This document shows, piece by piece, positions 1 to 64,000 of a stretch of 64,000 nt of DNA. The DNA is taken from assembly GCA_946122785.1 (NCBI GenBank), contig CAMGYJ010000002.1, positions 25,952,492 through 26,016,491 of the forward strand, in the 5' to 3' direction. A program made the translations under genes and the position numbers. The notes beneath the pieces were generated by a model. That model had not been told where the DNA came from, made no database searches, and saw only the letters and a program-made list of their open reading frames with translations. How positions within the stretch are numbered: position 1 is the first letter of the stretch; every line of letters begins with the position of its first letter. The stretch comes from Linum tenue. Lineage: Eukaryota; Streptophyta; Magnoliopsida; Malpighiales; Linaceae.

Positions 1-1921
1 GTTTCTTCTTGTTGGTGCAGAGATCTTTCATGAACTTCGCGTACTTGGGCATCTTCGACAGTGCCTCCACAAAAGGCATGCTGATGTTGAGCTGCTTCAA
101 CATTGCCATGAACTTGGCAAACTCAGTCTCCAGCTTATCTTTATGGAGGCGAGTGGGGAAGGGAAGCTGGGGTACGTGCTCCTTCACCACTGGTTGTGGC
201 TTGGGAGCAGGAGCTTCCTTCTCCACCCGCACTTCTGCATCACCGGCTGGAAATGGTGAAGCAGGTAGTGGTGCCTCCTGCCTGGTCGGGGCAGGATCAG
301 CTGATGTAGCCCTGCCGCTCCTGGTGAAAATGGCATCCAGCTGCTCGTGCGGGTCCCGTGGATTGGGGATGGTGGTGGCAGGTAGAGTCCCCGGGGCCCG
401 AGCAGTAAGCTGGCGCGCTAGGACACCGACTTGGTGCTGTAGATCTTGCAGAATAGCACCCTGGTTCCTCTGTCCTGCCTCCAAAGAGGCTATGCTCTGG
501 TCCACCCTTGTGAAATTCGCCTGGCTGGTGGTCATGAATGTCGCCAAAATATTCTTCAGATCAGCCATCTGATTATCTGGAGCTGCGGCTGCTGGAGGCT
601 GAGCAAACTGGCGCTGGGGCTGCTGGAATGGCTGCCCCTGTCTAGCCTGGAAAGGCTGCCTTTGCTGAAAACTACCTGCTGGTGCCGGGAAACCAGGTGG
701 TTTGGTGGTGTTGCTACTCCAAGCGGAGTTGGGATGCTGGCGCCACCCCTCATTGTATGTGTTACTGTATCGATCGAGGCGCCGAGCATTGGCGATGAAG
801 GCCAACTGTTCTTGGGGAGTAGAGGATTCCCGCATAGCCTGGCAGTCCTCCACCAGATGGTTCGGACTCTCACACCACTGACACTGAGCAGCTGGAGGCG
901 TAGCTACACCTCTGCCCGGAAGGAGATTGTTGGGCTGCTTCAATGTCTGCACCAACTCAGCCACCTGCTGCTCTAACCCGGACCTGGCCTCCATAGCGTG
1001 CACACCACGGTCCCGGGAATGTCTGTCTCTGCTGCTCTGCCCCCAGGAGTGATCGCGGGCAGCCAAGGTACTGATCATCTGGTTCAGCTCGGGTGGAGTC
1101 TTCGTGAGAATATCCCCTCCTGGGCATAGAGACTCAATCACCCTCTGGCTATCTGGGGTGAGGGCACTGTAGAAGTTCCCCACTGTGAACGCATCGCTGA
1201 AACCATGATGGGGACACTGCCAGAAGTATCCCATGTACCGCTCCCATGCATCACGAAGTGACTCATCTGGCTCTTGGCGGAAGTGAGTGATCTCCCGCTG
1301 AATCTCTGTGGTCTTCGATGCTGGATAGTACCTGTGCACGAACTTATCCGCCAGATCATCCCAAGAAGTGATGGACAATGGGGGCTGGGTCTCCAACCAC
1401 CTCTTAGCATTCCCCGCCAAAGAATGGGGGAAGAGGTGAAGGCGGATTGCGTCATCCGGAACACCGTTCAGCTTGAACCCGTTTGTCAGCTGCAGAAAAC
1501 GGGAAAGATGTGCCCGGGCCTCCTCATCCTTCAAGCCATGGAACTGGATAGAGGATGTAATGAGTTGAATCCAGCATGGCTTGATCTCGAAGTTATTTGC
1601 TGGAATTGGCGGATAGAGGATGACCGGGCGGATGTCAGCAATCCGTGGAGTGTAGTAGTACTCCAAGGTGGGACCCGGTGGTGGTGGATGATGATGGTTT
1701 CCAGCTCCCTGGGGATTTGGGTCATTCCCCAGGATCTGGTTCTGAGGAGGCGGGTTCTGATTGCCTTCCATCTCGTACTCGTCCTCAGAGTCGCTGCTCA
1801 ATTGGCCGTCTCGGCGCTCCACCGTAGCCAGTCTAGCTCGCTGTTGTCTCCGAAGTTGTTTGCAGGTGCGCTCAATCTCAGGATTCAACGGCAGTAAACC
1901 TCCCGACTGGCTACGGGTCAT
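1..1921 (-). CDS. Ty3/gypsy gag polyprotein, element A (runs off the left edge)
   Basis: An open minus-strand frame runs from the ATG at 1919-1921 to the window edge, about 640 codons, with no stop found by eye. Gag packages retroelement RNA in virus-like particles. The start reads MTRSQSGGLLPL. A capsid-like region follows (FPHSLAGNAKRWLE near residue 165), then a CCHC-like knuckle, CQWCESPNHLVEDC, near 890-850. Downstream comes a Q/P-rich stretch and, near the edge, the conserved FPTRLHKDKLETEFAKF segment that precedes protease in Athila/Tat elements. The primer site and LTR lie directly upstream at 2047-3627. This is the least damaged gag in the block, so element A is probably the youngest insertion here. 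Protease and pol would lie to the left of the window. Confidence 0.85.
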   Translation of the reverse strand, partial: MTRSQSGGLLPLNPEIERTCKQLRRQQRARLATVERRDGQLSSDSEDEYEMEGNQNPPPQNQILGNDPNPQGAGNHHHPPPPGPTLEYYYTPRIADIRPVILYPPIPANNFEIKPCWIQLITSSIQFHGLKDEEARAHLSRFLQLTNGFKLNGVPDDAIRLHLFPHSLAGNAKRWLETQPPLSITSWDDLADKFVHRYYPASKTTEIQREITHFRQEPDESLRDAWERYMGYFWQCPHHGFSDAFTVGNFYSALTPDSQRVIESLCPGGDILTKTPPELNQMISTLAARDHSWGQSSRDRHSRDRGVHAMEARSGLEQQVAELVQTLKQPNNLLPGRGVATPPAAQCQWCESPNHLVEDCQAMRESSTPQEQLAFIANARRLDRYSNTYNEGWRQHPNSAWSSNTTKPPGFPAPAGSFQQRQPFQARQGQPFQQPQRQFAQPPAAAAPDNQMADLKNILATFMTTSQANFTRVDQSIASLEAGQRNQGAILQDLQHQVGVLARQLTARAPGTLPATTIPNPRDPHEQLDAIFTRSGRATSADPAPTRQEAPLPASPFPAGDAEVRVEKEAPAPKPQPVVKEHVPQLPFPTRLHKDKLETEFAKFMAMLKQLNISMPFVEALSKMPKYAKFMKDLCTNKKK

Positions 1922-2046
1922 GCACTATCTGCACACAATCAAGCAATGCAAACCCGTGAAGGCATAAGTGGGAAGGAACAAACACTCAATGCAAAAATGA
2001 AAATGCTAAAGTAACAGAAATCACTTTTCTTCAACAACCTAGCCGT

Positions 2047-2064
2047 TCCCCGGCAACGGCGCCA
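2047..2064 (-). other. Primer binding site, tRNA-Asp type, element A
   Basis: On the minus strand this reads TGGCGCCGTTGCCGGGGA, the complement of the 3' end of plant tRNA-Asp(GUC). It lies 6 nt inside the LTR end (gtca then agtttt) and about 125 nt before the gag start. This fixes the element on the minus strand and the LTR to the right. Confidence 0.9.
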
Positions 2065-2070
2065 AAAACT

Positions 2071-3627
2071 TGACTCACTCCTACTGTCACTCTAGAAAAT
2101 GGCCAAGTGTAACCACTTCCTAAAGCGTAGTATAGCGGGTTAGGTTTCAATGTCAACCCGGGTCCTAGATGTGATGACTACTCAGTGAATTCGTATTATC
2201 TAGCAATGAAACTTTAGTGAAGGTCTAAACTAACAAGCAAGCAAAGCAACTAAACGGTTGTTTTCAGGTTAAGAGAGGTCACCCGGATATGGTTCCCCCT
2301 AGTCTGCAGTTAAGCCGGATTGAAATTACCAAGTTCAATTTCTATGATAGTTATACTGCGGAAGGTTCTCAAACAGTCTGAAGTCTCGACTAAAGGTCTT
2401 CAGACCCTCTCAATCTGAGTCTCTAGCGGGCGACTAACCTCCACCGGAGTAAACAGATTGAGGCCCTATGAACAAAACCTCCACTACCGAATTGAATTCG
2501 GTACAGAATAGTGAATTGGCTCCTCGACTAAAGTCACCAATTCGCTACCTTCAATTAAGGATGCTCTATCAACCTAGGCAGATATTCTCATTCTAGGTTA
2601 AAGCAGAAACAACAGGAATTTGATCAGGATTCATGCCATTCAATCATTCAAACCTCAATCGAATATAATCAATTCATAGAAACAGTACTTGGGTTCATAC
2701 AATCAATCCCAACATACAGAACTAGGGTTTCCCACACCCAGATGAATGGGAGAACTACTCCATGGAGAAAGAAGCAAAAACAGAATCAGACGCGGAAATC
2801 ATACTGTGAAGATGGATTTCTGCTCCTGGACGTTGAATCGGCACTTCTCCAAGCTCAAACCAAGCTCCAATGGTGTTGAAGATCGATCTAGGGCGCTTGG
2901 AGACTCTTGTTCGTCGCTTTCTCTCTCTAGGAATCGCTCTGTCTCTCTAAAACTCGAATCCCCCTCTTTTTGGCTGAAAATCTGCTTAAAAGGGCATCAG
3001 TGGCCAAAGCACGGTCGAGGGCACGGCCGTGCTTTGCCTCAGCCCGCCCGTGCTTTGGCTAGGGTTAATTACACCGCCAGCAGTTGGGGAAAACACGGCC
3101 GTGCTTTTGGAAGAACACGCTCGTGCTTTGGTGGAACATGGCCGTGCTTTCAGCCCGTGTTTTCAGCTCGAGTTGGCCAAACTCAAATCAGCTCTCGGCA
3201 GTAAAAGCACGGTCACAGAACACGGCCGTGTTCTGAAGGCCTCCTGCCCGTGTTTTCACTGCCGAACCTGTTCCCCTATATTCAATGCTTCGTTTCTCCC
3301 TCGTCCGGACCCCGAATCAGTCGCCGTTTGATCCCAGACGCTCGTAGTCTCGTCCTCTTTCTTTTCATGACAGACTTGCACGATTCTTTGTCCATAAAGG
3401 GAGGTAAAAATCCATTCTTCTTCAGGTCATGCCAGAGTTTCTTCTCCCGAATCGCCAATTGATCTCTGATTGACTTGAAACTTGCGCCTATGCTTCACTT
3501 TATGTGCTAGGACCTGAAATGTAACAAAGGAACGCAACCTAGCGTAAAATAGGCCAAAGAATCGATAATGCAAGCTTAAACGATCAAGAACCAAAGGGGA
3601 AAAACATTTGCAAATATCGAGTCATCA
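2071..3627 (-). repeat. LTR1, 5' LTR of element A
   Basis: The LTR is about 1557 bp. Its sense start is TGATGACTCGA at 3627 and its sense end is GAGTCA at 2071. It aligns along its length with LTR2, LTR3 and LTR5. A core at about 3000-3265 is packed with the short palindromic word cacggccgtg followed by cttt. The outer end abuts gag of element B at 3628, so A inserted there. Confidence 0.8.
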
Positions 3628-4058
3628 CTTGCCTCCCCATCCTTCAAGCCATGAAACTGGATAGAGGATGTAATGAGTTGAATCCAGCATGGCTTGATCT
3701 CAAAGTTGTTTGCTGGAATGAGCGGATAGAGGATGACAGGACAGATATCAGCGACTCGTGGAGTGTAGTATTACTCCAAGGTGGGACCTGGCGGCTGTGG
3801 TTGATGTTGAACCCCCTTTGCCTGGGGTATTGGGTTGTTCCGCAAGATCTGATTTACCGGGGGAACCTGGAGAGGTATCCCTTGGGGCAGGTTGTGTTCA
3901 CCTTCCATCTCGTACTCGTCCTCGAAATCGCTGCTTAAGTGGCCGTCTATGCGCTCCTCCGTAGCAAGTCTAGCTCGCTGTTGTCTCCTAAGTTGGCGAC
4001 AAGTGCGTTCAAGCTCCGGATCCAATCGCAGTAAACCTCCTGACTGGCTACGGGTCAT
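3628..4058 (-). pseudogene. gag fragment of element B, interrupted by element A
   Basis: The minus-strand frame starts at 4056-4058 with MTRSQSGGLL and is clearly homologous to the start of the element A gag. A stop codon at about 3771 sits where A has Tyr in its YYY run, and homology continues past it to 3628. There it is cut by the outer end of LTR1. The rest of this gag should lie left of element A, outside the window. Confidence 0.8.
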
Positions 4059-4179
4059 TCACTACCTGCGCACAGTCAAGCAGCAAACCCGTGAAGGCAC
4101 AAGTGGGACAAAGCAAACAAACAATGCTAAAAAGAAAAGCTAAATTAACAGAAACCCCGTTTCTTCAACAACCTAGCCG

Positions 4180-4197
4180 TCCCCGTCAACGGCGCCA
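4180..4197 (-). other. Primer binding site, element B
   Basis: On the minus strand this is TGGCGCCGTTGACGGGGA, the tRNA-Asp primer site with one change from the element A copy. It lies between the gag start at 4058 and LTR2. Confidence 0.85.
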
Positions 4198-4203
4198 AAA
4201 AAT

Positions 4204-5552
4204 TGACTCGCTTCTACCGTCACTCTAGAAAATGGCCAAGTGTAAGCACCTCCTAAAGCGTAGTATAGCGGGTTTGGGTTTTAATGTCAACCCGGGTCCT
4301 AAGTTTGATGACTACTCTGTGAATTCTTATTATTTAGCAGTGAAAGTGTAGTGAAGGCCCAAACAAGTAAACAAGCAAAGCAGTTAAAGGTTGTTTTCAA
4401 GTTGAGAGAGGTCACCCGGATATGGTTCTCCCAAGACTGCAGTTAAGCCTGATTGCAATTTACCAAGTTCAAGTTCAATGATAGTTATACTGCGGGAGGT
4501 TCTTAAACAGTCTGTAGTCTCGACTAAAGGTCTCCAGACCCTCTCAATCTGAGTCCCCAGCGGGCGGCTAACCTCCACCGGAGTAAACAGATTGAGGCCC
4601 TAACGAACCAAACCTCCACTACCGAAGTAAATCCGGTACAGAATAGTGAATTGACTCCTCGACTAAAGTCGTCAATTCACTACCTTCAATCAAGGGTGCT
4701 CTATCAACCTAGGCAGATATTCTCTTTCTAGGTTAAAGCAGAAACAACAGGAATTTGATCAGGATTCATGCCATTCAAGAAATCAAACCTCAATTGAATA
4801 TAATCATATCACTGAATTCGTACTTGGGTTCATACAATCAAACCTAACATACAAATCTAGGGTTCTTCATACCCAGGTGAAAGAGAAAGTTACTCCATAG
4901 AGAGAGACGGGAAATCTAGCTCAGACGCGGAAATCATACTGTGAAGGATGAGATTCTGCTTCTGGCACTCAATCACTTCTCCAAGCTCAAGCCGGGCTCC
5001 AATGGTGATGGAGATCGATCTAAGGCGCTTGAAGAATCAGGTTCGTCACTTTCTCTCTCTAGGTATACGCTTTGTCTCTCTAAAACCCCAGAATTTCCCG
5101 AACACACGGCCGTGTGGATTCCCAGTTTGCCTGTGTGAGAATGGAAACGTCGCGTTTTTATTAGTGGACTTCAGGCACGCTGCACGGCCAGAAGCACACG
5201 ACCGTGTGGATTTCCAGTCTGGCCGTGTGAGCTCCCTGGACTTTCCACACGGCCACAAGGGGTCCCCTACACGGCCAGTGCGATTTTCCCGTGCAAAGTG
5301 ATGCCACACGGCCAAGTCGCACGGCCGTGTGGAAATTTAGGCATGCCCGTGTGGCTTCCTCAGCTTCTCGCCAAACGTCCAATCTTCGTCCAATCGACCC
5401 CGAACTCGTTCCCAAACCTTCATTCACATACTAGGATCTGAAATATCACAAACAAGAACAACCTAGCGTGAAATTGGCTTAAAACACGAGAATCAACATC
5501 TCAAAATGGCTCAAGAATAGGGGTAAAAACATGTGCAATTAACGGTCTATCA
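4204..5552 (-). repeat. LTR2, 5' LTR of element B
   Basis: The LTR is about 1349 bp. Its sense start is TGATAGACCG at 5552 and its sense end is GAGTCA at 4204. Its palindrome core at about 5100-5360 uses a different tail from LTR1: cacacggccgtgtgg instead of cacggccgtgcttt. Its outer end cuts an RT gene at 5553. Confidence 0.8.
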
Positions 5553-5867
5553 ATAAGATTCTTCACTGTTGCTTTATTCAACCTCCGGTAGTCAATGTAC
5601 ATTCTCATGGAGCCATCTTTCTTTTTGACAAACAAAACCGGTGCACCCCATGGTGAGATGCTAGGTCGAATAAACCCCTTGTCCAGCAAATCTTGTAATT
5701 GCTCTTTAAGCTCCTTTAACTCAAATGGTGCCATTCGATACGGTGCCATTGAAATTGGTGTTGTGCCAGATACCAATTCAATATCAAACTCTCCTTCCCT
5801 TTCTGATGGAAGGCCGGGAAGTTCTTTTGGAAACACATAAGGAAACTCCCTTACTACCTCTACATCT
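5553..5867 (-). pseudogene. Ty3/gypsy reverse transcriptase fragment X (chromovirus-like)
   Basis: The minus strand encodes the start of an RT domain: [13 protein letters not shown], then [16 protein letters not shown], then [20 protein letters not shown] and [10 protein letters not shown]. These motifs suit plant chromoviruses rather than the Athila-type pol elsewhere here. Both sides are cut, by LTR2 at 5552 and LTR3 at 5868, so it is target DNA exposed between two insertions. The YxDD catalytic motif would lie further downstream and is absent. Confidence 0.85.
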
Positions 5868-7335
5868 GACACGCTAAAACACAACATCAAACTGCAACCA
5901 AGTGTATTCGCAGTATGGAAATGCAGTATAGTGGAATCAAGTAATAAATATCAACCCAGGTCCTAGATGTACTGCCTACTCCATGATTATCTATTATCTA
6001 GCGGAGAAAGTTTAGTGAAAATGAGTTTAAACTAAAGTAGACAGAAAGCAGTAAATTGTCTAGTTTCCTGAAGCAAGAGAAGAGTCACTCCGGAATGAGT
6101 CCCCCTAGCTCCTTAGTTAGGTCCAAGTTGTAATTTCCTTTGGTTGATTTACTGTTGATTAAACTGCGGAAGATCCGGTAGTAGTTTGGAATCTCTTAAG
6201 CTGACCTAGCCCTCTTAGACAGACTAACTGGCAGACGACTAGTCTTCACCGGGATAGAAAGCTAAGGAAATTAACACAGAACACCACTACTGGAACCAGA
6301 TTCCAGTACAAAGCAGTGAATTGACTAACTCTCGTATAATCAATTCACTCCTATCAATTGAAGAAGCTCTAACAACCTTATCAGATTCTATCTATCTCAG
6401 GTTGTAGCAGAAATCAAAAGAAGTTGATCAGGATTCAATTGAATCAATAAACTCACTTCAATCGATTATAATCAAACAGTATATCAATCCAAAATTCATT
6501 ACAATCAAGATTCCTAACACATGGAACTAGGGTTCTTCATACCCAAGTGAGAGAAAGGTATACTCCATAGAGAGAGAGGAAAACAGAAATCAAAGCAGTC
6601 ATACTCATAAAGATGGAAATAATCTACTATGGGATGTCAATCTTCACTCTTGGAGATACAATCTGGGCTTCAATGGTGAGAAATTCACTCCAAATAGCTC
6701 CTAGGGTTTGTTCTTCGCATTTTCTCTCCTAGAACTCTGTTTTTGCTCCAAAAAGTCGAATCCCCTTCCTTTGGCTCGAATCTTCCTCTTTCATCCCGAT
6801 TTTGGGCAAAATACGGGCAGAAATACGGTCGTAATTCACATATGCCCGTATTTTGCCCAAAAAGCACGTTTCACTTAAGCTGATGAGGCATATAATACGA
6901 TCGTATTTAGGGAAATACCACCAGTATTTCATAAATTACAGTCGTAATCATCCCAGTATTTTTCACTTCCTCATAAATCTTCAAGGGTTCGGCTCAGCAT
7001 TAAAATCCGGGCTAGACCAAGCAAAATACGACCGTAATTCTCAGCAAGACAGTCGTATTTTGCACTTTACCACTCTCCAGGCTTGGTAGTAAAAATACCT
7101 GCAGACATCTTCAGAAGCACGATCGTAATCTTTCTGGGGACAACCGTATTTTGCACCCTGAATCGCCAAATGAGCTTCAAATAACCCAAAACTTGCGTCA
7201 TTGCCTCTTTTACCTGTTAGGACATGATATGTGACAAAATAGCACAACCTAGCGTAAAATAGGCCAATGAACCACAAATTAGAACTAAAACAGTCAGGAA
7301 ATTAGAGCGCAAACATGTGAAAATATGACCCTATA
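5868..7335 (-). repeat. LTR3, 3' LTR of element C
   Basis: The sense end TAGCGTGTCA at 5868 runs straight into RT sequence with no primer site, so this is the 3' LTR at the left edge of an element whose body lies to the right. The palindrome core at about 6790-7160 uses tacggtcgtaatt-type words. The sense start near 7335 lacks the expected TG and may be mutated or shifted by a base or two. Confidence 0.75.
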
Positions 7336-8635
7336 AAATTCCACCAAACTTAAGCGTTTGCTTGTCCCCAAGCAAACCAAGTCAGATAAAAGGGAAGCTC
7401 AAACCATTTTAATCATGAAAACTTTGGGGACATATCATATAGGCACAAAATACGTGAATCGTACTGGCTTTTAGGCATCAAGACACGAGCAACCTCAACG
7501 GAAACCTAGACAACCACCACAGATGACATTCGAATGCAGCAAAATCGGGTAAAGGAAGAGTCTCCCTTCTGTTCACCAACCAACCTAGACTTGTCTCAAC
7601 CACTTATTCAAGACAGTCACCTCATGCATACAAATCAAGACATTAGAATCAAGACCGAGCAATCTAGTTCCTCACCAGGGTAAAGAATGTAAAGAATATA
7701 AGGAAATGAATCACTCACTCTCGACCAGTGGGGTCAGGACAATTTGATGCGAAAAAATGCGCATGTTTATTCTCTCGATTCCTAACGTCTCTACAACATG
7801 ACGGCAGACTCTAAATGCTAGAGTTCACATATCGGATGTCACCACTAACTAGTCAGGAGGTCTTAGACATGGGTTCAGATGACTGGCTAGGGTCTTGGAG
7901 ATGGGGAAAAGGCCTTTTAGGTGGTGGAAGTATTCATAACACAAGGTTCCACAGTTCAAAACCCAACACAGTTACCATTATTGGAACCATTTACTTTCTT
8001 TCTGCCATTCTGCATTGATCAAGTTTTTTAGAGCACAAGAGTGAAGGAGGTCACAATAATGTTAGTATTTCTAAGCCAAACTGCTAAGAAACACTACCTA
8101 ATGAGTATTATTCAGATTTTTAGTGGTGGCTCTCTTTTGCTTTCATTCATTTTTTTCTTTCATTTCTTGAGAGAACCACCACCTCTGCACATTTTTACAA
8201 ACACATGCCCAACTTTTAAGAACTACCTCCAACCCTCATATTATTTCTAGCAGAAACAATAGAGAACATGCAGAAACCACTCTGTGGAACCTCTAAGAGA
8301 TTCAAAAAGGGCGATTTTCCATTGTAGACCGAAAGAAAGGAAATTACACAGCTCAAAGGTGCTGACTCGAGGTATGACTGAAGGGAAACAATGTTACCGT
8401 GAAATGATGATCGGGAACGGGGACTGGAGGGCAGACCAGTCAAGAGCAGGGGACAAGAAGGGGACCAGTCCAAAGGCATAGAGCTAGAATCATGAAAACA
8501 AACACACTGGGTGAAAGAAACTATAGTTCCAAGTCTACAACAAAAGAAAAAGAAAAGGAAAAATGACACCGAGTCTCATTCTGGAAAGAAAGAAAAATGC
8601 ATAACCGAGCATCCCATGGGTCAGTCAGAACCATC
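7336..8635 (-). repeat. 3' spacer of element C, repeated in element E
   Basis: This is non-coding spacer between the 3' LTR and the downstream ORF. About 7348-8310 aligns closely with 19513-20530; for example, both have the gactggctagggtcttgga segment (7881 and 20046) and the gttcagatgactgg segment. It contains a pyrimidine-rich stretch near 8140 and no convincing gene. About 8310-8635 has no match I could find. Confidence 0.7.
7356..7377 (-). other. Hairpin just inside the 3' LTR of element C
   Basis: A perfect 9-bp stem, GTTTGCTTG with CAAGCAAAC, encloses the 4-nt loop TCCC. It starts about 20 bp from the LTR3 edge. The same arrangement recurs at 12999, 19524 and 61697. Confidence 0.8.
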
Positions 8636-8857
8636 CTAGTTCTTGTCGCCACCATCGCCAGCTAGAGGTGGGTAGTGATCCTCATGCCCAGGAGAAGGCT
8701 GCCAAGCGTAGCTAACAGCAGTTGGGTTCATGTCCCAGAAGGGCATAATGTAGTGCTGGGCCGAAATGATGCGGCGACGGCCATCGCGCTCACGATCAAG
8801 GCGGGTGTTGAGGTGCTCCTGGCCATCTAGAATTTTCTCGTTCTGACGAGTTGGTGG
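8636..8857 (-). pseudogene. C-terminal piece of the downstream (ATHILA-type) ORF of element C
   Basis: A minus-strand frame ends at the stop at 8636 and is cut on its N-terminal side by the LTR of element D at 8858. The visible part has a charged helix-like stretch (EKILDGQEHLNTRLDRERD) followed by an aromatic and proline-rich tail. Position after pol and before the 3' spacer matches the extra ORF of Athila-like elements. The family call rests mainly on position. Confidence 0.5.
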
Positions 8858-11800
8858 TGACAAAATTGCAAGTGCACAGTGTCGTACAAGTAATAAAGTG
8901 TAAGTAAAATTATCGTTCTCTAGGGGATTGGTGAAACTCAATAATTAACAAATTTAGTTCAAGAAACTATAGGAATTGCAAAGGTTGTAATCAAGTGATG
9001 ATTTGCAAAGATCGCACAAATTAAGTAACTCGATAAATCAACTATTTTGGAGAAATTGATATTGGAGAGTTCCAAGGGAAACACAAGATTTTACTATTTT
9101 ACCTTAGTAAATTTAATTACCCTTGTCAATCGATTTAATCCATATTCCTACAATCGGGATACCTATAATTTGATAGCTATCTCTATCGAGAATTACCACG
9201 TACTAACTAATTAAGACAATTTCTACTATCGTAGTTAACTGAATTAATTAATTAGCCTTAAGAACGATATCCCTGAAATGACTGCATAATTCCCTATTTA
9301 ATCCACTATCGCTTCGATAGGCAATATGTCGTGTGAAATGTATTTGGTTATTAGGTTTTCACTATCGTTATTAACCTAGAAAACTACAAATCATTGTGAA
9401 GGTGGCCAATCAACACAAAGCGTTAAACAATTCCACACGATAGAAAATGGAAGAAAAACAAGTCATGATTAAAACATCGAGGCTAGATAATGAAATCCAT
9501 AAGTTTCCCCCAGAAATTGGGGGATTAGTTCATGATGAAAAGAAAGTACATAAACATGCCAATGTTCAACATGATGACTAACTACCAAAACAAAGGAGTA
9601 GAGAAAGTACTAAGTGTTGAAGTTAATCCCCAACTCACAAGAGTCTTCCTCTCTTCAAAATGCTCAACTCCAAAGTGTGCCAAAGTGAGCTCTCTCCTTT
9701 GATTTTTCTGTCTAAAACTAGTCTCTAAAAGTGTCTCCCTAGTCTCCTAGTTGGTGCCCCTTGTAAATCCATTTTCTGCAGATTTAATCCCACAAAACAA
9801 AACACTTGCAGGTCACATTTCCAAGAGAGGTTGCTGCTAGCTTAAGTCTCTTTCTTTGCAATAAATTCTTGCATCATTTTCTCTATTGGTGAGCCACCAA
9901 ATCGATTTGCTCACTTCAAGAAATCTGACCCAATCCCAATAATTTCTAAGGGTTGCTGACAGTTGAGTGAAGATTCCAACCCCAATAATTCGATTTGTGT
10001 TACACCCCGCTCTTTCTAAGGGTCGAAATGACTATTTTACCCTTGGATAAATTTATCAAGTTTCACCATAATATCGAGGAGGATTAAAAATGTGAACTAT
10101 CGGTTTGAACGGTGTTGAATTTCGATATAAAACGAGGAAGTTACGAGCATAGATTGAGATTTGAATTAAGACCCAATCAAGGATCATAGGTTGGGTGGAT
10201 TATGTTAGTTGGGCCGAGTTCTTTTAATTGTGTGGGAATCTAGATGTGGGCCGAGTGTTGGGTTGGAGGGAAGAGTAAGTGGTGAAATAAAGGGAATGGG
10301 CTAAGCTTGAATGAAGAAGAGAGTTGAGAAGAGAGGGTTGATGAGGATTGGGCTTAGTCCAAGCCGAGAGAAGGAGAGGAGGAGTGGCTGGCCTGCCGGC
10401 CCAGTGGGAAAGAAGAGGAAGAAGGGCTTTAGCCCATTATGTGAATTTAAAAGGGGGAGCAAGTTTTATGGGTTGGTTGCTGAAATGGGAAGTAGAAGTG
10501 GGCTTTAGGCCCGGGAAGGAGAAGAAGTGGATTTGGGTGAAAGGAGAGGGGCGAAGCCCATTGGCGCTGGAAGAGAGGAGAGGTTCTCCTCTGAGAACTC
10601 GACCAGAAGCAGAGCAACCGGCGGAATGCAGAGCGGCAGCGGCGGGAGAAAAACAAACCCGGAGAAATCGGAAAGTAACGCTCGGTTTAATATGGGATTA
10701 AAGCGGTACTTAATTGGGGTAATTGAGGGTGAGATCGTTTCCTTGAGAGAAAGAGGCGGTTGTGAAAAATCCCTCTCTGTTTTGGAGAACAAAACAGTGG
10801 ACGCGCCAAAGTAGAGAGAGAGAGAGAGCCCGGTGGCGACCCCGGCGGTCTGAACGAGGACGTCGTGATGAAGAAGTCGACGCGATCACCAAGGAGAGGA
10901 GGAAAGATGGCAATCGGAGGGCCGGTTCGTGAACGCAGAAGGGAGTCCGTGAATTTGGCAACGGCAGCAAGAAGTATCGGTGTCGACTCCAACGTTAGCA
11001 TTGATTTTGGCGCCGGCAGAAGGGAAAACAAGGTGATGGCGACCATGAGGCAACGATCTTACCCTCCTAGACGACGAGGAGTCTCGGCAATCCGTCACTG
11101 GCCTCCAAATTGTGGCCCGAGGAGAGGTGTCGAAGATGATGGCGTCGACGGGAAGCTCCAGGCGGCAGTGACAGGCGGTGAACCGTTGCTCGAGGAAAAA
11201 GAGGAGCCAGAGGAGTGCGACTGTTGTGGGTTCGAGGATGGGGAGAAGGTCGACGGCGACGGTGGCCGGAACCGCGGTGTCGACGGCGGCGGCGGGGTGC
11301 AGGTGAGTTGTTCTCCCATTTTATTGGAATTCAATGGCATCAAATTGAAAATTTGATGAATAGTTAGGGGCGTATGGGTCTTTTAGGAGTTGGGGCGATT
11401 TGGTAAAGTTCAAGAAGGTTGGGCGCCGTAAAGTAATTGACCAGGCTTGGGGTGAGTTCGCGATAAGTAAATGTTTGGGTATCGGATTGGAAATAAGCCT
11501 TTTGGACTTAAATGTTTAAATCAGAAAGTGGAAATTGGCCTGGAGGGCTGAATTGTGAAATTCTGGAAATTTGGGGGCCAAACTGACAAAACCTGGGAAT
11601 TTCGAGTACCATTTGGTAATTTGCCATTTTAGGGCAAAAAGGTAATTTCTAGAATTTTATGGGGAATCTTAGGAAAGATTAAATGGAGGAAATTGGGATT
11701 GAAATTAACCAAATTGAAGGTCGTTTGGTTAGTTACGCTTAGTGATAAGTGAGTTAAGTTTTGCCTAAATATCTAATAGGAGGAAATGGAAAAGGAAGCG

Positions 11801-12981
11801 AAGCACGAGGAGTTGGAGCGTGGAGTTTCGGAGGATGGCGTGGGTCAACCGTCAATTAAGAAGAGTCATCTTTTCGAGGTGAGTGTAAAGGGGGTAAAAT
11901 CTCCGCCGAGGTCTTTTAATTTATGCCTTTTTAATTTAGTTATGTTATTTAATTTTCAAGTAAGAGCGATTATGTGTGTGAGGCACCCCACCGCCTACTT
12001 AAGGTGGAGGCACGCGTTGTGCTCGTGTATGTATGAATGTTTGTTTGTGATGTATGGTTGATGGTAAGATGAACCCCCGGGCGGTTGGGCCACTACTGGA
12101 CGCGGTGGATGTTCGGGTCACTACTGGACGACGATACGTAACGCAGTAGTTGACCGGGCATGGACTGGACGGTGATACGTAACGCAGTACCATTGCCTTG
12201 AGGATAGGGACACCGGACGACAATACGTAACGCGGTGAACCCTATTAATAAGTATATAAATTAAGATAGAAGTACAGAACTTCTATAAGCTATCAGGGAA
12301 TAAAATATTAAGGATGAAAGCGAGAACGACTTTCATGTAAGAGGAAGAAATTTCTAAACCTTAGAAAGTAGCGGCGAGACTGACCCCTTCTCACTCACCA
12401 GGTTGAGGAAGGGTTAGCAGAGGTGGATCCCGAGAAGGAGCAAGGCAAGGCGAGCAACCACCAGCTGTGACGAGATGTCAAGGAGCTAAGCGAGGAGGTA
12501 TAGTTTGTTTAGTCAGTTGTGTTTATGGCTATGAGTAAACTGGAGGTTCAAAGGTTGAGGTTTATTAACTATGCATTTGAGTTTTGCCCACGTGTTTAGG
12601 GCTTTGAATTTGACGTTTTCATTGGGACTGTTTAGGTTGTATTTAAATTTCAAGCTTTGTTTTTAACCGGCTCCGGAGCCATGATCATTTCAGTTGTTCA
12701 AAAGGATCAGGGTGTTACAATTTGGGTCTTCATCGATTTGGCCTCCTGCTGGAAGTTTGCCTCTGCACATCTGCATTTTGACACTGCATCTGCATTCGTC
12801 CACTGCACTTTGTTTTGTTCACAATCTTAGCTTCAATCTGTGTTAAATCACTACATGTCTTGGTATTGACACTAGGGCCATTCCATGGTCAATATGAACT
12901 AATTTAGAGCAATTTAACACATACATACATAAAGATCAATCATTTATGCACAAAATACATATATGTTTATGAAGCTTATCA
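8858..12981 (-). repeat. 3' LTR of element D, split by a solo LTR
   Basis: The parts at 8858-9997 and 12725-12981 together form an LTR of about 1400 bp. The sense start is TGATAAGC at 12981 and the sense end is TTTTGTCA at 8858. The body of D lies to the right. The left flank is the ORF of element C, so D inserted into C. The intervening 9998-12719 is a separate later insertion with its own target duplication. Confidence 0.7.
9998..12719. repeat. Solo LTR, 2722 bp, with 5-bp target duplication
   Basis: It starts TGTTACACCCCG, ends GGGTGTTACA, and is flanked on both sides by ATTTG (9993-9997 and 12720-12724). No primer site, pol or second LTR is inside. The TGTTACACCC start and the long size resemble Tekay/Del-type LTRs. 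Around 12085-12240 it holds imperfect repeats built on gatacgtaacgcagta. Several GC-rich frames occur between 10300 and 11350 on both strands; I see no protein family in them. A 2.7 kb non-autonomous element is the alternative. Confidence 0.75.
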
Positions 12982-12998
12982 CAACCCCACACTTAGCA

Positions 12999-13018
12999 TT
13001 TGCTTGTCCCAAAGCAAA
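12999..13018 (-). other. Hairpin inside the 3' LTR of element D
   Basis: Stem TTTGCTT with AAGCAAA encloses the loop GTCCCA. It begins 18 bp from the LTR edge at 12981 and is a degraded version of the hairpins at 7356 and 19524. Confidence 0.7.
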
Positions 13019-14295
13019 AGAGAGATTTCCTCACTAGGAATGTGTATTTCGCTCAATCACACAAGTGTTTAAGGGTTGGTGTTTACACTCAATTTTTTCC
13101 TTACTAGTGCTTACCTGAACCTTGTTCTTCAACCACAGTTGGACCGATCAGTACAAACACAAGCATATCAAGATGACAACGTTTGGGTAATATGTGTAAG
13201 GCTAAGGGTTAAGGTGAGGTTTCATAGGAGGGATATGGTGATGCTCACGAGAAATGAGTTACAAAGGTGGACCCAAAGCATGAATTATCTAATATCGAGG
13301 CCTTGAATAAATGGAAAAAATGCATAACATAAGCAAAACTAAGGCTATACAACAAGGGAAAAACATTGATTCCCAAAGATGATACATCGATCCTTATTAA
13401 TTTGCCCCCTTTTCTCTTTCTTTTTTTACTCTTTTACAAAAAAAAATTCAATCTTTTTTTTATTGAAATTTGATTTTTTTCTTTTTACTAATTTTTTTTA
13501 TGGGGGATGAGACTAAAAGACACTACATTGATGGTCAATACCTATTTTCTAAGTAGTAGAAGACAAAATGATGCAAAAGAAGGTGCAGTGGCAGAATGCC
13601 TATGCAGTGCCAAACTGCATACTGCAGTGGCAAAATGCATCTCTCATCTATAGCTTCAACTACTACCTTAGAACATCAACTTTATTTACAAGACAATGAA
13701 AATGAAAATGGGTCACTATATTTACATAAAAGACCTCATTCCTCGTGAGAAGGGTTCAACGGGGATACAAGAAAAGGGTAAAGGTGAGAGGTGTGATCGA
13801 ACCGAAAACAAGGCCAAGTCTCAAAGAGGTTGATCCTAGTTGCCAATGATAGGGTAGGCTTTTTGGCTCGAGTTTGTACTAATTGTCTCTATCGTTTATG
13901 CTTGCATACATACAACACAATTCATTCGTGGTTTTGATCAAGATTACCGAAACACAAAATAACGAAAAACTTCACACAATAGGAAATTGTCATTGAAGGT
14001 TCAAACTCACGGCTACTAGATGTCATACCCTACTCTATACAAATTATACTCAATTTTACCTAAGTTCGGGCACAATTCAATTCTAGTGAGTGATAATCGA
14101 GAGGTAGATTCATACACCAAAGCATAATAAGTTCACAAACCATTCATACAATCATTCCAAGCAACGACATTCTACCCTATGAAGTTCAAAACATATCACT
14201 TTAAACAAAATAGGAACGACTCACATTCACCAAGCATTATACACAAATACATACTCTAAAACGAAACTAAAACTCTCCACCCCACACTTAGGATG

Positions 14296-14315
14296 GAACA
14301 TTGTCCCTAATGTTC
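14296..14315 (-). other. Hairpin after the downstream ORF of element D
   Basis: Stem GAACATT with AATGTTC encloses the loop GTCCCT. It sits beside a ccccacactta segment. Similar sequence recurs at about 21040-21070 and 39225-39260, marking the ORF end of related elements. Confidence 0.65.
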
Positions 14316-14393
14316 TGTACCTAGACTCTAAACATGCGAACACAAAAATGAAAAAGTAAGCAAAGGGAAAGATGAAAAACCTCGGGACAAATG

Positions 14394-16113
14394 CTAGGCG
14401 GATGAGGTGGGAGGTGGTGGAAGGTCGCTCGGGCAATCAATTCCACTCTTCTTGAGATGCTCGGCCATTTTCTGAATAAATTGATGTTGGATGTTGATTT
14501 GGTGTTGTTGCTGCTGGTACTTATGATCTTGTTGCTCCAGTTGTTGTTGTAGGTGAGCAATGATGTCCCCCGGGTGAGTGCCTTGTGGCGGGGTGCTTGT
14601 GGAGTGATTTGGATCAACTTGGGGAGTCCTTGAAGATGCTCCTGAGGTGCTGGCAGCGGCTGCTAGGATTTCTATTGCATGGGCAGCAGCCAAATCATCT
14701 TCTATGTTGCCTCCTTGGTCGTGGTTTTCTCCGTCTTGGCTTTTGCTTTCTCTTCCTTGATTTTGTTGAACTCAGGTATCGATACATACCTTCCTCTTGA
14801 TGTGATTCTTCTTATGTAGTTCATATTGGATAGAGTTCTTTCTTCGATTACTATGGTTCCCCCGCATTTGTATTGATTCCTCCAAATCTAATGTTGCCCT
14901 TTGATCCTTTTGAAGTTTGCTCTCCAAGGAGAACGCCCAACCAATAGCCCAAGTTGAGTGGCTTCTTCGTGACACAACTGTAGAGGAAGCGGAGGTCGGT
15001 ATTGTGTACACCAGGGTTGTCGGAACCACGACCCAAGGCTGTCCGACACAGGTATTCATGTACCAGCACCAAAGCAGGATCCCGAATGGTTTTTCTTCTT
15101 GTCTTCTGTGAGTAGAACTCTTTATCATCATCTGCAATTGTTCTCCAAAAAGCCTTTTCATCATAAGGGAGCTCAGGTTCTGTTGTTGCTGCCCCATCAA
15201 ATAGCAAAGCCTTGTGTACTTGGCTCAAGGACAACTCAAATTGTTTGCCTCCCAAAGAAAACTAAAACCTGCTGTTGATTCCATCTTTATGAAAGACAAA
15301 TGTAGCTAGAAACGCCCTTGTCAATTTCTCATAAGTAGGAAATCTCATCTCTTGGAATCTAGGCCATCCCATATTCTTGAAGTAATTCAGCACCTTCTCC
15401 TCTATTCTAGTAATTTTCAGCACATCCGTATCCATAAATTGAGAGGGAATTACCGGCCGAGCGAGAAGAGTCTTGTATTTCTCCATATGTTTAAGAGGAA
15501 TGAGAGGTTTACCGAAGGTTGCTGAGACATCTACTCCACTGTTTTTTTCTGCCCATTTTGATTTTGTAGTAGTTTTGACCCTTTTGCTTCTCGCTTGGGC
15601 TGTAGGCTATGAGGGAGCTTGCCTCTTTGATGGTGACTTCTTGTTGTTGTCTTTAGCCTTCTGTTTTCTTTTCGGTTGAGGTGCATTGTTGTTGGAACGT
15701 GTTCGCTTCAATGGCGGCTCTCCCGGCTTGGTTTTGGCACTTTCCTTGGCTTGTGGTGGAGGTACATGACTGTTGCAGCTTTGGTGCTCAGATGGCAGCT
15801 CCATTGGATCGTCAAATGCGTCCATTGTGGCTTGAACATAGTCTCCCATCATCTGAAGTTTTGATCCTTCCGGTAGAGGCATAACAATAACTCTTTCCAC
15901 TCTCTTCTTCCCAGTGTTGCCTTTGACAATCCTATGAAATGTGGGGGGAACTTCAACTCCGGCAACTTCTGGTCTAGGCTCTGGAACTGGACCGGTTTCA
16001 GAGAGAAGATCTAAGGAGTAAATCATATTCCATTTTCTGAATTCTGTCTTTCCGTCAATGCTCCGATAAATCACTTGAAAATGGCAGAATCCAGCCCTTT
16101 TCTTCCTAACCAT
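14394..16113 (-). pseudogene. ATHILA-type ORF downstream of pol in element D, frameshifted
   Basis: Four minus-strand frames in a row look like pieces of one broken ORF. The piece from 16113 to 15607 has a lysine-rich tail with nuclear-localisation-like clusters. The piece at 15486-15262 has the FKNMGWPRFQEMRFPTYE segment typical of plant ATHILA ORF proteins. The piece at 15255-14851 follows with a helical region, and 14693-14394 has a Q-rich coiled coil (LQQQLEQQDHKYQQQQHQ). Its place after integrase corresponds to the third, env-like position of Athila elements. The role is unknown. At least three frameshifts or stops separate the pieces. Confidence 0.65.
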
Positions 16114-16223
16114 GGCTGCTTCCCAGAGTTATTTCCTCCAAAGATAGAGCAGAACCAAGCTGTCTTCTTCTTTGCTCAAACTGTGTACTTCACCATAGCT
16201 TGCAACAAGCAATATGCTCCATT

Positions 16224-17112
16224 CTAATAAATTCTTGACGAACCCATGAGTACTAGAGTCATTTCGAGTTGATGGAGAAGGAGTTCTGTCAATTTGATGA
16301 GCAGAATTTTGGTTTTAGAAACCCTAGAAATTGGGCAAAAGTGATGGAGAAGGAGGAATGAGGAGAATTGGTTGGGTTGATAGAGAGGGTGGGTCACGAA
16401 ATTGATGGATGGACTGAAGTTTGGGATTAATTTGAAAATTTTGGTAGGATTTTTGGAATAAAAGTAGAAGAACGAATGAGAGAAAGAGGAAAGAAGAAGA
16501 GGAACGGAGAAGAAGAACGAAGAGGGGGAAGAAGGAGAAAAAAGTGGAATGGGAGAGAGAAAGCCGAGTTGTCTTCTGATTTTTTTTTTCCGCTCCACGT
16601 TTTTTTATCTTCCGTTATCTCCTTTTTTCACGTTTTTTTTATCTCCCTTTTTTTTTCTACTGGAGAACACCCGCCCTCTGTCTTTATTTTCTTTATTTTC
16701 GGATTTTTTTTGTTTTTTTCCTTTTTATTGCCCCCTTTTTTCTGCGGGAGAACACCCGCCCACTCTCTTCTTCTTTTCTTTTTTTTTCGGATTTTTTTTC
16801 TATTTTCTTTTTATTTTTTTTTTTAATTTTTGGATTTTTTTTAAGAAAAACAAAAGAAAAGTTCTTCATTGTCCCTCCTTTTTTTATTGCGTTTTAGCTC
16901 TTCAAGTCCATCAGTGTTGCCTTCCACCCCACACTGCATTTCTCCATTGCAAAAAGCATTTCTCCACTGCACATTTCCATCAAAGCATTCTGCCAATGCA
17001 CCTATAAAATTGGAAAAATACCTTAACGAATTTTGAGCTCAAGCTTTATGGAGATGCTTCAAACGTCCTAAAAAGTAAAATTATAAAAAAAATTGAAAGA
17101 AAAACAAACATC
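16224..17112 (-). repeat. Pyrimidine-rich spacer of element D
   Basis: The spacer between pol and the downstream ORF. From about 16480 it is purine-rich and from 16576 to 16880 it is dominated by T runs. A motif ggagaacacccgcc occurs at about 16662 and again near 16747. The long low-complexity frames here are not genes. Confidence 0.6.
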
Positions 17113-17136
17113 GGGTTGCCTCCCAAGAAGCGCTTG
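17113..17136 (-). other. Conserved post-integrase motif, element D
   Basis: On the minus strand this reads AAGCGCTTCTTGGGAGGCAA followed by CCCG. Nearly the same string follows pol at 25351-25373 and follows the ORF of element E at 21279-21300. It marks the boundary after coding sequence in this element group. Confidence 0.7.
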
Positions 17137-17167
17137 TTTAACGTCATTAGCTCGACGTTGGAATGGC

Positions 17168-18690
17168 TTAGTTTAAGCGATAAGAGGAGATCTCCAGCAG
17201 GGATGCTCCTTCTATGTATTGTTTGAGTCTCTGACCATTCATCTTGAACACTCCATTGTCACCAAGAATCTCGATGGCGCCATGAGGGAAGACTTTGGTC
17301 ACCGTGAACGGTCCGGACCACCTTGATTTCAGCTTGCCCGGAAAGAGGCGGAGACGAGAGTTGAAGAGTAATACCTTGTCGCCTACATTGAATTCTCGCC
17401 TTACAATGTGTTGATCATGCCACCTCTTCGTCTTCTCCTTATAGATTCGGGCATTCTCATAGGCGTTGAGGCAGATCTCATCTAGCTCATTCAATTGAAG
17501 GAGTATCTTTTCTCCGGCTTGTTTCATATCATAATTCAACTTCTTGATGGACCAATACGCCTTGTGTTCGAGCTACACCGGTAAGTGACATGCTTTGCCA
17601 AACACTAGCCGATATGGATACATGCCTAGTGGGGTTTTATAGGCAGTCCTATAGGCCCACAGAGCATCATCCAACTTTCTTGACCAATCCTTTCGAGAGG
17701 AGTTAACGGTGGTCTCTAATGTGCTTCAATTCGCGGTTGGATACTTCAACTTGCCCGCTGGTTTGTGGATGGTATGGTGTGGCAATGCGATGTTTGACTC
17801 CATATTTGGCCAAGAGTGTATTCAGCTCGCGACTTGTGAAATGAGTTCCTTCATCACTTATGACAACTCGTGGCACTCCAAAACGGGTGAACAAGTTCTT
17901 TCTCATGAAGTTCACCACCGTCTTTGATTCATTGGTTGGTAATGCGGCTGCCTCCACCCACTTTGATACATAATCGACAGCGACGAGAATGTATTTGTTT
18001 TTGTAGGATGATGGGAAGGGACCCATGAAGTCTATACCCCATACATCAAACATCTCCACCTCCAAGATTGGTGTTTGTGGCATCTCCATCCTAAATGAGA
18101 TATTACCTGTTCTTTGGCATCTATCACATGCAGCAACAAAGTTACGGGCATAATGAAATAGAGAAGGCCAATATAAACCCGATTGTAAGACTTTTGCTGC
18201 TGTCCTTTGAGGTCCGAAGTGACCTCCTGCAGCTAAGCTATGACAAAAGTTGAGTACACTATAGACTTCATTCTCAGGAATGCAACGTCTTATCATAAGA
18301 TCAACACAATGCTTATACAAGAATGGATCATCCCATATGTAATTCTTTGAAATAGTGATCAATTTCTTGCGTTGTTGGTAAGACGTTTCTGGAAGCTTAC
18401 CTGTTGCTAGGTAGTTTTCAATGTCAGCATACCAAGGGGCTCCCTTCGTTATTATGGCAAAGAGTTGCTCATCGGGGAATGAGTCATCGATATCCAAATT
18501 GTCAATTGGAAGTGATTTTGCTTCCAACCTTGATAGATGGTCAGCTACCAAGTTCGCCGAGCCTTTCTTGTCACGTATTTCTATGTCAAATTCCTGCAAA
18601 AGAAGAACCCAACGAAGTAGCCTAGGTTTGGCTTCCTTCTTAGAAAGAAGGTGTTTGATGGCTGCATGATCAGTGTACACAATGGTTTTT
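17168..18690 (-). pseudogene. Ty3/gypsy pol C-terminal half (RNase H, integrase), element D
   Basis: Two minus-strand frames, 18690-17703 and 17539-17168, line up with the plus-strand pol at 23269-25314. The first starts in RNase H ([14 protein letters not shown]) and runs through the integrase zinc region ([24 protein letters not shown]) and the DDE core ([30 protein letters not shown]). The second is the integrase C-terminal part ([25 protein letters not shown]). A frameshift at about 17702 and a stop near 17540 break it. Upstream it is cut at about 18690, where spacer-like sequence resembling 20945-20995 takes over. Confidence 0.85.
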
Positions 18691-19148
18691 GGAGCCCTCG
18701 AATAAGGAAATTCGGACAGTGGACTAGGCTCCAAGTGAGGTATTCACAACAACATTCCACTAAGCAAACGCCTCAACGAGTCGATGCTCCACATCAAGCA
18801 ATATAAAACATCATTCCAAACATGCAAACGATAGGCCAACTAGGCTAAATGAACATAAAGATGATCAATTGAGCATGTAAGACCGAAGGCCTAACGAATT
18901 CATTCAAGTAAAGTTCCAATCCCAAATTCCTCACCTAGAACCCTAAATATCGATCCTCCACAATTAGACAATATAAAGAGAGACACACATCTGGAGGCTC
19001 AAGGAGATATCACGGGGAAGGTGAGGAAAAGGAGAAACACCACTAAAATTGCTGGAAAACTCTCAGGAAAGTTCGCCGATTTTTTTTTCGCCGGCGACTT
19101 GACCACCGCAAAAAAGAACCAAAACTCTGGGGAACGAGCACTAATCAA
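18691..19148 (-). repeat. Spacer fragment of an E-like element
   Basis: Sequence at 18691-18740 matches about 20945-20990 of element E (gagccctc, then ggactaggctccaag). The rest to 19148 is non-coding and includes a T run at about 19081. I see no gene. Confidence 0.45.
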
Positions 19149-19404
19149 CAGTGAATCAACCCAGGGGAATTACAATTGAACCTAACTAAGGGGCTAGGGG
19201 GACTCATTCCCGAGTGACTCTTTCCTGCTTTCTTACTGCTTTTGCTTTACACAACAATCACTCGAACTAGTTAGCTAGATAATAAATCATCACGGAGTAA
19301 GCAGTAGATCTAGGCCCCAGGTTGATAATAGAACTTGCCTGTTACTGCATTCCCGGACTGCGATTACACTTGGTCGCAGTTTGGTGTTGTGTTTTAGCGT
19401 GTCA
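19149..19404 (+). repeat. LTR fragment in plus orientation, 5'-truncated
   Basis: This is the last ~256 bp of an LTR of the same family, but reading on the plus strand. It contains gggggactcattcccgagtg (compare the complement at 6078-6107) and ends TTTTAGCGTGTCA exactly as the complement of LTR3, LTR5 and LTR6 do. It leads into the usual 6-nt gap and the primer site at 19411. Confidence 0.75.
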
Positions 19405-19410
19405 AGTTTT

Positions 19411-19475
19411 TGGCGCCGTTGCCTGGGGAACGAACCCGGGTCACCCACGTGACAGGCGGGAATACTTACCACTAT
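19411..19475 (-). pseudogene. Primer site extended into 65 nt of tRNA-Asp complement
   Basis: The plus strand starts as a normal tRNA-Asp primer site but continues as the complement of the T-arm, variable loop, anticodon arm and most of the D-arm of plant tRNA-Asp(GUC). It stops about 11 nt short of the tRNA 5' end. The anticodon complement is gac at 19451-19453. Visible differences from the tRNA are one inserted T near 19424, a change opposite A58 of the T-loop at 19430, and one anticodon-stem change near 19447. The acceptor 5' strand is absent, so this is not a functional tRNA gene. Confidence 0.85.
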
Positions 19476-19501
19476 GATAGATAGAATCTGATTAGGTTAA
19501 G
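19473..19501 (+). repeat. 29-nt LTR segment joined to the tRNA copy
   Basis: The 29 nt from tatgatagatag to gattaggttaag match the complement of LTR6 at about 23151-23179, so they read in LTR sense like the fragment to the left. They overlap the tRNA-like part by three bases (tat), which is a likely template-switch junction. Confidence 0.75.
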
Positions 19502-21278
19502 CTATGATACCCCACACTTAACCGTTTGCTTGTCCCCAAGCAAACCATGTCAGATACAAGGAAAGCTCAACACATTTCAATCATGCAACTCTTGGGGACA
19601 TATCATATCGGCACAAAACACGGGAATCATACTGCTTTTAGACATCAACACATGAACAGCTTCAACCGCAACCTGGACAACCACCACAGACAACATTCGA
19701 GTGCAGCAAAATCGAGTAAAAGAGGAGTCTCATTTCTGTTTATCAACCAACATAGACTTGACTCAACCACTTACTCAAGACAGTCACCTCATGCACAAAA
19801 CTCAAGATATCAGAATTGAGACCGAGCAATCTAGGTCCTCACCGGGGTAAAGATCATAGATAATATGAGAAAATGAATCGCTCACTCTCGACCAGTGGGG
19901 TCAGGACAATTCGATGCGAAAAATGCGCATGCTTATTCTCTCAATCCCTAACGTCTCTTCACCATGAAGGCAGCCTCTAAATGTTAGATTTCGCATATGG
20001 GGTGTCACCACTAACTAATCCAGAGGTCTTAGACACAGGTTCAGATGACTGGCTAGGGTCTTGGACATGGGGAAAAGGCCTTTTAGGTGGTGGAAGTATT
20101 CATAGCACAAGGTTCCACAATTCCAAACCCAACACAATCACAATCAATCAAACCACTTACTTTCTTTCTGCCATTCTGCATTACTCAAATTCTTTTAGAT
20201 CATAAGAGCGAAGGAGGTCACAATACTGTTAGTATTTCCAAGCCAGACTGCTAAGAAAAACTACTTAATGGGCATTATTCAGATTTTTGGTAGTGGCTCT
20301 CTTTTGCTTTCAATTTTTCTTTGTTTTTCTTTCATTTTTTTCATTTCTTAAGAGAACCACCACCTCTGCACATTTTTCACACACATGCCCAATTTTTAAG
20401 CACTACCTCCAACCCTCACATTAAATTCTGCAGAAACAGCAGAGAACATGTAAAAACCAATCTGTGGAACCAGATGCAAAAGGGTGATTTTTCATTATAG
20501 ACCGAAAGAAAGGATAACACACGGCTCAAAGGGGCTGACTAGGGGGTATGACACACCAGGACAGTCAGTTTGGTCGTGGGCTAATCCTATGCCCCCATCA
20601 TCTTAGCTAGTGACAACGTGAATGCTACAAATCATGGAAGAGGGATCTATCGCACAAGAAAGAAACGAGCATGCTCAAATCTCACATGGCTACCTATATG
20701 CTCTATCTCTCATTCTGATTCCCTGAACTAGATGCATAAACGACTGTCAAGAAAAAGTGATCAATCCAAGTCACAGTTGGTAAGCAAACAGTTGAAAAAC
20801 TGAACCCCTACACAACTCTACTGCACGTCTCAGTCATCATTATAGGTTGTCCTAGTTATAATCAGGTTGTCATGCATTAATTCCAAAGCCATTCGATTCA
20901 CCAATCAAATCCACAGTGCCAATACGAACAAGCAAACAACAGTACTTGGAGCCCTCAAATCTCGAGATTTGGACAGCGGACTAGGCTCCAAGCACACACA
21001 TACAGCCAAACATTTACACGCATACATAATCGAACACCCCCCACACTTAAGCACGACATTGTCCTCAATGGAGGAAAGATAAGGAGGGTAGAACGAAGTT
21101 ACCAGATCAAGGGTGAATGATGGTGGATGGGGCAGGCGGTGCATTCTAGGAGGAGAGCGTAGTCGGAACACAAACACCCCACAAAATCTCACAAAGGTTG
21201 AGTTATTGACTCTAAAATCAAAGAACAAAACTGACTCAACCGAGGAGAAATAGAGAAAGAAATGCAAACCGACTGGTT
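19502..21278 (-). repeat. 3' spacer of element E
   Basis: Non-coding. About 19513-20530 repeats the spacer of element C at 7348-8310. A hairpin lies at 19524-19545 and a 14-bp palindrome, aaatctcgagattt, at about 20957. Around 21035-21070 is the ccccacacttaagc / cattgtcc segment shared with 14280 and 39225. Confidence 0.7.
19524..19545 (-). other. Hairpin of element E
   Basis: Stem GTTTGCTTG with CAAGCAAAC and loop TCCC, identical to that at 7356-7377. Confidence 0.8.
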
Positions 21279-21300
21279 GGGTTGCCTCCCAACAAGCGCT
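21279..21300 (-). other. Conserved post-coding motif, element E
   Basis: On the minus strand it reads AGCGCTTGTTGGGAGGCAAC and then CC. The same motif follows integrase at 17113 and 25351, but here it directly follows the only ORF. Confidence 0.7.
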
Positions 21301-21330
21301 TCTTTCACGTCGTGAGCCGGACGATGGCTC

Positions 21331-22521
21331 CTAAATTTCGGTCCACCCCAGAACCTCTTTGAAGTTGAGGTTCTCGTCGATGAGGTGGAGTCTCAAGTCA
21401 CGAGCATGTGGTGTGGCAGGTGATGAAGGCTCATGCACTTGATGCAGATGAAGTCTCCACCCTCGAGACCTCTTCTTCTCTTCTCTCGTCTCATTGCCCC
21501 AAACCAGATATGACAGCATCGATTGGCCACCATCACGTCCACCAAGAGGGACCGATGTCGATGTGGCCTTGGTCTGGCAAAGAGACACTGCAAATGGGTC
21601 CTTGCTAAGTAGTTCCTCGAAGTTTGGTGGAGATATCAAATGTAACTCATGGCCGGTGCAGGCCTCTTCCACCTCAACTCCGTCCTCAGCCTGGACACCA
21701 ATTGCTTCTTCAACCCCCCTTTCTTCTTCATGTGGTATCACCCCTGGGAAATGATCAAGAACTCCTTTTGCTTCACTTTCGTCATCCTCCACAACTTCTT
21801 TCTGCACCCTTTCTTGCTCTTCTTCTTCTAGCACGGATTGGAGAGCAAGTTGCCAAGCAATTTCTTTCATGAGATCTTCTTCCCTCTCCTCACTCTTGCC
21901 CACCTCTTTAAAGCTCGGTGTGGGATGTGGGAAGGGGTGGTCGGCTACGACAGGACATTCTTGATCATGATCTTCACGGGAGCTCTCCGTGATAACTTCT
22001 CTTTGCTCCAGAATGTCCTTGTAGCCTTCTACTTCCTCCTCCTCCTCTAGTATGGTAGCAGAAGGGTGATCTGGAGCAGGTTGTGCACAAGATCTCTCAA
22101 GATCATCGACGCTCTTCTTAAGGCTCAGGAGGATCTCGTCTGTTTCACGATAGGCCTGAGTACAAAGATCCATCCTGGCACATGATCTCTCACTGTCTCG
22201 AGCAAAATGCTCAATGAGAAGCCTCAATTCACAGTTTGGATCTGGCTGTGGAGTGTAGCATGGCTCTGCAGAATGGCCCGTGAAGGCCGCCATGGGTAAC
22301 TCCAGCGCCGATGGCCCTTCTGGTTGTGGGAGAAATTCTTCTTGGTAATGAGGTTGTTCTTGATATGCCCAGGGGTCCGGTTGTTCTCCGTAGTAAGGGG
22401 GTTGGTACTGGAACCCGAATCCATAGTCTTCTCCTCCTTGATTGCTCCAGGGAGTCTCAGGGTAATACCACTCAGATGGTGGTGGATACCCCCAATGATT
22501 GGAGAAGCCATGAGGATCCAT
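21331..22521 (-). CDS. Acidic 396-aa gag-position ORF of non-autonomous element E
   Basis: An intact minus-strand frame of 396 codons starts at 22521, about 115 nt after the primer site at 22638, where gag normally begins. The N-terminal ~75 residues are rich in Tyr, Pro, Gln and Trp (MDPHGFSNHWGYPPPSEW). A predicted helical stretch with two SERSCAR/LERSCAQ-like repeats follows at about 100-150, then a long Glu-rich region at about 160-290. There is no zinc knuckle, protease, RT or integrase. The post-coding motif and spacer follow at once, so E would depend on other elements to move. Function is unknown. The open frame suggests recent activity or retained use. Confidence 0.6.
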   Translation of the reverse strand: MDPHGFSNHWGYPPPSEWYYPETPWSNQGGEDYGFGFQYQPPYYGEQPDPWAYQEQPHYQEEFLPQPEGPSALELPMAAFTGHSAEPCYTPQPDPNCELRLLIEHFARDSERSCARMDLCTQAYRETDEILLSLKKSVDDLERSCAQPAPDHPSATILEEEEEVEGYKDILEQREVITESSREDHDQECPVVADHPFPHPTPSFKEVGKSEEREEDLMKEIAWQLALQSVLEEEEQERVQKEVVEDDESEAKGVLDHFPGVIPHEEERGVEEAIGVQAEDGVEVEEACTGHELHLISPPNFEELLSKDPFAVSLCQTKATSTSVPLGGRDGGQSMLSYLVWGNETREEKKRSRGWRLHLHQVHEPSSPATPHARDLRLHLIDENLNFKEVLGWTEI

Positions 22522-22637
22522 GATTCAAATCTGCACCAACAGAAACAAAAAAAAAAACCCAAGTGAAAAGCAAGGGCGGAAAACAAAAAAAAAACGCTAA
22601 AGTAACAAACTTTTGCCTTTCCTAATAATCTAGAAAG

Positions 22638-22655
22638 TCCCCGGCAACGGCGCCA
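22638..22655 (-). other. Primer binding site, element E
   Basis: On the minus strand this is TGGCGCCGTTGCCGGGGA, identical to element A for the 18-nt core but followed by a different sequence (ctttctag). Confidence 0.9.
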
Positions 22656-22661
22656 AAAACT

Positions 22662-23189
22662 TGACACGCTAAAACACAACACCTAACAATGGCCAAGTGT
22701 AACCAATGAAAGGGACTGCAGTATAGTGGCACAAGTAATAAATATCGAATCCACGGGTCTCTAGAGTTACTATTACTCAGCTTCAGTTCATTATCTAGCA
22801 AACTAGATTAAGGATTGATTTATAAACTACTCTACTTACTACTCTACTAATTACAAGTTGGGAACTCACTTAGGTATGATTCCCCCTAGCTCCTCAATTA
22901 GGTCCAAGTTGCAATTACCTTTGGTTGATCTACTGATGATTAAACTGCGGAAGATCCTAAATTAGCTTGGAATCTCTTAAGCTGACCAAGCCCTCTCAGT
23001 CAAACTACCCGGCAGACGACTAGTCTTCACCAGGATAGAAAGCTGAGGATATGAACACAGAACTCCACTACTGGAATGAATTCCAGTACAAAGCAGTGAA
23101 TTGATTGACTCTCGCACAACCAATTCACCACTATCAATCAAGGAAGCTCTCTTAACCTAATCAGATTCTATCTATCATAGGTTAAAGCA
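22662..23189 (-). repeat. LTR6, truncated 5' LTR of element E
   Basis: 528 bp from the sense end TAGCGTGTCA. It matches the corresponding part of LTR5 (26989-27516) with only two differences that I can see, at about 23048 and 23106. It stops abruptly at 23189, where plus-strand pol sequence begins. Confidence 0.85.
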
Positions 23190-25314
23190 CTGTCTCCATA
23201 ACCTGGAACTCGTTCTGAAGAGGTGCGAGGAGACTAATCTAGCACTCAGCTAGGAGAAGTGCCTTATCATGGTTCGTGAGGGTATTGTGCTCGGGCACAA
23301 GATCTCCAAGCAGGGAATCGAGGTGGATGGCGCGAAGATTGAGACGATCAGTCAGTTACCCCCTCCTGTTTCTGTGAAGGGGATTCGCAGATTTCTGGGT
23401 CATGCAGGCTTTTACCGGCGCTTCATCAAAGATTTTTCGAAGATTGCCCTGCCTTTGACCAAGCTGCTGGAGAAGGATGCACCATTCCAGTTCACTCCCG
23501 AGTGCACGGCTGCATTTGAGACTCTGAAGGAGAAGCTTACCCATGCACCTATCATGGTGACTCCTGACTGGTCTCTTACTTTTGAGCTGATGTGCGATGC
23601 GAGTGACTATGCAGTCGGAGCAGTTCTGGGTCAGAGACGCGAGAAGCACTTCCAGCCCATCTACTACGCGTCCAAGACCTTGAACGATGCACAGGAGAAC
23701 TACACCACCACAGAGAAGGAGCTCCTCGCTATGGTGTATGCGTTTGACAAGTTCCGACCCTATCTGGTGCTCTCCCATGTGGTGGTCTACACTGACCACT
23801 CGGCGATTCGCTACCTGATGAGCAAGGCTGATGCAAAGCCTAGGCTCATCCGATGGATCCTGCTACTGCAGAAGTTTGATATCGAGATCCGGGACAAGAA
23901 AGGAGCCGAGAATGTTGCTGCAGATCATCTCTCACGGTTGGAAGCCCCTCCGGTGGACAACTTCGTGGAGGAGATCGACGACTCCTTCCCGGGCGAGCGA
24001 TTGCTGGCGATGACACTGGTGGACAGCGTGGCCCCTTGGTATTCTGACTTTGCCAATTATCTGGTGGGCAAGCAGTTACCCAAGGGGATGGCTACTCATG
24101 CGAAGCGCAAGTTCTTCTCCGATCTGAAGCACTACTTCTGGGAGGATCCTTACCTCTTCAAAATCGGAGCAGATGGCGTGATCTGGCGCTGTGTCATGGA
24201 GCATGAGATGGGAGACATCCTGTCTCAATGTCACGAGGGACCTACTGGAGGTCATTATGGAGGAAACCGCACGGCGCGGAAGGTGCTACAGTCGGGCTTC
24301 TATTGGCCCTCGCTCTTCAAGGATGCAGACACCTTCGCACGACAGTGCGACCGCTGCCAAAGGTCTGGTAACATTTCTGCCCGGGATGAGATGCCCCAAC
24401 ATATCTCTGTTATTTTTGAAATTTTTGATGTTTGGGGTATCGATTTCATGGGCCCATTCCCTCCATCTTTTGGCAATCTGTACATATTGGTTGCAGTGGA
24501 CTACGTCTCGAGGTGGGCAGAAGCTCAAGCCATGCCCACCAATGATGCAAGACGGGTCTGCTCATTTCTGAAGCAGCTGTTCTCCCGGTTCGGGACACCT
24601 CGAGCCATTATTAGTGATAGAGGAACCCATTTTCAAGGGCAATTCACTAAACTCCTCTCTCGCTATGGCGTTAAGCATCAGGTGTCGGTGGCCTACCATC
24701 CCCAGTCAAATGGGCAGGCCGAGCTTACGAACCGGGAGTTAAAACGGATAATTGAAAAGACGGTGGATCAGTCCCGCAAGGATTGGTCCACCAAGCTTGA
24801 TGATGCTCTCTTGTCGTATAGGACTGCCTATAAAAATCCGATTGCCACTTCTCCCTATCGGCTTGTCTATGGGAAGGCGTGCCATTTGCCGGTAGAGCTA
24901 GAGCACAAGGCCTTCTGGGCCATTAAGCTGCTAAACCTGGATTTGAGTGTTGCAGGTACAGAACGTAAGTTGCAGCTGCTCGAGTTGGAGGAGTGGCGTT
25001 ACCACGCCTACGAGAACACCCTGCTCTACAAAGAGCGCACCAAGCGTCTCCACGACGCTAGGTTGAGGGGCCCGAAGGAGTTTCAGGTAGGTGATCGTGT
25101 TCTGCTCTTCAATGCACGCCTGAAACTCTTTCCGAGCAAGCTCCGTTCGAGGTGGTCGGGACCCTTCACGGTCACCCAAGTTTTCCCGCACGGTGCGGTG
25201 GAGATCAGCAATTCTCAAACCGAGCCATTCAAGGTGAATGGCCACCTCCTCAAGTTGTATTTGGGAGGTGCTATCGAGCGCGCAGAGCTGCTGATCAAGC
25301 TCGAGGACCCTTAG
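23190..25314 (+). pseudogene. Ty3/gypsy pol (end of RT, RNase H, integrase), plus strand
   Basis: The frame is homologous from about 23190, but an in-frame TAG at 23251-23253 stands at a position that is Trp in relatives. From the ATG at 23269 it is open for 681 codons. Visible parts are the RT thumb ([35 protein letters not shown]), RNase H ([38 protein letters not shown]), the integrase HHCC region (CDRCQRSGN), the DDE core ([40 protein letters not shown]) and the C-terminal [18 protein letters not shown]. The YxDD half of RT, protease and gag are missing. It lies in inverted orientation between LTR6 and LTR5. Confidence 0.9.
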
Positions 25315-25350
25315 TTCCTCTACTGGCGTCCAGCTAAAAGACGGTAAAGA

Positions 25351-25373
25351 AGCGCTTGTGGGGAGGCAACCCC
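25351..25373 (+). other. Conserved post-integrase motif, plus strand
   Basis: AGCGCTTGTGGGGAGGCAAC and then CCC, 37 bp after the pol stop. It is the plus-strand equivalent of 17113-17136 and 21279-21300. Confidence 0.7.
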
Positions 25374-26713
25374 ACCACGGTTTGCATTTCTATCCTTTTT
25401 TTTCCTTTTAATTTTTGTCGTTTTCGAGTCATTGAGTCTGTTTGGAGTCTTTCTGGAATGTTTCTCGTGTCCCGGATGGTCTATTTTGGTCTATGATGGT
25501 GTATTTTTTGAACCGGGGCACGTTTGGGTCTGGTGGTTCGAAATTGCAGCTCAAAAACTGGAGAAAAAGGGCCCTCGGCGATGAAATTACGGGCATGGGG
25601 GGCCAAATTACGGTCCTAATTCCCCTGCCCCCTGCCCGTAATTAAGCCTGAACAGAAAATCAGCCTCGGCATTAAAATTACGGGCAAGGGGGGAAGAATT
25701 ACGGCCTTAATTCTGAATCCCCCTGCCCGTAATTCGATCAGAGCGGCCAGAGTGCTCTCGGCCTTAAAATTACGGGCACGCCAGGGGGTAATTACGGCCG
25801 TAATCCTGCCCGTAATTACCCCTGAGCCTCGTTTAAAAAGTGGCGGCCGAGACCTCTCTCTCTCTCCCCCCCATTTTTTCTGGTCAGATTCTCTCTCCTC
25901 TCACCGGAAACTCGAACCACTCTCTTCTCCGGTGGTTTTCCGGCCATATCTCACTCACCGGAGGTCCAAATTGAATTCCGAGACTACCCCCGTGCTCCTC
26001 TTGTCGGGGCCCACAAGTCTATACCAGTGGGGTCGAGTTTCGTGGTGGTTTGGGTCGCCGGAAAACCGCGACCCTTCGGTGTTCCTCCTGCCCGATCTCC
26101 CTCCTCGGACCTCCGATCGAGAAACCGCGACCACCACCGCGTTCCTGGTACTTGGGGCTTCATTCCCCAAAGTTTTGGGTCAATTTGGCTCCGGTGAAGT
26201 CGCCGGCGGCGAAACTCCGGCGAGCCTCCCGGCGAGTTTCCCGACGATTTTTGTGGTCTCTCGGTCTTCCCTCACCTTCCCCACGATATCCTCTTGTGCC
26301 TCCAGGTGTGCTTCCCTACTTTTACTTGTCATTGGTGGAGGATTGATATTGTGGGTTTAGTGAGGAATTTTGGGAATTGGTTTGTGCTTGAATTAATTCG
26401 GTAGGCCTACATTGTTGCTTGCTTTGTTTGTTCATCTTTCGGTTGGCCTACCGAGTAATATGAGTTGTGATTGTCCCGCTTGGAGCCTAATTTGCTGTCC
26501 GGGTTTATAATCCAAGGGCTCCAAGTGCGTTTGAGTTTCTGTGAATGGTGAATGATTCTGATTGGTTGTGAATTTTTTTTTTCCCTTTCTCGGGGCCTAG
26601 TCCATTGTCCGAAATTATGATTCGAGGGCCCCGGGTGATAATGGTTGTGACCTCACCATTGACGAATTTCCATGTATGTTGTTGGGTTTCTGCTGTTTTG
26701 TGGCTGCAGGAAA
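25374..26713 (+). repeat. Spacer with palindromic word block, plus-strand element
   Basis: Non-coding spacer after pol. At about 25560-25825 it holds repeated words of the aattacgggca and tgcccgtaatt type, otherwise found only inside the LTRs of this window. A CT-rich stretch follows at about 25853-25915. The open frames at 25752-26360 and nearby are shadows with no recognisable domain. Confidence 0.55.
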
Positions 26714-26968
26714 ATGAACACGTACTTGAACATGCTCGACGCCGACCAGAGGAAGACTCTGCGGGACATCCGACTCCGCAAGGTCGTTCAACACCATTAC
26801 CTCGACTGGGGGGGTCTTCGAGGAGCTGGGTGCTCGCGAGGCAATGGAGGCTGCCATCCGCGCCTTCTCTTGGCGCCGCCTCCTTTGCCTCGCTGAGCCA
26901 ATTTATCAGGAGCTCCTCTGGGAGTTCTACTCCACCTTCGAGCATTTCCGGACCCACGCGGGCGCGCA
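26714..26968 (+). pseudogene. Start of an ATHILA-type ORF, frameshifted and truncated
   Basis: An ATG at 26714 opens MNTYLNMLDADQRKTLRD. After a run of seven G at about 26809 homology continues in another frame with FSWRRLLCLAEPIYQELLWE, then FYSTFEHF, which fits plant ATHILA ORF proteins (W-R-L, EP-Y-EL, EFYSTF pattern). The reading ends where a complementary primer-site fragment (cggcaacggcgcca, 26969-26982) and LTR5 begin. It occupies the same post-pol position as the ORF at 14394-16113. Confidence 0.65.
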
Positions 26969-26988
26969 CGGCAACGGCGCCAAAAACT

Positions 26989-28419
26989 TGACACGCTAAA
27001 ACACAACACCTAACAATGGCCAAGTGTAACCAATGAAAGGGACTGCAGTATAGTGGCACAAGTAATAAATATCGAATCCACGGGTCTCTAGAGTTACTAT
27101 TACTCAGCTTCAGTTCATTATCTAGCAAACTAGATTAAGGATTGATTTATAAACTACTCTACTTACTACTCTACTAATTACAAGTTGGGAACTCACTTAG
27201 GTATGATTCCCCCTAGCTCCTCAATTAGGTCCAAGTTGCAATTACCTTTGGTTGATCTACTGATGATTAAACTGCGGAAGATCCTAAATTAGCTTGGAAT
27301 CTCTTAAGCTGACCAAGCCCTCTCAGTCAAACTACCCGGCAGACGACTAGTCTTCACCAGGATAGAAAGCTGAGGCTATGAACACAGAACTCCACTACTG
27401 GAATGAATTCCAGTACAAAGCAGTGAATTAATTGACTCTCGCACAACCAATTCACCACTATCAATCAAGGAAGCTCTCTTAACCTAATCAGATTCTATCT
27501 ATCATAGGTTAAAGCATAAATCAAGAGAATTTGATCAAGATTCAATTGACTCAATAAATCATGCCTCAATCGATTATAATCAAACAATATAGCATCCAAA
27601 ACTTCATACAAGAAAGATCCTAACACATGGAACTAGGGTTCCTCAAAACCTAAGTGAAGGGAAGTTACTCCATAGAGAAGAGAGAGACTGCAGAAATCTG
27701 ATCTAGATCTTCAATCTCCATCTCCAAGCTTGATTCCCGAGCTCCAATGGCGAAGAAATCCTCCAAAATAGCTCCAAGAATGTTCCCAAGTCGCTCTCTC
27801 TCTCTCTCTCTCTAGGGTTCGTCCCTTGGGTGTTTGGGAACCAAAAACCCAGCTCCCCCTTTCCTTTGGCTCAAATCTGCCTCAAAAACCCGATTCTGGG
27901 CGAATTACTGGTTGAATTACGGTCGTAATTCTTCCATGCCCGTATTTTGCCCAAAACACGCGTTTTGGTTATGTTTCAGCGCACCCAAAGCTCCTCTCGG
28001 CAGTGAAATTATGGGCATGGGAGGCTAAATTACGGTCGTAATTCTCCTGCCCGTAATTCTTCCTCCTCTCCTGTTCAAAGCTTCGTTTCTCCCTCGTTCG
28101 GACTCCGAATCAGTCGCCGTTTGAACCCAGACGCTCGTAGTCTCGTCCTCTTTCTTTTAATAACAAACTTACATGATAATTTGTCCATAATATGAGGTAG
28201 AAATCCATTATTCCTCAGGTCATGCTCGTGTTTCTTCTCCCGAATTGCAAAATGATCTCCGATTGACTTGAAACTTGCGCCTTTGCTTCAATTTACATGA
28301 TAGGACCTGAAATGTGACAAAGGAACACAAACTAGCATAAAATAGTCCAAGAAATCAAAAACTCAAGCCAAAATGATCAAGAAACGAGGGTGCAAACATG
28401 TGCAAATACGACGTTATCA
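26989..28419 (-). repeat. LTR5, full-length LTR
   Basis: 1431 bp. The sense start is TGATAACG at 28419 and the sense end is TAGCGTGTCA at 26989, with a partial primer site at 26969-26982. Its downstream third (about 28075-28160) is nearly the same as LTR1 at 3278-3365, but the palindrome core at about 27900-28070 uses aattacggtcgtaatt instead of cacggccgtgcttt. It interrupts pol of element F at 28420. Confidence 0.85.
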
Positions 28420-29400
28420 AGCACCCATACGCAAGGAACACAGTGGTGGTCGCGATCTTTGAGAAGTCCTTAATGAACCTCCTGTAGAACCCTGCATGAC
28501 CCAGAAAAATGCGGATCCCCTTCACAGAAATAGGAGGAGCCAGCTTACTAATCGTCTCAATCTTCGCGTGCTACACCTCTATCCCCTTCTTGGAGATCTT
28601 GTGCCCAAGCACAATCCCCTCACGAACCATAAAATGGCACTTCTCCCAGCTGAGTGCCAAATTAATCTCCTCACACCTCTTCAGGACAAGTGGAGGTTAT
28701 GGAGACAATGAGTGAAAGAGTCTCCATAAACTGAGAAGTCATCCATGAAGACTTCCATAATCTATCCAACCAGTCGGCCGAAGATCACCAGCATACACCG
28801 CTGGAAGTCGTCGGTGCATTACATAGCCCAAATAGAATCCTCCGATAAGCAAAAGTACAAAAGGGGCAAGTGAATGTGGTCTTCGCCTGATCCTCTGGCG
28901 CGATGGGAATTTGGAAATATCCGGACATGCCATCCAGAAAGCAGTAGAACGCATGGCCATCCAACCTCTCCAGCATCTGATCAATTAAAGGTAGCGGGAA
29001 ATGTCCTTCCTGGTGGCATCATTCAGGCGTCGCTAGTCGATGCAGACTCTCCAGCCAGTCATGATCCGCATCGGGATCAACTCGTCTTCTCATTCGGGAC
29101 CACAGTCATCCCGCCTTCCTTCGGGACCACCTGGGTGGGACTAACCCTCTTGCTATCAGATATAGCAAAGATGATCCCTACATCCATCAACTTCACGAGC
29201 TCTTCCCGGACCACTGCCTCCAAATTAGGAGTCAATCTCCGCTGCGGCTGCCTGACTGACTTAACCTCATCCTTCATCAGAATTTTGTGTGAGCAGAAGG
29301 ATGGTCTAACGCCTCTTATGTCAGTTATCTTCCATGCCATGTCTCGGGCATACTTCTTCAACAGAGCCACCAGTCTGCTCTTCTGCTCGGGTGTCAGATC
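28420..29400 (-). pseudogene. Ty3/gypsy reverse transcriptase of element F, broken
   Basis: Minus-strand pieces of RT in order from the right: a polymerase-proximal segment (LVALLKKYARDMAWKITDI at about 29360), the palm segment FLDGMSGYFQIPIAPEDQ with FAYRRILFGLCNAP at 28976-28785, and the thumb piece [16 protein letters not shown] near 28500-28450. Several frameshifts and stops separate them, and the YxDD strand is disrupted. The left end is cut by LTR5. Confidence 0.8.
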
Positions 29401-29945
29401 CTAGCTGATAATGACCGGGAGCTTATTCCCCTCCCAGAGAAATGCATACTCCATGTGAGAGGGGAGGGGCTTAAGCTCCGGCTCTGGTGGCTCCTCCAAT
29501 GATGTGGTGATCCGGGGCGAGATAGAGATCGGCTTGAATGGCTTTTCTCTCCCATTGATCGCAACTCCCTCTAGCTCTGCGAGCTGCTCCTCTAGCTGCA
29601 ACTCCTGCGATGCTTGTTCCCCTAGCAAAAGGCAACGCTCGAGGAAATCATCAGTACCCGCACTCGTGATGGCGAGTGCGGTCTCAAAATCAGCAATAAC
29701 ATCGTAGTAATCAAGATCATCATGGAGTTGGGAGTATTTCATATTATCAAAAAACGGAGAAGGTGATTTGTTCACCCCCAGCTCACAAAATCGGTTTTCC
29801 ATCATTAACATCAATGAGCGCCTTAGCGGTGGCGAGAAAAGGTCTACCCAGAATTAAAGGCACGTCCACATCCTCATTTATATCAAGAATAACAAAATCA
29901 ACAGGATATCTGCGACTATCAAGTCCTCTGCAATAACCCTAGGAT
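29401..29945 (-). pseudogene. Linker between protease and RT of element F
   Basis: A frame from 29814 to 29401 is acidic and ends with PEPELKPLPSHMEYAFL, the conserved lead-in to RT in Athila/Tat pol. A stop codon follows at 29401. The region 29815-29945 continues protease-like sequence until the hAT MITE. Confidence 0.7.
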
Positions 29946-30327
29946 TAGGGCTGGCTATTTGGTCTGGGCTATTTGGTTTTACCCAAAACCGGACCGTATA
30001 ACCCGGACTGGGACCGGACCGAAACCAGATAGCAAACAATCCAATCTTCGGGCTTAGAGTTGAGGTAAAAAAACCGTTTGGGACCGGATAAAAAACGGAT
30101 AAAGACCGGATAAGAGAGCCCAACACCCAAAACTTAACTAACTCCTCGCCTTTTGAGTCCTCAAGCAACTCAAATCCCTACAAGTTCAATTTAAAATCAA
30201 GACAGAATTGGGACCGGACCGGATTATATCCAATCCAATCTTTGGTCCTTATATTCCCGAAAAGACCGGACTGGGACCGGATCAAATCGGGCCAATTTAA
30301 CCAGACCAAACCGTATAGCCACCTCTA
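29946..30327. mobile_element. hAT-type MITE, 382 bp, inside element F
   Basis: Both flanks carry the 8-bp duplication CCTAGGAT (29938-29945 and 30328-30335). The ends are imperfect inverted repeats (tagggctggctattt against taggtagaggtggctat in complement). The interior is rich in gaccgga words. The 8-bp duplication and the end sequence suit the hAT superfamily. No transposase is encoded. Confidence 0.8.
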
Positions 30328-31930
30328 CCTAGGATGCACAATGCACCTATCAACTAATTGAATGTTCATCCTAGTGTTACTGGGTTCACCTAGGCCTAGC
30401 TTTTAAAATAGTTTATATGGCATTACGTTTATGCTAGCGCCTAAATCCGCCAAGGACTTCCCTACATGCAAATTACCAATCATGCAAGGGATAGTAAAAC
30501 TCCCTGGGTTTTTTCGCTTCTCTGGTAGCTTGTTCTGCAGAATGGCAGAACACTCCTCGTTGAATTTAGCATACTTGGGCATCTTTGACAATGCCTCCAC
30601 GAGAGGCATACTGATGTTCACCTGCTTCAGCATTGCCATAAACTTGGCAAACTCAGTCTCCAGTCGGTCTTTGTGCAACCGAGTAGGAAAGGGAAGTTGA
30701 GGGACATACTCCTTCAGCACTGGTTGTTGCTTAGGGGTAGGCACCTCAATCTCCTTTTCCATTTCTTCTTCATTAGCTGGAAATGCTAAAGCAGGTTCCT
30801 CTCTCTCCTGTCTGGCATGGACAATTGGGTCTGCAGTCACTTTGCGCTCCGTGTAGTGACAACATTGCAGTCGGCATTTGGGTCCTTCGGATTGGGAATG
30901 GTATGACCCAGTAAAGTACCCGGCTCTCTCTGTGTAACAGCTTGAGCCACACCTCCAAGTTGGGTCTGGATATCTCTCAGAATAGTCTGAGTGTTCCTCT
31001 GGCCAGCTTCAAACTCCATGAACTTAGTGAAAGCTTTATCCATGAACTGCTCGATGTTGTTGAATTTAGTAGCACTCGAGGTGGCTAGAGAACCCAACAG
31101 AATCTGCAACTCTACCATTGGATCATTTGTACTAGAGTTGCAGGAGCTGCACCTGGCTGCTGAAAAGGTCTCGGCTGCAGCTAAGAAGCTTGCCCCCGGT
31201 CTAGGCTGGTAGAGAGACTACTGCTGCTGGAATTGCTCCTTCCTGGGCTGGTATGGCGATCTCTGGAAGCCTGGAGGTCCTTGGGAGACTGGTGGCTTAG
31301 GATTATTTCCACTCCAGGAGAAGTTGGGATGCTGGCGCCACCCCTCGTTATAGGTGTTGTTGTAGGGGTCGAAACGCCTAGCATTGCCGATGAAGTCCAA
31401 CTGCTCCTGGGGCGTAGTCGACTCCCTCGTCGCCTGACAGTCTTTTACAGTATAGTGGGAGCTCTCGCACCAATGGCAACGCATTACCTGCTGCTGTCCT
31501 GTCCATGGAACCATCCCAGTACGATCGATGGCCGAGACCAGCTTAGACACAACCTGCACCAACTAAGATGATTGGGTGTCCATGGTATGTACACCCCGGC
31601 CTTGTACTCGCTTCGACCTCCTAGTTGTACCCCAATCATATCCTTGCTCTGCCATCTCCTCAAAGAGTCGATTTAACTGCGGTGGCGTCTTAATCAGCAT
31701 GTTTCAGCCACATACCGAGTCAATCAACTGCTTATCCTCGGGGAAGAGAGCTTGGTAGAAGGTGCCCATCCTGAAAGCGTCGTTGAAACCATGATTTGGA
31801 CACTTCAGGAAGAGACTGGTGTACCTCTCCCATGCATCCCGGATAGTCTCATCTTCCTCCTGTGCAAAATGAGTGATCTCCTTCTGCAGGTCCGCTGTCT
31901 TTGATGGAGGGTGATAGCGGGTGAGGAATT
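30328..31930 (-). pseudogene. gag and start of protease, element F, broken
   Basis: Minus-strand frames at 31562-31218, 31118-30837 and 30840-30403 are homologous to the element A gag. The first has the knuckle CHWCESSHYTVKDC and the segment YNNTYNEGWRQHPNFSW. The last has FPTRLHKDRLETEFAKF and ends in the start of a retropepsin, with SLADLGASINVMPYKLF carrying the D-x-G-A-S active-site pattern. Homology upstream continues to about 31930 without an open frame. There it is cut by the element at 31931, so the primer site and LTR of F are not seen. Confidence 0.8.
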
Positions 31931-33508
31931 GTCTGACGTACGCTATACGTCTGTGTTCAAACTTATTAATTTTTTTAATTGATTATAAGTAAATAATAAT
32001 TATAATTACACTCATACCTATTAATTTATATTTCTATACTATCTAGCCCCACATGATTTTTTACCATCTTCCAGCTTGAATCAATCATGTAAGTTTCAAG
32101 TTAACAATTATAGTACCTTTTTTTCTTCTTATCATCATCTATAACACCTAATTTCTTATAAAAATAGAGAACTCTAATTGCTATTTTAAATTAATTCCTT
32201 GTATAATTTGATGTAGATGAGATTGTTCTGCTCTCCAAAGAGACTATCAGGCCATCCTCTCCAACCCCATACAGTCTCGTCAACTACAATCTCTTATTAC
32301 TCTCTCTCTCTCTCTCCTGCAACCCTTTAATCCCCACTCCCATCTCTCAACACATATGCCGAAGTACCCAAAACAGGGGATTTAACAGCACCAAAGTAAC
32401 ATTGAATAGTAAACGACAGATCATGGCTTCTCACTGATAAATGAAGATTAGGAATAGTATTTCCCCATGCACGGATTCATTCACCTGGGAAGCATGATGT
32501 AGTGGGAGTGCGATTGAATTTTCAAATTTTGAAATGTGAAGCTTCAATTAAATTTTCAAATCTCTATTTCCCCATAACCAACAATACCCAGAAACTAAAA
32601 TTGAAACTTCTCGGACAATTGAATAATAAACATGGTTCAATTCAAACATCCGGAAATTCCATATTAGAAAAAGAAAACAGAACTATAGAAAAACAGCATC
32701 ACCAAATCCATGGCGAAAATCATTGTGCAATTATAACAATTGAGAAAAAAGTGAGGGACAAAGGAAAAATTAGCAAAGGAGAAAACCCATACGAATCTAA
32801 AGTTTAGGGATTAGCTCTTGGACTAGATGCTTCATCTTCGTCACCAGAGACGGGCGGGATTCACGAAATCCCTCCTCAACACAGCGGCAGCAGAATGGAA
32901 TCGACATTCGAGATCTCCCTGGACGACTGTGAACTTCAAGATGAGGGACACACTGTACAGCTCGCGTTTAAGACCTATACCGATGGTCGGATTGCGATAA
33001 GTGGAAGTGCAATCCAAATCATCATCTGGAATAACCACATCTTAATCAACATACTAAGCAGCAGGTAAGGGGCGAGTGGCGGAGATTCTCGTTCTCGATT
33101 GCCAACATAATTTGATGGAGGTTTTTCAGTCGTAATTGGTAAAAAGCAGGCGAGGATCTCACCTGAAAGCAAAACCCATCACCTTGGAGCTGAAGCACGC
33201 AGGCGCCGGCGTCTCATCGGGAAACACCCAAATCAAAATATAAAACAACACTAATAGCCACGTGAATTGAATGGAAGACTTTTGATTCATTATAATTTAT
33301 TTGAGGAGTATTTAGATAATGATTTAAACATAATGAATGGTAAAAAAATGTTACGGGTGTACAGTGTAAAGACAAAATAAATTAATGGATGTGTCAGTAA
33401 ATATATTTATTAACATTAATAATTACTATAATTGTGATTAAACTATAAATAATTAAAAATTATTTTATAAGTGTGAACACAGGCGTATAGCGTACGCTAG
33501 CCTTTGCT
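31931..33508. mobile_element. Terminal-inverted-repeat DNA transposon, about 1.58 kb
   Basis: The left end (ctgacgtacgctatacgtct onward) and the complement of the right end (ctagcgtacgctatacgcct onward) match over about 33 nt with four differences. The TIR core is shared with the MITEs at 33525 and 42813. The interior is AT-rich, but 32820-33230 is GC-richer and exon-like: an ATG at 32897 opens about 57 codons that reach a possible donor (cagcag then gtaagg) near 33064. No transposase is recognisable. Exact ends and target duplication are unclear. Confidence 0.6.
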
Positions 33509-33524
33509 ATATATATACCTATAC

Positions 33525-33731
33525 GGCAAAGGCTAGCGTACGTCAGGCGTACATTGTACACTAACCTCTAATGAGTGAATCCCAGTCCCTAATTCTCAAA
33601 TCCAAGCCACAAGATTCATTTAATCTACAAAATAATAACCGACGGTTCTGATTCAAAGAAATATATTGAAGTGCAAAAACCAAGTGTGAACACAGGCGTA
33701 CGTTGTACGCCTGACGTACGCTAGCCTGAAC
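33525..33731. mobile_element. MITE of the GTACGTCAGGCGTA family, about 207 bp
   Basis: The left end has ggctagcgtacgtcaggcgt and the complement of the right end has nearly the same string (ggctagcgtacgtcaggcgt after ggttca). The sequence cctatac flanks both sides. Interior segments (taacctctaatgagtgaatc) match the MITE at 42813. Confidence 0.7.
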
Positions 33732-33848
33732 CCTATACATACATATATGTAATTAATACATATACTTATCCGATCGATCGATATTCCAATTTTCGTCGAA
33801 ATACTATTAAAACACCCGATTTGATGTGTAACTTCTAGCGATCGAAAT

Positions 33849-36800
33849 ATGGGTTTTGTCGGAATGGAATGTTACATCCAATTCCATGTGTTTGTTGAAG
33901 GGAAAGGGTTCCATGGAGTCCTTGGCGGTACCACACCGTGCCCGACGGTGTCAGCTACTGAAGAACAGATCAATCGATGGAAGGTAAATGATGCCAGGGT
34001 TCGGTCTTTGCTATTGGGATCAGTGGATCCAATAACCTGTCTCGGCCTCCATCTGCATGCTATGGCTAATGCAATGTGGAAGAAGTTGTCTGCTACTTAT
34101 TCAACGGCGAACGTTTCACACTAATTTGAGATTTAATTTGAACTTGCTCGGTTGGAGCAAGGCGACAGGGACGTGGAGGCTAACCTGACCCATATGCAAA
34201 AAATTTGGATCGAGGAAGATTTGCTGACCATGTCCCTCTGTCCAGTTGCCGTATCTGCTGCTGTTATTGAAGAAAGTAGCGCACCGGCCCACTCCATTTT
34301 CTAATGAGACTTCGTCCTGAATTAGAAAGTATTCGATCTAGTATCATTCATCGCGGGGAGCTGAAGATGGATGACATACTTGGAGAACTCGTGCGTGAAG
34401 AAACCCGACTCCAAACCCAAGCTCGGTTGGATGTGGCCCAGAGGAAGGTGATTATGCTCTTGCTGTTGATGCTGCTCCTGATGCTAACGCCTATGCAGTT
34501 GGGCGTCCTCAATTCCGGCGTCGGGTACCCGTCTCCGAGCTTCAATGCCATCACTTTCAAGAGAAGGGGCACCTGCAGAAGCATTGTCGGTGTCGTAACT
34601 TTTGTGTTTGCTGCAAGAAAGGGAACCATATCATCGTAGACTTCCATCTCTTTCAGAAACACCATGGCAAGACCCCTGACTCGGCACATGCTTCTCGTCC
34701 CGCCTATGTCATTCCGCAGGCTGAGGTAGCTACCTCTAGTGTCTCGGTTGCCTCCATTGAACAGCTTGTCAATGCAGCACTCCAGAAGTCTCATCCTACT
34801 GCTATTAGCTATGCATTTGCCACAATTAAGGGGACATGTAATATTTCTCCTTGGATTCTCGATTTGGCATGTTTTAACCTTATGACCAGCAGTCTTAAGA
34901 AGTTGAACAACATCACTCCAATTCATAATATGGCTCTTCGATGTCACTAATGTGGGGTGTGTGCGAGAAGCCTCGGTTGCTTTAAATGATACTCTGCATG
35001 TCCCATCCTGGTCCCTAACCTTGTGTCTGTTGGGAAGTTAACTGATCAGGGGTGTTCGGTTTTGTTTGCCCCCTCTGGTTGTGTTGTGTAGGATTTAAAG
35101 ACGAGGAGGCAGATCGGAAGGGGAGTAAGAAAGGGAGGATCTTTCATTTGGAGGAACTATCAAGTCCATCATCCAGTTTCTCAGTGTCTAGGAATGTCAG
35201 TAGTCATGCGTCGTCTTTGGTGTCTTCATCGAGTCCTTCTTGTTCATTACCTGTCAGTTTTTTCTAGTGTGTTTGATAATGTATGGGAATTATGGCACTC
35301 TCGCCTTGGTCACCCAAACTCTGGTCGTCTTAAAACTATGTTTCATCAATATTTGCTTGGGAATAAATATGTGACTACTCCGTTGAACAGAACTTGCACT
35401 AGTTGTGTTGAAACTAAAACTGCAAGTATCTCTTTCCCTTCTAGTTCGACTGTCATCACTAAACCTTTTCACATAATTCACATTGATTTATGGGGTCCCT
35501 CATCGGAAGTTTCTCGTCGTTGGTATCGATACTTGGCCTTATTTATTGACCATGCTACACGGTGTACATGGGTGTGTTTTATGCGTCTCAAGTCGGACCT
35601 TCAATCAATTGCTACTGAATTTTCGAAAATGATTAAAATGCAGTTTGATACTCCGGTGAAGATTGTGCGGTCCGACCCAGGTGGTGAATTCAGCTCATCA
35701 CCCTTCTTGAAGTGTATCCTCCCTTGGTATGTTGTATCAAAAATCATGTCCCGGTGTTTAACAACATAATGGGTTGGTGGAGCGTAAAAATCGGCACATG
35801 ATGGAGCTTACCCGGGCACTTCTTCTTGCGTCGCATGTTCCTTCTCGATTTTGGCTTGAAGCAGTTACCACTACTGTTCGTCTTATTAACTATCAGGTCA
35901 CTCATATTCTTTGTCAATTCAGTCCCTATTTTGGTTTGTATTCTCGTCATCCTGACTATTCGCGTCTTCGTGTCTTTGGATGTCTATGTTTTGTGCTTTT
36001 TCCCTGTCGTGAGAGAACTAAATTGTCATCTAAAACTTCTCGTTGTGCTTTTCTCGGTTATAGTGATGTACACAAGGGTTATTTGTGCTATGATCCCACC
36101 CTTCAACATGTGTGCATTGCTGCTACGATTGTCGTCTTAGAGCATTTTATGTTCTTTTCTCCCACTTCGTCTGCGTCCTTATTTTTCCCTCCATTTCCGA
36201 TGTTTCCTTATGATGATGACGTTCTGGATGATCCGCCCATGGGGGACACATCTCTTGCTAGCCCCGATATGCCTCCCTCCCATCCCTCGGCCCGTCATCT
36301 CTGACTTCCCCAGCTAGCAGCTCGACCTCCGTTTCCTCAACTAACTTTGGGTATGGTTCCTCATCATCTTTGACGTTGAGTGGATCTGCGCCATCATCTC
36401 TTGAGACCCCTCTAGCTCTACGTCGATCCGACCGCACGACTCAAGGTCAACTCCCTCCTCGGTATGATGACTTTGTTACTTATGGGGTTGAGGCCATCAT
36501 TGTTCGTACGAGACTACGAGTTACAAACAGGCCAAAGGTAATCCAATTTGGGATAAGGCTATGGACACTAAATTTGACGCATTACATGCTAATCGTACGT
36601 GGTCATTGGTTCCTCGGCCCCCTCTTGAAGTTCCTGTGGTTGGGTGTCGATGGTTGTACAGGGTTATATATGGTTCCAGATGGGTCAGTTGAGCGCTGTA
36701 GGGCGCGATTGGTTGCTCAGGGATTTACTCAGGAGTAAGGTGTAGATTATGGTGAGACATTTTCCCCTCTTGCAAAGATGTCTACCGTTCGTATTTTGCT

Positions 36801-38054
36801 TGTTGTTGTTGCATTTAGAGGGTGGCCTATGTTTCAGTTAGATGTGAAAAATGCATTTTTGCATGGTGATCTGAAGGAAATGGTGTATTTGGAGCGTCAT
36901 CCAGGCTATACTCTTGGAACCCCTGATCAAGTGTGTCTACTTCATCGATCATTGTATGGTCTCAAGCAGGCACCTAGGGCATGGTTTGACAAATTTCAGG
37001 CTACTGTATTACAGCTGGGGTTTCAGTAAAGCCTGAATGATCCACCCTTGTTCACTAAGTCATCTGCGGCTGGCCTCGTGGTTCTTCTCTTGTATATTGA
37101 TGACATGGTTATTACTAGGGATGATGAGCTTGGCATTCGGCAGTTAAAACAAGGGCTGCACTCGGCGTTCATCTTAAAGGACTTGGGTGACTTGACTTAC
37201 TTTCTTGGTCTTGAAGTTTCTAGCAGCTCTCGTGGGATCCTTCTTAGCCAGCGGAAGTATATTGGTGATCTGTTGAGTGAACACAATGTTGATGAATGCA
37301 AGCCGGTCATCACCCCCATGGAGTTGAATTTGAAGCTTAGTAGGACCTCTGGTGATATGTTGACTGATGGTTCTATTTATCTTAGTCTGGTGGGTAGTAT
37401 AATATACTTATCAGTGACTCGACCTGGCATTTCGTATGCTATTCAGATTGTCATTCAGTATATGGCTCCACCTCGGGTGGATCATCTCGCTGCTGCGCAT
37501 TGGATTTAGAGGTACCTGCATGGTACTCATGACGTATGCATGTTTTTTTTCCTGCTAATGGTTCGCTTGTTTTTCGTGCTTTCTCGGATTTTGATTTTGC
37601 AGGTTGTATCGACACTCGTCGGTCCACCACTGGGTGGTGCATTGAGTTCGGTGGCTCGTTCCTTTCCTGGCATTGTAAAAAGCAGGACAAGGTGTCAAAA
37701 TCGTCAACTAAGGCGAATTATCGCGTTATTTCCGATGTCTGATCCAAAATGGTATGGCTTCGCCGTCTCCTAGGGGACTTTGGTGCCACCTGTGCTCTTC
37801 CCATGGCGTTGTTCGTCGATAACACGAGTGCCATCTAGATTGCAGTTAATGACGTGCTGCATGATCGTACGAAACACCTTGAGCTTCATGTTCACTATGT
37901 CCGGGATTTGGTTCGCGATGGCTCTGTTCACCTTCACTGTGTTCGGACTGAGGATTAGCTGGCCGATCTCTTCACAAAGTCCTTCATGATCGCTCGGCAT
38001 TGGTACCTGTCTAGCAAATTGATGTTTCATCACCAACATCAATTTGGGGGAGGC
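33849..38054 (+). pseudogene. Ty1/copia gag-pol relic
   Basis: Order on the plus strand: gag (NRWKVNDARVRSLLLGSVD near 33990); a Cys-rich knuckle region near 34550-34625; a protease site reading WILDLACFN near 34850, where the usual D-S/T-G triad is lost; GAG-pre-integrase (WHSRLGHPNSGRL, 35290); integrase core (HIDLWGP, RSDPGGEF); RT (QLDVKNAFLHGDL at 36840, SLYGLKQAPRAWF, YIDDM at 37095); RNase H (KQDKVSKSSTKANYR at 37683) to the stop near 38058. Many stops and frameshifts interrupt it, for example at about 34124, 36302, 36736, 37027 and 37508. No 5' LTR or primer site is seen before 33849. Confidence 0.85.
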
Positions 38055-38374
38055 TGTTGAGCAGTGCATGTCGTTTTGGTGTACCTGGGTCATTTTGTAT
38101 ATATGGGTTTACGTATTGTAGTTCTGGACTGTAGAGAGACTGGGTTCTAACTCAATGACCGAGCCCATGCACCCATGCACGAGTGAGAGGAGACGTGCTA
38201 GGGTTATGGGATTTTGGGTATATATACTTTGTGTGTGTGATCGGCGGAACTCAACCTAAACCAAGTGGAATTTGCTTCTTGAAAGTTCAACCTCTCCCGT
38301 GGATTAGTCCTGGCATTCCAGGGATACCACGTTAAATCGGCTTGTGTCATTTAAGTTTCTGTAAGTTGACATGT
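38055..38374 (+). repeat. 3' LTR of the copia relic
   Basis: It follows the polypurine tract tttgggggaggc at 38044-38054, starts TGTTGAGCAG and probably ends near gttgaca at 38374. A tatatatac element lies near 38220. The right boundary is approximate because no 5' copy is available for comparison. Confidence 0.6.
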
Positions 38375-40353
38375 ATCATAGCTTATTTTGTTGTCCGGGT
38401 CTAGGGAGGTAGACTTATGTTTGATGGACCCTCATCCTGTGAACTCAAGATTTGAGATCTATGTATATGGCAAATCAAAGGAGATATATGCATTTGTCTG
38501 GCGGATCTAAATGAAATATGCATATATCTAGTGGATCAAATGGAGATCTAAATAAAATAAAATAAAATAAAAAAGATTTGGTTTATGGAGGATCAAACAA
38601 AGATCTTCATATGGTATTTCGTGTCTCAAAGAGCCCGCCAATACAAGGTGGTTTGGCTTATCAAAATAATCGCTCGAGGAGAGATCACGACGTTCTTGGT
38701 ACCTATCTTGAGGGATGATTGTTTCCCATCCAAATACCACATCAGAAAGGCAAGGAAAATGATACTTGGATTATATAAGTGCCCACCTAATTCCATTAGT
38801 GTGCGGCATTTATGAAAGGTACCCAAAGTGGATTTGACCCCAAGAGGACAATGGCATACTAATAGATCTGGTTCAACATCTATACTTAATCGATTGGAAA
38901 TGATTTGTTTGATCTATTCTAAGAAATCTTCCTCATCTAAGCATTCAAACACAAATAATCTTAACACATTATTCTAAGTGATCATCATATAGGTCATATT
39001 CATTCATAGTCATACATCCAAGCATAAAAGTTCAACAATCCACGAGATTCGAAAACAAAAGTTTAAGAATTCGCATTATGCTTAATAAGCATTATCCGCA
39101 AAGTTTATCGAAGTTCTCAAAAAGTTTCAAAACTTGTTGCTCAGATGACATGAATCACATAAATAGAGAAAACACACGAGCACACACTATGAACACATCA
39201 AAGGCATCAACGCTAGTACCCATACACCCTCCCAACTTGAAGATCACATTGTTCACAATGGAAAACAAGAGAGAAGGGTGGAAATGGTTACCGCCATTAG
39301 TATAAGTGAGGAGAATGGGAGAAGAAACATGGGAGGTTTGAGTCCAAAAAGATAGCAAACATACCACGAAGCTATGATCATTTCATCTAATACATCAATG
39401 ACACTAAGCTACATATGGTTTGGTTTTGTTCTCGAAGGAAGCATATTTTGATATTTAGCTTCTTATTCGCAATCAATATAGAAATTAGAACAAACATAAT
39501 GCAAAATGGATAATCTATTGGGTCTAGATTTCGTGTTGTGCCGGCCATAATTTTTCTCGGTCATTTATTGAATATATTATTACACGTGAGATAGTGTCTT
39601 GCTCGTATTTGTTACCTTTAGCGAAACCAAACACCTACTTAAACTCGGGAAAAAGTCTCTACTCTCTAGGAAAACACATTAACTCGGATGGAGACTCAAC
39701 CTTGAGTAATGCATTGTATTCGTTGATTATGACGTTTATGGACTCGATGAATTGAATGAATTTATGGATTCACGGGTTCCAAGTTGCATTTAGTTTTGTG
39801 GACCATTTCATAAATATTAAAAGTTTAAAGTACTAAAATGTCATACTTCAAAACTTCAGGTATTCAAAAGTAATTGTTGACATAATTTCATGATAAGAAA
39901 ATTAAATTTTAGGCTAAAACATAAAGTACACAAACAGTAAATACAAAATTGTAACTTTATGAAAATCCATTAATCTATTTTATCAATTCTCTAATCCATT
40001 GGATTTAATTCAGATGAATTAAGACTAAATGAATTCGAATTAGGTGCATATTCAGTTGATGTATTCAATGGTTACTTAGCCCGTCTAAGCGTGTTGTATT
40101 GAGTTGAGACGATGCTAATACCAATAATTAGTGGATATTCATATTTGATCGATGTTCAATATGCACTTTGGCTTGTAACTTAACCACAAAAAGGAGAAAG
40201 AATTAGAACCAAATAGACAATAAAATCAATATTTATTGCAATTTTATTCTGAGAAAATACAAATCTTATTTCAATCAATACGCCATACGTTATTTTCTCA
40301 CCTTCAAAATCCCAACTTATCATTTTTTCACTAATTTTCCATTTGATTCTTTT
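38375..40353. other. Intergenic, with Athila-like spacer remnant
   Basis: AT-rich with no gene that I can support. A segment at about 39220-39300 (accctcccaacttgaagatc, cattgttcacaatgg) resembles the ORF-end segment of element E at 21040-21070, so an old minus-strand spacer is present. A short aaataaaataaaataaaat repeat lies at about 38550. Confidence 0.5.
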
Positions 40354-40431
40354 TCATGGGATGTTCCACCAGAAGTAATAGTACCAATAATATTCTGAAA
40401 GCAGAGCTTTCTCATCTTCTATTGGCACCAT
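40354..40431 (-). CDS. Micropeptide copy A, 25 aa, aromatic-rich
   Basis: A minus-strand ORF with ATG at 40429-40431 and TGA at 40354-40356. It begins MVPIEDEKALLSE and ends with a run of Tyr, Trp and Phe followed by WNIP. Two other ORFs of exactly 25 codons (40863 and 45051) encode the same peptide with silent or conservative changes. Relative to copy C, codons 10, 12, 13, 15, 18 and 19 differ silently, and codons 14 and 20 differ aromatic for aromatic. The context before the ATG, gagatcaaaatgg, is conserved. A TATA box lies 69 nt upstream at 40500-40507. I recognise no family. The acidic head and wide aromatic tail could bind a membrane or protein surface, but that is a guess. Confidence 0.65.
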   Translation of the reverse strand: MVPIEDEKALLSEYYWYYYFWWNIP

Positions 40432-40862
40432 TTTGATCTCTAACTTGATTGTATACTTTAGGTTTGTTTTTATGCTCTCTTATCTTTCATTGGTGTGAGT
40501 TTATATATTTGTAGGATTTTGCTGCAGATTCAATTTTTTCAGTTCCCTACAATAAATAAATTTGCCAGTATGCAACAAAGTAACAACAATATTTAGTTTC
40601 ATCGAAGGTTATGGAACTATGACAAGAGTTTTTTCCGGTACACTCCGACTGTGTATGAAACTTGTAACTCTTATTCAAGATTTTTCGATTGTTTTGAGAC
40701 AGCTCATAATACCAAGAGACCATAGAAACTCCTGCCACACAGTTCCCTAACCTTCCATGCATTAAATATTATTGTTCCACATTTATTAATTGTTACATAA
40801 GAATCACTAAAAAAACTCAATCTAAAATAAACACACAATATCCTACAAAGTTGGAGATCAAA
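40432..40862. promoter_or_regulatory. Shared upstream region of divergent micropeptide copies A and B
   Basis: 431 bp separate the two start codons, which point away from each other. TATATAAA on the minus strand at 40500-40507 suits copy A. Copy B has only weak candidates (ttaaatatta near 40763). No longer ORF explains this stretch. Confidence 0.4.
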
Positions 40863-40940
40863 ATGGTGCCAGTAGAAGATGAGAAAGCTTTGGTTTCAGA
40901 GTATTATTGGTACTATTACTGGTGGTGGAATATCTCATGA
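40863..40940 (+). CDS. Micropeptide copy B, 25 aa, aromatic-rich
   Basis: A plus-strand ORF, ATG at 40863 and TGA at 40938-40940. It begins MVPVEDEKALVSE, has the YYWYYYWWW-type aromatic tail and ends in NIS, where copies A and C end in NIP. The last residue change (tct for cca) is the only clearly non-conservative one. The upstream context ttggagatcaaa matches copy A. The sequence diverges quickly after the stop, so conservation is centred on the ORF. Divergent from copy A. Confidence 0.65.
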   Translation: MVPVEDEKALVSEYYWYYYWWWNIS

Positions 40941-41329
40941 AGAATAATGTAATGGTGAAGAGGGGGCGACGGAGGGATCGTACCATTCGAGCCTTTTTTT
41001 CATGCTTTTCCCGGAGGTCTGGAGAAAGCTGCAATCAATAGGGTTTTCCTAGCCCTCCCTTCCCGAAAGGAAGAACGTGAATTTTTTTTCCTTTCCACAG
41101 GGTGAAGCTACAAACATAAGTAAGGAATAATGAAATGGAAATACTGGAGCTGGGAAATTACATATTGAGTTTATAAAAAAAAATGTGTAATCCACTCAAT
41201 AAAGTGTAATAATGTTGATTTTATTGTCTATGAAATTCTACTTATCTTTTCCCTTTTTCGATGGTTATGTTATCATGGTAATTGCATGTTTGAGTTCGAG
41301 TCAAATATACATCTACAAAAGTATATAAA

Positions 41330-42310
41330 GAGGAATATCAGGATCAGATCAATTGAACATGTAGTAGGAAACAAGGTCATGTCCCACAATGACTAACATT
41401 ACTAGTACTGAGCTTATAACTAATAATTGCTATCTAATCAATAAGGAAGGATTTTGAGTGCTAACTAAATGAAGTAAAAATAAAAACAAACTAAGGGAGA
41501 ACCATTCGGGCATTAGAATTAATCTCTCTAGCCAAATCATAAAATTTCAATCCACTTTCTTGCAATTAGCATACTATCAGAAGGATAATGTAACAAAGAT
41601 TTGTGTCTTGGATTCCCCTATTAATCGTCACCTTAATCTAGAGAGTTATTATGATGTTCAATCAATCTTTGGTGATATTTTCTTCTGGGACAAGAATCAC
41701 ACATAAATAATGGAGATCAATCTCATAAATAAATGAAAGACAGACACCACTCAATTCATGAGAGTAACTAAATTAAAACCAAAAACCAATTTAGGGTTCA
41801 TCACTTCATCTACATCTAACCAACTTCATGAGAATTAGCTCATGTGAAGAGAGAAAACAAACACAAGAAGAGAGAAATTTACCACCATGCATCTTCAAAT
41901 TTCTTCAATCTTCAATAAGGGACGTTATCGGTTATTGGTTAACCAAAAGTTGATAAGTTTTTAACGGTTTTAGTTTGGATGAATCCAAAATGCAAACTCA
42001 TAATTTGGGGAGTTCAAAATGGAGTCAGAAAAGCAACAAGAAGTATGAAAATAAGAAAGAAGTCTACTATATACATAAGTTGGAGACTACGCGCACGCTA
42101 ACGGTATTGACTTCGCTAGCATAAACTGTTTTTTATTGATTTTCTGTTTTGACCCACTTTGACTCTGACCCGGTGATAAAAATGGGTCGGCCGCTACAAG
42201 GTACCCGGTTGGAGGTCAAATTGTGTTATTTTTATCTTTGGTTTGCGAAATGCGCCTATTTTCCAATCTTTCTTTTCGCCTAACTCAATTTTTGGAATTC
42301 AAAGTTGAAC
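41330..42310 (-). repeat. Possible old LTR remnant
   Basis: The wording of this stretch (agggttcatcacttcatc, a ctaaccaacttcatgag region, then agagagaaa) resembles the layout of the minus-strand Athila-like LTRs at 9400-9720 and 27620-27700. I could not align it over length. No gene is seen. Confidence 0.3.
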
Positions 42311-42312
42311 AT

Positions 42313-42316
<4 letters not shown>

Positions 42317-42376
<60 letters not shown>
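42317..42376. repeat. (AT)n microsatellite, left block
   Basis: About 30 AT units ending directly at the left end of the MITE at 42377. Further (AT)n runs lie at 42781-42812 and 43091-43128. Confidence 0.95.
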
Positions 42377-42378
<2 letters not shown>

Positions 42379-42778
42379 GGAGTTCTACGGTACCCAGGGT
42401 GAAATCCGGGGTACCGCATACCTTGAGTAAGAAAACGCTATCTAGAACTTGAATTGACTGATCTTTTGGACATGATACTATACTCTAACCCTTAAAGATC
42501 AAAATCTAGGTCTTAATTCTATAAATCTTATACCCCAAGATCAATTTAATTAGAAACAATAATCGACGGTTATGATTCGTCCAAATATAGGCAAAAAAAT
42601 CAATGCACCATCTTAGGGTTTATAGTTTTGATTTAGATAATTAGGACCTAGGGTTCACTCATTAAGGGTTAGGGTATAGTATCATGCCTAAAAATCTTGC
42701 TAATTCGAGGTCTAGATAGTGTTTTCATACTCAAGGTATGCAGTACCCCGGATTTCACCCGGGGTACGGTAGAAGGCA

Positions 42779-42780
<2 letters not shown>
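42377..42780. mobile_element. MITE 1 in a TA microsatellite, 404 bp
   Basis: The terminal inverted repeats are about 60 nt with roughly nine differences. Both contain gggtgaaatccggggtac and gcataccttgagta. (AT)n abuts each end with no other sequence between. No coding capacity. Confidence 0.85.
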
Positions 42781-42812
<32 letters not shown>

Positions 42813-42814
<2 letters not shown>

Positions 42815-43088
42815 GTCAGACTGGTGTGCGTCAGGCGTATACTATACGTCAGGTACTACTAGTGAGATATCTCTATCTAGACCATGAATTAAATCGAGTT
42901 TGGGGTATGATACTATACCCTAACCTCTAATGGATAAACCCCAGGCACCGATTTTCTAAACCCTAACCCGAAGTTTGATTTAATGAAAAACAAAAATTGA
43001 CCGTTGAGATCGGCAGGAGCTCATCTAACCACATCTAACGGCTAGATCACCTGACATATAGTATACGCCTGACGTACACCAGTCATCA

Positions 43089-43090
<2 letters not shown>
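42813..43090. mobile_element. MITE 2 in a TA microsatellite, 278 bp
   Basis: The terminal inverted repeats are about 41 nt (gactggtgtgcgtcaggcgt against gactggtgtacgtcaggcgt in complement). It is flanked by (AT)n on both sides. The core gtacgtcaggcgta is shared with the elements at 31931 and 33525. Confidence 0.85.
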
Positions 43091-43134
<44 letters not shown>

Positions 43135-43640
43135 AGTGTGTGTGAATTTTCACTATATGTTGGATCTAAGTACGACATGTTATTTTAGTGGAATATTATA
43201 TGTTATAACTCATATGTTAGATGAGATTTGATATAATTTATCAGGATAAGTACAATATAATGTCTTTTTCCATATTTGTGGGCTAAACCGGACTAAAACG
43301 GGTGGCCCATAACTCTTGATCAACTAGCTCGACCAGATCCGGGTAAGCACGCGGGTTGACAACCTTGATTGAAAATCAAAATCATTAAACTTCCTATCTG
43401 TTTGATTTCGGTTAAATTCAAAAAATCAAATTAAACGACTCTATATCTAATGAATTGGCTTGTTAATCTTTATATCTTTTTTCTCTAATATTCATCTCTT
43501 GACTGATTATTTGGTGACACACCAACAATTGTGATCAGTCTTTTGCTTAGTAAGAGATCTCAGCAGGCCAACCATATATATTATCAATCTTTTGCAAAGA
43601 AGAAAAGGTAGAACTATAACTCAGAAGATAATAAAATCAA

Positions 43641-44926
43641 GGGCTAATACCACTACAACACCCGAACTATCGCGAAAATGCCACTTGTGTCCTATTGTTT
43701 CCAATATTCCATCTGTGTCCTGAACTATGATACTTTGTGTCATTTGTATCCTGTCAATTTCGTTGACCGTTAAAGATAACGGTTGACCAAACGGTGGTCA
43801 ACGCGAAGTTGACTTTTGTTGACGTGGCAAAAAAAGAGGCTGCCACATAGGTGCCACGTCATTGACCTAATATTTTTTTAATTCAAATTAAATAAAAAAA
43901 ATGATTTAAAATTAAAAAAAATGTAAATTCAATTATGTTATTAAACCAAAATAAAACATAATTTCTATAATTTCCTACCAAAATCCAACCTTCTCCTCTG
44001 TTTCTCCCCTTCCCTGTTTTCAGTTTTCACCACCGATGGGAACTCACAAGGTCGTCGCGTTCGATTCAATTGAAGGGCGTGGGGGTAGTAGATGCGGGAT
44101 CTGGGTTTTTTTCTGCGTTGTTCGCCAAACTCCTTGAGAAGCTGTCGCAAATTCCTCTCTGCGCCATCAATTTCGAATTCCCCGTCGTCTTCTTCCTCGA
44201 CCTAGCCCCTTCTCGATTTTGGTAAGCAATGTGGTTTTTGTATTACAACCAATGTAGGACTGGTCACCGCTGAAGAATCGCAATATGGATTTCAAGTGTT
44301 TCTGGCTTTCTAGGATTTCGAACCTACTGGCTCCAATCGATGGGGCGAGCGGCGGGGGGCCTGCCTCTGTCCATTCTGTCTTTGCCTCAGTCTCTGTTCG
44401 GGCGATTGGAGAAGAAGAGGAAGGAGCGAGGTCGGCGAGGCGCGGCGGGCGAGGTCGGTGAGGCGGGGAGTCGGTGAGGCGGGGATTGGGGAGGCGCGGG
44501 GTCGGCGAGGTCATCGTCGGAAGCGCAGGGTCTCGAAGGGGCGACGGCAGGCGGAATGGGAAAGGGGTCGATGAAGAAGGTGTTTGGTTTGGAGGGTGGA
44601 GGCGGCGTAAGATGAGGGAGGGAGGCAGAGAGTGATGATTAGGGTTTCAATTAGGTTAGGGGAAGAAGAGGTAGGATTTTTATTTTATTTTATATTTTAA
44701 TTATTTCTTTTTATTTTATTTTATTAATATTAGATGGAAAAAAATAATATTAAAAATTCCACGTCAGCTGCCACATCAGTGCTGACTAGATTTTCTGTTA
44801 AAAACTAACGGTCAACAAAAGTCAACACTAACGGAATCATAGTTCAGGACACAGATGGAATATTGGAAACAATAGGACACAAGTGGCATTTTCGCGATAG
44901 TTCGGGTGTTGTAGTGGTATTAGCCC
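43641..44926. mobile_element. Mutator-like element, 1286 bp, perfect 91-bp TIRs
   Basis: Both ends start gggctaataccactacaaca and are identical for 91 bp. The 9-bp duplication TAAAATCAA flanks it at 43632-43640 and 44927-44935, which is diagnostic of the Mutator superfamily. The interior at about 43970-44640 is GC-rich and may be captured gene sequence. The minus-strand frame at 44167-44514 (Pro/Arg-rich start, then HLKSILRFFSGDQSYIGC) is not recognised. No transposase, so it is non-autonomous. Confidence 0.9.
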
Positions 44927-45050
44927 TAAAATCAATACACATTGACTTATAAGTGAAAATTACATATTATTGCTTCATAATCATATTCCTAAACAGGAGA
45001 ATTTTCACTTCCTTATTACATATACTGTTTTCCGCACGTTCAAGCTTTCT

Positions 45051-45128
45051 TCATGGGATGTTCCACCACCAATAGTAGTACCAGTACCACTCCGAAACAA
45101 GAGCTTTCTCATCTTCTACTGGCACCAT
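45051..45128 (-). CDS. Micropeptide copy C, 25 aa, aromatic-rich
   Basis: A minus-strand ORF, ATG at 45126-45128 and TGA at 45051-45053. It begins MVPVEDEKALVSE and ends WYWYYYWWWNIP, so eight or nine of its last twelve residues are Trp or Tyr. A TATA box (TATATAAAC on the minus strand, 45216-45223) lies 88 nt upstream, and the same TATATAAACTC string precedes copy A. There is no signal peptide and no Cys. The ORF is too short for most gene finders. Expression is not shown by sequence; the case rests on three-way protein-level conservation. Confidence 0.65.
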   Translation of the reverse strand: MVPVEDEKALVSEWYWYYYWWWNIP

Positions 45129-45215
45129 CTTGATATCCAACCTGATCGAAATCTCTATATTTCTTCTTTTCTTGTGTGTGAGATTTGAGGCAGTATAGTG
45201 GTCAAGTTCGATGAG

Positions 45216-45223
45216 TTTATATA
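45216..45223 (-). promoter_or_regulatory. TATA box of micropeptide copy C
   Basis: TATATAAA on the minus strand, followed by CTC as in copy A (40500-40507). Spacing to the ATG would leave a leader of roughly 55-60 nt. Confidence 0.5.
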
Positions 45224-47368
45224 GTGGTAATGGTGGGATTGATGATTTAATTAATGAAAATAAGGTTGTCTTTATGGGGAATTAAAGAGAAGGTTATTGA
45301 ATTGATGAACTATGAAACGGGTGAAAGAGGCGTTGTTGTTGTTGTTGTTGATAGTCAATGTCATTAGGGGATGAATCTCACCTATTGGATTGATTTTTTA
45401 GGGGGGGAAGTGAAACTGTAAGCAATTCAGTTAGATAAATTTAATACTGGGCAGTTACCACATACCTGTAGCATGATTAGAAATCTTCATGTTATATTAA
45501 TTAATAATTAGAACCAGTTTCCTATTAATTTTGTTGAACAGGTTTAGTTATGGTAATGAAAGAAATTTGATATGGATAAGTTAGCTCATTTTAAACCCGC
45601 AAATTTGGCTTAGGGTTAGTTTGCATCAGGAATTCTAACAGATCAATTTGACCTAATTATTTCGTTTGAGACAATCCGGACAAATTGATCAGTTTGGCAT
45701 CACATAATTTACTATTTAGATGAAGCAATTATGCTTGAGAAATTTTAAATTGACTCATTTTGAGGTAATTACACTTGACTGGGGTGGAGACAAACATTTC
45801 GAATTGACTCATTTTATAAAGTGGGAATTAGAAAAATTGTCTTGTTTTTCGATTATCTTTCCAAACGAATAATCTCTTTGACAACAGAGTAGAGTTCCTT
45901 GTTTAAGAGGGTGTATGGCATTTGCTAGTGGAGGGTTGATGGCAATTTTGGATTTTCCTGAGTTTTGGGTATGGTTTATAAAACATTGTTATTTTCCGGC
46001 TTAAGATAGGGTGCATAACCTTAGGGTGCATAATTATGAGTAACCAAATCTAGACCCTTATTTTAAGTGGCTGCAGATCTAATGGTGGAGAATTAAAGGA
46101 ATTTATTTTCCATAGTTTTCTTGATTGGATCATATCTTCTTCATTCTAACTCGGATTTCAATTTTTTACACAGATGGAACGAGTTCGTTGTACTCTACAA
46201 AATGCTATCCATTTTCAATATTTTTTGAGAATTTTTTTTTTTTCATACCTCTCTTTACCAACTCCATACCATATAGTATCTCTTTCGTTTTTTAGCCGGT
46301 TTCGAAAATTTTTGCACAGAATGAATGATTTAATCATGATCTATTGGTTTTCAAATTTTTCTGGCTGAAAAAAGTTCATACCTCTCGTTACCAATTTCAT
46401 ACCATATGATATGCTCTTATTTAATACCAGTCAATACCATATGACATAAACTGGTAATAACTGACAATTTTTTTTTGTTCCAAAAAATATCAAAGTAGAT
46501 ATCATTTTGAAGAGCACAATTAATCTGATCTAACTGTGCAAAAAAATTAAATTCCGACTTAAAACGAATGAGAAATCGTACGTTAAAGATTAAGGAAAGG
46601 AAAATTAAAAGTTTTCGAGAAAAGAGAAAGAGGCGCTGATATGACGAATTCTAATTGGATTATGCATCAGGTTATAGCATCATAAGAGTAATTTCCTAAG
46701 GTTTTTTCCTATAAGATAAAAATTGATGAGTGCTCCAATTTGAGTAATTGGTTGGTCTTGCTTAATTTCTCCGTACTCATAATTAAGGAATTAGGAACTC
46801 TTCATTCCTTGTTAATTTTCGATGTTCTTAATTTTTCTCTATCGTCTAATTGGAGGTTTCGTCATCACTGCTTTTGATCAAAGTTAGGTTTCATGATGAC
46901 ATGGCACGATTTTCTTTTTTTCTTATGGAAGATCAGGCTAAATCGCACCAACAAAACATACTAAGAATAACTTTCGCTTTGATACTACTTATTGAATTTC
47001 AAATTGGTATATTCTACTGCAACTTGTAGAATCTAATTGGCTAAACTAAAACATCTAAAATATTCCCTCACCTCTGAGTCTCCACCAGTCCACCGTATAA
47101 ATCAGTTTTTCTTTCTTTGCTTTACCTCGCGTCATGAAACCAAATGAGGATGGTTTCTACTTTCGAAAACCCAAATGGAAACCACACTAAAGCGACTTAA
47201 AAACCATGCCACAACTTGCCACGAATCCATTGTCAAATAGAGTGTTCCCTATTTGTCCACAATGCTTCTTCCATTATTAAAGGGTTGGTGCTGTATTGAC
47301 AATTAACAGATGATGGATTTGCGGGTACCAATTGTTCCGGTTGCTTGCGAACCTGCAGCAGCTGTTGC
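45224..47368. other. Intergenic stretch with local repeats
   Basis: AT-rich with no gene that I can support. It contains a short gttgttgttgttg run near 45337 and two direct copies of a catacctctc-ttacca-ccataccatat segment at about 46245 and 46375. Related strings near 46020 (gggtgcataacctt) and 46660 (cataa / aggttatagc) are roughly inverted and could be the ends of a decayed MITE. Confidence 0.4.
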
Positions 47369-49612
47369 CTACTTTTCTGGGAGCTTCTCCAACAACTCCG
47401 GAATCACCTCAAAGAGGTCCCCAACAAGCCCATAATCAGCTACCTGGCACACAAAGCCGTCAAGAATGCTAATCAACCATAAGAGTTCCAAAGCGTTTCC
47501 TGTTCTAGCATAGTTATGACGATGGAACGATCAGACAACTTTCGCTTCCTCGTTCATGAAAGAAAATGGACTAGGTAACTGCATTTAGGTTGTTGTTCCG
47601 AGTGTACTTCTCACCTTGAAAATTGGTGCATCTGAATCTTTGTTAACTGCTACTATCACCTTGGAATCTCTCATCCCAGCTACATGTTGAATGGCACCTG
47701 ATACTCCAAAAGCCAGGTATAGCTCCGGGGCAACAATCTTTCCAGTCTGGCCAACCTGGAAAGAAGAACATTCGCCACTTAAAATGGCCCAGTGAAACAG
47801 ATAGAAGTGCCGTCAAGTGCCATTACTTTGACATGGATTCTAAGAGCAGCTTTCCTAACTGAATTTATTCAAGGAATACGAGATTCTGGCTACTAAAAGC
47901 TAACTGCATACACTTATCTTTCTATTTTCTATTTTTGTTTTAAAAAACTACTGCTTACACTATCTAGTGCAGGAATTGTGATCTAACTAATTGAGACGAT
48001 ATCCTGACATAAAGCAGGAATCAGAAGCAGTACCTGGAGGTCATTTGGAACAAATCCTGCATCGACAGCAGCTCGAGTGGCTCCAACTAAACACAAACAG
48101 AAAACATGTTCAGAAAATCCTATGGACGGGGAACCAAATACGGATGAAGATAAACCTGTTAGTCCAAGAAAAAGAAAGGAAGTTTCCCAATGTTGGATGC
48201 AAAAGAAACAAGCCACCACCACTTCAAACTGTTACCTGCTGCACCAAGTTTTTCTGCAAGCTTCTCGATCATTTTGAAGTTCTCCGCGCTTTTCAGGGCT
48301 CTACCTCCCGTGACCACAACTTTAGCATTTCCTAGATCAGGGCGTTCCGTCTCCTGTGATGTGAGCTTCACATATCTAGACTTCCTTATGGAATCTGTAA
48401 TGCAATAGTATGAATGTGTCACACATATGTCACATAGCCATGAAATGAAACTGTCATGACATCGACAATGAGCAAGTAATCCATAGACTGTACAAGCTAT
48501 CAGAAGCTCAAAGGTGACCGCATGGACTTCAAGAATAATTTCTAGTACCGGAATAAGAGAAGGCAAACAAACCTTCATCAAAGGCCGAGAGATCAACCTG
48601 CGAAATAGGAGCCTTTTCGGCCCTGAAGTCTGCTGCAACTGTAGGTTCAGGAAAAGATGTCGATCTAACAGACAACAAACAAGGGCTGTTCCCAGTATAC
48701 CGGACAGTAGAGAGGGCATTCCCAGCATAAATCGGCCTAACATTTAAAATACAAAACCAGATAAAGCAAACAACATTTCACACAGTGTGGCAGTCAATGG
48801 CAATCAATCAAAGGTTCTAAGATCTTCAGACCAAAGAAAGCATTAAACTTGAACAACTTCCAACACAAAACACACAAGCTGAAACCAACCTAACAAACTG
48901 ATTCGGTCCAGAAATGCTAACAACATCCGTAATTGGAGACACATCCAAAAGGGCAGCTGCTCGGGGAAGCACATTTTTCCCAAACGAGTTCGATACAGTA
49001 ACAATGTGGGAGTAGCCTTCTCTCTGCTGGACTAACTGAACCAATCTAGCCCAAGGCTCTGCTAGATGATGAACAAAATGATCCGAATCAGCTACAATCA
49101 CCTGCCACAGAACATCAACACATCATAGACCCTCACAGGAAAGGGAAGCTCGCGAAATGGGCAAACCGTGAGAATAGTTGAAGAAAGAGTGCCTGCGAAA
49201 TGGAGGGGTGGCATGAGGCAGCATGTTCGGCGGCGTCTTGAAGCGAAGAACCTGTCCCCGCCAATAGAACGGATACGGAGTTGCCCTCACCCAAGTACTT
49301 TGCAGCTTCTACTGCACTCAGAGTTGGCGCTTTCACGGCGCCTCCTTCGTGCTCCCCGATCACTAACGTGCTAATCTGTTGGTTTAGAAAAGGACCGATT
49401 CAATTGACGAGAGGGTGGGAGAGAGACTAGAGGAAGTAAATTCAGAAGCCATTTCCGCGGAACTTAGCACTGTTAAGACGAAATAGCAACTTCTCTGATC
49501 AGTTACTTCCTTCAGAGAGAGACATAGATCTTACGGATCCGGCGATGGAGGAGAGAGATGAGAAGCGCGGTCTGAGTCTGAGGGGCACTCTGAGAGCTCG
49601 AACAATAGCCAT
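47369..49612 (-). CDS. ETFA: Electron transfer flavoprotein subunit alpha, mitochondrial
   Basis: ETF alpha pairs with ETF beta in the mitochondrial matrix, binds FAD and passes electrons from acyl- and branched-chain dehydrogenases to ETF-ubiquinone oxidoreductase. Eight coding exons (49612-49535, 49375-49193, 49101-48890, 48736-48573, 48394-48236, 48086-48034, 47755-47615, 47443-47369) give 1065 nt, 354 aa, the usual plant length. The Arg/Ser-rich first exon ([20 protein letters not shown]) suits a transit peptide. The core shows [54 protein letters not shown] and the ETF-alpha signature [13 protein letters not shown], and it ends in [12 protein letters not shown]. Intron 2 appears to start with GC at 49192-49191. 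The exon phases all join in frame. Confidence 0.95.
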
Positions 49613-49761
49613 TTTCGGTTCCTCGAAGTTCTCTCTCCTTCTCCATCCATTTCCCTGGTTAGGTAGAAGTAGAAGATTAGAGGACGTTTACGGATCTGTC
49701 AGGTCTCAAAACGACTTGCCGTACCCGTACACTGTGCTATCGTTTTTCTCTTGTTAGAAAT

Positions 49762-50638
49762 TAGGGGTGGGCAACGGGAAACGGGTATTTGGGTATACCC
49801 ATACCCGTCCCGTTTTTTAGGGTTACGGGTACTCAAATACCCATAATTTTCTTTACGGAATGGGACATGGGATCAATAATTTCTACATTGGGTACCCGCT
49901 GGTTACCCATTAATACCCGTTTGGGTAGTACGGGTACCGTAATACCCATTAGCAAAAATTTCCTACAATACATAATCAACAAGTTCGTGTAAGGGTGACG
50001 GCGGTAGGGGTGCACGAAAGTGAATGGATTTTGATACCTTAATGCATGTAATTAAATTAGCCAATGATGCATGTATTGAAAGATGGGGTAAGTACGTTGG
50101 TGAACTACGGATGAAAAAGGGAAGGACGAGAGTGTTGGGGAATTAAAGGGATTCAATTATATATCCAGTAGGTTTCTCATTATTCGACAAAGAACTTGCT
50201 GCTGCTTTTTGGAGCCAAAGAAGTTGTTGTGTGTTAAATGTTCGCATTGCTTGTAGCTTCTCTTTTACTTTCGGATAATGTAGTTTGTAGGTTTGTTTAA
50301 TTGTTTAAACAGTAGGTATCTCATTATTTGACAGTAGGTTTCTATTTAACTCTCTTTAATTGTTTAAGTGTGTGTTAAAATACTGGTGGCAACTTCTCAT
50401 TATTTAGTAAATTTGTATTTGTTTTAATTGTGTTAAACTTCTGTGGTCCTCAAGTTTTGCCACCAATTAGACGGGTATATACGGGTAGTTTGGGTACCCG
50501 TTATCCGTCCCGTACGGGTAACGGGTACCCGTTATCCATATGGGTTTGGGATATGGGATAGAGTTTCCTCTTCAAATGGGATTGGGTACCCGTTTTAAAC
50601 GGGACGGGTATCCCGTCCCGTCCCGTTGCCCACCCCTA
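49762..50638. mobile_element. Non-autonomous hAT element, 877 bp
   Basis: The ends are TAGGGGTGGGCAACGGGA and its near complement, with the 8-bp duplication TTAGAAAT at 49754-49761 and 50639-50646. Subterminal regions are dense in acgggtaccc and cccgtcccg words, plausible transposase-binding repeats. The interior is AT-rich without transposase. It lies about 150 bp beyond the ETFA start codon, upstream of that gene. Confidence 0.9.
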
Positions 50639-51154
50639 TTAGAAATAGGCATAGAACCGCGAATGTTAAATCGGGTCGAACCGGCCAATTGAACTAACCG
50701 ATCAACCATAATTAACAGTCTAGTGTCCACTAGTACTATTGTCTAGAGAGTAATTTTGATAAAACAGAGAAATTGAATAAGGCACTATTAATTTCACAAT
50801 CAAAGATTCATGTATGAGACAAGAGTGTTCGGATTCGAATCCACTGATTAAGTAATACGATTCTTCGACACGATGGAAGCTACATGTTCTTTCTAGGTAT
50901 GGTGTAATGGCAGAGCAACATTCAACGATTTACCTGCTCACGAACTCTATGAAGCAAAAAAATTTAAAAATGTTTCAACCAGAAAGGTCGCCTGCAATTA
51001 GGGATTCCATGTATATGCACACAGAAAAGGGGAACTTTCGCTACATGGGAAAACCCAGATCAATATCAACTCGCAATCCGAGACTAAGTTTGAAATCACA
51101 GAGACGCTATCCAGAGGCTTCTCCACCTTCAAGAAGCACGAGGCAGCAGAGTCA

Positions 51155-54100
51155 TCATGTTCTCGGGAATATATCAGAGAATGAGAAGTCGTGGAAGGGG
51201 GAACCTGCAGGTAAATTTATCCATGGCAAATGGTTAATAGCAAAAACTGTGGTGCACCTTGATGTCTGTAATTTATATTACCAAGACTAAACGAGAAGCA
51301 AGCAAGATATAGTGATCAATCGACTCCAGTTGACGAATCCAGAGGGTGACGGTTAGGAATGTGCACCTTCCTGTTCGCCGAGGAGGTAGAAGGGGATATG
51401 TGCGATCATTTTGGTGCCGCCATCCCTCCAGTTCACAGTTCCTGGCTTTTGCACGTGCCCTTGTGAAGGCCCCAAGACGGACAAGGATATTGCAGGATCA
51501 TCGATCAAACCTAGGTAATCTCGAGCACGCCTCCAAACCCTCACATCTGAGATGCGAGATCTAGCTACCTGCAACCGAATGTTGCTTCAGCTCACCATAT
51601 ATAGTTTGATAAGTAGCTGTCAAATGACAAGCAGGCTGGAAATTAATCAAATGCTTCTTTCAGGAGAATTCAATTTCAGCTGGAACATGCCTTGCCTAAG
51701 GACACACGAGCTCTTGGTAACAATTCATGGTGATGTGTGGCCAGCTTTGCGATAGCTGTTACAACGAAACACAGAAGCCTGGATTGTGATGACTTTCTCA
51801 AGTTTTCGCTGTCAGATCCAAGTGCGGATTCCCTTAGGCCAAGCCGGCTTTCAAGTGCAGGAACTCAGCGAGTCAGCAATGCCCAGAAAAATGCAAGAGA
51901 TTACATAGAATCTTCAACGGGAAGCACACAAGAGTGAAAACCGCACCTAGATGATAGGTTTTCATAGAGAAGTAGCTCCAGATTCTCAAAAAGCTCGCGT
52001 GCAGCATCTTTGTGAGATGCACCGCCGCCGCCATGTTCACCGATCGCCCAACACAACTGTAATGCTAGTTCTGTCTGTAAGAGAAAACAAAATTGCTAAA
52101 GGTGAAAAGGGAAGGGCAGAAGACAGAGAAAAGGTTGGAAATTTCAACTGTGTGATAGGAAATATTATCCAATGACTTCATGGTGATTGTTACATTCTCA
52201 CCTTTGCAGAACTGTCATATGCTTCTCCAAGCCTGTCCATAATAGGTTTCTGCAATAAGTTGAATCAGGAGGAACACAGCTGAAGCCATTACAAAGCATC
52301 TTTCTCAGGGATACCAAATGTATGAACTTCCAATTAGGGATAAACATCCCACATGAGTCATTGTGTTTCGCCACATTTTGTTGCACCAACCCCAACACGA
52401 TCCATACTTCAACCAAAAATGCTAGCTAAAACCAAAAGCTATGTTCCACTAAATTACTCTTACATCGGCATGCATTCAGAGACCAAAGGTGTTTGAAGAA
52501 GCAAAGCAACATACCTTCAGAAGAGCTATAAAATTTGGAGAACGCTGAAATGATGCAAGCATAAACTCCAAAAGCCTTTTACGAACCTGTCAGAAATGGA
52601 AATATAGACAATTATAAGTCCTTGTCGATGTATTTGAAACACACTATGCAAACATTGCCTGATAACTACATGACAGAGCATGAAGAGATAAAAACATCGA
52701 CGAAAACTGAAGAACCAGCCACTTAAACTTTACAAAATTAGAAGGCATGATCTGCATTACTGCCAAATCATTCAGAAGGTAGAATAAGCAACCACAGACC
52801 AATGAAATAACAACTAAGGAGTCCGTAAGCACAACTTTACCTGGTAGGAGTAATTTTTGTCAGGAAATAGTACATCATTTCTTGCCATAATCAATGGGAT
52901 AAGGGCACAGATCAGAGCTGTAATGGTGGTGAAAAAATACATGAAACTTTAGAAGTGATACTTTCTACACCGCATGAAAATTTCTCCACAAAAAAAAAAA
53001 AAAAGAAAAAAAAAGAAGAAGCTCAAAGTAAAAATTGAAAATGGTGTTAAGCATACATACAATCATTGACATCGCGTATTGCTAAAGCACAGTACACGTC
53101 AAGAAGGGCAGGCCCTATTTTGAGCGATTGCTTCAGCCTATCCGTTTGAGGAACATTAACTGCAGCCTGCAATGCTGCAGCCATACTGGGAGATGTTCTA
53201 TGACGCTCCTGCAATATAAAATTAAGTTTGTTGAACAGCATGAAGAAACTTGACAGTTTCAGTTAAATATTTTTCCATACAGGTCCCGGAGGCATAAAAT
53301 TCAACTTCTCAACTATCCGGTTCAAAATTTCTTCAATTGAAAAATAGATGTTAAAGTCAAAAGAGCAAGGAAAATAACCAAGCATTTTCAAAAGATATGA
53401 AGAGGCAGTTATATAGCCTACTGATTATAGCAGATAAATCGATGCTATTGGAGGAATGAACATGTGAAAAGAGATAAAAAGCACGTGATTGCAGGATTGA
53501 CTAAGGAATAAAGGAGAATGCTCCAGCAGTTCTCAAATGGAACAAATATTTCACTGCTCTGTGCTTACACATTCTAGACATTTTTAAAAGACTTGAGAAT
53601 AAAAAGGGATCATACAGCTAATCCGTCATTCTCATCCTTCAGAAGTTCTAGAAACAAAGGATCAGCAGAATCAATCGCATTGATGTCCTCTGATTCACTG
53701 CCAGCCCCACCATCTCCTATAGTGGAACCAGTATAAGCTTCATCCATCAGAGCCAGTAACATCTGCAACAAGACAAAATTGAGCTGATAGTAGTACAAAA
53801 ATGTCTTGGCAAAGCAAGAAAATAGGACGTGTCCAAAAAATAACCTCTGGAGCCGTTGTGTTCTGGATTGAGGCAATACTGCTCCCAATAAGGGAACCCG
53901 AACTTCGCTCCACCCTTTCCAATGCCACTACCAACACTGATACAGAGGAAAAGCAGACGTGATTATCGTTATGTCAAGGGGAAGAGGAAATGAATAAAAG
54001 ACACATCACCTTTTAGAGCACACCAGAAATCTAGAACTACTTTTCATACCAAAGGAAGAGCTATGTCAGAGGACAGTTTGACAATGTCCCTTCTAGTGAT

Positions 54101-56457
54101 AATCACATTACTTAAGAGTGAGGTTTTTTTCCACCTATTACCTGTCACAATGGATAATTCGACATATACAATCTGGAACTGAAAACCTTTATTCAACCGG
54201 ATAAACCATAAAACCTTCCACAGAATAGTTCAAATCCCAATAGAGCAAATTAAACAGCAATTGAATCTGTCGTTGTGGAGAAAATTAGTTAAGTGCCAAC
54301 AGCTGGACAAAGAACTTACTTGGCAGATCCACTAAGGACGGAAATAGAGGAAGAAATGAAGCAGGCGATATCAGTTCAGGAAAGACCTTTAAGAATGAAT
54401 TCAGTAACCTGGAAAAGAGAGCTAAGAAGTTAGCCAGCCACTCTAATTAACTCAACCCCCAAGTCAAATCATATGTACAAAACAGCAGACTCTATCTCTA
54501 CATGACAGAGCCCCCAACCCTCCCCCAAACATTTAAAAGGACTACCAAATAGGGTCAAGTGTCAACTATAAAGCGAATGGCGACATCAGAAAGCACATAT
54601 ATCAACAAAGGATCTAATTTTACCATCAAGTCGAGAAAATGATTTGCTTTGACTATAACACGCAATACTGAACATTATCATATCGTATGACAAGTGACAG
54701 CAGATTAAGAGAAGGTTATGGGCATAAGAAAAAAACGCAGCAAAAAGGATATAGATCTTACTTTTCTCCATTCCAGGCTATCAGCTTAAGTAACAGTGGA
54801 AAAAACTGCATCCAAATGCAGAACATCACATTCAACATTAACTATTTTGGACACAAAGAATCCGTGAATAGCAGGATAAGGCACAATATAATATGGACAA
54901 ATCATCCTTTCGCAGCATATTCCACAATCAGAAATCAGCTCTAGGTTATCTCTAATAGTACAATCACAGCTGTATGTAGTTTATATCTTTTTTCTGAAAC
55001 TTTCACTTCTCCTTTGACGTTTTTCCACATTTCAGGATTTGCTTAATGAAAGATGCTAGTCATGACAACACTGTAAGTTATATATGGAACAAGAAATGTT
55101 TGCCTGCCCCAAAGCACAAACACCACTACATAGTGAGTATCTAGACAGCTGCCACTTGCCAGCAACTCAAGAAGAGAGGAATAGGAATTTCCTTTTTCAG
55201 CAGAAGTTAAAAACCAATTTACAATTGGTTTCTTCTTTTCATATACTTTTCCTCTCAAATTCCTACTGTGCCTTCATGTAAAAAATAAAGCCGTCATGGA
55301 ATTAATGGAATATATTGAACACAGTGTTTTGTAGAGTATCATTCATACTTGAGGTAGTAAGGCAGGAAAAGAAGCCAGAAGCCTTTTCTTGTTGACATTC
55401 AGAAAATGAAGGGTTGCCTCTGCCACAGTTAGATCTGCAAATTCACTGCAATCAACATTAGGATAATGGCCGCTTCGTGGTGGAAACCAAACTGATGAAA
55501 CTTAGCATAGTTATCATTCTGGAGACTAAAAGTGCATAAGAGTCTGAACTCCACTAATCTTGATCAGTGACAAAAAGGAAAACGAGGCATTCGTGGATCT
55601 AACAAAGACGAAAACGACCATCAGGAGGAGAATCAAGATTCAGCCAATGCAACTCAGAGGCACTGCCCTACGCAATTCATTTAAAACAATTTTTCATGCT
55701 CTCTTTGTTACGGTTCGAACTAATCAAGTCTCGATACACACGCTAGTTAACTAAGTCTTTCAATGAATGCTTTTTATTGTTTCAGTTAATACGTTGTTGC
55801 CAAGGACCTGTAAGTGGAAAGCAACGTAAGAAAAATTATAGGAGCAACCTTACCGACTCAAGCACGAGCGAAAAAATGACCTTAGACTGGGATCAGCATC
55901 ATGTAGAACAATCTCTCCAAAGTCGAGGAAAAACTGAATAATATCCTGAATGAAAGAAGAAAAAATGTAACAACAGCCTATGCATCAGGGGTGTGCCAAT
56001 TCCAGTTCCTAAATCCTACTTAATTATTACTTCATGAGAATGAAACTAAGAACGAAGAAAATTTACCAGAAGGAAAATACACAAAAATCAGTCATAAACT
56101 GACCAGCAAGAGAAGTCCATAAGAGGACTTAGATTGAGGGAGCGAAGCCACAGAGCGCTGAAAGAGTTTGTTAAAGTGCGGATAAACCCTAGCAACCAAA
56201 TCCTCCGAATTCTCTGCTTTACACAACTGGCACAGCTTCCTCACCTACAGGAGGCAGGCAAGAATCAGAAATGTCTTATTCTCTCTATCTAACTCACCAA
56301 TACGAAGACAAAACGGAATAGCAACAAGGAACACGAAGATTCTTACAGAATTAAGGAGGGACGGATCGGAAGCGGGGTCGCTGGCCAAATTGGAGTCTCT
56401 AGCACTGCTGGATAAGGTCCGAAGATAAAAATCCCATTCCTTGTCCGGATCTCCCAT
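51155..56457 (-). CDS. AP5Z1: AP-5 complex subunit zeta
   Basis: A subunit of the AP-5 adaptor, an endosomal sorting complex. Sixteen exons: 56457-56347, 56244-56104, 55945-55854, 55445-55349, 54805-54762, 54408-54320, 53936-53845, 53762-53616, 53208-53061, 52917-52841, 52586-52515, 52249-52202, 52074-51947, 51847-51691, 51568-51367, 51204-51155. They total 1695 nt, 564 aa, and all phases join. The call rests on remembered plant homologues: KEWDFYLRTLSSSARDSN, LHDADPSLRSFFRSCLS, ERSSGSLIGSSIASIQ, MLLALMDEAYTGSTIGD, LCWAIGEHGGGGASHKDAA, MIAHIPFYLLGEQEG and the last exon HDFSFSDIFPR. It is helical-repeat-like, with no membrane segment. Reading through exon 15 would stop early, so exon 16 depends on splicing at 51366. 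Intron 14 appears to begin with GC at 51690-51689. Confidence 0.88.
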
Positions 56458-58091
56458 TTATATCTTCCCCACCGATCAATTTTGGGATTCAGTTTGATCT
56501 CTCGCCGGCGATTGGTGCAAAGCCTCCCGTATCCGATCAGAATGAAATCGTTTCTGACAAATTACAGGGCTCTGGAGTAGACTGGGGAGGATCGTCGGGA
56601 AAGAGAGGCCAGCCAGGCCAGGCCGGCGGTGGATATTTTGGTGCTGAAGGCAAATTCAAGTTGGATTGCTTACGACGTCGTTTCTTTCAAACTGATCCTT
56701 AAGGTTGTCGTTTAGAGGAGTTCACTGTCCAATCAGATCAAGCCCAATACCACAGTCCACGATGTTGTGGATCACGGGCTGATTGGGCTTAAAATACGCC
56801 AACTGGACTTGTGGGTGGGCCAATACACCCAAAAACCAGAGCTTGCCAGGCGGACGATGATACCTGCACCAGCGAAATTGGTCGGCGATGATCCGTTGCG
56901 TCAGTCCAGTTCTTCACACATTACCGAACCACAATTGCCGCATCGCAACGCAACGCAGGGATGGGAGGAGGACAGAGTAGAAGAAGCCAAAGTAAGGAAC
57001 ATTCTGATGCGGGCGGCGTCATCTGCCGGCCGGCCGCTGATCGATTGGCCCGAAGAATCACAAAGCTTTGCTGTTTCGAAGGATTGTGATTTTAATGGCG
57101 ACAGGGAGTGGCTAGCTGTTGCTGACGACGCTCGCCCGAATAAAATTTCCCTTCCTGTAGTTGTCGTGGCTTTTTGAAATTATGCCGAAACCGAACACTC
57201 AAGTTCCGATGGTCGTTGCCAGCGGCGAGTTCAACTTATCCATCTATTTCAGTGGGGCCCGTTCATGGCAAAGTGAAGCTTTCTTTCTTTTCTCACCTAC
57301 TTCCACCATAAACTGCCCTCCCCTTATGCTGCCGATTCTTATATCATATCCCCCAGCTTCACTGGTTTTCTCACTCGGACAATTTCCTGGTTTTCTGCTT
57401 AGCCAGAGAAGGAGCGCAGACTTAATTCACTAAGCAGAGGTAGACCAAGAAGAAGAAGAAGGGGATACATCTGCATTTCTCCTCTACTCTGCCGAGGTTT
57501 GCTAAAAATTGTTGCTTTTGATTGGCAAAGACAATTGCGCCTTTGATCTTATTTGGGAATTTATGTCGTTTACTGAATTTGTATGCTTCCTGGTCTCTGA
57601 AGAATGTGTGTCCCCGTTGCATGTTAATTTGTTCATAGGCAGTACAGCTTTTGAAGTCATCTATTACCCACCAACAGCTCAGTTAGTTAAAATTTGGTTT
57701 CATCCGCTTTAAGCCATTAGAACTTTAGAGTGCTTTATTCCTAAAATTCAAAACATGATCATTCCTCAACCTTTTCCTTACTTACCATTCAGTTTCCAGG
57801 TATCCTCTAATGGGTAGCGTGATTTTCTGGCATGATTCTGCTAAGAAATAGTGCATGTATGCTCATCAGCTCATTAGACTGGCTCGTGGTTTCTGACTTC
57901 TGATATGCTTTGCCTATCTCTGTATCTCAGTCTAATGGGCATGGGGTGTATTGTTATATAATACTTATTATTGTGCTAGGATTCGATTGTGGGCTCTGCT
58001 TTGTTGTTTGTTTCTCACCGAGAGAATTATGCAGTTCAATTGAAATATTCCCTATGCCCTGAACTTCTCTATGTGATCCTCCTCTTTGCAG
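56458..58091. promoter_or_regulatory. Divergent upstream region and 5' leader intron of the transporter gene
   Basis: Between the AP5Z1 start and the transporter ATG. The sequence just before 58092 (ctctttgcag) is a splice acceptor directly abutting the ATG. A plausible donor lies near 57495 (gccgag then gtttgc), which gives a leader exon around 57420-57494 and an intron of about 600 bp. A 136-codon frame at 56767-57177 has no recognised domain. Confidence 0.5.
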
Positions 58092-60748
58092 ATGGCGGAT
58101 CAGCATGGAGGTTACAACGTGGATGAAGCTCTCCTCTCCGTGGGGTTTGGAAAGTTCCAAATCTTTGTCTGCCTTTATGCTGGTATGGGTTGGATTTCAG
58201 AAGCAATGGAGGTGATGATTCTCTCGTTTATTGGTCCATCGGTGAAGTCTCAGTGGGATCTAAGTGCCAATCAAGAGACCTTACTGTCTGTAGTGGTATT
58301 TTCCGGCATGTTACTTGGTGCATACATGTGGGGTGTGATCTCGGACAGATTGGGAAGGAGGTAAGTGCGTGCTTCATGATTCTTTCCTCTGGCAGGAGTT
58401 ACTTTATTAAGTAAATAAAGGCTTGTAGTTCCTAGTTAGTGCCAATTTGAAGTGGTAATTGCATCATTGTCCCTTTTAGTGTCTTATTAATTATTTTATA
58501 TGTGTATGCTGTTCACGTATTACTGATGTGACTTTGGTGCTTCTTTCCTATTTCATGCCGGCGCCTTACTGGATTTTGATTTTGTTCTTTACTGCTTTTC
58601 TAATGTCTGTTCAGGAATGGGTTTGTGGTCACAGCATTCGTTACGTCTCTAGCTGGTTTTCTTAGTGCCTTTGCCTGGAACTATGTTGTTTTGCTCATTG
58701 CTCGTTGTTTGGTCGGTGTTGGCCTTGGAGGAGGGCCTGTACTCTTCGCCTGGTTCTTGGAGTTTATACCTGCAACAAACAGAGGCATGTGGATGATTAT
58801 TTTCTATTCATTTTGGACGGTTGGAACTATTTTTGAGGTTGGTTTGGCATGGGTAAGTTCATGAAATCTCATAACTCCTTAATTTTAGTTTAATCAGTGC
58901 AAATTTTATTTCCTAATTAGTCACTTTAGTGGTCACTAATGCCCTATATGGTAATATTCAGATCATTATGCCAAGATTGGGTTGGAGGTGGCTGGTTGGT
59001 CTTTCTGCTCTCCCTTCATTTGGTCTCCTTGTATTTTACCCTCTGACACCTGAGTCCCCAAGGTACCTCTGCCTTAAAGGTAGAAAAGATGATGCTCTTA
59101 GGGTTATGGAAAAAATAGCAAAATTGAATAAGAAGGAACTGCCTCCTGGTGTCCTTCTTAGCGATCGTGAAATTGAGCTACAAAGACAAATCTCGAAGCC
59201 AGAGGCATCTGCCACTGATTCGCTTTCTTCTGCCCCTAGATGGAAAGATTCTGACTTGGGTGTCATTGAGACTCTACGGATGTTGCTTTCTCCAAGATTG
59301 ATTCGCTCAACCATACTCTTATGGTTCATATTCTTTGGGAATGCATTTTCTTACTATGGCCTCGTTTTGCTCACTACTGAGTTAAACCGTAAATCTCATT
59401 GCAATTCGAACGGAACACAATCCAACAACAAGTCGGATGCTGGCGTTGACTATAAAAATGTTTTCATTACTACTTTAGCAGGTTTGCATTTTAATAACTG
59501 CATCTCTTCTCTATTGTTTTGCATCTATCTATCTATCTATTCAAGAAAACATTGCTGAGTATGCTACTATTTTTCATTGTCAGAATGTCCGGGCCTCTTA
59601 ATATCAGCTCTCCTCGTTGATAGGATTGGCCGCAAAATTTCTATGGCGACTCTGTTCTTCATTTGTGTCGTGTTTGTTCTGCCACTGGTCATCCATCGAT
59701 CTCCACTTGTGACCACCATTCTTTTATTTGGGGCAAGAATCTGCATCACGGGAACTTTTTCAGTTGCCTCTCTAATGGCTCCGGAGGTAAATGTTTTCTT
59801 CTCTTTCATATGAAAATTGGTTATTATGGCATTTACTTTTACCAACCAAAAAACCAGAGAACACTCATGATTTTCCCCTAACATACCATAGTTCAAACAT
59901 GGAAATGAATCTGACATTCCGCCAATTGCTCTACTTTAGCAGCCATCTGTCAGGATTATTGAAATGCCCTTTCTTAATCTCTTCGTATGACTATTGCATT
60001 CTGATGCTGGCCATTACTAGTTGGTGAGCCCAGTCTTTTGTGGGTCAGATCCTATATCAGAACTTGGCATGTGCTCTTTGAAGCTGTGGAAGTCAACTGA
60101 GGACAGTTCTTGCGGTAGATAATCATTGTTGGGGATATAGGTGTTAACTCAGACACTATATTACGTTCTTGCACTAGGCGAGCCTGGAAGGGCATCTAGA
60201 CTGCTAGATTAATTTACTTACCATGCCTGTCTCAGTTTGCTGGCATTTCATCCAATTGTCTAGGATAGCAATAGAACGTTTTGTTGTTTCCCCTCCATAA
60301 TTGATATAAACATGAACTAGCTGGACACATCTGAAAATCTCAGGTTTGAATTCAGTGGTCTCCGGTGGTACTTAATCATGGACTGAGCATAGAAATCAAC
60401 ACTTGCTCCACTTTAAAATTATGTTAATCCTCCTGATTTGGCGTTAAGGAGGGTGGTAATCTTTTTCTTGTATTGCATTTTTTGTTGATGAAGCTGTACC
60501 CAACATCAGTCAGATCAACCGGTTACGGAATTGCAAACTGCATGGGCAGAATTGGTGGGATGGTATGTCCATTTGCGGCTGTGAAGCTGATGGAATCATG
60601 TCATCAACGCGAGGCGCTACTGTTGTTCGTAGGTGTGATTCTTGTTGGGCTGTTTTCAGTGCTGTTGATTCCTTATGATACCAAGGGCCGCGAATTGACA
60701 GAGAGCATAGCGAGTACAAAAAACGAGAAGCATCGCCAAGCGGTCTGA
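58092..60748 (+). CDS. OCT7: Organic cation/carnitine transporter 7-like MFS transporter (nicotinate transporter type)
   Basis: A major facilitator with 12 expected membrane helices. The Arabidopsis relative is known as OCT7/NIAP and linked to nicotinate transport. Five coding exons: 58092-58360, 58615-58852, 58962-59481, 59584-59786, 60494-60748. They total 1485 nt, 494 aa, in phase throughout. It starts [20 protein letters not shown]. The loop 2-3 motif is SDRLGRR at exon 1/2, with the equivalent VDRIGRK in the second half. Further marks are [52 protein letters not shown] and [13 protein letters not shown] hydrophilic central loop lies between helices 6 and 7. The first ATG after the leader acceptor is used. 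The substrate is inferred from the family. Confidence 0.92.
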
Positions 60749-61364
60749 AACTAGGCACGACTGTATCATTTCTCTTCTGCTGCCTTATGGTTGGTTTCTT
60801 CTGGTTTGGCTTTATAAATTCTGACCAGATGTCTTGTTTGATTCTTGTTGAACCCTGATCGTTTAATTCTGGTGACTCTATTTTTGTTGTTCTTTCAGTT
60901 GAGATATCGAATGGTAAAGACGGTGGCATGGGACCAGTAAGTGAAGCATGGTCCAGGGTAATGGCTGAGACACAGTATTTTGCTTGTCAATGTCATATAG
61001 TACTGCTCTAGAACTTTACAGTGATGTATAGGTGGTCTCTGAGAGAGACGTTACAAGTTTGGTTTAACGAATATTTTGCGCGTGTTTGTATTGTATGCAT
61101 ACAAGTGGATTGTGTGCGTGTGTGTGGTGTTTTAGAGTTGTGATGTATAGGTGTATTTGAAGGCAACCAAGAGAGTAGAACGTGTCTTGGTATCTTACAA
61201 GTGCAATGATAAGTCAAGAAAATGTTGATGATATCAAGAGTTACGTGCAACCAAGCGATTATGTCATGAATCAGTTGATCTAGATACTTCGAGTTCGTGT
61301 CAATTTTTGTTGTGAATGGTGCAACACGTTTGTTAGAAACCCGCTTATTTGGATTTCTAAGGAT

Positions 61365-61679
61365 TGACATAACCGGATAGATAAAAAGGGATTTAGCGAT
61401 TTGGAGATAGAAATTAGGGATTGGGAGAAGAATTGGGGAAGAACAACAGAAGCTTTTGAGGGAGAAGGATAGTCGAGATTGAGAGAATAGAATAGGGTTT
61501 GGGGATAATTCTTTGATTAATCTTTACTTCATCGTAAAGAATGGCCGAAAACATATTTATAGGAAATACTGGAATAAACCTGATAATAAACCTAAACTTA
61601 ACCCCCAAGTTATTGATATTCCTAATAATTATCCTACCATAAATAATAAGAGAATCCCACAAAAGGTGGGTTTCTAACA
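61365..61679 (-). repeat. LTR of a minus-strand element, 315 bp
   Basis: The sense start is TGTTAGAAACCC at 61679 and the sense end is GGTTATGTCA at 61365. A purine tract (atcggaggtgga in sense) abuts its start, so it is a 3' LTR. No second copy is seen to the right. A related string (tgttagaaacccgc) occurs outside it at about 61331. Confidence 0.65.
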
Positions 61680-62817
61680 ATCCACCTCCGATAAAAGCAA
61701 CCTTGTCCTCAAGGTTGCAGTCAACTTTCGTCTTCTTAACCTTCTGCTTTCTTCGTTTACAATTGGGCTCTAGCTCGCAAAGGACTTCTTCTTCTACGAC
61801 AACTCTAACTTCTTTCAACTCTTCTCGAATCACGTAACACGCGTCATATTCTCCAGAGCTAGATAAGTCTTTCTCCTCTTTGTTGAACTCCACAAAATAA
61901 GAACTAGATAATTGCTCTTCATTAGGCTCCTCATCACAAACCCCATTGAAATCTTCAAAATCTTCAAAGGACTCCTCCATAAATTCCTCCATGAGCTTGG
62001 AGGTGAAAACACCCCAACGTTCCTTCCCTTCACATTGGGCTTAACCTCCTCCAAGTCTACTTTATTCAAGAACAAAGCCCTTCCTAGGCCCAACTTCTCT
62101 TTGCAGACATGGCCGGTGTTTTAATCCAATGAGCCCACATACTTCTTCCTTCTCGTTTGGTTCCTACAAAATAAATCTCACAAAATAACCCATTGGTGAC
62201 TGAAGCCTCAAACTCGGCCCAATACCTCCTCGAGACCAACTGATCTCTTTCTTGTCTGGCTCTTGGCGTTGGCGTATTCCTCTCCCAGCCCGAACCGACC
62301 AGCCCTTGGTCAGCCTCGCAGTGGGCCCCTCGCCACCCAGCCCGCTCATTCCTCCATGCCCACATCAAACCCCACCTGCAGCTCCTCTCGGCCCAAATTG
62401 TGCCAAGCTGGCGTAGGGTTTGCGATAAGAACATCGTTGCCGTCGTCTTCTTGCGTCTCGAACCCCAGCAGCGACCACTCCATCTTCATTGCCTCCGCCG
62501 ACAAACAAGTCCTCCACCGACTCCTCTTCTTTTCTGACGAAGCTCCTTCCCGCCGATGACCAGGCGGCCAGTCCGAATCCACTGTCGTCGAGCTCTTGAC
62601 CTTGTTCTCTGGATCTTTCTTCTTCGTTGCTAGAGGTGATAGAATCGAAGAATTGAAGATTGCAGAGTTGCAGAAGAGAAGCAATGAAGAAGAGAAGTTG
62701 AGCTGCTGAAGGGGAAGAAATCCAGATTGGGGAAGGATTTGCTGGAATCACTAAAGGAGTAAAGAAGAACGACGACGTATGAGAAGAAGTGGAGTGAATA
62801 AGAGTGAACGACAACGT
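61680..62817 (-). mobile_element. Interior of a minus-strand LTR element with acidic ORF
   Basis: A minus-strand frame from 61992 runs through an acidic region (MEEFMEESFEDFEDF) and a Lys/Arg cluster (NCKRRKQKVKKTK) to NLEDKVAFIGGG, where the last residues are encoded by the purine tract and the frame continues into the LTR. Further minus-strand frames at 62093-62814 are Arg/Ser-rich and not recognised. No gag, RT or integrase motif is visible, so the element is either non-autonomous or heavily deleted. The right end is lost near the copia LTR. Confidence 0.45.
61697..61718 (-). other. Hairpin inside the 3' LTR of this element
   Basis: A perfect 9-bp stem, GCAACCTTG with CAAGGTTGC, encloses loop TCCT. 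It begins 18 bp from the LTR edge at 61679, the same layout as 7356, 12999 and 19524 in a different family. Confidence 0.75.
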
Positions 62818-62981
62818 TTTGTTTATTTTCCCTTAATAGCCGTTAAGTTACTGTTTAGTTTTAATTTGGACGAATGTTGTAAGGACAGCTGGCTCGTTTT
62901 GTTTAATTGAATTCCAGCTATAAAAGCTGAAGGGAGACTCAGAGATACCTGAGCTTCTTCTCCAAATCCCATTACACTTTT
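62818..62981 (+). repeat. 5' LTR of a copia element (approximate)
   Basis: Sequence before the copia primer site with a promoter-like TATA (TATAAAA at 62929-62935). Candidate TG starts are at 62818 and about 62875. The true left end cannot be fixed without the 3' LTR, which lies beyond the window. Confidence 0.5.
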
Positions 62982-62986
62982 CGTTA

Positions 62987-63000
62987 TGGTATCAGAGCCT
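62987..63000 (+). other. Primer binding site, initiator tRNA-Met type
   Basis: TGGTATCAGAGCCT, the usual plant copia primer site complementary to the 3' end of initiator tRNA-Met. It lies 37 nt before the gag ATG. Confidence 0.85.
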
Positions 63001-63036
63001 AACGAGCTCTAGGGTTTTTCCGCCGCCTACGACACA

Positions 63037-64000
63037 ATGTCTGCGTCACAGACTCCGCCGAACACGCCGCCGAACAATGGAGCGGGTGGTAGTACATCGA
63101 CGACGACTACAGGAGCAGCAGGGTTTCAGTTTGGGACTTTCAACCAGAACCAACTTCAGCAAGAGACAGTGGTATTTGGTAACCCTTACTATCTCAACCC
63201 AAATGAGAATATGTCTCAATCCCTTGTTGCTGAGATTTTCGATGGAACTAATTATGTGATGTGGAGTAGATCTATACAAGTAGTTCTTAAGACTAAGAAC
63301 AAACTGGGTTTTATTGATGGGTCAGTGCCCATTCCTCCTCGAGATGCAGATATGTTTAACTTGTGGGATGCTTGCAACACTGTAGTTCTTTGTTGGCTAC
63401 AGAACTCTATGATTAAAGAGATAAGAAGGTCTGTGTTAAACCACACAAATGCAAAGGCATTATGGGATGAGTTGAAGAGGCGTTATGGCCAACCTAATGC
63501 ACTTAGAATCTTGAACTTGGAAGATGAAATTCAGGCTTGTAAGCAGGGTACTAGATCTATAAGTCAGTATTACACAGCCATCAAAGGGCTCTGGGATGAA
63601 TATGTTGAGTTTAGTCCTATTGTTCCATGTGTTTGTGCACCTGGGAATCCCATACCCTGTGCTGCTGTGGCTGCTTTTATCCAGAAGCAGGAGACTGACT
63701 ACCTCGTGAGGTTCCTGAGAGGACTTAATCCTGAGTTCGAAGTGATCAAGACTCAGCTCCTGTTGCAGAAGCCATTGCCTACAGTATCAACAGCAGTGGA
63801 TGATTTACTGCAACATGAGCAGAAGTTGAAGGCAGATAACTCTGCAGGAGGCAAGAAAGGCCAAAGTCTGGCTTTGGCAGTTGGTGGAAGTACTGGTAAC
63901 AATACCAGGGATAACAGTTCAAGAGACAATAATGAAGGAACAGGAAGGAAGTTTTGTCGATTTTGCAAAATGAACAACCACACCATTGAAGACTGCTGGA
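63037..64000 (+). CDS. Ty1/copia gag polyprotein, open to the right edge
   Basis: ATG at 63037 starts MSASQTPPNTPPNNG, and the frame is open for about 321 codons to the window end with no stop. The family marks are LVAEIFDGTNYVMWSRSIQ (about residue 65), NHTNAKALWDELKRRYGQ, LEDEIQACKQGTRSISQYY and VRFLRGLNPEFEVIKTQLL. A CCHC knuckle, CRFCKMNNHTIEDC, lies at the edge. Primer site and LTR precede it. The intact frame suggests a young copy; pol would lie to the right. Confidence 0.9.
   Translation, partial: MSASQTPPNTPPNNGAGGSTSTTTTGAAGFQFGTFNQNQLQQETVVFGNPYYLNPNENMSQSLVAEIFDGTNYVMWSRSIQVVLKTKNKLGFIDGSVPIPPRDADMFNLWDACNTVVLCWLQNSMIKEIRRSVLNHTNAKALWDELKRRYGQPNALRILNLEDEIQACKQGTRSISQYYTAIKGLWDEYVEFSPIVPCVCAPGNPIPCAAVAAFIQKQETDYLVRFLRGLNPEFEVIKTQLLLQKPLPTVSTAVDDLLQHEQKLKADNSAGGKKGQSLALAVGGSTGNNTRDNSSRDNNEGTGRKFCRFCKMNNHTIEDCW

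Follow-up and report, generated by a model that had tools for sequence, protein, structure and literature searches.

The conserved DVL domain is represented by a Pfam model, FEP/IMA (IRON MAN) genes are readily missed by annotation, the C-terminus of IMA peptides is aspartate-rich, ENOD40 peptides have approximately 12–13 residues, and CYSTM tail-anchored peptides carry a cysteine-rich C-terminal module. In bacteria, trp-type leader peptides are encoded by very short ORFs with codon runs for one kind of amino acid, and attenuation is coupled to transcription. PMC10638237 lists ROT4/DVL as small, non-secretory peptides at the plasma membrane, FEP/IMA as small peptides of the nucleus and cytoplasm, and ENOD40 as a tiny ORF in a transcript formerly held to be noncoding, with a non-secretory peptide. 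Conserved-peptide upstream ORFs (uORFs) include the sucrose-control peptide of the S1-bZIP genes, described in PMC8795868 as having 28 residues with a conserved C-terminal part.

The 64,000-nt stretch of DNA analysed here (the window) contains three intact ORFs (copies A, B, and C; Table 1), each of exactly 25 codons followed by TGA, at the positions given in a first-pass annotation of this DNA. On sequence grounds, they probably constitute a real micropeptide gene family, because the peptide sequence was kept while the surrounding DNA decayed, and the copies are probably old local duplicates of one very short gene. Copies A and B stand head to head, with 431 bp from ATG to ATG; no fourth copy was found within the window. 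In a six-frame scan of the window, the three copies scored 139–162 and the top match elsewhere scored 30, a gap indicating that their likeness is more than chance. As the first-pass annotation had described, the translated peptides share the conserved front MVPxEDEKALxSE and a tail consisting largely of Trp and Tyr. The tail has 9 aromatic residues in 12, a composition unlike that of the plant micropeptide families known to us. Of all 12-residue stretches in the window that contain at least eight Phe, Trp, or Tyr residues, those with at least seven Trp or Tyr occurred only inside the three ORFs, and the remaining stretches were Phe-rich. Simple-sequence expansion was rejected because Tandem Repeats Finder (score 30) reported no array over any ORF and the tail holds silent changes.

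Table 1. Features of the three loci in window coordinates
Feature	Position	Strand	Remark
Copy A ORF, MVPIEDEKALLSEYYWYYYFWWNIP	40354..40431	-	25 codons
Copy B ORF, MVPVEDEKALVSEYYWYYYWWWNIS	40863..40940	+	25 codons
Copy C ORF, MVPVEDEKALVSEWYWYYYWWWNIP	45051..45128	-	25 codons
Copy A TATA box candidate, TATATAAACTC	40497..40507	-	putative promoter role
Copy C TATA box candidate, TATATAAACTC	45213..45223	-	putative promoter role
Copy B TATA-like string, TTTATTAA	40782..40789	+	weak
Copy A leader end, conserved	40432..40451	-	
Copy B leader end, conserved	40843..40862	+	
Copy C leader end, conserved	45129..45148	-	
3′ region of A, common to B	40141..40295	-	AATAAA at +106 and +117, TTGATTTTATT at +125 after stop
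3′ region of B, common to A	41155..41308	+	AATAAA at +258, TTGATTTTATT at +275 after stop
Copy C 3′ block, part one	44936..44971	-	
Copy C 3′ block, part two, beyond element	43610..43640	-	last 9 bases are one target-duplication copy
Mutator-like element, 1286 bp	43641..44926	.	terminal inverted repeats of ~91 nt, identical

The predicted products resemble ROT4/DVL in being small and apparently non-secretory plant micropeptides; however, they have 25 residues, whereas ROT4 has 53 aa according to PMC10638237. The DVL domain was not detected in a Pfam search in which the three peptides matched 0 families up to an E-value of 10. FEP/IMA peptides are likewise small, but the C-terminus here is aromatic, with no Asp in the last 12 residues and hence no Asp-rich motif. 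Although the tiny ORF and the apparently non-secretory peptide recall ENOD40, the length of 25 residues and the sequence differ from those of ENOD40 peptides; furthermore, a search of positions 38000–48000 against Rfam up to an E-value of 1 gave 11 hits, all below the gathering score and located on or beside TA repeats, and none of them was named ENOD40. A peptide encoded by a pri-miRNA (miPEP) would share its transcript with a miRNA hairpin, and the Rfam search yielded nothing for this region beyond those 11 sub-threshold hits. Unlike CYSTM peptides, all three peptides lack cysteine, and they have no Pfam match.

The coding nature of the ORF is well supported by the way in which the sequences diverged. 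Between A and C, 12 base differences fall in 10 codons, of which 6 differ silently and 4 are replacing. Two of the replacements exchange one aromatic residue for another through two base changes each (Tyr14/Trp and Phe20/Trp), as had been noticed in the first pass, and of the 54 two-base changes that TAT or TTC can undergo, only 4 have this aromatic-for-aromatic outcome. The remaining replacements are Ile4/Val and Leu11/Val. When dN and dS were compared across copies, dN was lower in three of three pairs (dN/dS of 0.084/0.294, 0.102/0.784, and 0.066/0.824), and the sense frame had the highest BLOSUM62 total among the six frames in every pair. In simulations with an equal number of random base changes (20,000 runs per case), residue changes as few as those observed arose in 0–0.3% for A–C and B–C and in 6–15% for A–B (P = 0.06–0.15, not significant); when scored by BLOSUM62, the figure for A–B was 0.3–1.6%. 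The A–B base changes number 4, 1, and 3 at the first, second, and third codon positions, with no enrichment at the third, and frame +1 has 4 residue differences for this pair, the same as the sense frame. The conservation signal is strong for A–C and B–C and weaker for A–B. On a star tree, 8 silent and 7 replacing changes were counted versus 17–23% silent expected (one-sided binomial P = 0.008, 0.017, and 0.05 when 22%, 25%, and 30% silent is assumed), all selection tests being based on only three paralogues of 25 codons.

These divergence patterns also bear on the possibility that the copies are relics, in other words, a once coding or noncoding segment that was duplicated locally and whose frames are open through common origin and chance. 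We consider this decidedly unlikely: the sites are few, B and C each have insertions in their 3′ part, and B lacks the TATATAAACTC TATA string, but the residues were kept despite high silent and flanking divergence, and 0 of the 3 copies contains a premature stop codon, whereas one arose in 49–72% of the copies subjected to random base changes. An antisense frame of 26 codons is also open, with an ATG and equal length, in all three copies, and begins MGCST... in A and C; an MGC start would suit N-terminal acylation. That this frame is the gene is extremely improbable and was rejected because it diverges more than the sense frame (6, 8, and 9 of 25 residues versus 4, 4, and 2 of 26 positions for A–B, A–C, and B–C); moreover, B lacks the MGC, and the TATA string, leader, and AATAAA all lie on the sense strand. 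Selection on the peptide, as read in the first-pass annotation, is supported by dN < dS, by the best-scoring frame, and by the aromatic swaps, and is complicated by this open antisense frame and by codons 2–9, in which the three copies show zero silent changes (5.5–6.0 of approximately 14 silent sites lie there; P = 0.010–0.024). This hints at a constraint on nucleotides as well in codons 2–9, such that some of the conservation may act at that level.

The lack of silent change in codons 2–9 would be compatible with a conserved RNA element: either a hairpin in which the tail codons base-pair with the sequence around the start codon and hide the AUG, or a site at which small RNA acts or from which it is produced, since A and B are arranged as inverted repeats with 132-nt arms that are 83% complementary. 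We regard these explanations as very unlikely. RNAalifold predicted a 14-pair helix (columns 20–33 with 62–75), including one pair changed on both sides. The minimum-energy folds of both A and C contain this helix, and for B it appears in the centroid structure of the isolated ORF. However, it is absent from the minimum-energy fold of B, two of its pairs are broken in C, one towards each end, and the fold energies of A, B, and C are weakly low (z = −2.6, −1.5, and −1.0 with the leader; −2.6, −1.0, and −1.7 for the ORF alone). When the peptide was fixed and the codons were random, at least 10 start–tail pairs formed in 30%, 21%, and 15% of cases (A, B, and C), and when each copy's own codons were permuted with the peptide kept, in 80%, 31%, and 34%. 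The frequency of helix pairs under recoding indicates that the peptide itself accounts for much of the helix. On the helix, fold-energy, and recoding results, structured RNA was rejected as the sole cause, and the start-to-tail hairpin is a weak lead.

In agreement with the first-pass annotation, TATATAAACTC precedes A and C, the end of its TATATAA lying 69 and 88 nt, respectively, before the ATG, and the leader end is common to all copies, with the last 20 bases matching at 16/20 (A–B), 15/20 (A–C), and 14/20 (B–C). The string has no occurrence in the window other than these two. In each copy, the start codon has A at −3 and G at +4. Downstream, the reported drop of similarity past the stop codon holds for the first 40 nt (13/20, 7/20, and 8/20 matches in the first 20 nt and 4, 5, and 5 in the next 20) but not further on: A–B similarity, absent from the first-pass annotation, resumes approximately 59 nt past the stop in A and 215 nt past it in B, the shared region thus lying approximately 150 nt farther away in B. 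The score of this homology was reached in 0 of 1000 shuffles (blastn E-value 2.7e−7). AATAAA adjoins a TTGATTTTATTGTCT block in A and B, suggesting that the transcript ends in this shared region, which in A is a probable poly(A) region. The corresponding block of copy C is split by the 1286-bp element, which we assign presumptively to the Mutator superfamily by the rule of a 9-bp target duplication (TAAAATCAA, at 43632–43640 and 44927–44935). With the element removed, the match of this block to A was reached by 2 of 1000 shuffles and that to B by 85 of 1000, the latter not significant. Origin of the copies as an internal segment of a transposon, a possibility raised in the first pass, was rejected: the pairwise shared stretches are 95–132-nt cores comprising the ORF and near flanks, plus the 3′ region in A and B, no common terminal repeats around the copies were seen in pairwise comparison, and the nearby transposon lies within the 3′ part of C, where it inserted.

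The loss of similarity directly past the stop codon would also fit a cis-acting ORF, in which ribosomes would stall, either while translating the Trp/Tyr run or at the stop codon through the nascent aromatic tail, and thereby determine the fate of the transcript or of a main ORF joined by splicing from a distant downstream exon. Length and C-terminal conservation are similar to those of conserved-peptide uORFs, such as the 28-residue example in PMC8795868. However, such uORFs precede a main ORF, and inspection by eye of the unspliced DNA (1.5 kb downstream of A and B, 3 kb downstream of C) revealed no ORF common to the copies; the longest downstream ATG ORFs were 53 aa (A), 50 aa (B), and 115 aa (C), the last within the inserted element. 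Together with the AATAAA-containing 3′ region common to A and B, this makes a cis-acting role unlikely. Another reading, highly improbable in our view, is that the ORF senses how well the cell is supplied with aromatic amino acids. In design, it would then be a eukaryotic equivalent of the bacterial trp leader peptide, which it resembles in its very short ORF and runs of codons for one kind of amino acid and from which it differs in having no structural gene closely downstream. The ribosome would slow at the nine Trp/Tyr/Phe codons in twelve when charged tRNAs, for amino acids that all derive from the shikimate pathway, were scarce, and where it stood on the start-to-tail hairpin would decide the fate of the transcript; Trp/Tyr/Phe and TAT/TAC swaps, as observed, would be permitted.

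For the expression, localization, and molecular action of the peptide, we infer a model to which we give an even chance: the genes give rise to short mRNAs for a micropeptide that is not secreted and that works, through its acidic front and aromatic tail, at the surface of a membrane or at a docking site. The transcript would be unspliced, with a leader of approximately 40–60 nt, a single 25-codon ORF, and a 3′ UTR ending near the AATAAA/U-rich block. The product would lack cysteine and an evident signal peptide; by composition, the 13 front residues are acidic and the hydrophobic part is C-terminal, which does not correspond to the N-terminal hydrophobic signal peptide that characterizes secreted plant signalling peptides. 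On the Wimley–White interface scale, the summed values are −10.8 to −12.5 kcal/mol for the tail and +7.4 to +8.5 kcal/mol for the front. The conserved front would remain soluble, and the tail, judged from its composition, may sit in the membrane interface or dock on a partner protein, with positions 14 and 20 requiring aromatic character rather than an exact residue. If expressed, the three loci would represent a very short, free-standing plant protein-coding gene family below the usual length for annotation pipelines and a direct test case for the number of such genes still missed, and the aromatic tail offers a clear handle for experiments on membrane or partner binding.

The first-pass statement that no known family was recognized holds for Pfam, for PDB, where the peptides had no match, and for papers searched by peptide strings, which gave none either. 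In papers searched by topic, the titles and abstract beginnings of the matches listed describe no such peptide. Viral contigs yielded 27 pattern stretches, of which 0 were confirmed; genome contigs gave 0 matches in one search and 102 pattern stretches with 0 confirmed in another, and because these contigs are prokaryotic, the lack of a match is no surprise. The peptide family may already be known under some annotation. Separately, 10 of the 54 stop-to-stop ORFs of the window were submitted to Pfam, and 5 of these 10 matched something.

The three 25-codon ORFs (copies A, B, and C) lay exactly where the first-pass annotation had placed them, and neither scanning the window in six frames nor searching it with a DNA profile revealed a fourth copy (next profile match, E 0.87). 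A and B are arranged head to head, with 431 bp separating their start codons, and C is on the same strand as A, 4.7 kb away. Over the 78 nt of the ORF, A and B shared 70 bases, A and C 66, and B and C 68.

The earlier proposal of selection on the peptide was borne out most clearly in the comparisons involving C, and dN was lower than dS in all three pairs (Nei-Gojobori; A-B, 0.084 and 0.294; A-C, 0.102 and 0.784; B-C, 0.066 and 0.824). Changes at codon positions 1, 2, and 3 numbered 2, 2, and 8 for A-C and 2, 1, and 7 for B-C, mostly at third positions, whereas those for A-B (4, 1, and 3) did not favor third positions. When equal numbers of changes were placed at random (20000 runs, with either ancestor and both transition biases), no setting produced as few residue changes as observed in more than 0.3% of runs for either A-C or B-C. 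For A-B, the support was weaker, at 6–15% of runs by residue count and 0.3–1.6% by BLOSUM62 score. The sense frame had the highest BLOSUM62 total of the six frames in all three pairs; by plain difference count, frame +1, in which there is a stop, equaled it for A-B (4 each). A star tree gave 8 silent and 7 replacing changes, against a silent share of approximately 17–23% expected by chance (binomial P, 0.008 at 22%, 0.017 at 25%, and 0.05 at 30%). Furthermore, the Tyr14/Trp and Phe20/Trp swaps between A and C are each two-base changes, and of the 54 ways to alter two bases in TAT or TTC, only 4 exchange one aromatic residue for another. The combined evidence for peptide selection, drawn from 25 codons and three relatives, is good but not overwhelming, and the ORFs are very probably coding and under selection.

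RNA folding suggests another reading, in which the conserved element would be a helix pairing the start codon region with codons 14–19. RNAalifold predicted 14 such pairs, one of them changed on both sides, and the helix was present in the best folds of A and C; however, two pairs are broken in C, one towards each end, and the best fold of B lacks the helix, which for this copy was confined to the centroid obtained when the ORF was folded by itself. Because random-codon versions of the same peptide often pair too (at least 10 start-to-tail pairs in 30%, 21%, and 15% for A, B, and C, respectively), much of this pairing is a consequence of the peptide. Codons 10–25 hold all 8 of the silent changes (chance 0.010–0.024), a hint that the front half of the RNA may be constrained. 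An unlikely alternative coding frame is the antisense one, which is open for 26 codons in all copies (opposite strand; 40354–40940 and 45051–45128) but is more divergent among them than the sense frame. It begins with MGCST in A and C, which resembles an acylation motif.

The putative promoter string described previously, TATATAAACTC, was confirmed upstream of A and C, its only two occurrences in the window (approximately 0.07 expected from base composition), with 69 and 88 nt, respectively, between the end of TATATAA and the start codon. B has nothing beyond a TTTATTAA-like string there. The leader ends are alike in all three copies, as had been noted. Similarity was said to drop after the stop codon; it does vanish directly past the stop, but reappears further 3' between A (+59 to +213) and B (+215 to +368), with an alignment score of 70 that 1000 shuffles did not approach (at most 35). 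In this stretch, AATAAA lies a little upstream of TTGATTTTATTGTCTAT, an arrangement consistent with a plant poly(A) region. The block is approximately 150 nt further from the stop in B than in A, and B contains an extra stretch that, by its look, may be plastid-derived. In C, the matching sequence is interrupted by a 1286-bp element; with the element removed, 2 of 1000 shuffles scored as high as its match to A and 85 as high as its match to B, so the case for 3' homology of C is weak. The copies may instead be upstream ORFs of a main ORF further downstream, perhaps on a spliced exon, but no common downstream ORF was seen.

We treat A, B, and C as free-standing micropeptide genes. Each would produce a short mRNA, the peptide would be synthesized in the cytosol, and beyond its acidic front the aromatic tail would lie at a docking site or the surface of a membrane (interface energies were computed on the Wimley-White scale). 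Action in trans via the tail has roughly an even chance of being correct. The peptide had no match in Pfam, PDB, prokaryote genomes, or IMG/VR contigs, its strings were absent from the literature searched, and Rfam gave nothing above threshold over 38000–48000; the earlier remark that no known family was recognized thus holds as novelty relative to these collections. Non-secreted plant micropeptides are themselves an already known kind (PMC10638237).

Features of the window, in window coordinates
Feature	Position	Strand	Remarks
Copy A	40354–40431	-	25 codons
Copy B	40863–40940	+	25 codons
Copy C	45051–45128	-	25 codons
Extra stretch in B 3' region	40955–41100		Gap in A and C (alignment)
Inverted-repeat arms	42345–42527/42630–42812 and 42781–42854/43049–43122		
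Mutator-like element	43641–44926		1286 bp; ~91-nt identical terminal inverted repeats and 9-bp target duplication
Electron transfer flavoprotein alpha-subunit gene, several exons	47200–49530	-	Pfam on 48162–48743 only; remainder by eye
Sugar-transporter/MFS-type gene, several exons	58077–59558	+	Pfam on 58917–59555 only; remainder by eye

A 9-bp target duplication is a Mutator-like signature, and by this feature and its terminal inverted repeats the element interrupting C is classified as Mutator-like. Its ORF (44170–44646, minus strand) had no Pfam match, and it might be a Pack-MULE with a captured gene fragment. Its interior is G+C-rich, with a 16-nt repeat at 44444–44510. Nested, MITE-like inverted-repeat elements flanked by TA microsatellites occupy 42309–43134. 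By its content the window resembles DNA of a flowering plant: Pfam recognized 5 of the 10 ORFs tested, comprising an exon for electron transfer flavoprotein alpha, one resembling a sugar transporter, and fragments of retroelements (integrase and reverse-transcriptase domains); the flavoprotein gene is a useful synteny anchor.
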